From an uncultured Erythrobacter sp. (GTDB taxonomy: Bacteria > Pseudomonadota > Alphaproteobacteria > Sphingomonadales > Sphingomonadaceae): a stretch of DNA of 64,000 nucleotides. Numbering within the stretch: position 1 is the stretch's first letter; the number at the start of each line of letters is the position of its first letter. The stretch covers positions 558,001 to 622,000 of the forward strand of contig CANMIS010000002.1 of the NCBI GenBank assembly GCA_947498065.1, read 5' to 3'. The notes below the pieces were generated by a model that did no database searches, had not been told where the DNA came from, and worked only from the letters and a program-made list of their open reading frames with translations. The position numbers and the translations under genes were made by a program. This document shows, piece by piece, positions 1-64,000 of this stretch.

Positions 1-3000
1 ACCATCGCAGCGCCAGCCGCCGCGCAAAGCATCACCTCCGGCATCGAAGGCTCGGTGATCGACGTAAACGGCAACGCGCTTCCAGGTGCGACCGCAACTA
101 TCACCGACACACGCACCGGCTCCGTCCGTGACGTTACCGCAGGCGCAGACGGCAATTTCCGCGTCGGCTCACTGCCACCCGGCGGCCCATACACCGTGAC
201 CGTCACCGCACCTGGCTATGAAGGTCAGACGGTTGAAGACGTCTTCACCAGCATTTCCGGCAACACCGCCTTCCGCTTCACCCTCGAAGCAAGCGCAGCT
301 GGCGGCACCGACAATGTGATCATCGTGACCGGCGCCCGCGCTGGCGTGACCCAACTCGCAGTTGGCCCAGGTACAGCCTTCGACACGCAAACGCTCGAAG
401 CTTTCCCATCGATCACCCGCGACGTTCGCGACATCATCCGCATCGACCCGCGCGTTAGCCTTGAGGCGAGCAACGATGTTGATCGTATTTCCTGCCTCGG
501 CGGCAACGACCGTACCAACACTTTCACGGTTGACGGCATTGTTCAGTCAGACACGTTTGGCCTGAACGGCACGCCATTTGCCGCTCGTAACTCGCTCCCA
601 CTGCCTTTCGACGTGGTCGAGCAAGTCTCGGTTGAGTTCGCTCCTTTTGATGTTGAGTACTCAGAATTCACTGGCTGTCTGGTCAACGTGGTCACCAAGT
701 CTGGCGGCAACGAATTCAGCGGTTCAGCCTTCATTACCTATTTTGATGGCGGCCTGTTTGCTGACAATATCGATGGTCTTCCGCTGACCGGTAACGAAGA
801 GAAGCGCTGGGGCGCGACGCTTTCTGGTCCGATCATCAAAGATCGTTTGTTCTTCTCGTTCGGTTATGAAGAAGTCGATCTCGGCCAAGGTAACAACTTC
901 GGCCCAGCAGGCGGCGGTTTCACCAACGAAGCCGATTTCGTCAGCCAAGCTCAGTTCGACCAATTCGCTGAAATCGCTCAGCGCGTTTACGGCCAGGATG
1001 TTGGCGGATACCCAACCACCTTGGCCGAAGGTAACGTTCGTTACTTTGGTCGTCTTGACGCTCAGATCAACGATGATCACCGTCTTGAGGCAACCTACCA
1101 GCGTCTTGAAGAAACCAATCTCGAAAGCGATTTCGGCGGCCAGAACCTCACCGGTTTCAACAGCTTCGAGGACGAGGGCACTACCTCTGACTATTACTCG
1201 CTGCGCCTCTACTCTGAGTGGAGCGATGCGATTACGACGGAGCTGCGTGTCAGCCGCGCTGAAGTCGGTGACGTTCAAGGACCAGTTGGCTTCGGTGAAG
1301 CCCAGTCCGACAATCCGACCCCTCGTCTGGTCGTTGGCGTCTTGCCCGATGGAACCCCGGTTTCTGGCGGCGGCGTAACCGATCAAAACGGCATCTTGAG
1401 CACAGGCCCAGGCATCTTCCGTTCGGCTAACCAACTGGACACTAAGATCGACCAGGCTCGCTTCCAGCTTAATTATGATGCTGGCGATCACCTGTTCAAA
1501 ATCGGTGCTGAGGTCAACGATCTCGAAGTGTTCAACCTATTTGCGATCAACGCGACCGGCTCTCTTTACTTCGAGAACCTTGCTGATTTTGAGCAAGGCT
1601 TGCTGTCGGGCGGAACAGAGCTGTTCCCAAATGCTGACGAAATCGCGACCGGTGCTGCACTCGGTGGTGACATCAATGCCGGTATCGATGGTGACATCAA
1701 CAACGCTGCTGCATTGTTCAGCCGCCGGATCTACTCGGTCTATGCGCAGGACGAATGGCAGGCGACTGACCAACTGACTGTCAACGCCGGTATCCGCGTT
1801 CAGTTGTATGATGGTGATGCGCCGCGCGCCAACCCCAACTTCTTGGAACGCTATGGCTTCACCAACGCCAATTCGTTTGGCCGTCTAGAGCCGGTTGTAC
1901 TGCCGCGTCTTTCGGCAAGCTACGAATTCGACAATGACGGGTTCATCTCGAACAGCCGGGTTACGGGCGGCGTAGGCATTTTCTCGGGCGGTGACCCGGT
2001 TGTCTATTTCTCCAACGCATTCTCGAACAATGGCTTCTCTAGCGCGCTGGGAACCACACGGTTTGACTGCGGCGCAGGCGATATTGCAGTTGATCCGGTT
2101 ACCGGACAGTTTGACGTCGTAACTGGCGGCAATTTTACCGGCTTCCCGCAATGCGCCATCGATGGCGGTGCTGCTGACGCGGCTGCCGGTAACGCTGATG
2201 TTCAATCGACCGATCCGAACTTCAAAGTGCCGACCGTGACGCGCGCAAGCTTGGCGTTCCAAACCACGATTGGTGCGGAAACCGGCTTCTTCAGCGACTG
2301 GAACCTGCAACTCGACTACATCTATTCGAAGTTCAACAATGCACTGAACTTCGTCGATTTGTCGCAAACACCCGACATTCGCACGGGTCTTAGCGGGTTT
2401 ACCGTTGATGGACGTCCGATCTATCAAGCGATCGATTCAACTGTAGCTGGGTGTAACGCGGTTCTTCAGGGCAATGGCGGCACCCCGCCAGTCTACACCG
2501 GTGTTACCGCAGATTGCTTTAACACCCGCCGTGACGATAACATTCAGCTGACAAATGATGGTAGCTCTGACTCTCACTCAGCATCGATCGTGCTGAGCAA
2601 GACGTTCGCAAGCGGCCTGTTCACTGAGGGCGGCTCTACTCGAGTTAACTTCGGTTACGCCTTCACTGACTCAAACAACGCACGTAACAACCAGTCTTCA
2701 ACGGCGACCTCGTCGTTTGACGTTACTGCGGCGTTTGACCGTCAGAACCCAGCGGTATCAACCGCTACGACTGAAACCCGTCACAACTTTACCGCTGCGG
2801 TTAACTTCCGTGAGCAGTTCTTCGACGGCTACGATACCAGCTTTGGTTTCTTCTTCCGTGCCCGTGAAGGTCGTCCATACAGCTTGACCTTCGATGGCGG
2901 CGGCGTGTTTGCTGACTCGTCTTCGGGCAATGACAACGCTCTGCTCTATGTCCCAACGGGGGCTGGCGATGCGAACCTTTCCGATTTCAGCGGTCAGGGT

Positions 3001-3489
3001 TTCTCGCCAACTCAAGTGGCTGCACTTCAGGCTGCACAGGCTGAGGCTGCTGAGGCGACTTTGCAGTATGTTGAAGAATCAGGCTGCGGTTTCACACCTG
3101 GCCAAACCATCCGCCGGAACACCTGCCGGAATGATTGGCATGTCGATATGGATCTGCGGATCAGCCAAGAACTGCCGTTCCTTGGTAGCCTGACCGGTAT
3201 CAAAGACGACCGCATTGAGCTGTTCGCTGACTTCTCGAACTTCCTCAACCTGCTTGACAGCGGTTGGAACATCCTGCGCTCGCGCGGCGGTTTCAATGGC
3301 CTCGTCGACGTGGTGGATGCTGGCCTCAGAATTGATGATCCCGATAGCCCGGGCGATTCGATCACTGTCGGCGGTGTCGATGGACAGGGTCGCTACGTCT
3401 TGGGTGGTTTCAACCCAGATGATCAGAATTTCATCGCCATCAACCCATCGGCATGGCGCATTCAGATCGGTGCACGCTACGAATTCTAA
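1..3489 (+). CDS. TonB-dependent receptor with N-terminal carboxypeptidase-regulatory-like domain (Oar-like), 5' end outside window
   Basis: Frame stays open to base 1 (TIAAPAAAQSITSGIEGSVIDVNGNALPGA...), so the ORF-track start at 55 is internal; CarboxypepD_reg-like repeat, plug and beta-barrel ending in ARYEF. Confidence 0.9.
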   Translation, partial: TIAAPAAAQSITSGIEGSVIDVNGNALPGATATITDTRTGSVRDVTAGADGNFRVGSLPPGGPYTVTVTAPGYEGQTVEDVFTSISGNTAFRFTLEASAAGGTDNVIIVTGARAGVTQLAVGPGTAFDTQTLEAFPSITRDVRDIIRIDPRVSLEASNDVDRISCLGGNDRTNTFTVDGIVQSDTFGLNGTPFAARNSLPLPFDVVEQVSVEFAPFDVEYSEFTGCLVNVVTKSGGNEFSGSAFITYFDGGLFADNIDGLPLTGNEEKRWGATLSGPIIKDRLFFSFGYEEVDLGQGNNFGPAGGGFTNEADFVSQAQFDQFAEIAQRVYGQDVGGYPTTLAEGNVRYFGRLDAQINDDHRLEATYQRLEETNLESDFGGQNLTGFNSFEDEGTTSDYYSLRLYSEWSDAITTELRVSRAEVGDVQGPVGFGEAQSDNPTPRLVVGVLPDGTPVSGGGVTDQNGILSTGPGIFRSANQLDTKIDQARFQLNYDAGDHLFKIGAEVNDLEVFNLFAINATGSLYFENLADFEQGLLSGGTELFPNADEIATGAALGGDINAGIDGDINNAAALFSRRIYSVYAQDEWQATDQLTVNAGIRVQLYDGDAPRANPNFLERYGFTNANSFGRLEPVVLPRLSASYEFDNDGFISNSRVTGGVGIFSGGDPVVYFSNAFSNNGFSSALGTTRFDCGAGDIAVDPVTGQFDVVTGGNFTGFPQCAIDGGAADAAAGNADVQSTDPNFKVPTVTRASLAFQTTIGAETGFFSDWNLQLDYIYSKFNNALNFVDLSQTPDIRTGLSGFTVDGRPIYQAIDSTVAGCNAVLQGNGGTPPVYTGVTADCFNTRRDDNIQLTNDGSSDSHSASIVLSKTFASGLFTEGGSTRVNFGYAFTDSNNARNNQSSTATSSFDVTAAFDRQNPAVSTATTETRHNFTAAVNFREQFFDGYDTSFGFFFRAREGRPYSLTFDGGGVFADSSSGNDNALLYVPTGAGDANLSDFSGQGFSPTQVAALQAAQAEAAEATLQYVEESGCGFTPGQTIRRNTCRNDWHVDMDLRISQELPFLGSLTGIKDDRIELFADFSNFLNLLDSGWNILRSRGGFNGLVDVVDAGLRIDDPDSPGDSITVGGVDGQGRYVLGGFNPDDQNFIAINPSAWRIQIGARYEF

Positions 3490-3510
3490 TTCGTCGCTAA
3501 CCGACTAGCT

Positions 3511-3546
3511 AAACGAGCGGCGGGGCCTTGGCGGGCTCCGCCGTTT
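3511..3546. terminator. imperfect hairpin between convergent genes
   Basis: AAAC-gagc-GGCGG...CCGCC-GTTT just after the receptor stop; no strong T-tract. Confidence 0.35.
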
Positions 3547-3561
3547 GCGTTTGGGGCGGGG

Positions 3562-6498
3562 TTAGCCGCTGGATCGGCTGCTTCGTTTGCTGGTTTGGTC
3601 TCGCGCGTCGGCAAGGTTTAGGACATCGCGCGCCAGGTTCAGCTGAACGTCTGGATCAAATTCTCCGCGCAGCGCTTGTTCAAGCATGGCGGCTCTGTCG
3701 CCCAATTCTGCTTCGCCGAACATGGCGGCAGTTCCAGCGAGCTTATGCAGCAATTGCATGACTTCTTCCTTGCGCTGCGCGTCAAAGCCGCCGGTTGTTA
3801 AGCCACTGCGCAAAGCTTCCAGTGCCTCTTCCCGGCGGACCTCCCAGCGCTCCAGCAAGGCGGGAGAGTGCGACGAAGGCGCGCTGCTTGGCGCGGCGGG
3901 GAAGTCGATAATCTGAGATTCTTGCGTGGGCGCATGGGTGCCGCGCAGTGTGCCCTCATTGCTCTGACGCCGCGGAGCAATAGGCTCTTCGTAGTCTGCA
4001 GGCGTGCTTTCCTCGACTATCTGGGTCGGCAGCCAGCGTTGAAGAGCCTGCGCCAGCTTGGTTAGCTCCAGAGGTTTGGCGAGGTGAGCCTGCATTCCAG
4101 CCTCGCGTGCGGCGGTGATGTCCTCTGGAAAGGCATTGGCGGTCAGCGCGATGATCGGCAGGATATCTCCGCCAATCCCCTCGCCGCGGATCGCGCGGGT
4201 GGCGGCATAACCATCGCAGCCCGGCATCTGCACATCCATCAGCACGAGGTCATAGGGCGCCCCGCGCAGGAACGCGTCGAGCACCATTGCAATTGCTTCA
4301 TTGCCGTCATGCGCGATCGAGACATCTTGTCCGCATTGCTCCAGCATTTCGGTGACGAGTAAGCGGTTCACATCGTGATCTTCGGCCAGCAAAATTCGCG
4401 TGCCGCGCGGCAAATGCTCTGGTTTTGCCGGGTCAAAGGCGGGCTCAATCTCTGGCAAAGGTTGCGCTTTGGAGAACGGCAGGGTGAGCGTGAAGCAAGA
4501 ACCGCGCCCAGGCTCGCTTTCGACATCCAAGGTGCCGCCCAGCAATTCGGCCAGCTGGCGGCTGATGGAAAGGCCTAGGCCCGTCCCGCCAAAGCGCCGC
4601 GCAGTGTTGCTTTCGCCTTGCGTGAAGGGCTGGAAAATACTGCTAAGGCGTTTGGGGCTGATCCCGATTCCGGTGTCGAGCACCTCGACAATGATCTGCT
4701 CGCCCTCAATCCGGTAACTGACCGTTATGCGGCCGACTTCTGTGAATTTCACGGCGTTGGCGATGAGATTGAGCACAATTTGTCGCACCCGCAGGCCATC
4801 GGTTGTGACCCAGGGCTCGCCCGCATCGCTTTCGAAATGGAGCTCAAGGCCCTTTTTCTCAGCGCTAGGCCGGTGCAGCGCGGCGCATTCCTCCAATGTC
4901 GCATCGAGATCGAGTGCTTGTTTGTCGATGCTGATCTGGCCCGCTTCGATCTTGGAGAAATCGAGGATGTCATTGAGCAGCAGCATCATGGAACGGCCCG
5001 ATTGCACAATCAGATCGACATTGCGGCGCTGCTGCGGATCAAGCTCGTTTTGGAGGGTCAGCTCAGCAAAGCCGAGCACGCCGTTCATGGGTGTCCGGAT
5101 TTCATGGCTCATATTGGCGAGAAATTCCGATTTTGCCCGCGCGGCGCGCTCCGCCTTGCGCCGGGCGCGGGTTAGCAGAAGCTCCAGCTCCACCCGCTCG
5201 GTGACATTGCGAGCCGACACCACGATGCCTTCGCGCTCTCCCGTTTCCGGGCTGTAAGCGACCGCGCATTCCGCCTCAATAAACACCGGCAGACCGTCGT
5301 CGCTGTCGGTGAAGCGCCGGTAGGTGAAGCGCTCATTCGTGCTCTCGCCGGAAATCAAGCGTTCCTGCGCTTCAAAAATGAGCTCGCGAGAATCTTCATG
5401 GGTCCGGTCGCTTGGCCGCTTGCCAATAAAGTTCTCCGGCGTTTCACCCATAACGCTGGCCACCGAAGGCGAGGCGTAGGTGCAGCGGCCCTCAAGGTCG
5501 AAGCACATCAGCGCATCGGTCGTATTGTCGGCTAGCAGGGCGAGCTCTCGTTTGCCCTGTTCGAGCTCCTCCATCATGCGCTCTCGCCCAGCCAGAATGA
5601 CCGCGACAGGCAGGCCGGTGAGGAAGTTTGCGGCGACAAAGGCCTGGAGCAGATGCGCCTGCATTTGCGGCGATATGCCGGCGGCGGCAATGGGTCCGTA
5701 GCCGCTCCAGCTCATGGCCATCGCGACGAAGGCGAGCAAAGCCACGAACAAGGCGGTGCCCGTGCTACCCAGACGAAAGGCGTGCAGCAAAGTGATTGGC
5801 GGGATCAGGAACAGCAGCGGATAGCTGGGCTGATAGAACACCAGAAACACGCATGCGCAGCCCAAGACCAGCATGACCGATCGCTCGACCAGCTGGGACT
5901 TGGTTGGGCGCTGAAAGTCTCGAATGGCGTCATGCAGCAGCAAGGCCGTCGGCACGATAAGCACCATCCCCAAACTGTCGGTGAGGAACCACGTCTGCAC
6001 CGTGTCCATCATCGCCGCCATATTGGGCACCATGGCCAGCACAGCGACCAAAGAGGACAGGAATGGGCCAACCAGCCCGCCGATTAGGACGATCTTGGCC
6101 AAATGCTCCAAATTGGTCATGTCCGGGCGCAATCCGCACCCCAATCTTACCAGGAAGACAATGCTCGCAATGTCGACGATATTGGCCGCGGCAAACACCA
6201 GTGGCTGATGAATGGGGAACTCGGGGCTGAAATTGCCGACAAAGCCCGACACAAAGATCGCGGCGAGCAACAGGATCTCATTATTCAATCGGGCGCGCAG
6301 CAGGAATGCAACCGCGACCGCATTGGGCAGCCAGATTTTCGCGAGCGCGCCGCCAAATCGTGATAGCTCCAGGCTTAGGACTGCAAGGGCTGCAAACACG
6401 ACAAAGCCCATCGCCGCGGCCACCACGCTGCGGCGGTCGATTGCGCCAATCGCAAAGTAAGCCAGACGCGCTGGCTCTTGGGTTTTTACTGCGTGCAC
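3562..6498 (-). CDS. hybrid sensor histidine kinase/response regulator (MASE1-like membrane sensor, PAS, HisKA, HATPase, REC, HPt)
   Basis: SHEIRTPMNGVLGF H-box, GTGLGLSISRQL, REC motif VLMDVQMPGCDGY, C-terminal HPt LHKLAGTAAMFG; multi-TM N-terminus. Confidence 0.9.
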   Translation of the reverse strand: MHAVKTQEPARLAYFAIGAIDRRSVVAAAMGFVVFAALAVLSLELSRFGGALAKIWLPNAVAVAFLLRARLNNEILLLAAIFVSGFVGNFSPEFPIHQPLVFAAANIVDIASIVFLVRLGCGLRPDMTNLEHLAKIVLIGGLVGPFLSSLVAVLAMVPNMAAMMDTVQTWFLTDSLGMVLIVPTALLLHDAIRDFQRPTKSQLVERSVMLVLGCACVFLVFYQPSYPLLFLIPPITLLHAFRLGSTGTALFVALLAFVAMAMSWSGYGPIAAAGISPQMQAHLLQAFVAANFLTGLPVAVILAGRERMMEELEQGKRELALLADNTTDALMCFDLEGRCTYASPSVASVMGETPENFIGKRPSDRTHEDSRELIFEAQERLISGESTNERFTYRRFTDSDDGLPVFIEAECAVAYSPETGEREGIVVSARNVTERVELELLLTRARRKAERAARAKSEFLANMSHEIRTPMNGVLGFAELTLQNELDPQQRRNVDLIVQSGRSMMLLLNDILDFSKIEAGQISIDKQALDLDATLEECAALHRPSAEKKGLELHFESDAGEPWVTTDGLRVRQIVLNLIANAVKFTEVGRITVSYRIEGEQIIVEVLDTGIGISPKRLSSIFQPFTQGESNTARRFGGTGLGLSISRQLAELLGGTLDVESEPGRGSCFTLTLPFSKAQPLPEIEPAFDPAKPEHLPRGTRILLAEDHDVNRLLVTEMLEQCGQDVSIAHDGNEAIAMVLDAFLRGAPYDLVLMDVQMPGCDGYAATRAIRGEGIGGDILPIIALTANAFPEDITAAREAGMQAHLAKPLELTKLAQALQRWLPTQIVEESTPADYEEPIAPRRQSNEGTLRGTHAPTQESQIIDFPAAPSSAPSSHSPALLERWEVRREEALEALRSGLTTGGFDAQRKEEVMQLLHKLAGTAAMFGEAELGDRAAMLEQALRGEFDPDVQLNLARDVLNLADARDQTSKRSSRSSG

Positions 6499-6609
6499 GT
6501 GACTTGCACTCCATCGCTAACCCTTGAACAATGGCGTATAGAGCATACCGCCGCGTTCGAAGTGAGCTGCGGGCAAATACTTAAAGGCGCAAAGGACAGC
6601 GGGGAGGTT

Positions 6610-7332
6610 ATGGCAAAAGCAAACTATGCGGCGCGTCGCCGCCGGCCGCGTTGGCCCTTGCTGGTGCTGATTGTGCTGCTCCATGTGGCGGCGCTTTACG
6701 GCCTTGCGCGCGCCTTTGCCCCAGACCTGACCGCATCGGTTGAACGCAGCGTGGTCTCCACCTTTTCGGTGACGATCACCGCGCCGCCGGACCCTCCGCC
6801 GCCTGAAAACGAGCCACAACCTGATGAAGGCGCGCAAGGCGATCCCGGGCGGCAGGCCGTGCCAAAGCCCGTTACCGCGCCCACTCCGAAGGTCCCCGTC
6901 AAGCAAGATCAACCTCAACCCCGCGCCTCCTCCACTGGCACGGCGGTCAATTCTGGCGCGCGCGAAACCGGCGATGGCACGGGCGCAGCGGGCAGCGGGC
7001 TTGGCACGGGCAGCGGCAATCAGGGCGGCGGGCAGGGCGGCATTGCGGTCAGCAAGCCGGTGCACATTTCCGGCTCGATCAACAATGCGCGCGACTATCC
7101 AGTTCCAGAAGGCGGGCGCAAAGCGCGGCGCGGCACCGAGGTGATTGTGAAAGTGACGGTTGGGACCGATGGGCGGGCGCGCAATTGCTCAGTCTACCGC
7201 GCCAGCCCTGATCCAGAGGCCGACCGCATCACTTGCCAGCTGGTTGAGGGCAGGCTGGGTTTCCGGCCCGCTCAGGATGCCAATGGCAATCCTGTTGCAG
7301 CGCCGTTTTATTGGCGGCAAAGGTGGTTCTAA
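6610..7332 (+). CDS. energy transducer TonB
   Basis: ATG at 6610 after GGGGAGG; single N-terminal TM, Pro/Gly-rich linker, C-terminal TonB domain (GRARNCSVYRASPDPEADRITCQL...GFRPAQD). Confidence 0.85.
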   Translation: MAKANYAARRRRPRWPLLVLIVLLHVAALYGLARAFAPDLTASVERSVVSTFSVTITAPPDPPPPENEPQPDEGAQGDPGRQAVPKPVTAPTPKVPVKQDQPQPRASSTGTAVNSGARETGDGTGAAGSGLGTGSGNQGGGQGGIAVSKPVHISGSINNARDYPVPEGGRKARRGTEVIVKVTVGTDGRARNCSVYRASPDPEADRITCQLVEGRLGFRPAQDANGNPVAAPFYWRQRWF

Positions 7333-7381
7333 TGTTCCGGTTACCCATCGTTAGTCCCTCCCGAGCTAAGCCGCCCACACA

Positions 7382-8425
7382 ATGACCTCAGCCAAAATCC
7401 ACCCTGTTATCTTGTGCGGCGGCGCGGGCACCCGGCTGTGGCCGGTTAGCCGGCGGGATAGACCGAAGCCGTTTCTGCCGCTGATCGGCGAGACGACCTT
7501 GTTTCAGCAGGCGATTGAGCGGACCAGCGACACCAGCCAGTTTGCAGAGCCCATGATCGTGGCGGGTGAGGCGCATGCTGACCTGATCGAGCAGCAATTG
7601 GCGGACATGCACTGCACCGCGCAGCTGATCATTGAACCCGCCGCGCGCAACACGGCTCCGGCGATTGCGCTGGCTGCGGCGCGGCTGGATCCGGCGGCGA
7701 TCATGCTGGTGTGCCCGAGTGACCATCACATCGCGGATACTTCCGCTTTTTGCGCCGCCGCTGGTGCTGCTGCTGAGCTGGCAGAGAACGATTACCTCGT
7801 CTCTTTCGGTATCGCGGCGGATCGCCCTGAAACGGGCTATGGCTATCTCAAACGCGGCGAGCCCTTGCCGGGCGGTTTTGCGATTGAGCGCTTTGTCGAA
7901 AAGCCGGATTTGACGACCGCGCAGGCCTATCTCGAAAGTGGCGAATACAGCTGGAACGGCGGCATTTTTGCCTTCCGTGCAGGCGCGTTTCTGGACGAAT
8001 TGGCCCGGCATCGCCCCGATATGGCGGCGCTGGCTCGCCGCGCTGCCGACGATGGCCGCGAAGATGGCGCGCGGTTCAATCCGTCGAGCGAAGCCTTCGC
8101 AGCGATCACCGGAGAGTCGGTCGACTATGCGGTGATGGAAAACACAGCGCGGGCAGCAATGGTGCCCGCTGATATGGGGTGGTCCGACATTGGCAATTGG
8201 GCCGCTTTGCAAGATGCGCTGAAAGGCGAGGCAGGCGGTAATGTCGCACCGGAAAACAGCGAGCTTGCCGATTGCAAAAATGTTCTCGCGATCAGCGATG
8301 GGCCGCGCATTTCGGCAATCGGTCTTGAAGATGTGTGCATCATCGTCGATGGCGACGAGATCTTGGTGACCACGCGCGATGGCGCGCAAAAGGTCGGCAA
8401 ACTCTCAGGACCGAATGAGCAATGA
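7382..8425 (+). CDS. manC: mannose-1-phosphate guanylyltransferase
   Basis: VILCGGAGTRLWPVSRRDRPKPFLPL nucleotidyltransferase motif; FVEKPD; YSWNGGIF. Confidence 0.93.
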   Translation: MTSAKIHPVILCGGAGTRLWPVSRRDRPKPFLPLIGETTLFQQAIERTSDTSQFAEPMIVAGEAHADLIEQQLADMHCTAQLIIEPAARNTAPAIALAAARLDPAAIMLVCPSDHHIADTSAFCAAAGAAAELAENDYLVSFGIAADRPETGYGYLKRGEPLPGGFAIERFVEKPDLTTAQAYLESGEYSWNGGIFAFRAGAFLDELARHRPDMAALARRAADDGREDGARFNPSSEAFAAITGESVDYAVMENTARAAMVPADMGWSDIGNWAALQDALKGEAGGNVAPENSELADCKNVLAISDGPRISAIGLEDVCIIVDGDEILVTTRDGAQKVGKLSGPNEQ

Positions 8426-9324
8426 GCCCTAATCCAGAGACCACGAATGCCGGGCCAAAGCCGGAGCGTTTCGCACGCAAGCTGGCCACGCGCCGGGTCG
8501 AAAAGGTGTGGGGGCGGACCAATCTACCAGCGCCGTTTGATCGCCGCGCGGTCGCGCGCAGTAAGGGTCCCGATGGACGGCCAATGCTGGTGGGTGAGGT
8601 GTGGTTTGAGCCGCCGCCAGAGCTCGAGCAACTACTAGTCAAATATCTCTTCACCAGCGAGAAATTGTCGGTTCAGGTGCACCCGGGCGATGATGATGCT
8701 GAGGGCGATGAAGCGGGCAAGGATGAATGCTGGCTGGTGCTCGATGCAGAGCCGGGCGCCAAGCTGGCGATTGGCTTTGAAGAGCCGGTCACATCTGAGC
8801 AAATGAAAGAGGCCGCGATCAGCGGCGAGATTGAAGGCCTGCTGACCTGGTATGAGGCGAAGGCTGGCGATCTGTTTTTCCTGCCAGCGGGAACGGTTCA
8901 TGCAATTGGGCCGGGATTGAAGCTGATCGAAGTGCAGCAGAACAGCGACACCACTTTCCGCCTGTATGATTATGGCCGCCCGCGAGAGCTGCATTTGGAG
9001 CGGGCAATGGCGGTTGCGAGCGGCGGCCAGTACGAGGCCAGCCATAAGGGCACAGTCGCGGCGCGCGGGCAGGTCTTGTTTGATGCGCCGCACTTCCGGG
9101 TCGACCGGGTCGAAGGCGCGCCAGATGCGGACACTTGTGCAGCTCTGGGCGGACCGATCCTGGTGCTGCCGATTGAAGGCGAGGTCACGTGGGGCGCCGA
9201 GGTGGCAGATGATGCGGGAGACACCCGCGCTAAAGCGGGCGAATGCGTGGTCGCAAGCGGTCTTGAACTGTTCGACTTTTCAGGCGCCGAAGTGACCTTG
9301 CTGGTGAGCGCAAAGCAGGCTTAG
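8422..9324 (+). CDS. manA: mannose-6-phosphate isomerase, class I
   Basis: QVHPGDDDA, PAGTVHAIGPGLKLIEVQQNSDTTFRLYDYGR; 4-bp ATGA overlap with manC. Confidence 0.9.
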   Translation: MSPNPETTNAGPKPERFARKLATRRVEKVWGRTNLPAPFDRRAVARSKGPDGRPMLVGEVWFEPPPELEQLLVKYLFTSEKLSVQVHPGDDDAEGDEAGKDECWLVLDAEPGAKLAIGFEEPVTSEQMKEAAISGEIEGLLTWYEAKAGDLFFLPAGTVHAIGPGLKLIEVQQNSDTTFRLYDYGRPRELHLERAMAVASGGQYEASHKGTVAARGQVLFDAPHFRVDRVEGAPDADTCAALGGPILVLPIEGEVTWGAEVADDAGDTRAKAGECVVASGLELFDFSGAEVTLLVSAKQA

Positions 9325-9334
9325 GCGCGCTGGC

Positions 9335-11890
9335 CTAGGCATCGCTCACTCCAAGCACATGGCTGATATCTTCGCGGCCATAGGGCTTGCGCAAGAGCCC
9401 ATCTGCGCCAATTTCATCTAGCTGGTTTTCCATCTCGCCGTAGCCGGTTGCGAGCACAAACGGCACGCCAGCCTCGCGTAGGGCGGTGGCGACTGGTGCG
9501 CTGGATTCGGTGCCGAGGTTGAAATCGAGGATCGCGAAATCAGGGCGGCGCTTGTCCAGCTCTCGCATGGCGCCGTCGACGCTGCTTGCAACCGCGACAT
9601 GCTCCACGCCCAAGCGTTTGAGGCTTTCCTCAGTGTCGAGCGCGATGATCATGCTGTCCTCTACCAGCAGAACCGATTTGGGCAATTTCGCGAGCTGCGC
9701 CGCCTTGGCCGCCGCAATCTTGCGTTCCTCTTCGGTCACATATTCTTCCGCTTGGGCTTCGGCCTGAGCGATAAAGTGCGCTGGGATCAAAAACTTTGCT
9801 TCCAGGCCGGTGAGCTTGAAACGGACGTCGGCCTCGCCTTTTAGCTCGTAGGGGATCGAGCGCTCAATAATGGTCGAGCCAAACCCGCGCCGCGTTGGCG
9901 GCTTGACCGGCGGTCCGCCTTGCTCCTTCCAGTAGATTTCCAGATCGCCGCTTGTGGTCTGGTCGAGGTCAATCGACAGCTTGCCATGGCTGTCGCACAG
10001 GCTGCCATATTTGGCCGAATTGGTGACCAATTCATGCACCACCAGCGCCAGCACGGTGTAGGCTTCTGGCTTGATCAGGACTTCCTCGCCGTTCAGCATC
10101 AGCCGGTCGCGTTTCTCGTTGAGATAGGCCTGCAGCTCTGTCTTCAGCAAAGCGGACAGCGGCGCGGGCGCCCAATTTTCACGCGTGATATTGTCATGCG
10201 CGCTGGCCAGCGCGTTGATCCGGCCGCCAATAATATGGCTGAAATCAATGATGCTGCTGGCGTCATGTTGAGACTGGTTCACCAAACTGCGGATCAGATT
10301 GAGGATGTTGCGCACACGGTGATTGAGCTCTGAGATGAGCAGCTCTTGCTGTTCCTGCGCCCGGGTTCGCTCGCGCGCAACCTCGTCTGTCATGCGCAGG
10401 ACCACTTCGAGCAGCGTCACCCGCAGGCTTTCGGCGATTTGCAGCTCTGGCTCGGTCCACTCTTCGCTTGTGCCCTCAATCTCGCTGCGCCAAGCCGCAA
10501 AGCTGCCGCGCGGCTCCAAGCGTTCACCCTTTGCAGCTTTCGCCTTTTCGGGATCGCCCGCCCAGGTCACTATTCTTGTCAGAGGTTTGCGCCACAGCAC
10601 CAGAAAGTCCCGCGGCGCACGCGAGATCGGTAGGAACAGCGCCCCGCCGACCACATCCTGCAATTCCTTCGCGGCTGGAATTTCGTCTTTGAGCGTATGG
10701 GTGGAGATGATCGTGCTGATCGCCGCGCTGTTGAGCGCGGGCAGCAGCGAGCGAAACTGCTCTTCACTCGGCGCGATCCCGTTGAGGGTGTAGACCCCGT
10801 CAACCATCACGGATGAGCCATCATGCGGGATGACGTTCTTGAGCAGCTCGTGCAGCATCGGCAAATTCTGGCTGAGCGATGCGCCACCGGCCAAACGGAC
10901 CATCAATTGATCGTGCAAAGCCTGCCCGCGCTTGCGTACCTGATCCGCCTCATCGATCAGAATTCGGTCGAGCATTAGCGAGAACATTTGCGAGAACATC
11001 TCTCCCACTGTGCGGAGTGAGAATGCCGGCACGCGCGGCGAACAATGGTGGCCAGAGATCAGCCCCCACAGCTTGCCCTGCCGCACGATGGCAATCGAGA
11101 ATGAGGCATCCACGCCCATATTGACGAGATATTTCATGTGCATGCGCGAATGCGCGCGCAGAACGCTCATGGACAGATCGAGCGGTTCGCCTGTTACGGC
11201 CACCTCAGGCTCAATCGGCACTGGCTCTGCCTTAGTGTCGCTGATTATGCGGAAGCGATTGCGCCGGAACAGGTCGCGCGCCTGCTGAGGGATGTCGGCG
11301 CGCGGATACCTAAGCCCCAGGAATGGCTCAAGGTCGCTGCGCTTTTCCTCGGACACGACCTCGCCGCTGCCGTCATTGTGGAAGCGGTACACCATCACCC
11401 GGTCATAGCCGAGCATTTCGCGCACCAGCTTTGCCGCGTGGTCACACAGCGTTTGCACATCGCGCAGCGGCTCCAGTTTAGAGACAAGCGGCCCGATCAG
11501 CGCCAAGTGCTCGGTGTATTTATCAGCCTCGTGCCGTTCAAATTCGATAATGATCTTCGGGCCACTGGAGTGCAGCGCGATATCAAACAGCTCGCCGCCT
11601 GCGCTCAGGCGAACGCCAAACAGCCGCTCCACCTGATCGGCCTGTGTGACGCGGCCAATCCCGTCGCGCAGAATTTCAAGCGCGCGCGGCTGAAAAATCG
11701 CGGCAAGTTCTTCGCCTGGCTCCGGGTTCTTCTCAAGCCCCAAGAGCTCCGCACAATTGGCGGAGCGATGCGCAATGTACCAATCGGAATTGAGCGCGAT
11801 CAGCCCGCCAAAGGGCTGCACAGCGGCGATGTGGTGGATCGCCTCGCGGTCGCACTCGGTCAATTCCTGCTCAGTTGCGGAGAAGCTCAT
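9335..11890 (-). CDS. bphP: bacteriophytochrome histidine kinase (PAS-GAF-PHY-HWE/HisKA_2-REC)
   Basis: N-terminal Cys in ELTECDREAIHHIAAVQPFG, DIPQQAR, RMHMKYLVNMGVDASFSIAI, PRGSF tongue motif, ELNHRVRNILNLI kinase, C-terminal REC (FAILDFNLG). Confidence 0.92.
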   Translation of the reverse strand: MSFSATEQELTECDREAIHHIAAVQPFGGLIALNSDWYIAHRSANCAELLGLEKNPEPGEELAAIFQPRALEILRDGIGRVTQADQVERLFGVRLSAGGELFDIALHSSGPKIIIEFERHEADKYTEHLALIGPLVSKLEPLRDVQTLCDHAAKLVREMLGYDRVMVYRFHNDGSGEVVSEEKRSDLEPFLGLRYPRADIPQQARDLFRRNRFRIISDTKAEPVPIEPEVAVTGEPLDLSMSVLRAHSRMHMKYLVNMGVDASFSIAIVRQGKLWGLISGHHCSPRVPAFSLRTVGEMFSQMFSLMLDRILIDEADQVRKRGQALHDQLMVRLAGGASLSQNLPMLHELLKNVIPHDGSSVMVDGVYTLNGIAPSEEQFRSLLPALNSAAISTIISTHTLKDEIPAAKELQDVVGGALFLPISRAPRDFLVLWRKPLTRIVTWAGDPEKAKAAKGERLEPRGSFAAWRSEIEGTSEEWTEPELQIAESLRVTLLEVVLRMTDEVARERTRAQEQQELLISELNHRVRNILNLIRSLVNQSQHDASSIIDFSHIIGGRINALASAHDNITRENWAPAPLSALLKTELQAYLNEKRDRLMLNGEEVLIKPEAYTVLALVVHELVTNSAKYGSLCDSHGKLSIDLDQTTSGDLEIYWKEQGGPPVKPPTRRGFGSTIIERSIPYELKGEADVRFKLTGLEAKFLIPAHFIAQAEAQAEEYVTEEERKIAAAKAAQLAKLPKSVLLVEDSMIIALDTEESLKRLGVEHVAVASSVDGAMRELDKRRPDFAILDFNLGTESSAPVATALREAGVPFVLATGYGEMENQLDEIGADGLLRKPYGREDISHVLGVSDA

Positions 11891-12639
11891 ACTGGCTCTT
11901 TCGTCGTCTTGGGTGTTGCGCCAGCCTGGCGGCTCTCGCTGTCTTCGGAGGGTATCAGTGTATCATCGGTGGCAGCGTCATCGAGTATCGGGGGCGTTTC
12001 TGGGTCGCATGTCGGTACGTCGCTGTCTTGGTCCGGATTGGTCCCACTAGGCGGCTTCGCAACAGCGATGAAATGCGCAAATGTCGCTTGCGCGGCCTCA
12101 GTCGCCGCATTGGCCGCCTCTGCGCTGGTCGGTGCCTCTATCCCGGGCCGCATCGCGTTCCAAAAGGCGAGCATGGCGTCATCACCTAGAAATGCGCTCG
12201 GCCAATCCTCATGCCCATTGCGGCGAAGTTCGTGCAGGATCGCGCGGTTGCCCAAGGATGATCCAGCCAGCACCCAAGCGACGCCCAGAATGCTGGCCTT
12301 TGCATGAGGTCCAGCAATGTTGAGTTCGAAATTCGATGCCTTTGCAGGAAGCTCCACGCGCAGCGCAGCCAGATCGGTCGCGATTAAAGGCGATTGCGGG
12401 GGCGGGCAAAGCCCCTCGGGCGCGTGGGCATCCAGCCAATCTTCCACGGGGCGCCGCGCAGCATGTTGCAGGCTAAGAAAGGCGGCGTAGTGGGCAGTGG
12501 TGGTCCAGCCAGTGGCCGCGCGCATCGCCTCATCAAGCTGGTCGTGCGTGTGGGCCGTCGCCTCGCGCAGGATTGCCCGTAGATTTCTACTATCGCTAGG
12601 CTGCTCGATAACCAATGCTCCCCGTCGCAGCTGCGCCAT
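11887..12639 (-). CDS. bphO: biliverdin-producing heme oxygenase
   Basis: RNLRAILREATAHTHDQLD (proximal His region) and GVAWVLAGSSLGNRAI; 4-bp overlap with downstream bphP. Confidence 0.85.
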   Translation of the reverse strand: MAQLRRGALVIEQPSDSRNLRAILREATAHTHDQLDEAMRAATGWTTTAHYAAFLSLQHAARRPVEDWLDAHAPEGLCPPPQSPLIATDLAALRVELPAKASNFELNIAGPHAKASILGVAWVLAGSSLGNRAILHELRRNGHEDWPSAFLGDDAMLAFWNAMRPGIEAPTSAEAANAATEAAQATFAHFIAVAKPPSGTNPDQDSDVPTCDPETPPILDDAATDDTLIPSEDSESRQAGATPKTTKEPV

Positions 12640-12787
12640 TCACCATAAAATGGGCGCAGCGATCATGCTATTGGCAGGAAGTCATCATTGGCGCAAACAT
12701 GTAGCTTAAACGATCCATCCAATCTGGACCAAATAAAGCGCAGTTTTCACTTCGGTCTTATTAATTCAACTAAGTAAAAGTGCTGAT

Positions 12788-13090
12788 TTAGTGCTTTTCA
12801 AGCAGTCGACCGCCTTCTTTACGAACGGCTTTCTCAATTAACGGCTTAGCCATGCTCAAAATCATTGGCAATTCAAATTCAATGATTGCTTGCGTGTCTT
12901 CGATTTCTACAAAACCGGTGACGCTGTGGCCAAACACGCTGACTTGCAGGTCCATTCTGTCTTCATGCGGCCAGGACGTTTCGACCTCTGCCATGCCTTC
13001 AGGAAAGAACCCGCCAATTTCACCGGCATGTTCATGCATGCGGCGGCGAACCTCCTCGCGCCCCAATTCGTGCGGCAAGGCAATTCTCAT
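12788..13090 (-). CDS. polyhydroxyalkanoic acid system family protein (PHA_gran_rgn-like)
   Basis: MRIALPHELGREEVRRRMHEHAGEI...LPMILSMAKPLIEKAVRKEGGRLLEKH, typical of this small family. Confidence 0.75.
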   Translation of the reverse strand: MRIALPHELGREEVRRRMHEHAGEIGGFFPEGMAEVETSWPHEDRMDLQVSVFGHSVTGFVEIEDTQAIIEFELPMILSMAKPLIEKAVRKEGGRLLEKH

Positions 13091-13842
13091 TTTGGTGTGT
13101 CCTCTAGCGCTTCGGCCCCGCCATAACGGTATTCGAGATAGCGGTCCTTGATCGCGAGATCGTCAAGCGCGCCCTCGGCGAGGCGGCGGGTGACACGGTC
13201 CAGCTCGCCGCTGATCTTGCCCAGGCTATCAGCGAGGCGGTCATCAGCCGATTTGCCGACGTGATCTTCGCGGCGCAAATGCTCCGGGATCTTGCGGTAA
13301 TTGTCGATCGTCTCGGGGATGTACTCGCCTACCAATTCGCGCACTTCGGCAACGCTGGGGTGGGATTGATCAACCGTTTCCAATTGCAGCCCAAGTGCGT
13401 CCAATTGAACGCCGAGCTGATCGACCAGCGTCACCGCCGGTGCGGGCAAAGCCGGGCGCTGAGCCTCCAACCACAGCTCGGTGCGGGCGACCATCTGCTT
13501 TGGCTCTCCTTGCTTGAGCTCGGTGCGCTTGGGCACTTTGACCTTGGGGTATTGACTGAGCAGATAGAAGGCACCGAGGGAGGCGATAACTGCGGCTAGA
13601 AAGCCCATCGTGCCAAGCCCACCGATAACAGCGCCCAAGACGCCCAAACCGACCCATAGGGCGACGACCCCAAGAACCGCGTTGCGCAAGCGCTTTAGCC
13701 AATTGGTCTTCTTTATTCCCGCCGACCCCTTACCGATGGAATCGCCGGGCCGGTGCGTGCCGCCTTCGCGCTGCACTTGCAGGCTCTTGCCCGCCGCGCT
13801 CAGGATCTGGTCCGATTGTGTAGTGGTGTCTTGCATCGCCAA
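13087..13842 (-). CDS. 5-bromo-4-chloroindolyl phosphate hydrolysis family protein (XpaC-like)
   Basis: Two TM segments followed by helical domain (VDQLGVQLDALGLQLETVDQSHPSVAEVRELVGEYIPETIDNYRKIP); adjacent to telA. Confidence 0.75.
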   Translation of the reverse strand: MAMQDTTTQSDQILSAAGKSLQVQREGGTHRPGDSIGKGSAGIKKTNWLKRLRNAVLGVVALWVGLGVLGAVIGGLGTMGFLAAVIASLGAFYLLSQYPKVKVPKRTELKQGEPKQMVARTELWLEAQRPALPAPAVTLVDQLGVQLDALGLQLETVDQSHPSVAEVRELVGEYIPETIDNYRKIPEHLRREDHVGKSADDRLADSLGKISGELDRVTRRLAEGALDDLAIKDRYLEYRYGGAEALEDTPK

Positions 13843-13844
13843 CC

Positions 13845-15056
13845 TTAGCTATCGAGCGCCAGCAGTGACGGCTCAGAGGCGACCTTGGCTTCAGCCTGCG
13901 CTTGGCCCTCTGCGCGGGCGATATAGCCTTTCGACTTCTCGACCTCATCGGTCAGCACGGTGACGGTTTGCTTCATACTCGCCAGCGCCTTCACCTTGAA
14001 CTCGTCAACCTCATCCATCGTGTTATAGATGTTCTGGAACGCGCGCTGCAGCGTTTCCAGCGGAATAGTGCTGGAGGCGGCTTGCTCGTGGATTTGCCCG
14101 GTTTGCTCACGCAGCAGCGTGCTGGTGGAATCGATAATATCGCTGGTGGTCTGGTTGAGCGCAGTGATCTGGCCCAGCACAAGCCGCTGGTTGGTCATCG
14201 CCTGAGCCACCGTTACCGCCGTGCGCAATGCGCCCACGGTGGTGGTGCTGGCGCGGTCGACGCCTTTGACCAGCTCGACATTGTTCTTCTTCACCAGATC
14301 GAGGCTGAGATAGCCCTGAACGCTGACCGCCATTTGCGTCAGCAGATCCTGCGTGCGTTGGCGCACATAGAACAAAGCGCTTTCGCGCAGGGCTTTTGCC
14401 TTGGCGGGATCGGTCGCATCCAGCTCATCGGCTTTCGCCTCGAGCTTTTCGTCGAGCTTCTTGGCGATGTGGATCATCTGCTCCAGCTCGCCCATTGCCG
14501 CCCAGAGCTTTTGGCGCTCTACGTCAATCGCTGCATTGTCTTCGTGCAGCTCTTTCTTGCCAGAGGACAGCCGCTCCAGGATGGCTTGAATGTGACCCTG
14601 CGAGGAGGTGTAGCTGTCAAAATAGTTCTGCAGCTTATTGCCGAACGGGATGATGCCGAACAGTTTGCGCGGTGCCAGCAGCTTGCCCTTGCGGCCCGGA
14701 TCGAGGTCTTCGACGGTGCGGCGCAATTCCGCCAGATCGGCGCCAACTGTGCCGTCGCCGTCCATTGAGCGCACGGGGCGATCAAGGAAGCGGTTTGACA
14801 TTGCGGCGGCAGCGCGGATTTGCTCCTGCCCCATGCGGGTGATCTGATCGACCTTCTCGCCAAAGGCCGGTGAATTGGCATCCTCAGCGACGAGGTCCGT
14901 CACAAAGCCATCGACCTTCTCATCGAGCTTGGACTTCTTTTCCTCGTCCACTGGCACCAGGCCTGCGGCCTTTTCAGGCGCAACCGCTGGCACGGGGTCC
15001 GGCGGGCTCAATTCAAAATCGGTGGCCGTTTTGGTGGTGGTTTCCGTCGTATTCAT
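13845..15056 (-). CDS. telA: toxic anion resistance protein TelA
   Basis: RPVRSMDG...KLFGIIPFGNKLQNYFDSYTSSQGHIQAILERLSSGKKELHEDNAAID is characteristic of TelA. Confidence 0.9.
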   Translation of the reverse strand: MNTTETTTKTATDFELSPPDPVPAVAPEKAAGLVPVDEEKKSKLDEKVDGFVTDLVAEDANSPAFGEKVDQITRMGQEQIRAAAAMSNRFLDRPVRSMDGDGTVGADLAELRRTVEDLDPGRKGKLLAPRKLFGIIPFGNKLQNYFDSYTSSQGHIQAILERLSSGKKELHEDNAAIDVERQKLWAAMGELEQMIHIAKKLDEKLEAKADELDATDPAKAKALRESALFYVRQRTQDLLTQMAVSVQGYLSLDLVKKNNVELVKGVDRASTTTVGALRTAVTVAQAMTNQRLVLGQITALNQTTSDIIDSTSTLLREQTGQIHEQAASSTIPLETLQRAFQNIYNTMDEVDEFKVKALASMKQTVTVLTDEVEKSKGYIARAEGQAQAEAKVASEPSLLALDS

Positions 15057-15318
15057 CGGGCTTCTTCAACTCCCTGAAGTCGTGGCTTACGCCAGCCTAA
15101 ATGCTGGTGGCAGCGGCTTGAACTGGCTGCATCTCTCTTACTGTATTAGTAATCTAAGACACACTATTCAAGATAGTGCCTTATCGCCGGGCATGCGTCC
15201 ATCCAAAAGCGCGTTGGCGATCCGGGTGCGGAAGGCGGCCTTTTGCAAGCATGCTTTTGTTTGCGCGCGTTTCCGCGTAACCGGATTGGCGTGAGCACAG
15301 AAAGACACGGATACAATC

Positions 15319-16953
15319 ATGAGCAATGATGGGGATCGCAAGGCGGACTTGGGCGAGGACCAGGATACCGCGCGCAATACAGGGCAGGGCTCGGCCATGG
15401 CGGCGGCCTCATCGGCTGCGGGCACGTCTGCGGCCTCCAAGGCGACCGGTCACCCCGATCCGATCCCGTCCAAATCCAGCTTTTCGCGCGTATTGTTCAG
15501 CTGGCGGCGCTGGTGGCTCGAAGACGTCGTGGGCACGGTTCAGCAATCGAGCGTGATTGAGAAGCGGCGCGAGGATTGCGCGCTGTCGGAACGCTATCTG
15601 TTTATGACCGCGATGAGCGGCGGGATCGCGATCCTTGGCCTGCTGCTGTCCTCACCAGCGGTTGTGATCGGCGCGATGTTGCTCTCCCCGTTGATGGGGC
15701 CGATTATGGGGCTCGGTTTTGCTCTGGCGATTGGCGACTATGAGTGGCTGAAGCAATCCGCGCGCAGCCTCGCCTGGGGCAGTGTGATGGCGGTGGCGCT
15801 GTGCGCGCTGATCGTGTTTTTCTCACCTATCCAGACAATCACGCCAGAGATCGCGGCGCGCACCCGGCCCAATCTATTTGACCTTATGGTCGCGCTGTTT
15901 TCTGCGCTCGCGGGCGCTTATGCGATGATCCGCGGGCGCGAGGGCACGATTGTCGGCGTGGCGATTGCGACCGCTTTGATGCCGCCGCTCGCGGTGGTTG
16001 GCTTTGGCTTGGCGACCACCAACTGGACGGTCTTCTCCGGCGCGCTGCTGCTCTATGTCACCAACCTTATCACGATTGCGCTGGTCGCCTGGGCGATGGC
16101 GCGCCTCTATGGCTTCCGCCACGCACTCAGCCAGCGGCAAACCTATTTTCAAAACCTGATGGTGGCGGTGGTCTTTATGGCTCTCGCGGTGCCGCTGGGC
16201 CTCTCGCTCAGCCAGATCGCGTGGGAGGCCAATGCTCAGCGGATCGTCCGCAGCGAGATCGTGGAGACCTTTGATGATCGCTCTCGCCTCAGCGAAATGG
16301 AGATTGAGTTTGGCGGCGAAGGGCTGGGCGTGAATGCCACCGTCCTAACGCCGCGCCTACGAGCCGATGCGGAGACCGATGTCGAGCGCGCTTTGATGAG
16401 CCGGCTCGGGCGCCCGGTCGAACTGACGCTGACGCAGTACCAAGTCGGCACCAGCGCCAGCGCGGCTGAAGAGGCTGAAATTTCCGCCACCCGCGCCAGC
16501 GAAGAGGCGGCCGCCAGCGCTCGCGCGGAAAACCTCGCTCAGCGATTGGCGCTGGTCGCGGGCGTTCCGGCGGAAGATGTCTTGGTTGACCGCACCCGGC
16601 GCAAGGCGATGGTGCGCTCGCAGCGGCTCGAAGGCGCGTCTTTATCCGCCTATCGCACGCTGGAGCAGCGGATTGCCGCGACTGAGCCGGAATGGACAAT
16701 CGAATTGCTGCCGCCAATGGGCCGCTTGCCGGACATTATCGAATTTGACGAAGGCGAGCCGACGGTCGCAGGCATGAATGCGCTGCTCGTCGCCGCATGG
16801 GCGGGGCAAAGGCTCGATGTGCCCGTGGTGATCACCGGCAATGCGGAAAACGCCGCTCGCACGGCAGAACTGATGGCAGAGAACGGGCTGCAGGCCCGCG
16901 TTGAGGCGAGCTCAGGTTCCGTACGCCCACGCTGGGCTGACTTGTCTGAGTAG
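15319..16953 (+). CDS. DUF389 domain-containing membrane protein
   Basis: SSPAVVIGAMLLSPLMGPIMGLGFALAIGDYEWL and ATALMPPLAVVGFGLA, hallmark of DUF389. Confidence 0.88.
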   Translation: MSNDGDRKADLGEDQDTARNTGQGSAMAAASSAAGTSAASKATGHPDPIPSKSSFSRVLFSWRRWWLEDVVGTVQQSSVIEKRREDCALSERYLFMTAMSGGIAILGLLLSSPAVVIGAMLLSPLMGPIMGLGFALAIGDYEWLKQSARSLAWGSVMAVALCALIVFFSPIQTITPEIAARTRPNLFDLMVALFSALAGAYAMIRGREGTIVGVAIATALMPPLAVVGFGLATTNWTVFSGALLLYVTNLITIALVAWAMARLYGFRHALSQRQTYFQNLMVAVVFMALAVPLGLSLSQIAWEANAQRIVRSEIVETFDDRSRLSEMEIEFGGEGLGVNATVLTPRLRADAETDVERALMSRLGRPVELTLTQYQVGTSASAAEEAEISATRASEEAAASARAENLAQRLALVAGVPAEDVLVDRTRRKAMVRSQRLEGASLSAYRTLEQRIAATEPEWTIELLPPMGRLPDIIEFDEGEPTVAGMNALLVAAWAGQRLDVPVVITGNAENAARTAELMAENGLQARVEASSGSVRPRWADLSE

Positions 16954-16977
16954 GTTTCTTTGTTGGGTTTGACCAAG

Positions 16978-17058
16978 GCCACCCGCTCCCTCCACCCTTC
17001 CACCCGGATCATACTCCGGTGTGACAATCCGGGTGGAAGGGTGGAGGGAGCGGGTGGC
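16978..17058 (-). repeat. dispersed palindromic element, copy 1 (perfect 32-bp arms, 17-nt loop)
   Basis: GCCACCCGCTCCCTCCACCCTTCCACCCGGAT (16978-17009) is the exact reverse complement of 17027-17058; loop orientation opposite to copies 2 and 3. Confidence 0.93.
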
Positions 17059-17094
17059 TAGGAAGGTTTGAGCCGCAGCTCAAATTCCAACTAA

Positions 17095-18828
17095 TTACGC
17101 CGCCAGCTCCAGCGGGACGATCTCGCCTGACAGGTACAGCTTTTTCGCCTTCGCGCGGCTCAGCTTGCCAGAAGAGGTGCGGGGCAAGGTGCGCGGCGGC
17201 ACCAGTTCCACGACGCAGCTCATGCCCGTAACCGAGCGGACCTTGTCGGCGATCTGCTCGCGCAGGTGAATGCGCTCCGCCGGGTCAGAGACGCGGCAAT
17301 GGACCAGCACGGCGGGCGCTTCTTCGCCATTGTCGGTTTCAATCGAGAATGCGGCAATGTCGCCGTGATTGAAGCCAGGCAGCTGCTCCACCGCCCACTC
17401 GATATCCTGCGGCCAGTGGTTCTTGCCGTTGATGATGATCATGTCTTTGGCGCGGCCGACGATGAACAAATAGCCATCTGCCAAATATCCCATATCGCCA
17501 GTGTCGAGCCAGCCATCGACGAGGCAATCCTCGGTCGCTTCTTCGTTGCGGAAATAGGAGTGCATGACGCTGGGGCCGCGGCACCAGACTTTGCCAATCT
17601 GATGGTCGCCGCGTGCATGGCCGTCTTCGCCGCGAATTTCGACTTCCATATCGGGCAGGGTCTTGCCGCAATTGACGATCGCGCGGTAGCGGGCCGGGCG
17701 TGAGATATCGCGCGGTGTGCCCGACAGGCGCTCTTCCTCGACCAGCTCGACGCGAATGCCTTCGCCCGGCGGCATCACGGTGACCGCCAGAACCGCCTCA
17801 GCCAGACCGTATGACGGGGTAAAGGCGCTCGCCTTAAAGCCAGCATCGGCAAAGGCGTTGACGAAGCTTTGCATCACATCCGGGCGGATCATGTCCGCAC
17901 CATTCCCCGCAACACGCCAGCGCGAGAGGTCAAACCGTTCCGCAACATTGCTCTGGCTGGAAATGCGGCGCGCGCAGATATCGTAGCCAAAGGTTGGTGA
18001 GTAAGAGAGCGTGCCGCCTTTGTTGCGGCTGATCACATCGAGCCATGCCAACGGACGGCGGGCGAAGGCGTCTGGTTTCAAGTAATCGCCGGAAACCTGA
18101 TTGGCGATCAGCGACAGGAAACAGCCGACCAGACCCATATCGTGATACCAGGGCAGCCAGCTGACGCAGCGCTCGTTTTCGCCCAGCTGCATGCTGGTGG
18201 AATGGCCATAGAGATTGTGCAGCAAAGCCCGGTGCGTCACCGCGACCCCGGTTGGGAAACGGGTCGAGCCAGAGGAATATTGCAGATAGCAAATGTCTTC
18301 TGGATCAGCCTGCGGCAGCTCGCAGTCGGGCGCTTCGCGTTTCGCAAAGTCCTCATAGCTTTCGCTGGCGCAGTCTTGGCGATCCGCCGCAGCGCTCGCC
18401 ATTTCAGCGATTTCTTCTGGGTAGATCAGGATCTTTGGATCGGAGCTGTTCAGTTGCACAGCGAGCTGATCGATGAAGCTTTCCTTGCCGCCAAAGCTGG
18501 TCGGCAGCGGCAGCGGGACGGGCCATGCGCCAACATAGACGCAGGCGCAGAACAGAGCGGCAAAGTCAGGCCCGGTTTCCGCGATCAGCGCGATGCGATC
18601 TTCCTTGCCAATTCCGCTCGCGATGAGGCGGCGGGCCATGACAAGAGCGTCTTCGCGAAGCTCAGAATAGGGATAAACGCGCTCTAATTGTCCACGCATA
18701 TCATGGAAGTTGAGGCCCTTTTGGCTCTTCGCAGCGTAGTCAATGGCGTCGTTGAACGTCTCGAACTGCGCTCTGATGCGCGGCAATTCGCAATCATTCG
18801 GCGTCGGCGTCAATGCGGCGTCGGTCAT
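17095..18828 (-). CDS. fatty acyl-AMP ligase (AMP-binding, FAAL-like)
   Basis: YLQYSSGSTRFPTGVAVTHRALLHNL, SWLPWYHDMGLVG, DTGDMGYLADGYLFIVGRAKDMIIINGKNHWPQDIE. Confidence 0.85.
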   Translation of the reverse strand: MTDAALTPTPNDCELPRIRAQFETFNDAIDYAAKSQKGLNFHDMRGQLERVYPYSELREDALVMARRLIASGIGKEDRIALIAETGPDFAALFCACVYVGAWPVPLPLPTSFGGKESFIDQLAVQLNSSDPKILIYPEEIAEMASAAADRQDCASESYEDFAKREAPDCELPQADPEDICYLQYSSGSTRFPTGVAVTHRALLHNLYGHSTSMQLGENERCVSWLPWYHDMGLVGCFLSLIANQVSGDYLKPDAFARRPLAWLDVISRNKGGTLSYSPTFGYDICARRISSQSNVAERFDLSRWRVAGNGADMIRPDVMQSFVNAFADAGFKASAFTPSYGLAEAVLAVTVMPPGEGIRVELVEEERLSGTPRDISRPARYRAIVNCGKTLPDMEVEIRGEDGHARGDHQIGKVWCRGPSVMHSYFRNEEATEDCLVDGWLDTGDMGYLADGYLFIVGRAKDMIIINGKNHWPQDIEWAVEQLPGFNHGDIAAFSIETDNGEEAPAVLVHCRVSDPAERIHLREQIADKVRSVTGMSCVVELVPPRTLPRTSSGKLSRAKAKKLYLSGEIVPLELAA

Positions 18829-18962
18829 AATTTTCTAGCGAAACCCGTCAGTTACAGCGCGGCACAGCACGCCAAATCCCGTCTGCGTTACGCGCTGGAC
18901 ATCATATCCAACACGCTTCACACTTAGGTATTTGATAACGAGTGTGGCACGAATAAGGCAAG

Positions 18963-19631
18963 ATGGTTTCAAAAGATACCAAAGCGTTCTCGTCGCCCGG
19001 CGCTAAGAAGGGCGCAAGAAACGACCGGGCGAGCCGTAAACGCCGTCCGCTCGACGAAACTTCCTTGCGTGATTTGGCACTTTCTTATGTCGCTCGCTTT
19101 GCGACCAGTGGGGCGAAACTTGAGGCCTATCTGGCGCGCAAAATTCGCGAACGCGGGGTCGCGGGGTCCGAAGATGATGAAGATGGCGCATCGCCCCGGC
19201 TCGATGTCCGCGCTATTGTCGAACGGCTGATCGAGCTCGGTTATGTCGATGATGCGGCCTACGCCAAGGCAAAGAGCCGCGATATGATGGCACGCGGCCT
19301 TGGCGCGCGGCGGGTGGATCAAGCGCTGTATGCAGCAGGTATTGAAGAGGGCGTGCGCAGCGAGCAGACGCCGAGCGAGGCAGTTGCCCGGCATGCGGCG
19401 ATATTGCTCGCAAAGAAACGCCGCTTTGGCCCGTTCTGCCAGAAAGACATGGACCCCAAGCTGCGCGAAAAGCAGATTGCAGCAATGCTGAGAGGCGGGC
19501 ATGACTTTGCCGCTGCGCGCTTTATTGTCAGCGCTGAAAACGAGGAAGAGATCGAACAATGGTTAGCCGAGGCGCAGGACGAGGAAGACGAGAGCGGGGA
19601 ATTTGGCCCCGCGGGCGGGGGGCTGTGGTGA
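18963..19631 (+). CDS. recX: regulatory protein RecX
   Basis: LRDLALSYVARFATSGAKLEAYLARKIRERG...YVDDAAYAKAKSRDMMARGLGARRVDQAL. Confidence 0.82.
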   Translation: MVSKDTKAFSSPGAKKGARNDRASRKRRPLDETSLRDLALSYVARFATSGAKLEAYLARKIRERGVAGSEDDEDGASPRLDVRAIVERLIELGYVDDAAYAKAKSRDMMARGLGARRVDQALYAAGIEEGVRSEQTPSEAVARHAAILLAKKRRFGPFCQKDMDPKLREKQIAAMLRGGHDFAAARFIVSAENEEEIEQWLAEAQDEEDESGEFGPAGGGLW

Positions 19632-20158
19632 AATCCGCATCGCTCTTGCTTGCAGCCATGCTGGCCGCATGCTCTCCAGCAGAGGCCGGACCAGAGGCGG
19701 CAGGCAGCCAATCGGCCAGCAGCGGCGCGGATGCGACTGTCGTGACCCGAGAGGCTCCGCGCTATCATCCGGTTTCAACGCTGCAGGTGATCGATGTCAC
19801 CATTGAAAGCGCATCTGGCACGCATGTGTTCAACACAGAGCTGGCCATCACCCCGCAAGAGCAAGCGCGCGGACTGATGTTCCGCACGGAACTGGGCGAT
19901 GATGAGGCGATGCTGTTTCCGTCTTATCCGCCAGAGCAGCGCAGCTTTTGGATGAAGAACACACCGCTTTCGCTCGACATCATCTTCATCGGTACCGATG
20001 GCCGGATCAGCAATATCGCCGCCAACACCGTGCCTTATTCGCTCGAATCGGTGCCTTCGAAAGGGATCGCCAGCGCCGTGTTTGAAGTGCGCGCGGGCCT
20101 TTCAGAAGAGCTGGGGATCAAGCCGGGCGACCTCGTTACTTACAAGCTGCCCGAGTAA
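19628..20158 (+). CDS. DUF192 domain-containing lipoprotein
   Basis: GTG at 19628 overlaps recX stop; lipobox-like LLAAMLAAC; TPQEQARGLMFRTELGDDEAMLFPSYPPEQRSFWMKNTPLSLDIIFIG. Confidence 0.87.
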   Translation: MKSASLLLAAMLAACSPAEAGPEAAGSQSASSGADATVVTREAPRYHPVSTLQVIDVTIESASGTHVFNTELAITPQEQARGLMFRTELGDDEAMLFPSYPPEQRSFWMKNTPLSLDIIFIGTDGRISNIAANTVPYSLESVPSKGIASAVFEVRAGLSEELGIKPGDLVTYKLPE

Positions 20159-20255
20159 CCTTCGCTCGGCCTGACGCGCGGGGGGCGGGAGAATGCCCAA
20201 ATCCGCGTGCTGAGGCGCTTGAAGCCAGCTTCGAATCATACTAATCGCTTCGCCC

Positions 20256-20681
20256 ATGGGATTATTCGGAAAAATCTTCACTTGGTGGGACGGCGCCACC
20301 ATCGGCACGCTTCTGTGGTCAGGCCGCAATGGCGAGCACGTTGGCACAGACGCGCAGGGCAATAAATATTATCGCCAGAGCAAGAACCCGCGCGCCGATG
20401 GCAAGCCGGATGGCTCCAACATTAGCCGCGAGCGCCGCTGGGTGATCTACAACGGCGCGAATGATTCCAGCCGGGTGCCTTCAGAATGGCATGGCTGGCT
20501 GCACGGCTCGTTTGATGACGTGCCAGAGAGCAATCTGCCCCCGGCGAAGATCTGGGAAGCGGATTACACCCCGAATGCGACCGGCACAGCCGAAGCGTAT
20601 CGCCCGCAAGGCGCGCTGGAAAAGGGCGGCAAACGCGCCCGCGCTGTCGGAGATTACGAGGCGTGGACCCCGGAAGGGTGA
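20256..20681 (+). CDS. NADH:ubiquinone oxidoreductase subunit NDUFA12 family
   Basis: MGLFGKIFTWWDGATIGTLLWSGRNGEHVGTDAQGNKYY...RRWVIYNG...PSEWHGWLH. Confidence 0.9.
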   Translation: MGLFGKIFTWWDGATIGTLLWSGRNGEHVGTDAQGNKYYRQSKNPRADGKPDGSNISRERRWVIYNGANDSSRVPSEWHGWLHGSFDDVPESNLPPAKIWEADYTPNATGTAEAYRPQGALEKGGKRARAVGDYEAWTPEG

Positions 20682-20686
20682 GCCTG

Positions 20687-21172
20687 ATGCGCGCGGCCTT
20701 CATTCCCGTCTTGGCGCTGGCCTTGGCCGCATGTGACAGCGGCGCTCCAGAAGCGGAGCCTGCCGCCCGCGCAACCGAAGTGCCAGAAGGCCTCGAAGGC
20801 TCGGAAGTTTCCGAAATCGACGTGGAAGAGGTCGAGGGCGCAACCCCAATGACCGAGCGCGTGGCGACCATTGGCCTGCTGAACAAGCGCAACAATGTCA
20901 GCCAGGATTTTGAGATTAAGCCTGGTGAGACCCGCCGTTCCGGCCCGGTCGTGATCCGGCTTCAGGCGTGTGAGCGCACCGCTCCATGGGAAATGCCGCA
21001 GGAAACCGGCGCCTTTGTCCAGGTGCTGGTGCAAGAACGCGGCTCAGATGATTTTGGGACGGTCTTTTCCGGCTGGCTGTTCAAGAACTCGCCCAGTCTA
21101 AATGTGGTCGAGCACCCGGTCTATGACGTCTGGGTCAAAGACTGCGCGATGGCCTTTCCTGGCGAAGAGTGA
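20687..21172 (+). CDS. DUF2155 domain-containing protein
   Basis: ATIGLLNKRNNVSQDFEIKPGETRRSGPVVIRLQACERTAPWE; signal peptide from ATG 20687 (ORF-track start 20663 is further upstream). Confidence 0.83.
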   Translation: MRAAFIPVLALALAACDSGAPEAEPAARATEVPEGLEGSEVSEIDVEEVEGATPMTERVATIGLLNKRNNVSQDFEIKPGETRRSGPVVIRLQACERTAPWEMPQETGAFVQVLVQERGSDDFGTVFSGWLFKNSPSLNVVEHPVYDVWVKDCAMAFPGEE

Positions 21173-21855
21173 CCCGGGGACCGAGCGCCGGGATCGGCGA
21201 ATTCTCTAAACGCTTGATTGAGACTGAGCCGAGGCGGCGCCTCGCGCGCTTGCTCAACCAGTTTCAGATAGTCTGACTGAGGCATTTCGACCGCGCCCAA
21301 AGAGGCGAGGTGGTCGGTCATGAACTGGCAGTCGAGCAGCTCATACCCCGCGTGCCGCAGCAGCGCGACGAGCCATGTGAGTGCGACCTTGCTGGCATTG
21401 TCCGCGCGCGAAAACATGCTTTCCCCGCAGAACACCCGGTCGAACGAAACGCCATAAATCCCGCCTGCGAGAACCGGCGCGCTGGAGTCGTCCTCGTCCT
21501 CTGGCGTGATCCAGCATTCGATCGAATGCGCTGATCCATGCGCGTGCAGCTCTTTGTAGCTGGCGATGATCCGTTCACTGATCCAGCTTTCCGGATGGCC
21601 CGGACGCGGCGCGGCGCAGGCCTCCATCACAGCGGCGAAATCGCGGTTAAGCGTGACAGTGAAGCGATCCTGGCGCACGGTCTTGCGCAATGATTTCGAC
21701 ATGCGAAACGTATCGAGCGGCACAATCGCCCGCTCGCGCGGCTCGACCCAAAACACATCGGGATCATCGCGCCGGTCCGCCATCGGAAAAATGCCGCTTT
21801 GATAGGCCAGCAGCAGCATGTCGGGCGGGATCGGCGGAGGGAAGGGCGAGTGCAT
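21121..21855 (-). CDS. aat: leucyl/phenylalanyl-tRNA--protein transferase
   Basis: PPDMLLLAYQSGIFPMADRRDDPDVFWVEPRERAIVPLD; GGIYGVSFDRVFCGESMFSRADNASKVAL; LLDCQFMTDHLASLGAVE. Confidence 0.93.
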   Translation of the reverse strand: MHSPFPPPIPPDMLLLAYQSGIFPMADRRDDPDVFWVEPRERAIVPLDTFRMSKSLRKTVRQDRFTVTLNRDFAAVMEACAAPRPGHPESWISERIIASYKELHAHGSAHSIECWITPEDEDDSSAPVLAGGIYGVSFDRVFCGESMFSRADNASKVALTWLVALLRHAGYELLDCQFMTDHLASLGAVEMPQSDYLKLVEQAREAPPRLSLNQAFREFADPGARSPGHSSPGKAIAQSLTQTS

Positions 21856-21958
21856 ATCGCGCCTGCCTATAGCAGGATGACACGCGGCCTCACCATAAGT
21901 ATGTTGATCTTGTGTTGCCTATCGCGATTTGCTGATCTAATGCGCAGCCCGCCCATGC

Positions 21959-22034
21959 AGGGGCGTAGCTCAGTTGGTAGAGCGTCGGTCTCCAAAACCG
22001 AAGGTCCAGAGTTCGAGTCTCTGTGCCCCTGCCA
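21959..22034 (+). tRNA. tRNA-Trp (anticodon CCA)
   Basis: Cloverleaf AGGGGCG/TGCCCCT acceptor, TCGGT-CTCCAAA-ACCGA anticodon arm, CAGAG-TTCGAGT-CTCTG T-arm, encoded CCA. Confidence 0.95.
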
Positions 22035-22285
22035 TTTTTCCTACATTCGAAAAACAGCGCCGCCGATTCGTGCGCGCCTTGCCTGTGCGCACTCGTTGCC
22101 CTCGCTGGCCGCGCAGTGACCCAATCCACCACCGAAAATCGGCCGGCCAATCAGATTGTCGCGTTCCGACAATTATTCGCGGGTCAATTGGGGGTACACC
22201 GTAATTGAGCGGTTGTTCCTTGCGAACGACTTTGAGCCATATGAAAGACGGCCCGGCGTGATGACCATCTCGGTGGGCCAGCAGC

Positions 22286-22477
22286 ATGGAGCTATTCATG
22301 GAGAGGCGTCTGTCAGGTGTAGTCAGCCCAAACGGCAGCAAGCGAGATCATTGGTCTAGCCCTAGACCGTATACTGATGAGCTGCTGCGGCGGAAAAAGC
22401 ACGGCCCCATCCGCCCGATGGATTATGATGAGCCGAGCGCGGGCGAACGCTTTGTTCGCTTGTTTTTCAGACGCTGA
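22286..22477 (+). CDS. small hypothetical protein
   Basis: 63-aa basic ORF ending 52 nt before a strong bidirectional terminator; no recognised domain. Confidence 0.35.
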   Translation: MELFMERRLSGVVSPNGSKRDHWSSPRPYTDELLRRKKHGPIRPMDYDEPSAGERFVRLFFRR

Positions 22478-22529
22478 ACCAGGGGCTGCTTTCGTGCGGC
22501 CTGATAACTCTTAAAGTCTCATACCCAAA

Positions 22530-22562
22530 AAGGGCCGGTCTGTACCTGGCAGACCGGCCCTT
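22530..22562. terminator. bidirectional rho-independent terminator
   Basis: Perfect 13-bp stem AAGGGCCGGTCTG-TACCTGG-CAGACCGGCCCTT, A-tract on one side and T-tract on the other. Confidence 0.9.
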
Positions 22563-22612
22563 CATGGTTTTTGATAGCGGGCTTAGGCCAGCTGGTTGAG
22601 CCGGCCCTAGCC

Positions 22613-24145
22613 TTAGTATTCTTCAGGCTCTTCCGGTGTGTCTGCCCGGTAATCCTTGCCCGCTGTCTTATCGCCTTGAGCGAGCTTGAATACCACGCCC
22701 GACAGCAAGACCAGAGCCAAGAGGTTCGGCAGAGCCATCGCCGCGTTGGAGATATCGCCGAGACGCCAGACCAAAGTCAGGTCGAGCGTGCTTCCGAGAT
22801 AGATCACAACGCACCACACAACGCGCCAGATCATGTGCAAGATCTTCTCACCGCCCCGGGTTGAGCCGGGGATACGGTCATAGATGAAGGTGATCGCGCG
22901 TTCGCCGTAATAGCTCCAGGTGAGCAGAGTGGTGAACACAAACAGGATCAGCGCCGTCGATGCGATCAGCGTTCCGATTGGGATGCTGGCGATCTCAAGC
23001 GGGAAGGCTGCGGCAAAAGCGCCGGACGTCATGGCAAAGCCTTCGAGGTCCGAATTCCATGCATGAGCCACCGCGACGCCGTCGCCAGTGAAGTCGCCTT
23101 GCACCGTCAGGATAACCAGCGCGGTCATGGTGCAGATCACGATTGTATCAATGAACGTGCCCAGCATAGCCATCCGGCCCTGCTGCTGCGGATCGTTGGT
23201 TTGCGCCACCGCGTGAGCGATTGGAGTCGAACCCTGGCCTGCCTCGTTAGAGAACAGCCCGCGCGCAACGCCGGCCCTGATCGCCAGCATGATCGCCGCG
23301 CCAGCAAAGCCGCCGGTTGCCGCTTGCGGGTTAAACGCGCCGTGGAAGATCAGGCCAAAGGTCGCTGGAATGTCGCCAATGTTCAGCATCAGCGCGACGA
23401 TCGCCATGATGATATAGGCACCAGCCATGAACGGGATGATCTTCTCAGCGACGCCGCCGATCGACTTAATCCCGCCGATGATCACGATGAACACCGCGAT
23501 CGCGACAATCGCGCCGCCAATGGCTTCTTCGATGCCAAACAGCTCGTTGAGGCCATCGGCAACCGCATTGGCCTGGATCGAGTTGCCGGTCACCAGCGCA
23601 GAGAACAAGGTGCCGATACAGAAGAAGATCGCGAGCCAGGTGTATTTCGGCCCCAGCCCCATCATGATGTAGCTCATCGGACCGCCGCGATAGACGCCGT
23701 CGCTGGTCTTTTCGCGGTACCGGATCGCAAGCGAGCCCTCCGCAAACGCCAGTGCCATGCCGATCAGCGCGGTCACCCACATCCAGAAAATCGCGCCCGG
23801 TCCGCCCAATGCGATGGCGGTTGCGACACCGGCGAGGTTACCCGTGCCGACTTGGCCCGATAGCGCGGTGGACAGTGCGGCAAATGGAGAAATCTCTCCC
23901 TCGCCTTCGCCTTTGCGGCTTTTGAACAGGCCTTTGAAAGAGCTGCCCAATTGGCGGATCGGGAAGAACCGCAGGCCAAACATGATGTACAGGCCAATGC
24001 CCAGCAAGATGATCGTCATCGGCGGAACCGGCTGACCCGCGATCTGCAAGACTTGCTCGCCGTTCCACGTGCCGCCCCAGATGAAGTCTGAAACATTGGT
24101 GACGCGATCGATCAAACTCATCGATCCGGTGTCTGTTGCTGCCAT
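22613..24145 (-). CDS. sodium:alanine symporter family protein (AGCS)
   Basis: GLRFFPIRQLGSSFKGLF, ALSGQVGTGNLAGVATAIALGGPGAIFWMWVTALIGMA; ATG at 24145 preferred to the TTG at 24163. Confidence 0.92.
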   Translation of the reverse strand: MAATDTGSMSLIDRVTNVSDFIWGGTWNGEQVLQIAGQPVPPMTIILLGIGLYIMFGLRFFPIRQLGSSFKGLFKSRKGEGEGEISPFAALSTALSGQVGTGNLAGVATAIALGGPGAIFWMWVTALIGMALAFAEGSLAIRYREKTSDGVYRGGPMSYIMMGLGPKYTWLAIFFCIGTLFSALVTGNSIQANAVADGLNELFGIEEAIGGAIVAIAVFIVIIGGIKSIGGVAEKIIPFMAGAYIIMAIVALMLNIGDIPATFGLIFHGAFNPQAATGGFAGAAIMLAIRAGVARGLFSNEAGQGSTPIAHAVAQTNDPQQQGRMAMLGTFIDTIVICTMTALVILTVQGDFTGDGVAVAHAWNSDLEGFAMTSGAFAAAFPLEIASIPIGTLIASTALILFVFTTLLTWSYYGERAITFIYDRIPGSTRGGEKILHMIWRVVWCVVIYLGSTLDLTLVWRLGDISNAAMALPNLLALVLLSGVVFKLAQGDKTAGKDYRADTPEEPEEY

Positions 24146-24467
24146 GATTCGGCGATCCCCCAAGGAATTGTCTTTGTAGCGAATGCCCGGGGTAATCCCC
24201 TAGGCATGAAGCGGCGCACGCTAGAGCCGTGCCTGCGCCTTGGCTAGCTTTTTAACTTTCCTCGTCTGAGCGGGCTCCCAAATCGGATTTCGCGAGTGAG
24301 AGCGCTTGCTATTGCTGCGGCTCGCGAGTAAGCACGCAGCCGTCTTTCGGACATTGATAATCAGACCAGCCCCTCCCGGACCTTGTCCGGGGCGGCGTAG
24401 AACCCTACCTGAAAGTCTATGGCGGAAAGACCCGCGAGAGTAATCAAGGACGATAAGGCTTAGCATT

Positions 24468-24677
24468 ATGGCCGAAGAGAAAAAGAGCAGAACATCACCC
24501 GCTGAGTTCATGAATCAGGTTCGGTCTGAGACCAGCAAGGTTGTGTGGCCGACGCGTGAAGAGACGATCCGCACCGCGATCTTCGTCTTTATCATGATGG
24601 TGATCTTGTCGCTGTTCTTCCTCGCCATCGATTCAGTGTTCAGCGCTATCGTCAGCTGGCTGCTCACACTCGCATAA
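24468..24677 (+). CDS. secE: preprotein translocase subunit SecE
   Basis: SPAEFMNQVRSETSKVVWPTREETIRTAIFVFIMM; directly upstream of nusG. Confidence 0.93.
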   Translation: MAEEKKSRTSPAEFMNQVRSETSKVVWPTREETIRTAIFVFIMMVILSLFFLAIDSVFSAIVSWLLTLA

Positions 24678-24746
24678 TTTGGCCCTGCGGCGAGGATCAC
24701 TCCCGCTCGGCTCACCGGTTCATTTTCGACTTTCTAGGGATTAATC

Positions 24747-25283
24747 ATGGCGCGCTGGTACATCATCCACGCTTATTCGGGCTTCGAAAACAAGGTCAAA
24801 GAGGCGATCATCTCTGAGGCTGAGCGGCTTGGCTTGTCCGAGGGCGTTGAGGAAGTCGAAGTGCCGACCGAGACCATCACCGAAGTGAAACGCGGCAAGA
24901 AGGTCCAGGTCGAGCGCAAGTTTATGCCAGGCTATGTTCTGGCAAAGCTGCGGATGAATGACGACATTTATCACCTCGTCAAAAACACCCCGAAGGTCAC
25001 CGGCTTTCTTGGCAACAACAACAAGCCGCAACCGATCAGCGAAAAAGAAGCTGCGCGTTATTTCGGCGGCGTCGAAGAAGCGAAGGCTGCGCCCAAGCAG
25101 CAGGTCAGCGTCGATTACGAAATTGGCGACAGCGTCAAAGTGCTCGACGGGCCATTCGCCAGCTTCAACGGCGTGGTGGAAGAGCTCGACTTCGACAAAG
25201 CGAAGGTCAAGGTCTCCGTCTCGATCTTCGGCCGGGCAACCCCGGTTGAGCTCGACTTTGAACAGGTCGAATTGGTCAAATAG
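24747..25283 (+). CDS. nusG: transcription termination/antitermination protein NusG
   Basis: MARWYIIHAYSGFENKVKEAI...FMPGYVLAKLRMND, KOW domain GDSVKVLDGPFASFNGVVEELD. Confidence 0.97.
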   Translation: MARWYIIHAYSGFENKVKEAIISEAERLGLSEGVEEVEVPTETITEVKRGKKVQVERKFMPGYVLAKLRMNDDIYHLVKNTPKVTGFLGNNNKPQPISEKEAARYFGGVEEAKAAPKQQVSVDYEIGDSVKVLDGPFASFNGVVEELDFDKAKVKVSVSIFGRATPVELDFEQVELVK

Positions 25284-25322
25284 CTTGTTGTCGTTGCACT
25301 AGAGGCGGCAAAAGCGCCTTCT

Positions 25323-25520
25323 GTGAAGACCAAGCTTTCCATCTGCCGCAAGAAGGCGCGCTTTGCTTCTGTCGAAGAGGCCGAGGCAGCCGCTGAGGCT
25401 GCCCCGTTTAAGCTGCGCGCCTATCGCTGCGAGCTATGCCGCAGGTATCACCTCACCAGCCGGACCAAGGGTATGAAAACCCTTCGCGCAGAATTGGCGC
25501 GCCTGCGCGGGCCAGATTGA
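25323..25520 (+). CDS. small conserved Cys-containing protein, unknown function
   Basis: GTG start 40 nt after nusG; LSICRKKARFASVEEAEAAAEAAPFKLRAYRCELCRRYHLTSR (CxxC plus His). Confidence 0.6.
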   Translation: MKTKLSICRKKARFASVEEAEAAAEAAPFKLRAYRCELCRRYHLTSRTKGMKTLRAELARLRGPD

Positions 25521-25525
25521 CGAGC

Positions 25526-26203
25526 CTATTTGGCTTTCTTGCCGCCGCGCTTTGCAGGTGATTTTGCAGCGGGCTTTCTCATAGTGGCCAGCTCTGCGTC
25601 GATATTGCTCGCGCGCCGCAGTTCTTCGATTTCCCGGTCTACGCCAGCGTTTGAACGGGCTTCGGCGCTGTCTTCGGTCGCGAAATCAACGCGCCTTTCC
25701 ATTTGCGAAATGCGATCCAGATGGCGTTCTGCAGAGCTGGCACCGGGAACTGGCGAACCGCAATTCTCGGCATCGGCGGCCAATTGAGCCTTGGCGCGCT
25801 CACGGGTTTCTTCGCGTTTCACTTCAAGCTCTTTGATCGCTGAATTGATCTCTTTGAGGTCATCTTCAGCCTGAGCGACTTCTTCCTTGGTTGTGGCGAT
25901 CGTTAGTCGGCCGTCTTCACGGGCCAGCAATGCCTGGCGGGCAAGGTCCTCGCGACCATGGTCCATCGCTGTTTTGGCTTTGTCAGTCCAGTCAGCCTCG
26001 CGCAGCTCCATTTGGGTCAATGTGGCTTTCGAGCGATTGAGCTTACGGTCAGTCTTAGTCCGCTCGCCTTCGAGGGTAATGATCGCTTCTTCAATTTCGC
26101 GCTGCAATTTGTGAAGAGTTTTTGCAGAGCTGGACATTGAATCCAATGCGCTCGTAACGTTTGTAGAGATGAGTTCTTTGACTTGGATTGCTACTCGCAG
26201 CAT
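25526..26203 (-). CDS. PspA/IM30-like coiled-coil protein
   Basis: QVKELISTNVTSALDSMSSSAKTLHKLQREIEEAIITLEGE then long coiled coil with LARQALLARED; basic Lys/Ala tail. Confidence 0.75.
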   Translation of the reverse strand: MLRVAIQVKELISTNVTSALDSMSSSAKTLHKLQREIEEAIITLEGERTKTDRKLNRSKATLTQMELREADWTDKAKTAMDHGREDLARQALLAREDGRLTIATTKEEVAQAEDDLKEINSAIKELEVKREETRERAKAQLAADAENCGSPVPGASSAERHLDRISQMERRVDFATEDSAEARSNAGVDREIEELRRASNIDAELATMRKPAAKSPAKRGGKKAK

Positions 26204-26515
26204 TGTTGCCCCCGATTACTAAGTAATTATCACAGGCACTTATTCGTGCATTGGTTGCGATTTCGTAAAGTGTAGAAACGCGCCGAATGTGGGCTAACTG
26301 TAATGTGCGCGGCCCCTTGGCGTGCAGCAGCTGCGTTGATGTCCTGCGAAAAGCAGCAATTTGCTTGCATTTTGGGCGCGCATGGCTATTGCGCCCGCTT
26401 CCCCAGCATTGCTGGCGGAATTCTCGTGCGGGAGGCTCATGCGAATGGGCTGTCTGACCGCTTAACATGCAGGTGGGCTGAAACGCGCATCTGACAGTGT
26501 GAAAGGAGGCCCTAC

Positions 26516-26947
26516 GTGGCCAAGAAAATCGAAGGCTATATCAAGCTGCAAGTCCCAGCTGGTACAGCAAACCCATCACCGCCAATCGGCCCAGCTTTGG
26601 GTCAGCGCGGCGTGAACATCATGGAATTCTGTAAGGCGTTTAACGCCGCGACACAGGACCTTGAGAAGAACGCTCCGATCCCAACCACCATCACGGTTTA
26701 TGCGGACCGCTCGTTCACCTTCACCACCAAGACCCCGCCAGCGTCGTACTTCATCAAGAAGGCTGCGAAGCTGAAGAAAGGCTCTGGCGAGCCGGGCAAG
26801 GTTGTCGCTGGATCGATCAAGACCAGCGCGCTGAAGGAAATCGCTGAGGCGAAAATGGCTGACCTCAACGCGAACGATATTGACCAGGCTGTGAAGATCA
26901 TCGCGGGCTCTGCTCGTTCGATGGGCCTCGAAGTGGTGGAGGGCTGA
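26516..26947 (+). CDS. rplK: 50S ribosomal protein L11
   Basis: [45 protein letters not shown] start after AAAGGAGG. Confidence 0.98.
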
Positions 26948-26949
26948 TC

Positions 26950-27645
26950 ATGCCGAAGCTTACAAAAAATCAAAAACTGCGCGCTGAGCTCGATTCAGAA
27001 AAGCTCTACGGCGTTGACGACGCGATCAAGACCCTGCGCGAGCATGCGTCTAAGAAGTTCGATGAGACCGTCGAAATCGCGATGAACCTGGGTGTTGACC
27101 CGCGCCACGCCGACCAAATGGTTCGCGGCATGGTGTCGCTGCCATCAGGCACCGGTAAAGACGTGAAAGTTGCTGTGTTTGCGCGCGGCGACAATGCGGA
27201 CAAGGCCACGGCCGCTGGCGCTGACAAGGTCGGCGCGGAAGACCTCATGGAAGACATGCAGGCTGGCAATCTCGATTATGACCGGATCATCGCGACCCCG
27301 GACATGATGGGCGTTGTTGGCCGCCTCGGTAAGGTGCTGGGTCCAAAGGGCCTGATGCCGAACCCGAAGCTGGGCACGGTCACTCCAAACGTTGAGCAAG
27401 CCGTTAAGGACGCCAAGGGCGGCCAGGTTGAGTTCCGCGTTGAGAAGATGGGCATCGTCCACACCGGCATCGGCAAGCTGTCATTCTCTGACGATGCGCT
27501 GAAGGCAAACTTTGAAGCGCTGACGCAAGCGATTGTCAAAGCCAAGCCAACCGGCGCAAAGGGCAAATATGTGAAGAAGGTCACTCTGACCTCGACCATG
27601 GGCCCAGGCGTTAAGATCGACTTCGCGGAAATCGAAGGCGCGTAA
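26950..27645 (+). CDS. rplA: 50S ribosomal protein L1
   Basis: [49 protein letters not shown]. Confidence 0.98.
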
Positions 27646-27768
27646 CTTGATTGGGCGAGTGCGCATCCGCGCTCTCGCTTCCTCGCTCATGCGACCTTGC
27701 GGTCGCATCGCTGCGGGCGGCCAGTCGGCCTTGCGGTTCCTTCGGAACCGATTGGTCCAAATTGATAG

Positions 27769-27802
27769 AAGGGGCTGGGAGCTGAGGCTTCCGGCCCTTT
27801 TG
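27769..27802 (+). terminator. rho-independent terminator after rplKA
   Basis: AAGGGGCTGGGAGC-TGAG-GCTTCCGGCCCTTTT, one bulge plus wobble pair. Confidence 0.7.
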
Positions 27803-27805
27803 TAT

Positions 27806-28732
27806 CTAGGCCCTTAGCAATCCGCGCATTTTGCCCAGCGCGCCGGTGCGAGCAGCTAGGCTCTTTGTGCCAGCGACCAGATTGTCGAAGCCTGCTCGTC
27901 CACTAAGCAGAGCGCGGTTGGCCAGCGTTGGCTCTAGCAAAACGAAGCTTGCGCAATCTGCGCTGTCAGTGCCGAACATGGCTTTGTGCGAGCCAGTGCC
28001 TTCAGTGAAATCAAAGTAAGCAAAGCGCGCTTCCGCGAACAGCCGCTCCAGCGCTTCCATTTGCAATACGGTGCCCGGTGACCAGCGCGACCATTCCGGG
28101 TCATAGCCGAGATGCGCATAGACCAGCGTCTCGCCCGTGATCGGCAGCGCGAGATAAGCAATCGCCGAGCCGCCAGTATGCAGCAGATAGCAGCGCATTT
28201 CGCCTGCCTCAGCCTTGGCGAGCATTTCGGCATGCGCCTCGGGCGTCTCTGGCAGACCAGCGTCTAGCAGGCGGGCCTGATAGGTCTTGGCCGACAGGGG
28301 CAAGGCGGCTTTCAGAAACGCCTCGACCTCTTGCGGAGTGCGGTGCTCTGTGATCGCGAAGCTCTCTCCGGCTTCGCTTGCCAGCTTGCGCTGTTTACGC
28401 CTGAGGGTCGAGCGGGTCTTGCCGGAAAAGCGGGCAAGGTAATCCTCATAGCCGGGGCAGATCGCTGGGCGCATATCGATATAGTGGCGCTGATAATCCT
28501 GCCGCCCGCCGATCAGATGCTGCGGAAATTGCGCCCGGATCGCGGGTACGGCGGACCGCGGTGCAGAGAGGACACGCACCCCGTCCGGTCCAGACTGCGG
28601 GGCGCTTAGGGGCGCGTCATCGGCCGCGAGCACATCTTGCAAGGCAAAGGCCCAGGTCGACAGCTCTCGGCCAACGGACAGCAGCCGCCGCGAGCCGACG
28701 GTGAAGTCAATCGAGGTGCTAGCCCAAGCCAT
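27806..28732 (-). CDS. GNAT/CelD-like (FemAB-type) acetyltransferase
   Basis: YLARFSGKTRSTLRRKQRKLASEAG...MRCYLLHTGGSAIAYLALPITGETLVYAHLGYDPEWSRWSPGTVLQMEALERLF. Confidence 0.8.
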   Translation of the reverse strand: MAWASTSIDFTVGSRRLLSVGRELSTWAFALQDVLAADDAPLSAPQSGPDGVRVLSAPRSAVPAIRAQFPQHLIGGRQDYQRHYIDMRPAICPGYEDYLARFSGKTRSTLRRKQRKLASEAGESFAITEHRTPQEVEAFLKAALPLSAKTYQARLLDAGLPETPEAHAEMLAKAEAGEMRCYLLHTGGSAIAYLALPITGETLVYAHLGYDPEWSRWSPGTVLQMEALERLFAEARFAYFDFTEGTGSHKAMFGTDSADCASFVLLEPTLANRALLSGRAGFDNLVAGTKSLAARTGALGKMRGLLRA

Positions 28733-29715
28733 TAAAGCGAGCCGTAAAGTGTGTTTGAAGCGAGCTGTTCGGCGAGGCGCCAGCCTGTGCGCAGCGGGTT
28801 TGCAGGCAGCGGATCAGACGGCAGCGGGTTGGAAGCCGAGCCGTGCAGCGGCGGGGTGTCACGGTAATTGCCGGTGGTTACGCCCTCCATGTCCGCGAGC
28901 GCTTCGCACAGCCCCTCAAATCGCGCGTTTACGACCCGGTTCAGCGTCATCTTGCTGCGATTGACCAGTTCAAAACTGTGCGTCACCAGCGTGAAACTGG
29001 GCTGATCGGTGCTGCGCGCATAGCGCAATGCGGCGGACATCTCGCCCAGCGAAAGCGCGGTTATTTGAGCGTGCCGCAGCCCGCCGGTGATGGTCGCAAT
29101 CGCGCCCACGGGCACTTCGATGATGCCCTCATGCAGCATTGGTGAGCGGTCGCGCTCGGTCAGCGTAATCTCGCACGGGCCGCTCTCCACCAAAGCGGGA
29201 CAGTGGCTGCTGTCATAGCGGATGCCGACGGCGGCCAGCGCCCGCAATGTGTCATTGTCCGCGCCGTAATTGCCCGCTCTAAAGGCGACCGGTTTGGGCG
29301 CGCCCGCCGCGATCAGGACGTCGCGTGCATACTCGAGCAGCTGGCATTGTTCTTCGAAGGCGAAGTCTTTGATATTGCCGCCCGTTCGGTCTTTGAGGAC
29401 GGCTTTCGATCCAGCCAATTCCAGCCATTCCGTGTGGCAATGCAGCTGAACATCCTGGCCAGCCTCGATGATCGGCCCGACCACGTCTTCGATTGCGGCA
29501 ATGCCCCAGATCATCGCGGGCATCGGATCGACGAAAAACACCGCCTTCACATCGTGCTCGGCGAATTTGGCCAGCTTGTGGGTGATCCCCGCTGGGCCAT
29601 CGGGGGTGATGCAGGCGATGGAGCGCGCAAAATTGTCTTCGCGCGCAGCCTTATCCGCGCCGGTGAACAGCCCCGAGGAATACTCGGTATCAATCGTGAT
29701 AAATGCCTGCGTCAT
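28732..29715 (-). CDS. polysaccharide deacetylase family protein
   Basis: MTQAFITIDTEYSSGLF, VKAVFFVDPMPAMIWG, VQLHCHTEWLEL; stop overlaps next start (TAATG). Confidence 0.75.
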   Translation of the reverse strand: MTQAFITIDTEYSSGLFTGADKAAREDNFARSIACITPDGPAGITHKLAKFAEHDVKAVFFVDPMPAMIWGIAAIEDVVGPIIEAGQDVQLHCHTEWLELAGSKAVLKDRTGGNIKDFAFEEQCQLLEYARDVLIAAGAPKPVAFRAGNYGADNDTLRALAAVGIRYDSSHCPALVESGPCEITLTERDRSPMLHEGIIEVPVGAIATITGGLRHAQITALSLGEMSAALRYARSTDQPSFTLVTHSFELVNRSKMTLNRVVNARFEGLCEALADMEGVTTGNYRDTPPLHGSASNPLPSDPLPANPLRTGWRLAEQLASNTLYGSL

Positions 29716-29778
29716 CGCGCCTGCGGGGTAGCGGGAAAGGGTTAAAGGGTCGTTTGAGCGACCCATGCCACAATCTCG

Positions 29779-31908
29779 CTATGCGAAGACGGAATGCGCC
29801 ATCGCCATGGTAAACATCTGCGCGTTGATCCGGATCGAGGAGGGGAACACGCTCGCATCGGCGACATAGAGGTTGCCCGTGCCGTGCACCTTCAGGTCTG
29901 CGCCCACCACCGAGCGGTTGGGATTGGACCCCATGACATTGCCGCCTTGCGGGTGAGAGGTGCTGACGATGAAATCGTGCCCGTCCTTCAAGTGCTGCTC
30001 GACCAGAGCCTCAATATCGTCGCCTGGCCGCACTGTGACATTGCTGGAGGTGGGAAGGTAAACCTCCTCCGCTCCGCCAGCAAAGTGCATCTTCACCGCA
30101 TCAACCACAAACCCGCGCAATTGCTCGCGGTGCTTGCGTTTCAGCTTCACCCGGAAATGACCGCCTTTGACCTCGCCCATATCGCTGACAGGCATGAGAA
30201 TGCCGAGGCACACGAGGTTGGAATAGGATTCCATCCGGCGGACATATTCGCCGAACCATCCGCCCATCGAGGCAGAGAATGTCGCGGGCGGGTGGAACCA
30301 GCTCTCAATCAAGTGATCGCCGCGATCGACATAAGTGCCCATTTGCACGCCGTCCCAGCTGTTCACCGCATGCGGCATTTTGGCGATCACGGGGCAGGCG
30401 AGATTGCAGGCAATCTGCTCGCCAATATCGGCAAAGTTGAACCGCTCCATCAGGGCAGAGGACGCGCCTGTGCCAGCGGCGATAATTGCGCCCTTGGCCG
30501 GGCGAATGCGCACATGGCGGCCGTTCTGGTGTGCCTCAACCGATTTCACCGGCTTGTTGTGCAGGTTCCAGCCAATGTTGATGCGAAAGGCGGCGGTGTT
30601 CTCTGCAATGCGCGCGCCAGCTCCCAGCGCGTCTTTCAGCAGGGTTTGGACGACGGAACTTTTGCGATCATAGGGGCAGCCAGAATTGCAATAGCCGCAG
30701 CCCCAGCAAGACCGATCGTGCTGCGGGGTCTTGTGGCCATAATTCTTCTCAAACCGCGCGGCCTCGACGTTGGCATCGTCTGCTCGGCCATGGCCCTGAG
30801 CCTTAAAGGCGTTCCATGCATTGCGCAGATGCGCGCCGTTGGGCCCGGATATCTCCTCGGGGATCTCGGCAATGCCCAGCCGGGTCCACAAATGATCAAA
30901 TGCGGCCGTCAGCTTTCCGCCCGCGTTCACATCGACGCCGAATTCGTCTTTCCAATGCTGGATCACATCCTGCGTGCGCGGATGCGGATTGGGCTGATCG
31001 GGGCGGAAGCAAATACCATTGTTCACCAGCGATGATCCGCCAATACACTCGGCCTGCAGGATCGCAATTTCGCGGTTGCTGGACGTCATCAGCCCGCCGC
31101 CAATATACATGCCGGCATATTGCTCTGCGTCGCGGTGGCGGATTTCCGCCGTTGACCAATAATCGCCCTTTTCGATGATCAGGACGCTGTCGCCTTTGGC
31201 CGCGAGCGCGGCTGCTGCCGCGGCTCCGCCTGCACCGGAGCCAATCACCAGCCAGTCGCAATCTTCCGTGTCGGCCAGATTGCTGCAAGTGAGATCATCC
31301 GTGTCTGCAAATGGCTTTGCATTGGCGCGCGATTGCGGCGGGACGAAACCGATCCCGTTCCAGCTGCCCGGCTGCTGATAATATGCAGAGTAGAACACCG
31401 TCCTCAGCCGCCCAAGCGAGCGAATGATGCCGAAATCAGCCTCAGCAATCTTGTCCGTCAGGCGCTGCTGGCGCTCTGCGATGGAAAGCTCCGTGAAGCT
31501 GCGCCGCAGCCACAGCTCCAGCAGGAACAGGCCGCGTTTTACATCCACGCGCGTGCTGTCGGGCAGGATCGCGATCCAGCGCATTGCATTGTTGACGACG
31601 TCTTCAATCGTGCCGCTGGGCGGAGCGCCGCCAAACAGGGCCTCGACATAGGCATGCTCAAAGCTCGCGCGGCGCTGAGCCACGACTTCGATCAAATTGT
31701 CATCCACTTGGATGGAATTCGCCTCAGCCCGGTTGATCGCCTCGCCTTCGAGCGCGACCGCGCCGGTGTCCCCTATGATATAGTCTGCGCGCTCACCATC
31801 TGGTCCCGCTTCCACGCGCACAACCGGATGGCCATCAGCAGTCTTTCCCAAGGGTCGCACATTACTCGGGGCAAGTGCGGTAATGACGGAAGGTGATGGG
31901 TTAGGCAT
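29779..31908 (-). CDS. GMC family oxidoreductase with CxxCxxCxxxCP insert
   Basis: DWLVIGSGAGGAAAAAALAAKGDSVLIIEKG FAD motif, GGSSLVNNGICFR, CWGCGYCNSGCPYDRKSS, NPNRSVVGADLKVHGTGNLYVADASVFPSSIRINAQMFTMA. Confidence 0.87.
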   Translation of the reverse strand: MPNPSPSVITALAPSNVRPLGKTADGHPVVRVEAGPDGERADYIIGDTGAVALEGEAINRAEANSIQVDDNLIEVVAQRRASFEHAYVEALFGGAPPSGTIEDVVNNAMRWIAILPDSTRVDVKRGLFLLELWLRRSFTELSIAERQQRLTDKIAEADFGIIRSLGRLRTVFYSAYYQQPGSWNGIGFVPPQSRANAKPFADTDDLTCSNLADTEDCDWLVIGSGAGGAAAAAALAAKGDSVLIIEKGDYWSTAEIRHRDAEQYAGMYIGGGLMTSSNREIAILQAECIGGSSLVNNGICFRPDQPNPHPRTQDVIQHWKDEFGVDVNAGGKLTAAFDHLWTRLGIAEIPEEISGPNGAHLRNAWNAFKAQGHGRADDANVEAARFEKNYGHKTPQHDRSCWGCGYCNSGCPYDRKSSVVQTLLKDALGAGARIAENTAAFRINIGWNLHNKPVKSVEAHQNGRHVRIRPAKGAIIAAGTGASSALMERFNFADIGEQIACNLACPVIAKMPHAVNSWDGVQMGTYVDRGDHLIESWFHPPATFSASMGGWFGEYVRRMESYSNLVCLGILMPVSDMGEVKGGHFRVKLKRKHREQLRGFVVDAVKMHFAGGAEEVYLPTSSNVTVRPGDDIEALVEQHLKDGHDFIVSTSHPQGGNVMGSNPNRSVVGADLKVHGTGNLYVADASVFPSSIRINAQMFTMAMAHSVFA

Positions 31909-32021
31909 CTCACAATCTCCCCTTTGCTTAGGCAAGGAGAAGATGACGCAATTTGCTTTTGTCCGAAATAGAAATAACGGCGATTCCTTGTAAGGACGCG
32001 CCAATCTTTGCCGATTTCTGG

Positions 32022-32783
32022 TTAAATACCGCCCGGCGTGAAATCATAGCCGCTTGTTGCTAGCCCATCGCACAGCGAATCTACAGCAGACTTGAGCGTG
32101 TCTTTTTCAGTTGAGCGCAGGACGAAATTGGCGCCCACTTTGCCTTCGCGAAAGAAGGGGTAGGAGCCGATCTGGCATCCCTCATGCGCCTGTTCGACCT
32201 CGATCAACAGGTTTGCCACTTCGCTTTCCGCGATCCAGCAGCCGACGGTTTCCGTGATCAGCGGCGCGCCGCCTTCCAGCTTTCCGGTGAGCGCATCGAG
32301 CATACCAGCGGCAATATGCGGAACGCCCGCCATCAGGATCACATTACCCCGCCGGATACCGGGCGCGCCTGACATGCGATTGGGGATCAGCTCAGCGCCC
32401 TCAGGCACGCGTGCCATGCGCAGGCGGCCTTCATTGATGCCGCCCTTGTCCTCATAATAACGGGTGAGCAGCGCGCGCGCTTCTTCATTGATGACAACCG
32501 GCACGCCGAGCGCCTTGGCCACCGCATCGACAGTGATATCGTCATGCGTCGGGCCAATGCCGCCGGTGGTGAAGAGGTAGTCATTGTCTGCGCGCAGAGC
32601 GTTGACCGCCTCGACGATCGTGTCCTCGACATCCGGGACCACGCGCACCTCTGCCAGACGAATGCCTTGCACCTGCAGCCAGGATGCGACCTGAGCGATG
32701 TTCTTGTCTTGGGTGCGGCCGGAGAGGATCTCATCGCCAATAATGACGAGGCCCGCGGTCCAGATTTTGTCCGATGTGGTCAT
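32022..32783 (-). CDS. competence/damage-inducible protein A-like (MoCF-binding) protein
   Basis: AGLVIIGDEILSGRTQDKNIAQVASWL...YLFTTGGIGPTHDDITVDAVAKALG. Confidence 0.88.
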   Translation of the reverse strand: MTTSDKIWTAGLVIIGDEILSGRTQDKNIAQVASWLQVQGIRLAEVRVVPDVEDTIVEAVNALRADNDYLFTTGGIGPTHDDITVDAVAKALGVPVVINEEARALLTRYYEDKGGINEGRLRMARVPEGAELIPNRMSGAPGIRRGNVILMAGVPHIAAGMLDALTGKLEGGAPLITETVGCWIAESEVANLLIEVEQAHEGCQIGSYPFFREGKVGANFVLRSTEKDTLKSAVDSLCDGLATSGYDFTPGGI

Positions 32784-32844
32784 GGGTGTTGGATTAGGTC
32801 ACTCTTGCTTTGACCTCAAGCGTTTGCGCGCCTGGCAGACGGGT

Positions 32845-34353
32845 CTATTCCGCTGCTTCCAATTCACTGCCTGCTGCGCCCGCTTCTTCCTTAGCATTGC
32901 TGAACTTCAGCCAGCCATCGTCGAGTGGGTCGCTCGCCATGCGTTTGCGGTCGAGCACATATTCCTGATTGAGCCGCCATGGGTATTCGGCCGCATTCTT
33001 TGGCATGATGTGTTTGCCGCGCTGAATATAGCCGCTGGAGAAGTCGAAAATATCGTCCTCTTCCAAGGTGGCTTCGGCCTCTGGAGTGAGGACTGGAGCG
33101 GCTATCGTCGTACCGGTCTTGCGCATGTGATTGAGCAGGCGGCAGATGTAATCTGAGTTGATATCCGCTCTCAGCGTCCAACTGGCATTGAGATAGCCGA
33201 ACACCACCGCAAGGTTGGGCAGGTTCGAGAACATGCAGCCTTTGTAATAGAAGCGCTGGCTAAGATCGGTGGGCACGCCGTTTTGGCTGATCGCGATCTT
33301 GCCAGCGACGGCGAGCTTCAGCCCGGTCGCCGTTACAACGATATCCGCCTCGATCAGCTCTCCTGATTTCAGGCGAACGCCGCCTTTCTCGAACTTCGAA
33401 ATATGGCCAGTGACAACCGCAGCCTTGCCCGCATTCATCGCTGCAAACAGATCATCGTCTGGCACCAGGCACAGGCGCTGATCCCACGGATCATAGGGCG
33501 GGGTGAAGCTGGCCTTGTCGTAATTTGGGCCGAGCGCTTTCTCGATCTTTTTATGCAGCGCGTCTTTAACTTTCTCCGGCTTCTTTCGCGCCGTTTTGAA
33601 GACGAAATCCTGCATCCGGATATTTTTGAACCGGGTGATCCGGTAGGCGAGGCCTGCCGGAAGAAATTTGCGAAGAGTGTTGGCGAACCAATCCTTCGCA
33701 GGCTGAGACGCCATCCAAGTGGGCGTGCGCTGAAGCATGGTCACATGCGCGGCTTTCTCGGCCATGCTTGGCACAATTGTTACCGCTGTCGCACCGGAGC
33801 CGATCACGACCACACGTTTGCCAGTGTACTCCAAATCCTCTGGCCAGAATTGCGGGTGCAGCACCTGACCTTCAAATTCGCCCAGATCAAAACCAGGATC
33901 GAACGGCTCGTCATAATCGTAATAGCCAGAGCCGAGGTAGAGGAAGTTCGCAGTTATGCGGGTGCGCGTGCCGTCGGACTTCTCCAGCTCGACATGCCAG
34001 CGGGCTTCATCATCGCGGAAATCGGCAGAGATCACCTTGTGGCCAAAGCGGATGTTCTGGCGAATGCCGCGTTCATCGGCGATCCGGTTGAGATATTCGA
34101 GAATGGACGGTGCATCCGCGATGCTTTTCTCGTGCCGCCACGGCTCAAAATCAAAGCCGAGCGTGTGCATATCGCTGTCAGAGCGGATGCCGGGATAGCG
34201 GAACAGATCCCAAGTCCCGCCCAAATTGTCGCGCTGTTCGACAATCGCATAGGAGTGATGCGGCGATTTCATTTTCATGTGCGCGGCTATGCCGATGCCG
34301 GAAATTCCGGCGCCAACAATCAGTACATCAACCTCTGGTGCAGTCGCCAGCAT
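32845..34353 (-). CDS. flavin-containing monooxygenase (NAD(P)/FAD-dependent)
   Basis: VDVLIVGAGISGIGIAAHM, NLGGTWDLFRYPGIRSDSDMHTLGF, FEGQVLHPQFWPEDLEYTGKRVVVIGSGATAVTI; ATG at 34353. Confidence 0.88.
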   Translation of the reverse strand: MLATAPEVDVLIVGAGISGIGIAAHMKMKSPHHSYAIVEQRDNLGGTWDLFRYPGIRSDSDMHTLGFDFEPWRHEKSIADAPSILEYLNRIADERGIRQNIRFGHKVISADFRDDEARWHVELEKSDGTRTRITANFLYLGSGYYDYDEPFDPGFDLGEFEGQVLHPQFWPEDLEYTGKRVVVIGSGATAVTIVPSMAEKAAHVTMLQRTPTWMASQPAKDWFANTLRKFLPAGLAYRITRFKNIRMQDFVFKTARKKPEKVKDALHKKIEKALGPNYDKASFTPPYDPWDQRLCLVPDDDLFAAMNAGKAAVVTGHISKFEKGGVRLKSGELIEADIVVTATGLKLAVAGKIAISQNGVPTDLSQRFYYKGCMFSNLPNLAVVFGYLNASWTLRADINSDYICRLLNHMRKTGTTIAAPVLTPEAEATLEEDDIFDFSSGYIQRGKHIMPKNAAEYPWRLNQEYVLDRKRMASDPLDDGWLKFSNAKEEAGAAGSELEAAE

Positions 34354-34414
34354 CGTCTTCTCTCTCCTCTTGGTGTGGAGGTAAGCACACGATGGATGCA
34401 AAAGCGAGTCACGA

Positions 34415-34427
34415 TTGCATTTTGCAA
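34415..34427. promoter_or_regulatory. operator-like palindrome TTGCA-TTT-TGCAA
   Basis: Perfect 5-3-5 inverted repeat nested inside AGTCA...TGACT arms, in the 110-bp divergent intergenic region. Confidence 0.45.
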
Positions 34428-34463
34428 CTGACTTGCGTGTACGGTTCGTCTAAGCGGCGGCCC

Positions 34464-36491
34464 ATGTTGAAAATACGATGGTCGCTATCGGCCGCTCTCC
34501 CCCTCGTTTTATCCGCTCCGCTTTATGCTCAAGACCAAGGATCTGATCCTGATGGCGATGGCAATGTGATCGTCGTCACCGGGGAAGGGCTGGAGCAGGC
34601 AGCCTCCACCGGCGTCTATGCAACCAGCGAGATTTACCGTGATGCGATCATCGCCACTGGCTCTGGCCGGATCGAAGATGCGCTGCGCAATGTCGCTGGG
34701 TTCCAGCAGTTCCGCCGTTCTGACAGCCGCTCCTCCAACCCCAGCGCGCAGGGCGTTACCTTAAGGGCGCTGGGCGGCAATGCGACCAGCCGCGCTTTGG
34801 TGGTGCTTGATGGCGTGCCGATCACCGATCCGTTTTTTGGCTTCGTTCCGCTGAGTTCCATTGCGCCGGAGCAATTGGGCCGTGTCCGCGTGACGCGTGG
34901 CGGCGGCTCCGGTCCGTTTGGCGCAGGCGCGCTGGCGGGCACGATTGAGCTTGAAAGCGCCAGCCTCGATACGCTCGGTCCGGTGAATGCCAGCCTGTTG
35001 GTCAATGACCGCGAAGAAACCGAGGCGAGCGCTAGCCTTGGCGCAAATCTCGGCTCTGGCTTTGCTGTGGTGAGTGGCCGCTGGGACAGAGGGCAGGGCT
35101 TCTTCACCACGCCGCAGGACCAACGCGTGCCCGCAACAGCGCGCGCCGCTTTCGACAGCTGGAGCGTCGGTGTGCGAGCCGCTGCGCCATTGACGGATGA
35201 CGTCGAATTGCAAGCGCGGGTGCAAGTCTTTGATGATGAGCGTACACTGCGTTTTGGCGGAGCAGATTCCACCAGCGAAGGCCAAGACGCGAGCATCCGC
35301 TTCGTTGGCCGAGGTGATTGGCAGTTTGACGCGCTGGCCTATGTTCAGGCGCGCAATTTCTCCAATATCGTGATCAGCTCCACCCGCTTTGTGCGCGTGC
35401 TTGATCAGCGCAACACGCCTTCAACCGGGCTTGGCGGCAAGATTGAAGTGCGCCCGCCGGTTGGCGGCGGTCACAATGTCCGGCTGGGCGTCGACTACCG
35501 CCGCTCTGATGGCGAATTGCAGGAAGAGGCGTTTAGCGCCTTCACTGGCAATTTGCGGGAACGCCGCCGTGCGGGCGGCACCAACAGTGATCTCGGCCTG
35601 TTTGTCGAGGACGATTGGCAAATTGGTGCGCTGCTGCTGACGGGCGGCTTGCGGGCCGATCGCACAGTAATCTCCGACGGTTTCTTCCGGGCGGTTGATG
35701 CGAGCGGTGCCTTGGTCAGCGAGGCGATCGCGCCGGATCGCAGCGACTGGACGCTCTCTTGGCGCGCTGGCGCATCCTATGATCTCGGCGGCGGGCTAGG
35801 CCTGCGCGCAGCGGCCTACACCGGCTTGCGGCTTCCGACCCTGAACGAGCTCTACCGGCCGTTTGTTATTTTCCCAGTGGTGACGCAGGCCAATGCCGCG
35901 CTCGAAAATGAGCGGCTCGAAGGGTTCGAGATTGGTCTCGATTGGCAGCCCAATGACAATGTGAGCTTAGCTCTAACCGCGTTTGACAATCAGGTTGAAA
36001 ACGCGATCGCCAACGTCACGCTCACGCCAACCCTGCGGCAGCGGCAAAACCTGCCAGCCATAGAAGCGCAGGGGATTGAGGCGGCGCTTGGGCTCAAATT
36101 TGGTCAGGTCAGCTTTAATGGCTCGCTGGCCTATACCGATGCTGAGATCGCTGGTTCCGGAGCATCCACCGCGCTCGATGGCAATCGCCCTCCGCAAACG
36201 CCTGAGCTTGCCTTCTCCGCGACGCTCGCTTGGAAGCCGGCGGATGGCTGGCGGCTCGCAGGCACTGTGCGCCACACTGGCGCTCAGTTCGAAGACGATC
36301 AGGAAACCACCTCGCTTCCCGCCGCAACCACTTTGGATGCGTTTTTCCAAGTGCCGATTGCGGGTGAGTTCTCAGCCGTGCTGCGCGGTGAGAACCTGCT
36401 GGATGAAGAGATCGTGACCCGCAATTCGAACGGCGCGATTGATCTGGGCGTGCCGCGCACTGTGTGGTTTGGCCTGCGCTACGGCTTCTAA
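34464..36491 (+). CDS. TonB-dependent receptor
   Basis: Signal peptide MLKIRWSLSAALPLVLSAPLYAQ; plug NATSRALVVLDGVPITDPFFG; terminal GLRYGF. The upstream 118 codons in the ORF track are antisense to the monooxygenase. Confidence 0.9.
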   Translation: MLKIRWSLSAALPLVLSAPLYAQDQGSDPDGDGNVIVVTGEGLEQAASTGVYATSEIYRDAIIATGSGRIEDALRNVAGFQQFRRSDSRSSNPSAQGVTLRALGGNATSRALVVLDGVPITDPFFGFVPLSSIAPEQLGRVRVTRGGGSGPFGAGALAGTIELESASLDTLGPVNASLLVNDREETEASASLGANLGSGFAVVSGRWDRGQGFFTTPQDQRVPATARAAFDSWSVGVRAAAPLTDDVELQARVQVFDDERTLRFGGADSTSEGQDASIRFVGRGDWQFDALAYVQARNFSNIVISSTRFVRVLDQRNTPSTGLGGKIEVRPPVGGGHNVRLGVDYRRSDGELQEEAFSAFTGNLRERRRAGGTNSDLGLFVEDDWQIGALLLTGGLRADRTVISDGFFRAVDASGALVSEAIAPDRSDWTLSWRAGASYDLGGGLGLRAAAYTGLRLPTLNELYRPFVIFPVVTQANAALENERLEGFEIGLDWQPNDNVSLALTAFDNQVENAIANVTLTPTLRQRQNLPAIEAQGIEAALGLKFGQVSFNGSLAYTDAEIAGSGASTALDGNRPPQTPELAFSATLAWKPADGWRLAGTVRHTGAQFEDDQETTSLPAATTLDAFFQVPIAGEFSAVLRGENLLDEEIVTRNSNGAIDLGVPRTVWFGLRYGF

Positions 36492-36570
36492 TCCTGCGCA
36501 AAACGCCCCGGGCTGCCATGCGGGCTAATTCCAGCTAACCCGCAAGGATATTTCGCAGACGCAGCAAAAA

Positions 36571-36615
36571 TTGCACATTTGCTGCGCTGCAGCACAATAT
36601 GTTGCATTTTTGCAT
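36571..36615. promoter_or_regulatory. two direct TTGCA-NN-TTTGC motifs 31 bp apart
   Basis: TTGCACATTTGC (36571-36582) and TTGCATTTTTGC (36602-36613) with GC-rich inverted repeat TGCTG-CGCTG-CAGCA between. Confidence 0.4.
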
Positions 36616-36717
36616 CAATTTGGGAGAACTCACGTCGCGCCCTTGCGAATTGAATTCGCGCGTGACTAGTCTGCGGTCCATAAAAAATAAGACATCGGTT
36701 TGTTGGAGAGGAAACCT

Positions 36718-39294
36718 ATGACGAATAAGTTCGCAGTATACGCGGCTGGCCTAATGGCGACGAGCATTCTGGCTCAACCAGCCTTGGCCCAAGACACTGA
36801 AACGGATGCGGAGGAAACGGCCCGCGATAATGTGATTATCGTGACCGCCACCCGCCGAGCCGAAGATGTCCAAGACATTCCAATCGCGGTTACTGCGGTC
36901 ACGCCCGAACAGCTTGATAAGCAGGGCGTCGTCAACGTTCAGAACATCACGCAGGTTTCGCCCAGCTTCTCGACCTCCAATGCGCAGATCGCATCGGGCT
37001 CGGTCGTGCTGCGGATTCGCGGCGTGGGTACAACGTCTAACAACATCGGCTTTGAAAGTGCGGTCGGCATCTTTGTTGACGGTGCCTATCAATCGCGTCC
37101 TGGCATCGCGCTCGGCGAATTTGTCGATATTGAGCGGGTCGAGGTTCTGCGCGGTCCGCAGGGCACTCTGTTTGGTCGCAACACCTCGGCTGGTGCACTT
37201 AACATCACCACCCGCCGCCCCGATCTCAACGAGTTCGGCGGCTTTGTGAATGGCACTTACGGCAATTTTGACCTCATCAACGTGCAGGGTGCGGTCAACG
37301 CGCCGATCATTGAAGACACCCTCGCGGTTCGCCTGACGGGCGCTTATCGCCAGCGTGATGGAACGGTTGATATTATCGACGCGACCGGCGCGCAGATCGG
37401 CGAATCGAATACGATCGATCAATTCCTTATTCGCGGTCAACTCGGCTATGAGAGCGAAGGCGGCGTCAGCGCTCGCTTGATCTTCGATTACACTGAGAGT
37501 GAAAACCAATGCTGCGCAGCGATTGAAGTGCTCGCGAACACAGCTTTTGAAGGCGCGGTCACTGGTGTGGGAGGACCGGCACGGGCCGGTATGGCAACAC
37601 CGCTTCCAGCCACTCAGCCGTTTGACGTAACCGCCGCTCAGCGCGCGATAGACAACCGGGTTGCAACGGCCAGCCGCGTTCCGCTCGCCAGTGTTGAGCA
37701 ATGGGGTGTCGTCGGCGAGATCGAATTCCCGATCAGTGACAATGCTGACCTCATTTTCATCGGCTCTTATCGCGACTTCTCATCCTCCGAGAATTACGAT
37801 TCCAGCTTCTCGGGCCTAGATGTGTTCGATGTCGACCGCCTCGATACCAATATTGAAACATTCACCGCTGAGCTGCGCCTTCAAGGCGAGGCATTTGATG
37901 GCGCATTGAGCTGGCTAATCGGCGGCTACTACTCAGATGAATCGATTGATTCCGACATCGATTTCTCACTCGGTACGGACTACGATCTGCAGATAGCCGG
38001 CCTGTTCGGCGGGGCATTGGGCCCAGCACCACTCACGCTGCTTACCGACCTTATTGTGGACGGCATTCCCAATGGTAACGGCATCAGCCCAAATGGTACG
38101 ACGGCAACCAACGTCTATGCTCAAAGCAGCGAAAGCTGGTCGATCTTCACGCACAATACGCTCGACGTCACTGACAACCTCAGCCTGACTTTGGGTCTGC
38201 GTTATTCGGATGAGAGCAAGACGGGCGGCTTCCAACAAACCGCGATCAACAACCCGACTTGCCTGACATTGCTAGGCGGCGTGCCAACGATTGCGGCCAC
38301 CGTGGGGCCAGACCTCGTTGGTAGTGTGCTGGGAACGGGCTGTTTCGCATTCACGGCGCCTGCGATTGGCAATGACGCGATTGCATTCCCGCTGCCACGG
38401 GAATTCGAAGTGCCATTTAGCGATAGTGAGCTGATCTACACTGGTAAGATTGCGTATCAATTTGATGCACCGGTCACGGCCTATGCCAGCTTTACGCACG
38501 GCTATAAGTCGGGCGGCATCAACCTCGATATCACGGCGAATGCTGGCGGTGCTGATCCAACCTTCCTTTCAGAAGAAGTTGACGCCTATGAAGTCGGCGT
38601 GAAGGCGCAATTCCTGGATGATGCTGTCACGCTCAACGTGGCTGGCTTTGTCGAGGAATTCTCAAACTTCCAGGTTCTGGAATTTACCGGCGCTCAGTTC
38701 ACCACTTTCAATGTTGACCGGGCGATTTCCTCAGGCGTTGAGATTGAATCGGTGATCCGGCCTACTGCGGAGCTGACCTTTAACGCTGGTCTGACGGTGA
38801 CAGACGCGCGCTATCCGGGTGATTGCGATGGCGGCGTGCCAAATGCCAACGTCACCTCGCTATGCGGAAACTCGCTCACCAATGCGCCCGATATCGTGGC
38901 CATTGCTGGGGTGAATTACGACCGGGATATTGGCAGCAATCTGCGCGGTTTCTTCTCTGGTCAGATCCGGACAGAGAGCGATCGCCGGACATCAACGCAA
39001 GCGACCACCGTGCCAAGCGCGGCGATCATCGCGGGCTTTGGCGGCGATATTCAGGCCGCGGTTGATGCAGCGCCGCTGGTGCCGTTCGATGTTCAGGACA
39101 GCAACACCAAGGTCAATCTGCGGGTTGGCATTGGCGCTCAGGATGAGAGCTGGACGGTCGAAGTTTGGGGCGTGAACGTGACCGACGAAGTGACACGCGG
39201 TGTAACGTTCAACACCGTGCTGCGCGGGTCATCACGCTCTGCCTTCGCGCAAGAGCCAGCAACATATGGTGTGACCGTTCGGGGCAAGTTCTAA
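36718..39294 (+). CDS. TonB-dependent receptor
   Basis: DNVIIVTATRRAEDVQDIPIAVTAVTPEQLDKQGVVNVQNITQVSPSFS; ERVEVLRGPQGTLFGRNTSAGALNITTRRP; ATG at 36718 after GGAGAGG. Confidence 0.93.
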   Translation: MTNKFAVYAAGLMATSILAQPALAQDTETDAEETARDNVIIVTATRRAEDVQDIPIAVTAVTPEQLDKQGVVNVQNITQVSPSFSTSNAQIASGSVVLRIRGVGTTSNNIGFESAVGIFVDGAYQSRPGIALGEFVDIERVEVLRGPQGTLFGRNTSAGALNITTRRPDLNEFGGFVNGTYGNFDLINVQGAVNAPIIEDTLAVRLTGAYRQRDGTVDIIDATGAQIGESNTIDQFLIRGQLGYESEGGVSARLIFDYTESENQCCAAIEVLANTAFEGAVTGVGGPARAGMATPLPATQPFDVTAAQRAIDNRVATASRVPLASVEQWGVVGEIEFPISDNADLIFIGSYRDFSSSENYDSSFSGLDVFDVDRLDTNIETFTAELRLQGEAFDGALSWLIGGYYSDESIDSDIDFSLGTDYDLQIAGLFGGALGPAPLTLLTDLIVDGIPNGNGISPNGTTATNVYAQSSESWSIFTHNTLDVTDNLSLTLGLRYSDESKTGGFQQTAINNPTCLTLLGGVPTIAATVGPDLVGSVLGTGCFAFTAPAIGNDAIAFPLPREFEVPFSDSELIYTGKIAYQFDAPVTAYASFTHGYKSGGINLDITANAGGADPTFLSEEVDAYEVGVKAQFLDDAVTLNVAGFVEEFSNFQVLEFTGAQFTTFNVDRAISSGVEIESVIRPTAELTFNAGLTVTDARYPGDCDGGVPNANVTSLCGNSLTNAPDIVAIAGVNYDRDIGSNLRGFFSGQIRTESDRRTSTQATTVPSAAIIAGFGGDIQAAVDAAPLVPFDVQDSNTKVNLRVGIGAQDESWTVEVWGVNVTDEVTRGVTFNTVLRGSSRSAFAQEPATYGVTVRGKF

Positions 39295-39353
39295 GGCTCA
39301 CACCACAACCAGGTCCGCCTAGCGGCGGCTTGCCTTTGGGAGAGGGCAAAGAG

Positions 39354-39388
39354 AAGGGGCGGTCCGCATAAGCGAGCCGCCCCTTTTT
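39354..39388 (+). terminator. rho-independent terminator
   Basis: AAGGGGCGG ... CCGCCCCTTTTT, 9-bp perfect stem followed by T5. Confidence 0.85.
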
Positions 39389-39414
39389 GTTGTGTGTCGT
39401 TCTCTATGGTCCAA

Positions 39415-39495
39415 GCCACCCGCACCCTCCATCCTTCCACCCGGATTATCACACCGGGTTACGATCCGGGTGGAAGGGTGGAGGGCGCGGGCGGC
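39415..39495 (+). repeat. dispersed palindromic element, copy 2
   Basis: 32-bp arms (39415-39446 / 39464-39495) with 3 non-Watson-Crick positions; 17-nt loop TATCACACCGGGTTACG. Confidence 0.92.
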
Positions 39496-39515
39496 ACGGT
39501 ATCGTGACGCGAACC

Positions 39516-40679
39516 TCACATCCCGCGGGCGATCACCATTTTCATCACTTCGTTTGAGCCGCCAAAGATCCGCGTGATGCGGCAATCGCGGTACATGCGA
39601 GCGATCGGATAGTCGTTGATGAAGCCAGCCCCGCCGTGGAACTGCAGGCATTTATCGACGACTTCACCCTGCAGTTCTGTGACCATAAGTTTGGCCATGC
39701 AGGCGGTCGGCACATCGAGCTCGCCCTTCAGATGCTGCGCGATGCAATGGTTGACGAAGACCCGCGCCGCGGTGCTGCGCGCAGCAAGCTCAGCCATGAC
39801 AAACTGCGTGTTCTGGAAATCCCAGATCGTTTGGCCAAAGGCTTTGCGATCCTTGACGAATTCCATTGTGGTCTCGAGCGCCTTTTCGATACCCGTCATC
39901 GCGCCCATCGCAATGATGAGGCGCTCCTGAGGCAGCTCGCCCATAAGCTGGTAAAAGCCTTTGCCCTCGACCCCGCCGAGCACATTTTCCGCTGGCACGA
40001 ACACATCGTCAAAGAACAGCTCTGAGGTGTCGGCCGCATCCATCCCGATCTTGTCGAGTTTCTTGCCGCGTTGGAATCCTTCTGCGCCCTCCGTTTCGAG
40101 CAGCATCAGTGAGATGCCCTTTGCCCGCTCATTCGGGTCTGTCTTGGCGACGACGATGATGAAGTCGGCTGTCTGACCGCTGGAGATGTAGGTTTTCGCG
40201 CCATTGATGCGGTAGCCATTGCCATCTTTAAGCGCAGTGGTCGTGATGCCCTGCAAGTCCGAACCAACGCCGGGTTCAGTCATTGCAATCGCGCTGACGA
40301 GTTCGCCGGTCACCAGCTTAGGCAGATATTTCTTCTTCTGCTCTTCGGTGCCGTGGCGAACGAGATAGGGCAGGATCACGGTGTTGTGCAGGCTGGCGGC
40401 AAACCCTTCGACGCCGTGCTTTGCCTGTTGATCGAGCACCACGATGTCATGACGGAAATCGCCGCCGTGCCCGCCATATTCTTCTGGTACAGAGACGCCG
40501 AGCAGACCCGCTTCGCCGGCCTCGTTCCAGAACTCACGCTCAACCTGACCGTCTTCGCGCCATTTTAGAACGCGCTTTTCCGGGGCGTGCTGCTGATAGA
40601 ACTTGCCGACGGCATCAGCGAAGATCGAAATTTCTTCGTCTTCCATGAATTCCGGCTGCGCTACATTGATGACTGACAT
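39516..40679 (-). CDS. acyl-CoA dehydrogenase
   Basis: AIAMTEPGVGSDLQGITTTA, YISSGQTADFIIVVAKTD, QFHGGAGFINDYPIARMYRDCRITRIFGGSNEVMK. ORF-track N-terminus MEGAGGPGAQERE comes from palindrome copy 3; start MSVINV preferred. Confidence 0.92.
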   Translation of the reverse strand: MSVINVAQPEFMEDEEISIFADAVGKFYQQHAPEKRVLKWREDGQVEREFWNEAGEAGLLGVSVPEEYGGHGGDFRHDIVVLDQQAKHGVEGFAASLHNTVILPYLVRHGTEEQKKKYLPKLVTGELVSAIAMTEPGVGSDLQGITTTALKDGNGYRINGAKTYISSGQTADFIIVVAKTDPNERAKGISLMLLETEGAEGFQRGKKLDKIGMDAADTSELFFDDVFVPAENVLGGVEGKGFYQLMGELPQERLIIAMGAMTGIEKALETTMEFVKDRKAFGQTIWDFQNTQFVMAELAARSTAARVFVNHCIAQHLKGELDVPTACMAKLMVTELQGEVVDKCLQFHGGAGFINDYPIARMYRDCRITRIFGGSNEVMKMVIARGM

Positions 40680-40700
40680 TTCTCTCTCCTGTGCACCGGG

Positions 40701-40778
40701 GCCACCCGCGCCCTCCACCCTTCCGCCCGGAGCCTACCGGGATACCATCCGGGCGGAAGGGTGGAGGGCGCGGGCGGC
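40701..40778 (+). repeat. dispersed palindromic element, copy 3
   Basis: Arms 40701-40732 / 40747-40778, 2 non-matching positions; 14-nt loop CCTACCGGGATACC resembling copy 2. Confidence 0.92.
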
Positions 40779-40804
40779 CCCAGCCTCTCAAGCAAAAACT
40801 ATTT

Positions 40805-41578
40805 CTATTTACCCTTCCAATTCGGCGCGCGCTTTTCGGCAAAGGCGGCTGCGCCTTCTCGGGCGTCTTCGGATACGAAGATTGGTCCCATCAGCTTGGC
40901 CTGTTCTTTCCAGCGCTCGTCATCAGCCCATAGGCGCGATTCGGCGACAATCTGCTTGGAGACCTTGACCGCGAGCGGGCCATTGGCGGTGATCTTCTTG
41001 GCCAGTTCCAGAGCCGCCTCGAGCGCTGGGCCATCTGTTACATGGTTGAGCAGACCCAGCTCATAGGCGCGCTCTGTGCCGATGAATTCACCGGTCAGCG
41101 CCAGCTCCATCGCAATCTTTGGCGGGATCATGGTTGGCAGTTTAATGAGGCCGCCCGCCGCGGCGACAAGGCCGCGCTTCGCCTCCGGAACGCCGAACTT
41201 CGCGTCCTTGTGCGCCACGATCAGGTCGCAAGAGATCATCAGCTCCATCCCGCCGGCAAGCGCATAGCCTTCAACGGCGGCGATCAGCGGCTTGGCTGGG
41301 CCTTTCTCCGTGAGCCCGCCAAATCCGCGACCTGGCACGCTCGGGGTTTCGCCGCGCAGGAAGCCTTTGAGATCCATGCCGGAGCAGAATGTGCCGCCAG
41401 CGCCGGTGATGATGCCAACGCGCAGGTGATCCTCTGCGTCGAGCCGATCGAGCGCCGCGGCAATCGCTTCGGATGCCGCTTTGGTCATCGCGTTTTTGGC
41501 TTCCGGCCGGTTGATCGTCATGATCAAAACGCCATCGCGTTCCTCGGTCAGCACTTCCCTTGTTGCGCCTTCGCTCAT
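40805..41578 (-). CDS. enoyl-CoA hydratase/crotonase family protein
   Basis: MTINRPEAKNAMTKAASEAIAAAL, GAGGTFCSGMDLKGF, AAVEGYALAGGMELMISCDLIVA. Confidence 0.88.
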   Translation of the reverse strand: MSEGATREVLTEERDGVLIMTINRPEAKNAMTKAASEAIAAALDRLDAEDHLRVGIITGAGGTFCSGMDLKGFLRGETPSVPGRGFGGLTEKGPAKPLIAAVEGYALAGGMELMISCDLIVAHKDAKFGVPEAKRGLVAAAGGLIKLPTMIPPKIAMELALTGEFIGTERAYELGLLNHVTDGPALEAALELAKKITANGPLAVKVSKQIVAESRLWADDERWKEQAKLMGPIFVSEDAREGAAAFAEKRAPNWKGK

Positions 41579-41658
41579 TTGCTCTCTCCACTTTTTCAAT
41601 GGCGGTTCATTTTGCCATTTCGATTTGAAACTGAATTCTTGTGTCAGTGGTGCAGGCG

Positions 41659-41676
41659 GTTTACGGACACGTCAAC
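41659..41676. promoter_or_regulatory. operator-like imperfect palindrome GTTTACG-GACA-CGTCAAC
   Basis: 6/7 matching half-sites in the divergent interval between crotonase and thiolase genes. Confidence 0.4.
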
Positions 41677-41704
41677 TGAAATTGGAAAAGTGGAAGAGGA
41701 AATC

Positions 41705-42973
41705 ATGGCTGAGGCATATATCATCGATGCGGTGCGCACCCCGCGCGGAATTGGCAAGCAGGGCAAAGGCGCGTTAGCGGCGGAGCATCCGCAGCATCTG
41801 GCCGCGACCGTGATGCGGGCGATCAAGGACCGCAACAGCCTCGACACCAGCACCGTCGATGATGTGATCTGGTCGGTTTCGACTCAGGACGGCATGCAGG
41901 CAGGCGACCTTGGCCGGATGGCTGCGCTTGATGCGGGCTATGACATTACCTCCAGCGGCACGACGCTGGATCGGTTCTGCGGAGGCGGCATTACTTCTGT
42001 CAGCCTGGCGGCGGCTCAAGTGATGAGCGGCATGGAAGATTGCGTGGTTGCTGGCGGGACAGAGATGATGAGCCTGACCGCTGCGATGATGCAGGAGAAG
42101 ATGAAGGCCGGGATCAAGCCGCCGATGATGGGCAGCTACAATGAGCGCCTGCAGAGCGTTCACCCGCAATCGCACCAAGGCATTTGCGGCGATGCGATTG
42201 CCAGCATGGAGGGCTTTACCCGCCAGGAACTTGATGAGGTCGGCCACCGTTCTCAGCAGCGCGCCGCCGCCGCTATTGAAGCGGGCAAGTTTGAAGCGTC
42301 AGTTGTTCCGGTGACGGATGATGCGGGCAATGTTTTGCTGGCAAAAGATGAGTATCCGCGCCCAGAGACTACGTTGGACGGTCTTGCAGAACTTCAGCCT
42401 GCCTTCGCAAAAATCGCCGATGTTCCGCTGGATGCGAATGGCACGACGTTTCGCGGTCTGATCAATCAGAAATACCCTGATCTTGAGATCGAGCACTTCC
42501 ACCATGCAGGCAACAGCTCCGGCGTGGTCGATGGGGCGGCGGCCGTTCTGGTTGCGAGCAAGGATTACGCGCAGAAAAACGGTCTGAAGCCGCGCGCACG
42601 CATCGTCGCGACCGCGAATATGGGCGATGATCCAACGCTGATGCTCAACGCGCCAGTGCCAGCGGCGAAGAAGGTGCTCGAGAAAGCGGGCCTGACGAAG
42701 GACGACATCGATCTGTTTGAGATCAATGAGGCGTTCGCGGTTGTAGCGGCCAAGTTCGTCCGCGACCTTGAGCTGGATTGGGACAAGGTCAATGTGAACG
42801 GCGGATCTATCGCGCTCGGTCACCCGATTGGCGCAACTGGATCGATCCTGATCGGCACCGTGGTTGATGAGCTGGAGCGACAAGACAAGCGCTACGGCCT
42901 CGTCACGATGTGCGCGGCGGGCGGTATGGCGCCAGCCATCATCGTTGAGCGCGTCACCGACTTCGTCGATTGA
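41705..42973 (+). CDS. acetyl-CoA C-acetyltransferase (thiolase)
   Basis: MAEAYIIDAVRTPRGIGKQGKGAL, DRFCGGGITSVSLAA, INEAFAVVAAKF, NVNGGSIALGHPIGATGSIL. ORF-track start at 41042 is spurious. Confidence 0.93.
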   Translation: MAEAYIIDAVRTPRGIGKQGKGALAAEHPQHLAATVMRAIKDRNSLDTSTVDDVIWSVSTQDGMQAGDLGRMAALDAGYDITSSGTTLDRFCGGGITSVSLAAAQVMSGMEDCVVAGGTEMMSLTAAMMQEKMKAGIKPPMMGSYNERLQSVHPQSHQGICGDAIASMEGFTRQELDEVGHRSQQRAAAAIEAGKFEASVVPVTDDAGNVLLAKDEYPRPETTLDGLAELQPAFAKIADVPLDANGTTFRGLINQKYPDLEIEHFHHAGNSSGVVDGAAAVLVASKDYAQKNGLKPRARIVATANMGDDPTLMLNAPVPAAKKVLEKAGLTKDDIDLFEINEAFAVVAAKFVRDLELDWDKVNVNGGSIALGHPIGATGSILIGTVVDELERQDKRYGLVTMCAAGGMAPAIIVERVTDFVD

Positions 42974-42980
42974 TCCGCGC

Positions 42981-44510
42981 ATGACAATTGCCGACAACAC
43001 GCCGGTTATCATCGGCGCCGGCCAATATTCCGAACAGGTCCAGAAAGCGGGCTATGAAGCGCTCTCTTACATGGACTTGGGCGGAAGGGCGCTGGCCGCT
43101 GCGATCACCGATAGCATGGCGAGCGGCAATGTCGCGGCGGCAATTGATACGCTCGCGGCGATCCGCGCGTTTGAGATCTCGCGCCCGGACCGAAAGCCGC
43201 CCTTTGGCGGGTCAGACAATGTCCCGCGCAGCTTTGCCAAGCGCGTCGGCGCGGACCCGCAGCGCGCGATCCTTTCGACCACTGGCGGGCAATACAACCA
43301 GCATTTGGTTGGCGAATTTGCGCGCGACATTGCCACTGGCAAGTCGGAATGCGCGGCAATCGTGGGATCAGAGGCGATTTCCACCGTGCTGGCTTTGGCG
43401 GCAAAGGGAGAAAAGCCGGATTGGTCGGAAGAGGTGGGCGGCCAGCTGGAAGATCGCGGGTTCGGCAATGACGGCCTCATGGAGCTGGGCCTGTTCGCGC
43501 ACGGCGCGACCGGTGCGATCCCGCTTTACGCTCTGGCTGAGAATGCGCGGCGCGCCAAGACAGGCAAGAGCCTCAATGAATATCGCCGCGAGATTGGCGA
43601 GCTGTTTGCGCCGTTCACGAAAGTCGCGGCGAGCAATCCGCACGCAGCGGCTCCCAAAGAACGAACAGCAGAAGAACTGGCGACAATCACCGAGCGCAAC
43701 CGGATTGTCGCAGAGCCCTATGCGCGGATGACGGTAGCGCGCGATCAGGTGAACCAGGCCGCCGCTATCATCATCGCCAGTGCCGGCAAAGCGCGCGAGC
43801 TGGGCGTGCCCGAAGACCAATGGGTGCACATCCATGCGGTCTCATCGGCGACTGAGCTAGAGCTGTCTCAGCGTCCCGATCTGTCGGCCAATCCCGCCTC
43901 CATCGCCAGCGTCCAAGCGGCCTTGGCCCGCGCAGGCAAGAGCATGGCAGACATGCAATTTCTCGATTTCTACTCCTGCTTTGCGATCCCTGTGTTCAAT
44001 CAGTGCGAGCATTTCGGCATCGCGCATGATGATCCGCGCGGCCTGACACTGACCGGCGGACTGCCGTTCTTTGGCGGGGCTGGTAACAATTATTCCGCCC
44101 ACGCCATTTGCGAGGCTGTAGAGCGCGTCCGCAGCAATCGCGGCGCATATGCTTTGGTGGGCGCGAACGGCGGCTGGATGAGTAAATATGCGACCGGTGT
44201 CTATTCCACGGAACCGGCGGATTGGTCTGATGGTGACCGGTTTGAAAAACTGCCCATGGCCACAAATGCGGTGCCGCGCGGCGAGGGACCTTTCGATAGC
44301 GCGACGGTCGAAACTTACACCATCAACCACTCAAAAACGGGCAGCGATGTTATCTGGCTGGGTCGGAATGCTGATGGCGAGCGGGTAAGCGGCAATGCGG
44401 ACCTCAGCGATGAGGCAACTGCAAAGGCCTTTCTCGGTGGGCAGCCGTTCGGCGTTAAACTGTCCGTCACTCAGGATGAGCGCAGGCGCAATATTGGGCG
44501 TGTGGTCTAG
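42981..44510 (+). CDS. acetyl-CoA acetyltransferase-like (SCP-x/thiolase-like) protein
   Basis: MTIADNTPVIIGAGQYSEQ; FLDFYSCFAIPVFNQCEHFGI; LTLTGGLPFFGGAGNNYSAHAI. Confidence 0.85.
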   Translation: MTIADNTPVIIGAGQYSEQVQKAGYEALSYMDLGGRALAAAITDSMASGNVAAAIDTLAAIRAFEISRPDRKPPFGGSDNVPRSFAKRVGADPQRAILSTTGGQYNQHLVGEFARDIATGKSECAAIVGSEAISTVLALAAKGEKPDWSEEVGGQLEDRGFGNDGLMELGLFAHGATGAIPLYALAENARRAKTGKSLNEYRREIGELFAPFTKVAASNPHAAAPKERTAEELATITERNRIVAEPYARMTVARDQVNQAAAIIIASAGKARELGVPEDQWVHIHAVSSATELELSQRPDLSANPASIASVQAALARAGKSMADMQFLDFYSCFAIPVFNQCEHFGIAHDDPRGLTLTGGLPFFGGAGNNYSAHAICEAVERVRSNRGAYALVGANGGWMSKYATGVYSTEPADWSDGDRFEKLPMATNAVPRGEGPFDSATVETYTINHSKTGSDVIWLGRNADGERVSGNADLSDEATAKAFLGGQPFGVKLSVTQDERRRNIGRVV

Positions 44511-44567
44511 CGGCGCTTGGCGAGGGCCAGCCCCAAGCGATCCATTCAAAATCGGTGCGTTTGCCCT

Positions 44568-44596
44568 TTGACAAATCCCTGCGAACAGCGTATTTA
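44568..44596 (+). promoter_or_regulatory. sigma-70-type promoter upstream of hppD
   Basis: TTGACA (44568-44573), 17-nt spacer, TATTTA (44591-44596). Confidence 0.65.
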
Positions 44597-44610
44597 GTTA
44601 CAAACGTAAC
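44597..44610. promoter_or_regulatory. operator-like palindrome GTTAC-AAAC-GTAAC
   Basis: Perfect 5-4-5 inverted repeat abutting the -10 element of the hppD promoter. Confidence 0.5.
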
Positions 44611-44636
44611 CAATTAACTCTTGAGTAGGCGCGCAC

Positions 44637-45758
44637 ATGACCAAGCATCCAACTGATCTGTTCGACAACCCAGCTGGCCTTGATGGCTTTGAGTTTGTTG
44701 AGTTTTGCGCTCCTGAAAAGGGCGTGCTGGAGCCTGTTTTTGAAGCCATGGGCTTTACCCATGTGGCCACTCACCGCTCTAAAGATGTCGATCTGTGGCG
44801 TCAGGGCGGCATCAATCTAATCGTGAATTACGAACCGCGCAGCGCCGCTTGGTACTTTGCGCGCGAACACGGCCCTGGCGCTTGCGGCATGGGTTTCCGT
44901 GTGCGTGATGCCGCCGCTGCTTATGAGCATGTTTTGGAGCAGGGCGCAGAGCCTGTTGCCAATGCTCCTGGCCCGATGGAGCTCAGCATTCCGGCCATTC
45001 GCGGAATTGGCGGATCGATCCTCTATCTGATCGATCGCTATGCTGATGACGCGGGCGAAGGCCTGTCTATTTACGACATCGACTTTGAATACCTGCCCGG
45101 CGTCGAAAAGCACCCTGAGGGTTGCGGTTTCCAACTGATCGATCACCTGACGCACAACGTCTATGGCGGACGGATGGCCTATTGGGCTGATTTCTACGAG
45201 AAGCTCTTCAACTTCCAGGAAATCCGTTATTTCGACATCAAGGGCGAATATACCGGCCTTACTTCGAAGGCGCTCACCGCACCCGATGGCAAAATTCGCA
45301 TCCCGCTGAATGAGGAAGGCGAAAACGGCAAGGGGCAGATCGAGGAATATCTGCGCGAATATAACGGCGAAGGCATTCAGCACATTGCCCTGATCTGTGA
45401 TGATCTGGTTGCGTGTTGGGACCGTCTTAAGCAGCTGGATGTGCCGTTCATGACCGCGCCGCCTGAGACATATTATCAGATGCTGTCGGAACGCCTGCCG
45501 GGCCACGGTCAAGACGAAGCGGCGCTTAAGTCGCGCGGAATATTGCTAGATGGAACGACCGAAGGCGGCAGCCCTCGCTTGCTGCTTCAGATCTTTGCAG
45601 AGCCGCGCATTGGCCCGGTCTTCTTCGAATTCATCCAGCGCGTGGGTGATTACAAAGACGGTTTTGGCGAGGGTAATTTCAAAGCTCTGTTTGAGAGCAT
45701 TGAGCGCGATCAGGTCGCGCGCGGTGTTCTGGATGTAGAGAAAGAGCCGGCTGAATGA
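44637..45758 (+). CDS. hppD: 4-hydroxyphenylpyruvate dioxygenase
   Basis: [104 protein letters not shown]. Confidence 0.95.
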
Positions 45759-46327
45759 GCGCGGCCGGTAACTCGCATCCCGTGAAACTTGGCGGCGTCC
45801 ATCACGTGGCCTATCGCTGCAAGGACGCCAAAGAGACGGTCGAATGGTACGCCCGCGTCATGGGCATGGAATACACCACGGCTTTTGCCGAGGACCATGT
45901 CCCGTCGACCGGCGATTACGACCCCTACATGCATGTCTTCCTCGATGCGGGGAATGGCAACATCTTGGCGTTCTTTGAGCTGCCGAATCAGCCCGATATG
46001 GGCCGCGATGAGAACACGCCGGCCTGGGTCCAGCATTTGGCCTTCCGGGTCAGCAGCGAGGCTGAATTGCTCGCGGCAAAGGAACATGTTGAGGCGCAAG
46101 GCATCGACGTACTCGGCCCCACACACCACGGCATATTCAAATCGATCTACTTCTTCGATCCAAACGGCCACCGCGTTGAACTCGCCGCCGATATTGGCAC
46201 AGACGAGCAATATGCGGAGCTGAAACGGGTTGCCCCGCTGATGCTGGATGAGTGGTCAGAGACGAAAAAAGCCCCGCGTCATGCCGATTGGCTGCATGAA
46301 TTGGCGCGCAAAGAGCACGGCGCGTAA
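45755..46327 (+). CDS. VOC (glyoxalase/dioxygenase superfamily) protein
   Basis: [30 protein letters not shown]...[14 protein letters not shown]...[15 protein letters not shown]; 4-bp ATGA overlap with hppD. Confidence 0.87.
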
Positions 46328-46482
46328 GCTAAGGGGCTTACGCAGCCGGTTTCACATTGTTTTAAAAGCGTAAATTCCGCAATCTGGCCGATACGCAAGT
46401 GCAGCATTTGCGCGAGAATGCTTACTTCGCCTTAACCAGTTGCATCTATTGGGTTTCCTTCGATCTCGGAGCGTAAACGCCA

Positions 46483-48426
46483 ATGGCGAAGCTATCAGCC
46501 TCAATGACTTCCAAAACTGCCTCGGCGGTGCAGGAGATCTATAGGCCGATTATCCGTGGTTATTTCGCGGTCTTTGCCGCCTATTACCTGCTGCTCCTGC
46601 CGACTAACTTCATGTATTATCAGGGGCTTGATCTCTGGTCTGTGGTCGGCATTGCGTCGCTCACTTCCGCGGTTGCTGTCGCCGGCTTCTTTCGATTGCG
46701 CACAAAGGTCAGCATCGAACTGCTCGAGCGGCTGCTGGTAGTTCTGAACTTCCTGGTGGTCATGAACGTCGTGGTCACGCTCAATCTGATGTTTGCGCCA
46801 GAAAAGCTCGTTTACTTCGTGATCCTGGTCATGCTGTTCGCTCTTGCGAGCGTGAGCACCCGGCAATCCGTGCTTTCGATCGTCTTTTCGTGCCTCGCGT
46901 TTCTCACTTTCGTCCCGCGCATCGGAGCGGGTGATCAAGCGACCTATGGTTTCCTGACGTTTGGCGCGATCATGGCCTCGGTCTCGATCACCTACTACTT
47001 GCGCAAGGCGATCACTTACATCGCCACGGCAAAGCTCGATGCGGAAGATCAGCTGGAAGAGGCCCGAGTGGTTGGCGAGAGCCTGAGGCACAAGTCGCTC
47101 TCAGACAGCCTCACTGGCCTGCCCAATCGGCGCGCTTTCTTTGAGGCCCTGCGCAAATCCAAACACGAAGTCACCCGCCACGAAAAAGAGAGCCGCGACG
47201 ATCCACGGGCGCCGGTTCAAAACCTGTGGCTGATCTTGGTTGATCTTGATGGTTTCAAAGCGGTCAATGATGTCCACGGCCATTTGGTCGGCGATTTGCT
47301 GCTGAAGGAAGTCTCCAACCGGCTGAGCGCGCATTGCGGCGAGACAGCGCATGTCAGCCGGATGGGTGGGGACGAATTTAACATCATCCTTAAGTCCAGC
47401 GGGGACGAGACAGTCATCAAGGGGTGGTGCGATGAGCTGCTTGAAGAGCTTGCCAAATCCTATGTGATCGAAGGGCGCTATGTGCGCATTTCTGGATCCA
47501 TGGGCTGCAAGATGATGGATTTGACCCAAGGCGCGCGCTCGCAAATCAACGAGGCCGATTACGCTTTGATGGCGGCCAAAAAGCAGGGCAAGAACCGTTC
47601 GGTCATCTTTACCGCGGCTCACGCGAAGCAGGCGGATGAGCGCTATAAGGTCGAGCAGGCGCTGCGCTTTGCCAGCCTGCCGGATGAGATTGAGCTGCTT
47701 TACCAACCGCAAGTGGACCTGCGCCAAAACCGGATCGTCAGGGCGGAGGCTCTGGCGCGCTGGTCGAGCCCGATCATTGGCGATGTCGAGCCGAGCAAAT
47801 TCATCAAGGTCGCCGAAGAAAGCGGCCTCATCACGCAGATCACACTGACGGTCGTCGAACAGGCGTTCCGCACGCTGTCCCTGTGGGCAGCCCCGGTGCC
47901 GATCGCAATCAACCTGTCCTGCCATGACCTGATCAGCGATCCGAGCATTGATCAGATTATCGACATGGCCCGCGAGTTCAAAATTGACCCGACCTTGGTC
48001 GAATTTGAGGTGACCGAGACAGCGATGATGATCGATCTCGACAAGGCGACCACCAATCTCAAGCGCCTATCCGAAATGGGCTTCTCCATCGCTCTGGATG
48101 ATTTTGGCACTGGCTATTCCAATTTCAGCTATCTGCGGCGTCTGCCGATTGAAAAGCTGAAGGTGGACCGGTCGCTGATGGAAAACTCTGGCGATCCGAT
48201 GACAGAGAAGGTCCTTTTCTCGCTGGCGGGTATGGCGCGCACCTTGGGTGTGGAATGCCTGCTTGAAGGGATTGAGAGCGAGGTCGACCTGCTGGTCGCC
48301 AAACGCGTGGGGGCCGATGCGGTCCAAGGTTTTCTGTTTGGCCAGCCAATGAGCGTGGGCGAGCTTAGCAAGGTCTTGGAAAACGAAGCGCGAGAAAAGG
48401 CGAGCCCCGCAACCGTCACTCAGTGA
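46483..48426 (+). CDS. GGDEF/EAL bifunctional c-di-GMP signalling protein with membrane sensor
   Basis: RMGGDEFNIIL and RAEALARWSSP both intact; DDFGTGYSNFSYLRRLPIEKLKVDRS; multi-TM N-terminus. Confidence 0.9.
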   Translation: MAKLSASMTSKTASAVQEIYRPIIRGYFAVFAAYYLLLLPTNFMYYQGLDLWSVVGIASLTSAVAVAGFFRLRTKVSIELLERLLVVLNFLVVMNVVVTLNLMFAPEKLVYFVILVMLFALASVSTRQSVLSIVFSCLAFLTFVPRIGAGDQATYGFLTFGAIMASVSITYYLRKAITYIATAKLDAEDQLEEARVVGESLRHKSLSDSLTGLPNRRAFFEALRKSKHEVTRHEKESRDDPRAPVQNLWLILVDLDGFKAVNDVHGHLVGDLLLKEVSNRLSAHCGETAHVSRMGGDEFNIILKSSGDETVIKGWCDELLEELAKSYVIEGRYVRISGSMGCKMMDLTQGARSQINEADYALMAAKKQGKNRSVIFTAAHAKQADERYKVEQALRFASLPDEIELLYQPQVDLRQNRIVRAEALARWSSPIIGDVEPSKFIKVAEESGLITQITLTVVEQAFRTLSLWAAPVPIAINLSCHDLISDPSIDQIIDMAREFKIDPTLVEFEVTETAMMIDLDKATTNLKRLSEMGFSIALDDFGTGYSNFSYLRRLPIEKLKVDRSLMENSGDPMTEKVLFSLAGMARTLGVECLLEGIESEVDLLVAKRVGADAVQGFLFGQPMSVGELSKVLENEAREKASPATVTQ

Positions 48427-48489
48427 CGAAGGGCATCGCCAGCGCGCGACCATCGCCGCGCGGCCTGTTTCAATATTCTTGAAAGATGG

Positions 48490-48580
48490 TGGCGGAGACG
48501 GAGGGATTCGAACCCTCGATACCCGTAGTAGGTATGGTTCCTTAGCAGGGAACTGGTTTCAGCCACTCACCCACGTCTCC
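48490..48580 (-). tRNA. tRNA-Ser (anticodon GCU)
   Basis: Reverse complement GGAGACGTGGGTGAGTGGCTGAAACCAGTTCCCTGCTAAGGAAC...GGGTTCGAATCCCTCCGTCTCCGCCA, long variable arm, encoded CCA. Confidence 0.95.
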
Positions 48581-48764
48581 GCAACGCTCGCACTGCGTTT
48601 TCGCTGCGAAGGCGCGCTATAGGCGCGGCGATTGCCAGCGGCAAGGTACCTCTTTTCAAAAAATTGGCGACGGGCAGCGGATGGCGCGGTTCTATCGGGC
48701 GGCGCAGGCGGGCTCGCGCGGTGAATATGCATATGGGGCGAGCGCCAAACCGCCCCATTTGCGC

Positions 48765-48815
48765 GATCCATCGGGAAATCGATTCGGTTCATCGTGTTTT
48801 CGATTCGATTCATCG
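48765..48815 (+). repeat. three 9-bp repeats at exact 21-bp period
   Basis: GATCCATCG (48765-48773), GGTTCATCG (48786-48794), GATTCATCG (48807-48815). Confidence 0.6.
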
Positions 48816-48897
48816 CCGGGCAATTGTCGGACGTGCAGCAAAGGACTCTGCTTGGCCCTGAACAGGCCTGAAAACGGCAATAGGAAGGTTAAACCTG

Positions 48898-49773
48898 ATG
48901 GTTTTACAGCAGCTGATCACCCGCACAGGTCTCGCATTTGCGGGAAGTATCGCGCTTTTGAGCGCCCCTTTGGCTGCCCAAGGGGTGGAAACATTCGATC
49001 CTGATGAGGCTTATGATGCCTCGGCCCAGGCCGATCTGGCGCCAATCGATGGCGATTTGGACTCTGCCAGCGCCGCAGCTACAGGCAGCAATGCGCCCGT
49101 GCCGGTGCCAGCGAGTAATGGCACTTCGACGCAGTGGGGCGTCTCATCACCCGCGTCCCAGCCAGCGCAGCCGACTTTTGACGATGAGTTCGCGACATAT
49201 TCCAGTGACACACAGACGGCCCCTGAATGGTCGAACCCAGATCCTGCCGGTGAGGTGGGCGCTGATCCAACGATCCAAGCGGCCAATGCCGATACTTACG
49301 GCGAAGATGATCTGATCGGCGCGGCTGAGGGCGTATTCGGTAAAGGTGCAGAGGGCCTGGCTGGACTGATTGAAGACCTTCTTAAGAAACAGGGCGAGCC
49401 CAACGGCTATATCATCGGCCGCGAGGCTGGCGGCGCGTTCATCGTCGGCGCGCGCTATGGCTCTGGCACATTGCACCACAAGATCGAAGGCGAGCGGAAA
49501 GTCTATTGGACTGGTCCATCGATTGGTTTTGATGCTGGCGCCAATGCAGGCAACACCTTTGTGCTGGTCTATAACCTCCACGATACCGAGGAGCTGTACG
49601 AGCGCTATCCAGCGGGCGAAGGCCAAGCCTATCTCGTGGGCGGTATGCACGCGAGCTACATGCGCAAGGGCGACGTTGTGTTGATCCCAATCAGGGTTGG
49701 CGCTGGCCTGCGGCTGGGCGTTAACGCGGGCTATATGAAGTTTTCCAAGAAGCAGCGCTGGCTACCGTTCTAA
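48898..49773 (+). CDS. DUF1134 domain-containing protein
   Basis: GYIIGREAGGAFIVGARYGSGTLHHKIEGERKVYWTGPSIGFDAGANAGNTFVLVYNL. Confidence 0.87.
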   Translation: MVLQQLITRTGLAFAGSIALLSAPLAAQGVETFDPDEAYDASAQADLAPIDGDLDSASAAATGSNAPVPVPASNGTSTQWGVSSPASQPAQPTFDDEFATYSSDTQTAPEWSNPDPAGEVGADPTIQAANADTYGEDDLIGAAEGVFGKGAEGLAGLIEDLLKKQGEPNGYIIGREAGGAFIVGARYGSGTLHHKIEGERKVYWTGPSIGFDAGANAGNTFVLVYNLHDTEELYERYPAGEGQAYLVGGMHASYMRKGDVVLIPIRVGAGLRLGVNAGYMKFSKKQRWLPF

Positions 49774-49863
49774 GCAAAACGTGATTTGTTCCGCATAACT
49801 CAGCTGCAATAGCGCAAAAGCTGGTTGCGGCATTGCTCGCCACGCGGCATTGCGCATGGCGTT

Positions 49864-51039
49864 ATGCTCAATCGACTCGAAACCCAATCGCCCGACGCGC
49901 TGCTCGCGCTGATCAAGCTCTACGCCGACGACAGTCGCACCGATAAGATCGACCTTGGTGTCGGTGTCTATCGCACGGATGACGGCGACACGCCGGTGTT
50001 CGCCGCGATCAAGGCGGCGGAGCAGCGGCTGGTCGATACGCAAGACAGCAAAAGCTATCTCGGGCCAGAGGGCGACATGGGCTTCGTCAATGCGCTGATG
50101 CCCTATATCTTTGGCGATGATGCGACGATGGGCGGGCGCATCGCTGGGATGCAGACCCCCGGCGGGACCGGCGCAGTTCGCCTCGCGGCGGCTCTGGCGC
50201 AGAAGGCTGGGCTGGAGCGGCTGTATATGGGCACGCCAAGCTGGCCCAACCACGCGCAAATCTTTCGCGATATTGCGCTGGAGTTTGCTCCGTTTGAACA
50301 TGCTAAGGCAGATGGCACCGCGAATATCGATGGCGTGCTAGAGGCTATTCGCTCTGCGCAGCCCAATTCCGGCATTCTCTTGCACGGCTGCTGTCACAAC
50401 CCGACGGGCGTGGAATACACCGCCGAACAATGGGACGCGATTGGCGATGCCATCGCGGAGACCGGCATCTTCCCGATTATCGACACCGCCTATCAAGGGC
50501 TGGGTGATGGCTTGGAAGAAGATGCAGCCGGCCTGCGCAGCGTGCTGGCGAAAGTGCCAGAGGCCTTCATCGCTTACAGCTGCGACAAGAACTTTGGCAT
50601 GTACCGTGACCGGGTCGGAGCGTTTTACATCATGGCCAACGATCAGGCCGTGCTCGACAAGGCGTTCACGAACGCCAATGCGCTGGCACGGGCGAGCTGG
50701 TCTATGCCGCCTGATCATGGCGGTTCCGCCGTGCGTGAGATCCTGCGCGATGGTGAGCTGACACGGGTTTGGCTTGATGAGCTGGACACAATGCGTGAGC
50801 GGATGAGCGAAGTGCGCGCCCGCCTAGCCGCGGCGGGACAGACAGGCGGGGTCGATCTGACGCCGCTGGGCCAGCAAAATGGCCTGTTCTCCGTGCTTCC
50901 TGTGAGCAAAGAGCAAGTGGCGACACTGCGCGAGAAGCATGGGATTTACATGGCCGCATCGGGCCGGATCAACATTGCTGGCCTCAATATGGGCAATATC
51001 GACCGGTTCATCGCCGCCGTTGCTGACGTTTCCGCTTAA
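49864..51039 (+). CDS. aromatic amino acid aminotransferase (class I/II)
   Basis: KIDLGVGVYRTDDGDTPVFAAIKAAE, LLHGCCHNPTGVEYT, FIAYSCDKNFGMYRDRVGAF. Confidence 0.9.
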   Translation: MLNRLETQSPDALLALIKLYADDSRTDKIDLGVGVYRTDDGDTPVFAAIKAAEQRLVDTQDSKSYLGPEGDMGFVNALMPYIFGDDATMGGRIAGMQTPGGTGAVRLAAALAQKAGLERLYMGTPSWPNHAQIFRDIALEFAPFEHAKADGTANIDGVLEAIRSAQPNSGILLHGCCHNPTGVEYTAEQWDAIGDAIAETGIFPIIDTAYQGLGDGLEEDAAGLRSVLAKVPEAFIAYSCDKNFGMYRDRVGAFYIMANDQAVLDKAFTNANALARASWSMPPDHGGSAVREILRDGELTRVWLDELDTMRERMSEVRARLAAAGQTGGVDLTPLGQQNGLFSVLPVSKEQVATLREKHGIYMAASGRINIAGLNMGNIDRFIAAVADVSA

Positions 51040-51051
51040 GGCCAATCGCGG

Positions 51052-51636
51052 GTGGACCGGCAGCCAACGCTTGAAGGTGAGCGGGTTCTCCTAAGGCCGC
51101 TGCGCGAAGAGGATTGGGAGGCGCTGTTTGCTATCGCCTCTGATCCCGCCGTGTGGGAACAGCATCCGATGCATGATCGCTGGCGCGAGGATGTGTTCCG
51201 CGCGTTCTTCGACGATGCGATGGCGCAAGGCGGGGCCTTGGCGGTCATCGACAAGACCAAAGATGCAATCATCGGTTCGACCCGGTTTCAGGCGTATGAC
51301 GAAGCGGACGGCGGATCGGTTGAGATCGGCTGGACCTTCATTGCCCCGCTCTATTGGGGGCACGGCCTCAATCCAGAAATGAAGCGATTGATGCTCGAAC
51401 ACGCTTTTGAAAGCGTTGCGCGGGTCGATTTTCGGGTTGGGGAAACCAATTACCGCTCGCGTATTGCGCTGGAGAACATTGGTGCTGAACGTTCTCGCCG
51501 CACTGAGCTTGCCCAATATCAGGGCAGGCGGGTGCTCCACATCGTCTATGAGATAACTGCGGAGAGCTTCGCCTCTGGACCGCTCGTCTCAAATGCGTCC
51601 GACGATGAGGATGACGACGAGGCGGGCGAAAGCTAG
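51052..51636 (+). CDS. GNAT family N-acetyltransferase
   Basis: LEGERVLLRPLREEDWEALFAIASDP...IGSTRFQ...VEIGWTFIAPLYWGHGLNPEMKRLMLEHAF. Confidence 0.87.
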   Translation: MDRQPTLEGERVLLRPLREEDWEALFAIASDPAVWEQHPMHDRWREDVFRAFFDDAMAQGGALAVIDKTKDAIIGSTRFQAYDEADGGSVEIGWTFIAPLYWGHGLNPEMKRLMLEHAFESVARVDFRVGETNYRSRIALENIGAERSRRTELAQYQGRRVLHIVYEITAESFASGPLVSNASDDEDDDEAGES

Positions 51637-52256
51637 CGGACCGCTTGCAGGCTCTGCATCCGCTTGAGATAGCGCGCGAGCACATCAATTTCGAGATTGA
51701 CCTGATCCCCCACTTTCAGCTGGCCAAGCGTGGTGACCTCGCTGGTGTGCGGAATGATGTTGAGCGCAAAGTCGCAAGCACCATCTTGGCGATCGCGCAC
51801 ATCATTCACCGTCAGGGACACGCCATCCACTGTGATCGAGCCCTTGGCCGCGATAAACGGCGCCATGCTGGCCCGCGCGCGGATCGCGACTTTCCAAGAA
51901 TCGCCCTGCTGTTTGGCCAGAACAACCTCGCCAATCGAATCGACATGGCCGGTCACGATATGGCCGCCAATCTCGTCGCCAACGCGCAGGCTTGGCTCGA
52001 TGTTGAGTGTGCGGCCCGCGGTCCACATGTCTCGGACTGTGCAGGAAACGGTCTCGCCTGAGACATCCACGTCAAACCAGGCATCGCCGGCCTCTCCGCC
52101 GCGATCGATCACGGTTAGGCATACGCCAGAGCACGCGATAGACGCGCCAATATCGATCCGCACGGGGTCCAATGGTGCTGCGATTCGAACGCGCAAATCG
52201 CCGCGCTGATCGAGGGATTGGATCGTGCCTATGGCGGTAACAATTCCGGTAAACAT
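51633..52256 (-). CDS. ribE: riboflavin synthase
   Basis: MFTGIVTAIGTIQSLDQRGDLRVRI, SIACSGVCLTVIDR, GGHIVTGHVDSIGEV, GSITVDGVSLTVNDV. Confidence 0.94.
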   Translation of the reverse strand: MFTGIVTAIGTIQSLDQRGDLRVRIAAPLDPVRIDIGASIACSGVCLTVIDRGGEAGDAWFDVDVSGETVSCTVRDMWTAGRTLNIEPSLRVGDEIGGHIVTGHVDSIGEVVLAKQQGDSWKVAIRARASMAPFIAAKGSITVDGVSLTVNDVRDRQDGACDFALNIIPHTSEVTTLGQLKVGDQVNLEIDVLARYLKRMQSLQAVR

Positions 52257-52270
52257 GAATGCGTTCCTTG

Positions 52271-53248
52271 TTAGCGCTGACGCAGATACGACGTGAACGT
52301 GTCTCTGCCAAGCTGGCGATGATCTGCGCTGGCCCAGCGGCCATGCGCCGCGTCCAGCGAACTAAGCTCCAATGCGCCTAGGCCGCGCAGGCCGTCGCCA
52401 ATGACAATGGGCGCGTGGTACAGGTGAAGCTCATCAAACAGGTCTTCTTTCAGAAAGCTGGCCGCTGTCTGCGCGCCGCCCTCAACATAGAGATGCTGCA
52501 CGCCTTCAAGCGCACTTATCTCGCTTGGCGAACCGATGGTTTGAACACCCTCTGGCGCGTCGCGGCGGGTGAGCACAACTCGCGATGGACTGCGCGCTTC
52601 AAGGCCGGGCAACCGAACATTGAGACGCGGCTCATCCGCGCGCCATGTGCCGCCGCCGACAAGGATCGCATCATTGCGAGCCCGCTGAGCATGAACATGG
52701 GCGCGCGAAGCTTCGCCTGTGATCCATTGACTGGTCCCATCGGCCAGCGCGATGCATCCATCCAATGACATCGCGAGCTTCAGCGTCACATAGGGGCGGT
52801 TGAGCCCCGCCCGCATCAAATAGCCAGCGAGGCTGCGCTGCGCACCCGCATGGTCAAGCATGGTCACTTCGATCCCGGCGGCGCGAAGGCGCTCCGCGCC
52901 AGCGCCTGCGGTGCGCGGATCAGGGTCGTTCTGTCCAATCACAACCCGCGCTGGCTGAGCGGAGGCCAGCAAGTCTGCGCAGGATGGCCCGCGCTCTGAT
53001 TTGTGCGCGCATGGCTCCAACGTGACGTAAATGGTCGCGCCCTTCGCGCCGTCTGGGCCTAGAATGGATAGAGCATGCGCCTCTGCATGTGGGCGGCCGC
53101 CAGGCTGCGTCCAACCGCGAGCAATCAGCTGGTCATCGCGCACAACCAGCGCGGCGACACCGGGATTGGGGCGACTGAGCGGGCGAGCGCGGGCAGATAG
53201 CCGCGCGGCGGCGTCCATCCAGACATCGTCGGAATGTGCGGCCCGCAA
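52271..53248 (-). CDS. ribD: bifunctional riboflavin deaminase/reductase RibD
   Basis: NPGVAALVVRDDQLIARGWTQPGGRPHAEAHAL, TIYVTLEPCAHKSERGPSCADLL, GTSQWITGEASRAHVHAQRARNDAILVGGGTWRADEPRLNVR. Confidence 0.94.
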   Translation of the reverse strand: MRAAHSDDVWMDAAARLSARARPLSRPNPGVAALVVRDDQLIARGWTQPGGRPHAEAHALSILGPDGAKGATIYVTLEPCAHKSERGPSCADLLASAQPARVVIGQNDPDPRTAGAGAERLRAAGIEVTMLDHAGAQRSLAGYLMRAGLNRPYVTLKLAMSLDGCIALADGTSQWITGEASRAHVHAQRARNDAILVGGGTWRADEPRLNVRLPGLEARSPSRVVLTRRDAPEGVQTIGSPSEISALEGVQHLYVEGGAQTAASFLKEDLFDELHLYHAPIVIGDGLRGLGALELSSLDAAHGRWASADHRQLGRDTFTSYLRQR

Positions 53249-53250
53249 AG

Positions 53251-53721
53251 TTATGGCGTTTCGCTTTCGCTGCTCGCCGACGAAGTTTGCTCGTTGCGGG
53301 AGGAAAGCGCCTCTAGGCGCGCCGCTTCGGCGGCGGCTTCTGCGGCGCGGTCCGCCTCGGCTTGGCGCTCCATTTCCTCAACATCGAAACCGCTTGCTGC
53401 GCCAAGGGCCTTATAGGCATCGCGCTTGCGCTGTTCATATTCCGCTATGCGGGCTGCGCGCGCGTCCTTGGCGGCCTGATTTTCCTCGTTGGAGGCGATG
53501 ATTTCGTCGTCCGTGCGGTCCGGCGCAAAGCTGGTGATGTAGGTCACGCTTGGGCGCTCTGGCGGCATATAGGCGGTTTCGGATGTCGCCCACAGCATGA
53601 TCAGCGCGAAAGGCATCGAAGACACGAACAGGATCGGCCAGCGATAGGGGTTGGGCTTGCGAAACTCCGACCAGAAGTCTGCAATGCCAGCCTTTGGATT
53701 GAAACGCGATTTCGACAGCAT
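53251..53721 (-). CDS. hypothetical single-TM protein
   Basis: One TM (WPILFVSSMPFALIMLWA) plus charged coiled-coil region; 2 nt upstream of ribD. Confidence 0.7.
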   Translation of the reverse strand: MLSKSRFNPKAGIADFWSEFRKPNPYRWPILFVSSMPFALIMLWATSETAYMPPERPSVTYITSFAPDRTDDEIIASNEENQAAKDARAARIAEYEQRKRDAYKALGAASGFDVEEMERQAEADRAAEAAAEAARLEALSSRNEQTSSASSESETP

Positions 53722-53782
53722 GACGGTAATATAGGGCGCAAATGGGCGCTATGCCAGAGGTGCTTTTGAGCGAGCGTTTGCC

Positions 53783-54517
53783 CTAGCCAAAGTTGGCGTA
53801 GAGGGTGCGGCCCTGTTCTTTCAGCCAGCGATCGGCACGGCCGATATCCTCTTCATAAAGATCATCGAGCAGCGCATAGAATGCCGGGCTGTGATCGAAA
53901 TGGACCAGATGGGTGACTTCATGCGCGGCGACTGAGCGCCGGACAAAGTCTGGCGCCTGCACCAATCGCCAATTAATCCGAATTTGGTTTTTCTCTGAGC
54001 AACTGCCCCAGCGTTTCTGCGCGCGCGACAGGCCAACGGGCACTTTTGCCAGGTCAGCGCGCTCGCAATAGTCCGACACGTCTTGTTCGAACAGCGCCAG
54101 AGCCTCGCGTTCGAGCCAGCTCTTAAGGCGCTTCTCCAGCGCGTTTTCCGGCCCGCCAATCTGGATCTGATCACCCATTTTGCGCGGGCGGCGCGGAGCA
54201 TCCTGCGACCAGTCGACGACGAGTGGCTTTCCGCGAAACAGGATTTGGCCGCCAGGCTGAGGCGCAGAGCGGCGCGGGATGCGTGCCAATTGCTCGGTCA
54301 ACCAGTCGGTGCGCGAGCGCGCGAAATTGAGCGCCTCACCCGTGCGCGCCCATGCCGGCATGCTGATGCGCACTTCGCTGCCATCGGGCGCGAGGCGCAA
54401 GGTCAGCCGCTTGGCATTTTTCATGCGCCTGAGCGCAATCGGCAAGGTTTGATCGCCCAGCTCAATCTCGTGGGTGACGGGCTTATCGGTCTCTGCGCGG
54501 CGCAGCCAATCAATCAT
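53783..54517 (-). CDS. SprT/YgjP-like zinc metalloprotease (DUF45)
   Basis: [50 protein letters not shown] (HExxH-like HEVTH). Confidence 0.85.
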
Positions 54518-54990
54518 GATGTGGCCTTTGCGAAAGGCGAGCTTTCCTCGCCTTCGCCCCATTCGACGATATGATGTTCGAGCGGGCCAGCGTCATTCTC
54601 GCTTACAACTCGGCCAGCCACGGACACACCGGCATGCTTTACCGTTTCGCGGTCGCCGCTGATCAGATAGTGCCATTCTGGCAGATCGCGTCCTTCCGCT
54701 CGCATCCGATAGGCGCAGGTCGAAGGTAGCCAGGGCACATCCTCCACGATCTTCAGCGTTAAGCGCAGGCAATCGGGCACGAAGGCTTTGCGGTTGCGAT
54801 AATCGCTGCACTGCGCGCTGTCGCAATCGAGCAATTTGCAGGCGACATTGGTGTCGGTGATCTCGCCCGTGTCGGCGTCCTCGATCTTATGCAGACAGCA
54901 GCGCCCGCAGCCATCGCACAGGGCTTCCCATTCTGCGCGGCTAAGCTCTGCGAGCTTAAGCGTCCAAAATTCGTCTCTTAGCTCACCCAT
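54514..54990 (-). CDS. YcgN family cysteine cluster protein
   Basis: [57 protein letters not shown]. Confidence 0.9.
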
Positions 54991-55610
54991 TTGTCGAGTT
55001 CTGCTGCGACCGCCTCTGGCCCTTGATCGGTCGGCAGAGTGGCGAGTGGTTCGCCATTCGGGCCAAACAGGTAGGTGATGGCCGAATGGTTGATCAGATA
55101 CCCGCCGCCCGGCGTGTCTTCACCGCGCTCGTAAAAGATGCGGAAATTATCCGCCGCTGTTTTGATCTGTTCGGCGCTGCCGGTGAGACCAATTAGATCA
55201 TCGGAAAAGGCCGAGGCAAACTCGCCGACGATCTCGGGCGTATCGCGCTCTGTATCGACCGAGATAAAGATCGGCTGGATATTGCCAGCGCGTTCCGGAG
55301 AACTCTCGGCAAATTGGCCAAGCCCCTGGATCATGCGCTGTACATCGGTCGGGCAGATGTCCGGGCAAAAGGCGAAGCCGAAATAGACAATCCGGTATTG
55401 CCCATCAAAGTCCGCCCAGCGCACGGTTTCCCCGGTGGAGCTGATCAGCTCGAACGGGCCGCCAATATCTGCGCCAGCGAGCGGTGGTTCTGCGGCTTCT
55501 TCTGCAGCGTTTGGCATGCCAGAGCAGCCCGCCAAAGCCAGGCTGGCGGCAAGCGCTAGGCTCGCGAAAAAACGTCGGGTTGGCTTCAAGGTGTTGGCGC
55601 GCTGGTTCAT
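54978..55610 (-). CDS. SCO family protein
   Basis: [22 protein letters not shown] (CPxxC-type copper motif), [36 protein letters not shown]. Confidence 0.9.
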
Positions 55611-55711
55611 GGTCTGCTAACTGAGCTTAGTTCAAAAGGATCGAAGCATTGGGGCTCCGCTTATCTGCGCCCTCAATAATGATCTGGCAGGAAATGTGAA
55701 AGGATAGAAGC

Positions 55712-56362
55712 TTGGGGCGCTCATTTTTGCGCAGTGTTGGCGCTGCGGCGGTATTGGCTTGCGGCGGAGCAGCAGCCTTTGGGCTTGGCGGTGCGGTGAT
55801 GACAGCGCCGGCCGCTGCACAGGGTTTTTCCGACGGATTTGAGTTTCTGAAAGCGGTGAAAGACCGCGACGGTGACGCAGCGACGGCTTTCCTGAATGAG
55901 CCGGGCACGACCATCGTCAACAGCCGCGACATCACCTCTGGCGAGACCGGCCTGCACATTGTGGTTGCCCGCCGCGACACCGTTTGGGTGCGCTTCCTTC
56001 TGCAACGCGGGGCCAACCCGAATATCCGCGACAAGAAGGGCGTAACCCCGCTGCAAATGGCGACCACGCTTGGCTTTGTTGATGGGGTGGAGGAACTGAT
56101 CAAGCGCGGCGCGCAGGTCGATGTGAGCGACCGTGCAGGTGAGACCCCGCTGATCGCCGCTGTGCACCGGCGCGATACGGCGGTCATCCGCCTGCTTCTG
56201 GAAAAGGGCGCTGATCCCGACCGCAATGACAATTCCGGGCGCTCCGCGCGGGACTATGTTGAGCTGATGAATTCGAACAGCGCGATCCTCGCAGAATTCA
56301 CGCGGGCCGATAAAGAACGCGAAGAAAAGGGAACGGATCGCAATTACGGGCCTTCTTTCTAG
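55712..56362 (+). CDS. ankyrin repeat protein with signal peptide
   Basis: GETGLHIVVARRDTVWVRFLLQRGANPNIRDKKGVTPLQMATTLGFVDGVEELIKRGAQVDVSDRAGETPLIAAV; probable TTG start. Confidence 0.87.
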   Translation: MGRSFLRSVGAAAVLACGGAAAFGLGGAVMTAPAAAQGFSDGFEFLKAVKDRDGDAATAFLNEPGTTIVNSRDITSGETGLHIVVARRDTVWVRFLLQRGANPNIRDKKGVTPLQMATTLGFVDGVEELIKRGAQVDVSDRAGETPLIAAVHRRDTAVIRLLLEKGADPDRNDNSGRSARDYVELMNSNSAILAEFTRADKEREEKGTDRNYGPSF

Positions 56363-56363
56363 T

Positions 56364-57023
56364 ATGACCGATTTTTCTGACATGACCCTGGATGAGCTGC
56401 GCGTTGCACTGGCTCCAGATATCGCAGCTTCGGCTATCTTCGATGGCTGGAACGAGACGGCATTGCTGGCCGCTGCCGACATGGCGGGGGCTGATCCAGA
56501 TGTTGCAAAGCTGGCCTATCCTGGCGGCGCGATGGACATGATCTCAGCGTGGATAGAGAATATCGACGCGCAGATGGAAGCGGAATGGCCCGCTGAAAAG
56601 CTGGCTGAATTGAAAATTCGTGAGCGTATTCGTGAACTCGTCGCGTTTCGTTTGAAGGCGGTCGACGGATTGGATGAGGCTTTGCGCCGTGCGCTCTCGA
56701 TCATGGCTATGCCGCACAATGCCCCTGCATCGCTCAAGATCGGGTGGAACTCAGCGGACCTGATGTGGCGGCTCGCCGGCGACACCGCGACCGATTACAA
56801 CCACTACACCAAGCGTACGATCCTGGCCGGGATCTACAGCGCGACATTGGCTGTCTTCGTCAATGATGACAGCGAAGGCAAAGAGGCAACTTACGCCTTC
56901 CTCGATCGCCGCATTGACGGCGTCATGAAGTTTGAAAAAGCCAAGGCTAAGTTTCTCGGCGGAGAGCGCGAGACGTTCAGCCTGTCACGCTTCCTCGGCC
57001 GCCTGCGTTACCCAAGCACATAA
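56364..57023 (+). CDS. COQ9 family protein
   Basis: AASAIFDGWNETALLAAADMAG...RALSIMAMPHNAPASLKIGWNSADLMWRLAGDTATDYNHYTKRTILAGIYSAT. Confidence 0.9.
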   Translation: MTDFSDMTLDELRVALAPDIAASAIFDGWNETALLAAADMAGADPDVAKLAYPGGAMDMISAWIENIDAQMEAEWPAEKLAELKIRERIRELVAFRLKAVDGLDEALRRALSIMAMPHNAPASLKIGWNSADLMWRLAGDTATDYNHYTKRTILAGIYSATLAVFVNDDSEGKEATYAFLDRRIDGVMKFEKAKAKFLGGERETFSLSRFLGRLRYPST

Positions 57024-57164
57024 GGTTACCGCCAAGATGGAGGTGGATAAGCGCGTTCAGCGCTCGCCTCTGCTTGCCTGCTCGCTTATGACAATAGGGA
57101 ATCGCAAACACGGGCCGCGGGTATTGCCGCGTTCTCAGGCAACACAAGCAAAGGGTTTCAAGAC

Positions 57165-57698
57165 ATGGCGGGTTCGCTCAACAAGGTAATGCTGATCGGC
57201 AATTTGGGCGCTGACCCTGAAATTCGCAGTTTCCAGAACGGCGGCAAGGTCGCCAATCTGCGCATCGCGACCAGCGAAACATGGAAAGACCGAAACACGG
57301 GCGAGCGCCAAGAAAAGACCGAGTGGCACACCGTCGCGATCTTTTCAGAGGGCCTCGTCAACGTTGTCGAAAACTACCTCAAGAAGGGCTCAAAGGTCTT
57401 TATCGAGGGCAAGCTTCAGACCCGCAAATGGCAAGACCAATCGGGCAATGATCGCTATTCCACCGAAGTGGTGCTGCGCGGCTTTGATGGCACGCTGACC
57501 ATGCTTGATGGCCGCGGCGAAGGCGGCGGCGGCGGTGGTGGTCGCTCAGGCGGCGGCTATGGCGGCGGTCAGGGTGGCGGCCAAGGTGGTGGCGGCTGGA
57601 ACCAAGGTGGCGGCGGCTCCGGCGGTGGCAATCAAGGCGGCGGGAACGCTGGCGGCGGCGGAGGTTACGATGACCTCGACGACGACATCCCGTTCTGA
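57165..57698 (+). CDS. ssb: single-stranded DNA-binding protein
   Basis: [60 protein letters not shown]; Gly-rich linker, DDDIPF tail. Confidence 0.97.
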
Positions 57699-57736
57699 TC
57701 GGTCCGAACCAACCCAACCCAACCCAAATATCACAG

Positions 57737-57766
57737 AGCCTCGCAGACAATTCTGCGGGGCTTTTT
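57737..57766 (+). terminator. rho-independent terminator after ssb
   Basis: AGCCTCGCAGA-CAAT-TCTGCGGGGCTTTTT. Confidence 0.87.
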
Positions 57767-57852
57767 GTTTGAGGACATACGGAATGTTAAAAGAGTTTGA
57801 CATTGAAATAGCAAAATGTAAAAAGATTCATACATTGTGTTCGGAGTGAATA

Positions 57853-58269
57853 ATGCACTTTTCAAAGTATGATCGTCGCCACTGGGGCTTTTTCCTGCTC
57901 GCCATATGCGCTGCTATCCCCTTCGCTTTGTTTATGAGATATGCCACTCGTACCGATCTGTTCGGCGATAACGCGTGGTTGAGTTTTGGCGTATTTATAA
58001 CCCTTGGAACGGCCGTTTGGTCTATCAATCTCCTTTGGTGGCGCAGTCTTGATGATGTTCACAGGCAAGGTCAGGCCAGTAGCTGGTATTGGGGTGGTCT
58101 GTATGGCGGATTTGCCTTTCTGATCTGGCTGATCGCTAGCGATGGGCATGATACCTCCTATGGTGCTGGCGCATTTCATATGCTCGTTGTGCAACTAGTG
58201 TTGGGTGGGATGCTCTATGGCATCTGGAAATGGCGCGGTGGCTTCATCCCGGGCAGGCCAGAGCAATGA
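57853..58269 (+). CDS. hypothetical membrane protein (about 4 TM)
   Basis: Hydrophobic segments; followed by ATGA-overlapping HTH gene. Confidence 0.75.
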   Translation: MHFSKYDRRHWGFFLLAICAAIPFALFMRYATRTDLFGDNAWLSFGVFITLGTAVWSINLLWWRSLDDVHRQGQASSWYWGGLYGGFAFLIWLIASDGHDTSYGAGAFHMLVVQLVLGGMLYGIWKWRGGFIPGRPEQ

Positions 58270-58469
58270 AAAACTGTTTGCGCGAGATGCGTAAGGCAGG
58301 TGGTATCAATCAGGCTGAGTTGGCAGATGCTCTTGGCATATCGCGTCAGACGGTAATCGGAATTGAAGCCGACAAATACGATCCCTCGCTTCCGATTGCC
58401 TATCAGCTAGCCGCGCATTTCGATGTTGCGGTGGAGGAGCTTTTCTTCAATCCATGGAAGGCGGATTAG
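58266..58469 (+). CDS. small XRE-type helix-turn-helix regulator
   Basis: MKNCLREMRKAGGINQAELADALGISRQTVIGIEADKYDPSLPIAYQLAAHFDVAVEELF. Confidence 0.88.
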   Translation: MKNCLREMRKAGGINQAELADALGISRQTVIGIEADKYDPSLPIAYQLAAHFDVAVEELFFNPWKAD

Positions 58470-59005
58470 CCCTTCTTTAGCGCGGCCAGCATTTCCGCCA
58501 TCGGGCCGTCTTGCTCGCCTTCGGGGACAATGCCCGCCTTGGCGCGCACCGCATCGGCGTTCGGCCCCTCTGCGTACGGATCAATCGCCAGGCCCAGGCT
58601 TTGTGCGACCGCTTCGCCTAGATCAAAGGCGTCGCCTGAATATTCAATCTCGTCGAGGTCTTCATCTGACAATTCGATTTCGAGGTCTTCGGTCGCATCG
58701 GCGAGGGCTGCACGGGTTGTTTCCGCATCGACGAATTTGAGCGCAATCTCCTCGCTCACTTCAACCGGAAATTCCTCACCCGACACCGCGCAAATCTGCA
58801 TGAATTTTGCACGCATTGTTCCATTAGCGCGCACCCCGCCGGTTGCTGCACTTTCCAGAGACACTTCGGCGCTTAGGGACGATATGCTGGCCAGCGCAAA
58901 CCGGCTCGCGAGCGCGGCCCTTTCGGCCTCATCTGCCTCTACCACAATGGGCTTTGCAGGCAGAGGCCGGACCTTGACCATGCGGCTGAGCTCCGGCGTG
59001 CTCAT
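58466..59005 (-). CDS. DUF177 (YceD-like) domain protein
   Basis: QICAVSGEEFPVEVSEEIALKF...IELSDEDLDEIEYSGDAFDLGEAVAQSLGLAIDPYAEGPNAD. Confidence 0.87.
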   Translation of the reverse strand: MSTPELSRMVKVRPLPAKPIVVEADEAERAALASRFALASISSLSAEVSLESAATGGVRANGTMRAKFMQICAVSGEEFPVEVSEEIALKFVDAETTRAALADATEDLEIELSDEDLDEIEYSGDAFDLGEAVAQSLGLAIDPYAEGPNADAVRAKAGIVPEGEQDGPMAEMLAALKKG

Positions 59006-59529
59006 GCTACACCTTCTGCCTTGATTACTTGCTCATCGCTTAGTGCAGCCAGACGAACCGAGAGCTCTTGCAGTTTGCCCGACACACAGGCGGCTGATGC
59101 GGCTTCATCGCGGCCTTCCAAGAAAGTCACATTGCGCGCAACAGCATCCGTGATCTTGGCAGAATCGCCTTCGCCAAAGGCGCTGCGATACGCGCCCAGA
59201 CGGCCGCCGAGTACGCCCATCAATTTGCCGACGCGCTTGCCCACGACCACATCGTTGACGCCAAATTCGCGCAATTGCCCTTCCATGTCCTCAACGAACA
59301 GCTCGGCCAGCAAAGCGCTTTCGCTGCGCATTTCAGCGGCCTCAACGCGCAGGATCACAACGCTAAGTACAGCGGTGATCATGTCAAACCGGCCATCCAC
59401 GCTGTCATCGACGCCGCATTCGGAATAATAGCTTGGCTCGCGTGCAAGCTCGATCACGCGGTGCCACAGCGGGCGCACTTTCTCACGCGGATCAGGCGCG
59501 GTCCCCAGCAGTTTCGATAGGAATGACAT
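59002..59529 (-). CDS. ubiquinol-cytochrome c chaperone family protein
   Basis: RFDMITAVLSVVILRVEAAE...LAELFVEDMEGQLREFGVNDVVVGKRVGKLMGVLGGRLGAYRSAF. Confidence 0.87.
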   Translation of the reverse strand: MSFLSKLLGTAPDPREKVRPLWHRVIELAREPSYYSECGVDDSVDGRFDMITAVLSVVILRVEAAEMRSESALLAELFVEDMEGQLREFGVNDVVVGKRVGKLMGVLGGRLGAYRSAFGEGDSAKITDAVARNVTFLEGRDEAASAACVSGKLQELSVRLAALSDEQVIKAEGVA

Positions 59530-59747
59530 TCAGGGCCCTTTCGCCTCAAAGTTCAGCCTCGCGGGCACAAATCTCTGCCGCATTCAGCCAGAATTCAACC
59601 AATTCACCCCAGCTGCAATCGACAGCGGCGTTGCAAGGCATGAACGAGGGCCTTAAAGCCCAGTGTCACGCGATATAGGATACGGTGCGGCGCGGGCAAT
59701 AGATGCCCCTCGCTGATATTGAGCGAAACGAAGGAACGGCAGACGCA

Positions 59748-60239
59748 ATGAACAGGCTTGATCGAGCAGGACGCGCAAAACTCTGGCGCAAGAGCCGAGT
59801 GCTCGCTTTGGTGGCTGGCGCTGGCCTAACTTTGGCCGGGTGCTCGTCCATCCAGGAAACGCGCGGCTATGTCGTCGACAATGTCTTGCTGCAATCGGTC
59901 CAACCTGGGATTGATAATCAGCGTTCTGTTGAGGGCACTCTGGGCCGCCCAAGCTTTACCAGCCAATATGGTGAGCCGACCTGGTATTATGTCTCCAGCG
60001 TTACGGGCCGCCGTCCATTGGTGCGCCCGCGCATTCGCCAGCATTCGGTTCTTGCGGTGAAATTCGATGCTGAGGGCAATGTGGCGTCGGTTGAGAATGC
60101 CGGGCTGGATCAAGTCGTCTTCCTGACGCCGGATGGCGATAAGACGCCGACTCTGGGCCGCGAGCGCGGTTTCCTAGAAGACCTGTTTGGCAATATCGGC
60201 ACGGTTGGCTCTGGCGTTGGGCCGGGCGGCCCGCAATAG
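59748..60239 (+). CDS. bamE: outer membrane protein assembly factor BamE
   Basis: Lipobox GLTLAGCSS; LLQSVQPGIDNQRSVEGTLGRPSFTSQYGEPTWYYVSSV. Confidence 0.9.
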   Translation: MNRLDRAGRAKLWRKSRVLALVAGAGLTLAGCSSIQETRGYVVDNVLLQSVQPGIDNQRSVEGTLGRPSFTSQYGEPTWYYVSSVTGRRPLVRPRIRQHSVLAVKFDAEGNVASVENAGLDQVVFLTPDGDKTPTLGRERGFLEDLFGNIGTVGSGVGPGGPQ

Positions 60240-60281
60240 CGCTCGCTTGATTGCCGGAATTGAGCGCCCATATCGCTTGCC

Positions 60282-60842
60282 ATGAGTAACGATACGGCGA
60301 GCCACGGCCTGACCCAGTGGCACGGCACCACCATTGTTGGCGTTAAGCGCGATGGCAAAATTGTCATCGCGGGCGATGGTCAGGTTTCCATGGGTAACAC
60401 CGTGATGAAACCCAATGCTCGCAAGGTGCGCCGGATCGGTGAGGGCGGCAAGGTTGTTGCTGGCTTTGCGGGTGCGACCGCCGATGCCTTCACTTTGTTT
60501 GAGCGGCTTGAGAAAAAGCTGGAGCAATATTCCGGCCAATTGCTGCGCTCCGCAGTCGAGCTCGCCAAGGACTGGCGCACCGACAAGTACCTGCGCAATC
60601 TTGAAGCTTTGATGATCGTCGCGGACAGCGAGACCTTGCTGGTGCTGACTGGCAATGGCGATGTGCTGGAGCCGGAAGGCGGCATCGCGGCGATTGGTTC
60701 GGGCGGCAATTATGCGCTCGCCGCGGCGAAAGCGCTGGCTGATTATGAGAGCGATGCGGAGCAAATTGCGACTAAGGCGATGGCCGTGGCGGCAGATATC
60801 TGCGTCTTCACCAATGGCAATGTGACACTCGAAACGGTTTGA
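60282..60842 (+). CDS. hslV: ATP-dependent protease subunit HslV
   Basis: [40 protein letters not shown]. Confidence 0.97.
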
Positions 60843-60886
60843 GCTCGCTGACCGCTGAGCTTCCTCTTTCTTCCTGACGGACAATC

Positions 60887-62188
60887 ATGACAGACAATCT
60901 TACACCCAAGGCAATTGTTGCTGCGCTCGATGAGCATATCATTGGCCAAAAGGACGCGAAGCGCGCCGTTGCGGTCGCGCTGCGCAATCGCTGGCGCCGG
61001 CAGAGGCTGAACGCGGATTTGCGCGATGAGGTGACGCCTAAGAACATCCTGATGATCGGCCCAACTGGCTGCGGTAAGACGGAGATCAGCCGCCGCCTCG
61101 CGAAGCTGGCCGAGGCGCCATTCGTTAAGATCGAGGCGACCAAGTTCACCGAGGTTGGATATGTCGGCCGCGATGTGGAGCAGATTGCCCGCGATCTAGC
61201 CGAAGAAGCAATCCGGCTCGAAAAAGAGCGCCGCCGAGAGGCCGTGCGCGAAGCCGCGTCTGACGCCGCAATGGAGCGCCTGCTCAACGCTTTGGTCGGC
61301 GACAACGCCTCAGAGGCGACCCGCGAGAGTTTCCGCCAGCGCATCATTCAAGACGCGATGAACGAGGTTGAGGTCGAAATCGACGTGACCGAGGCGCCCA
61401 ATATGCCGTTTGATATGGGCAATATGGGCGGCAATATGGGCATGATCGACTTGTCAGACATGATGGGCAAAGCGCTTGGCAAGACGCCAACGAAACGCCG
61501 CAAGATGCGCGTGCCAGAGGCGTGGGATAAGCTCGTCGATGAAGAGGCCGACAAGCGGCTCGATGACGACGATGTTGCGCAAACAGCTTTGCGCAATGCG
61601 GAAACCAACGGGATCGTGTTCCTCGACGAAATCGACAAAATCGCGGTCTCTGATGTGCGCGGTGGCTCCGTCAGCCGAGAGGGCGTGCAGCGCGACCTTT
61701 TGCCGCTGATCGAGGGCACAACGGTCAGCACCAAATACGGCCCGATGAAAACGGATCACGTGCTGTTTATCGCCAGCGGCGCATTCCATTTGGCCAAGCC
61801 ATCGGACATGCTGCCTGAATTGCAGGGGCGCTTGCCGATCCGGGTAGAGCTGCGCGCGCTGACCGAAGAGGACTTTGTGCGCATTCTGGGCGAGACCAAG
61901 GCCAATCTGGTCGAGCAATATCGCGCGCTGATCGGCACAGAAGATGTCACCTTGGATTTCAAAGATGATGCAGTGAGTGAAATCGCCAAGATCGCTGCTC
62001 AAGTGAATGAGAGCGTCGAAAACATTGGTGCGCGGCGTTTGCAAACCGTGATGGAAAAACTGCTCGAAGAAATCAGCTTTGAAGCGGAAGAGCACCAAGG
62101 CGAGACGATTACAATCGATGCCGAATATGTGCGCGGCCGCCTGACCGAGCTGGCGGGCAATAGCGATCTGTCGAAATACATCCTGTGA
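60887..62188 (+). CDS. hslU: ATP-dependent protease ATPase subunit HslU
   Basis: [37 protein letters not shown]; Walker [10 protein letters not shown]. Confidence 0.98.
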
Positions 62189-62598
62189 CGGGAGGGCCCG
62201 TCGGCGATTTGGCCGCGATGCTGGCTGGCATGGATCCGTTGCTGCATGAGCTGCCCTATGTGTTCATGCATGAAGATCGCTGGACCGATTTCTCGATAGA
62301 ACTGAGCGGTATGTTCGCTTCCATGCATGAGGATGAGGGCACGACTTACGTGTTCGCGCTCGATCAAGAATGGGAGATGGCGGCAGGCTTGCCTCGGTTC
62401 GCGCGCGTTACCTTGCAAGTGCACTCTGATTTGGAAGGCGTTGGTCTAACCGCCGCTGTATCATCAGCGCTGGCAGAGGTTGGCATCTCTTGCAATGTCA
62501 TCGCGGCGTTTCACCATGATCATCTGTTTGTGCCGTGGGACCGGCGGCTCGAGGCGATGGCTATACTCAAGCAGCTCGCCAACGACGCAGGTCGATGA
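62185..62598 (+). CDS. ACT domain-containing protein
   Basis: [61 protein letters not shown] overlap with hslU. Confidence 0.8.
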
Positions 62599-62699
62599 TT
62601 CTCAACCCTTCGGCGAGCGAGCCTGCGATCATTGCTTGAGCTTGCGCGCTAAGAACGCTTTAACAGTGCCCAACACTTTCACGATTGGGGACTGAAAGC

Positions 62700-64000
62700 A
62701 TGATCACTCAGACATTTCGCCGTACTTTTCTTGCCAGCGTTGCAACCGCTGCCTTGGCCATGGGCGCGCCCGCCTTTGCCGATGACCATTCCGGCGATGG
62801 CGCGCAGGAGGCTCCAACGCTCTCTGCTCCGAAGATTGAATACACCCGTTGGCAGCTGGACAACGGCCTGACCGTGATTGCCCTGCCAGACAACACGACG
62901 GCGAATGTCACGACGTCGCTGTGGTACAAGGTCGGCTCAAAGCATGACCCAGAGGGCCGCTCAGGCTTTTCGCATTTGTTCGAGCATATCCTCAGCCGCA
63001 AGACGGTGAATATGCCGTACAATATGATCAACAAACTGACCGAGGATGTTGGCGGCCAGCGCAATGCCTCCAACTGGATTGATCGCACCAATTACTTCGA
63101 GACGGTGCCAGCGCAATATCTCGAAACGATGCTGTGGACCCACCGCGAGCGTATGGCTTTCCCCGTGGTCGATGCCGAGGTGTTTGAGAACGAACGCAAT
63201 GTCGTGAAGGAAGAGCTGCGCACCCGCGTGCTTGCACCGCCTTATGGCCGGCTTCAGCGGATCGTGATTCCAGAAAACGCCTATGACGTGCTGCCGATGC
63301 GCCGTCCCGGCATTGGTTCAATCGAAGATTTGGACTCCGCGACTTTGGATGATGCCCGCGCGTTTCATCAGGCTTATTATGGTCCCGACACAGCCACCCT
63401 GATTGTTGCCGGCAATTTCGAAATGGAAAAGCTGCGCGCGCTGGTTGACCAATATTTTGCCGATATCGCACCGCGCGACAATCCGATCAGCCTGGAGATT
63501 GAAGGCGAAGAGCCAGTTCGCACAGAGTCGCGCTCCATCGCTGCGACCGCGCCCAATGTCCCACTGCCAGTGGTTGGCGGCGTTTGGAAAGCGCCGTCCG
63601 TCAGCAGCGAAGATGCAGCAGCGATCGAAGTGCTATCCGCGATCATGGCGCGCGGCCAAAGCAGCCGCCTGCACACGGCCTTGGTGCGCACCGGGAAAGC
63701 GGTTCAGGCCGCCCATTTCGATACGATGACGATGGATGGCGGCTTCATTGCCAATTTTGCCGTGCTCAGCCCGGCGGCGAATTCCGAGGAAGCAAACGCC
63801 ATCCTGAACGCAGAGCTCGAACGTATTCGCACAGAGCCAGTGACCGATGCGGAACTGACCGAGGCGAAGAATGAGATTTTCTCTTCAGCTCTGTCTCAGC
63901 GTCAGACCGTTCGCGGGCGCGCCTTTGAGCTGGGCGAGGCTTTGGTCTCAACCGGCAATCCTGATGCCGCAGATGCGCGGCTTGCTCGAATTGCTTCGGT
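62700..64000 (+). CDS. M16 family zinc peptidase, 3' end beyond window
   Basis: ATG at 62700 with signal peptide; inverted zinc motif in GRSGFSHLFEHILSRKT; open to the window edge, so absent from the ORF track. Confidence 0.92.
   Translation, partial: MITQTFRRTFLASVATAALAMGAPAFADDHSGDGAQEAPTLSAPKIEYTRWQLDNGLTVIALPDNTTANVTTSLWYKVGSKHDPEGRSGFSHLFEHILSRKTVNMPYNMINKLTEDVGGQRNASNWIDRTNYFETVPAQYLETMLWTHRERMAFPVVDAEVFENERNVVKEELRTRVLAPPYGRLQRIVIPENAYDVLPMRRPGIGSIEDLDSATLDDARAFHQAYYGPDTATLIVAGNFEMEKLRALVDQYFADIAPRDNPISLEIEGEEPVRTESRSIAATAPNVPLPVVGGVWKAPSVSSEDAAAIEVLSAIMARGQSSRLHTALVRTGKAVQAAHFDTMTMDGGFIANFAVLSPAANSEEANAILNAELERIRTEPVTDAELTEAKNEIFSSALSQRQTVRGRAFELGEALVSTGNPDAADARLARIAS

Follow-up and report, generated by a model that had tools for sequence, protein, structure and literature searches.

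A stretch of 64,000 nucleotides from an uncultured Erythrobacter sp. (the window; G000:C2:558001-622000 of a 3.22 Mb genome) holds, between two convergent genes, a hairpin sequence whose arms match without error. What kind of element is it, and what keeps its arms identical? An initial annotation, made from the sequence alone, had described perfect 32-bp arms, two related copies further along the window and a setting between convergent DUF389 and fatty acyl-AMP ligase genes. The arms proved 100% complementary over 32 nt and Pfam agreed with the gene assignments. Both further copies are real, the first beginning at 39415 as given and the second at 40698 rather than 40701, and the arm differences quoted between copies, together with the 13/17 loop match, were correct on re-reading. 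The features are as follows.

15319-16953, plus strand: DUF389 gene, upstream of copy 1 (Pfam)
16978-17009, no strand: copy 1, left arm (32 nt); model match 16971-17065, 97.3 bits
17010-17026, minus strand: copy 1, loop of 17 nt; class B core, centre CCGG, partly self-complementary (TCATAC/GTGTGA)
17027-17058, no strand: copy 1, right arm, complementary to the left arm at all 32 positions
17095-18828, minus strand: AMP-binding (fatty acyl-AMP ligase-like) gene, convergent with the DUF389 gene (Pfam)
39415-39495, plus strand: copy 2, class B loop; arms 39415-39446 and 39464-39495 (91% complementary)
39516-40718, minus strand: acyl-CoA dehydrogenase ORF, between copies 2 and 3
40698-40781, plus strand: copy 3, class A loop; arms 40698-40731 and 40748-40781 (97% complementary over 34 nt)

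Copy 1 is predicted to fold as RNA at -86.6 kcal/mol (z = -14.2), and five mononucleotide-shuffled versions of the window contained no inverted repeat of 14 bp or more. Copy 2 is flanked by convergent TonB receptor and acyl-CoA dehydrogenase genes, and copy 3 by enoyl-CoA hydratase and acyl-CoA dehydrogenase genes on the minus strand. The listed GTG start of the dehydrogenase ORF falls inside copy 3, and its true start is likely the ATG at 40679. A good intrinsic terminator (GGGGCGG...CCGCCCC-TTTTT) was also noted at 39356-39388, just downstream of the TonB receptor gene and before copy 2.

A family of long palindromes in Erythrobacter

A covariance model detects only these three full copies in the window, whereas the whole genome has many more. 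The arm pattern, allowing up to 3 mismatches, matched 66 times against zero for the reversed control pattern, and the matches pair 47-50 bp apart. Together they make up 33 two-armed copies; a further copy (L031), which has a deletion in its left arm, is the exception to this spacing. The proposal of an interspersed palindromic repeat family, as opposed to coincidental terminators, is therefore upheld by dozens of copies genome-wide (33 + 1). The absence of an intrinsic-terminator T-tract, originally remarked on for copy 1, extends to all 33 two-armed copies of the genome: on none of their 66 sides does TTTT occur in the 12 nt next to the stem.

Each copy spans ~90 bp, with arms of 29-36 bp around a loop of 17-21 nt with a CCGG centre, and has the consensus GCCNNAG-CCACCCGCGCCCTCCACCCTTCCACCCGG-loop-reverse arm-CTNNGGC. 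The two main loop classes, AGCCTACCGGGATACCAT and ATTATCACACCGGGTTACGAT, each occur in both orientations. Pairing is perfect over 29 bp in 16 of the 33 copies, with mismatches at just 22 of 957 pairs. Small hairpins, 5-13 bp beyond the end of the palindrome, accompany 21% of sides, compared with 6% in shuffles; their loop is often GGAT and their stems vary from copy to copy (L008, L038, L052, L074, L084, L103, L145 and others), and they possibly belong to the mobile unit. A G4 motif conserved in 31/33 right and 29/33 left arms was weighed as the selected feature but is not proposed as such, the non-run positions GGAA and GGA being equally invariant.

A search with the covariance model, built from the 33 own-genome copies, recovered the family from 78 of 114 genomes of the genus, in a patchy distribution of zero to at least 37 matches per genome. 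Draft-genome copy numbers are underestimates because assembly contigs end inside copies, as seen in Erythrobacter sp. YT30 (G004; C1:14-33, C2:39-58, C2:1911842-1911861 and C3:335608-335627). The exact two-arm pattern, searched through 264 Gb (85,462 genomes), gave 88 stretches, exclusively from Erythrobacteraceae (Erythrobacter, Altererythrobacter, Qipengyuania or other members of the family), and viral contigs and a plasmid collection held zero copies in this exact form. On the sequences searched, the family in its present form appears confined to Erythrobacter and close relatives. Rfam gave no match above gathering score, only sub-threshold miRNA hairpin models, and no description of it came from literature searches with the arm sequences or on MITEs in Erythrobacter. 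The repeat family is real and, as far as Rfam and the literature searched can tell, uncatalogued.

Paired arm changes and in-place loop inversion

The two arms of one element resemble each other far more than they resemble those of other elements, arm differences being 0.67 within and 2.26 between elements (0 of 5000 permutations). Pairing is kept at 98.0% of paired positions, with double changes at 8 of 31 pairs. We compared 22 orthologous site pairs with two close relatives, G138 (CANMOQ, ~93% identical) and G132 (CANKYK, ~90%), and counted 13 double changes that kept pairing, 2 that did not and 42 changes in one arm; about 2 double changes would be expected if the arms mutated independently. 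At six of the 22 sites the loop is inverted in place with flanks the same or nearly so (L003, L035 and L039 against CANMOQ; L032, L043 and L046 against CANKYK), and four of these six have 0 or 1 other loop difference. A seventh flip called automatically, L030 against G132, was excluded because a 1-nt indel had misled the alignment.

The initial annotation had read compensatory pair changes as evidence that the fold is maintained. The paired changes are genuine, but selection on the fold is not proven by them: homogenisation of arms and inversion of the spacer are known outcomes of polymerase template switching in yeast (PMC8604942), so compensatory changes alone are insufficient proof. The pattern points to template switching during replication as the source of both the arm co-change and the loop flips, although flips of the loop would also follow from recombination between the arms, and selection could account for part of the double changes; the closest compared genome is ~93% identical, and no single-generation event was captured. 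Orthologous sites sometimes carry different loop classes, so that ectopic conversion between copies or re-insertion is also needed. Copy 1 had further been described as inverted relative to copy 2, which holds for the loop; since orientation flips in situ between orthologous sites, however, it is no record of the direction of insertion.

Gain and loss of copies

Full copies persist at orthologues of few of the own-genome sites (4 of 23 in G138 and 8 of 22 in G132), and at most orthologous sites examined in both close relatives the full hairpin has been lost, many of the remaining sites retaining a single arm or end as a relic. These relics match deletions between short direct repeats inside the arms, as in the copy 2 orthologue of G138, which lacks the right arm; a copy 1 relic in the same genome is possible but not certain. 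The search for empty sites in relatives, suggested by the initial annotation, had a mixed outcome: many site differences are losses with relics, and L010 and L009 are occupied in the own genome and empty in both close relatives without a clear relic. Both have the appearance of insertions acquired by the own lineage, with a length of ~150 bp instead of 90, and the true mobile unit may accordingly be bigger than the ~90-bp palindrome.

Some sites hold the palindrome in species only ~75% identical, and YT30, SAT50, A. lutimaris and CANKYK (~75-90% nucleotide identity) likewise carry a palindrome at the copy 3 site. A second repeat family, ATTTCCTCGCTCATGCGACCTGAAGGTCGCGTCGCTGCGGGCGGGCAGTCGCC-like, was observed at sites of own-genome palindromes in G138 (L245, L254) and G132 (L277, L274).

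Copies within protein genes

Alignment with uninterrupted orthologues placed three of the 34 own copies in frame within conserved genes. The insert in an HI0933-like flavoprotein (L005) is 37 aa long, is shared with G138 and G132, and is absent from G027, G140 and ten other genomes aligned; in a structure model of moderate confidence (mean pLDDT 63) it forms a low-confidence coil between two strands. The arms of this copy co-change too in comparison with CANKYK, and its position inside a coding gene makes selection on an RNA hairpin less likely there. The own genome, G132, G138 and G140 share the Na+/sulfate symporter (Na_sulph_symp) insert, of which G027 and G018 have variants; the DnaE2 insert is present in the own genome and absent from G132 and G140. 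In A. xiamenensis (L117) the DnaE2 linker contains the palindrome at the same place in another reading frame, as does the symporter of G018, and an epimerase-like gene of CANMSD contains one more in-frame copy. First-pass calls inside aroC, gpmA, mutM and valS/mlaE were discarded as 5′ leader artefacts once the translations had been read.

The DnaE2 linker between TLE and LRLGLRQVDG (L172-L201) is a recurrent landing place in the genus for several different repeat-like insertions. Insertion into genes is behaviour already known in other repeat families, published REPs also occurring within DnaE2 genes (PMC3733652) and Rickettsia palindromic elements (RPEs) in many Rickettsia genes (PMC2229807).

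Related palindromes outside the genus

Across the order Sphingomonadales, 71 of 301 genomes, from 25 of 80 genera, contain long palindromes matched by the same covariance model, which also has matches in a few other alphaproteobacterial families. In the 28 matched loci that we read, the architecture and the register of G runs are unchanged outside the genus while the bases between the runs differ, for example TGGGTGGCCGGGTGGGGGAGCGGGCTGGTG, and in three outside genomes paired copies bear one loop in both orientations (L286/L287, L308/L309 and L310/L311). The shared G-run spacing suggests common ancestry with the Erythrobacter palindromes. Such cousins were also seen on putative IMG/VR viral contigs (L318-L328) and on mobilizable plasmids of Sphingopyxis and Sphingomonas (L329, L330), and no transposase is annotated beside the two plasmid copies. 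Viral contigs and mobilizable plasmids are a possible route for these cousins between species.

A broader proposal would unite all of these in a class-wide alphaproteobacterial superfamily with the constant register GGGnGGnnGGGnGG(n)GGGnGnGGG, persisting without any transposase. In replication hairpins, copying from arm to arm would keep the copies sequence-perfect, with switching of loop orientation, conversion between copies and entry into flexible protein linkers; in DnaE2 and in the sodium/sulfate symporter, one linker would have been entered repeatedly and in different frames. We consider a synthesis of this reach unlikely.

Proposed explanation and alternatives

Our preferred explanation, to which as a whole we give a probability of about 0.72, is that these are interspersed long-palindrome repeats of ~90 bp that maintain themselves by arm-to-arm copying, die by deletion and are tolerated in frame in enzyme linkers. 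The family would be non-coding by default and non-autonomous. Copies would have been scattered in ancestors of the present species, mostly settling 13-40 bp beyond gene ends. During replication one arm would template the other, erasing arm mutations or copying them to both sides, and the same process would sometimes invert the spacer. Deletion between the short direct repeats in the arms ends the life of a copy and leaves recognisable relics, as the orthologous sites show. Insertions in enzyme linkers, which alignment demonstrates, would be passed on as peptides no longer than ~37 aa, probably tolerated because the GC-rich arms are stop-free in most frames.

Were the hairpin instead kept by selection as an RNA element (a transcript 3′ end, an RNase III substrate or an intergenic attenuator), the paired changes would be true compensatory mutations. 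The very stable fold, the position near stop codons, often in convergent or tandem context (as judged by a crude gene caller), and the occupation of the copy 3 site across species all agree with such a role. It accords poorly with the missing T-tracts, with copy 2 lying just past a good intrinsic terminator, with the loss of the full hairpin at most orthologous sites in two close relatives, and with the co-changing arms of the HI0933 gene copy, so that we regard selection for an RNA element as quite improbable.

Continuing movement is harder to set aside, and it is a tenable minority position that an active transposon still mobilises the copies as MITEs, through a transposase (DDE or other) that is encoded elsewhere and recognises the ~36-bp terminal inverted repeats. 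It would explain the terminal inverted repeats and ~90 bp size, the patchy copy number among genomes of the genus and the filled L010 and L009 sites. Against it, no target-site duplication stands out (direct repeats of at least 7 nt within 30 nt of both ends in 2 of 33 copies, at sites that are old), no longer element with these arms surrounds own copies, and many site differences are losses. Movement as a classical REP/BIME by a RAYT (Y1) transposase can hardly be sustained, nor can the REP part of the REP/MITE label offered by the initial annotation. GTAG (5/33) or GGAG (6/33) does stand beside the left arm in 11 of the 33 copies, and Y1 genes are present in G132 and G002, that of G132 being a weak IS200-like match over 93 aa that does not track copy number. 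REPs, however, are units of 20-40 bp with stems of 6-13 bp and a GTAG/CGTC tag in most copies, whereas the arms here are 3-5 times longer than such stems and an invariant tag is lacking. The annotation was right that the window has no RAYT-type transposase: with positive controls detected, Y1_Tnp (PF01797) gave zero matches in the complete own genome and was absent from 19 of 21 other carriers tested.

More broadly, stem covariation is routinely taken as proof of selected structure, and this family cautions against doing so, since paired changes combined with in-place inversion of the spacer, and paired changes in a coding gene, point to a mutational cause. The palindromes constitute a large natural data set in which template switching could readily be measured across evolutionary time, and they extend the phenomenon of protein-coding palindromes, best known in Rickettsiales, to free-living Sphingomonadales.

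Comparison with known repeat families

By description, the family resembles RPE-1 and other Rickettsia palindromic elements (Ogata, Claverie), which are multicopy long palindromes of ~100 bp that sometimes lie in frame within conserved genes and have no known mobiliser (PMC2229807). The present family differs in belonging to another order of Alphaproteobacteria, in its GC-rich, near-perfect arms and invertible loop, and in having only three of its 34 own copies in genes. GTAG/CGTC-tagged REPs are likewise palindromic and lie near 3′ gene ends, with some in genes including DnaE2 (PMC3733652), but they have a fixed tetranucleotide in place of the loose tag seen here, in addition to their short stems, and GTAG REPs often occur with a RAYT. 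Caulobacter CIR elements are also alphaproteobacterial intergenic inverted repeats; they carry a GANTC methylation site, which occurs in none of the 33 copies. The MITEs YPAL, NEMIS/Correia, RUP and ERIC share a size of ~100-170 bp, terminal inverted repeats that form a long hairpin, intergenic location and occasional in-frame fusions (PMC2229807); distinctive here is the in-place loop inversion at orthologous sites, and neither a clear target-site duplication, at these old sites, nor a partner transposase (Y1 searched) was found. The Erythrobacter family is likewise a long-palindrome, MITE-like repeat, and its record of arms that copy themselves and of a centre that can invert is unusually clear.
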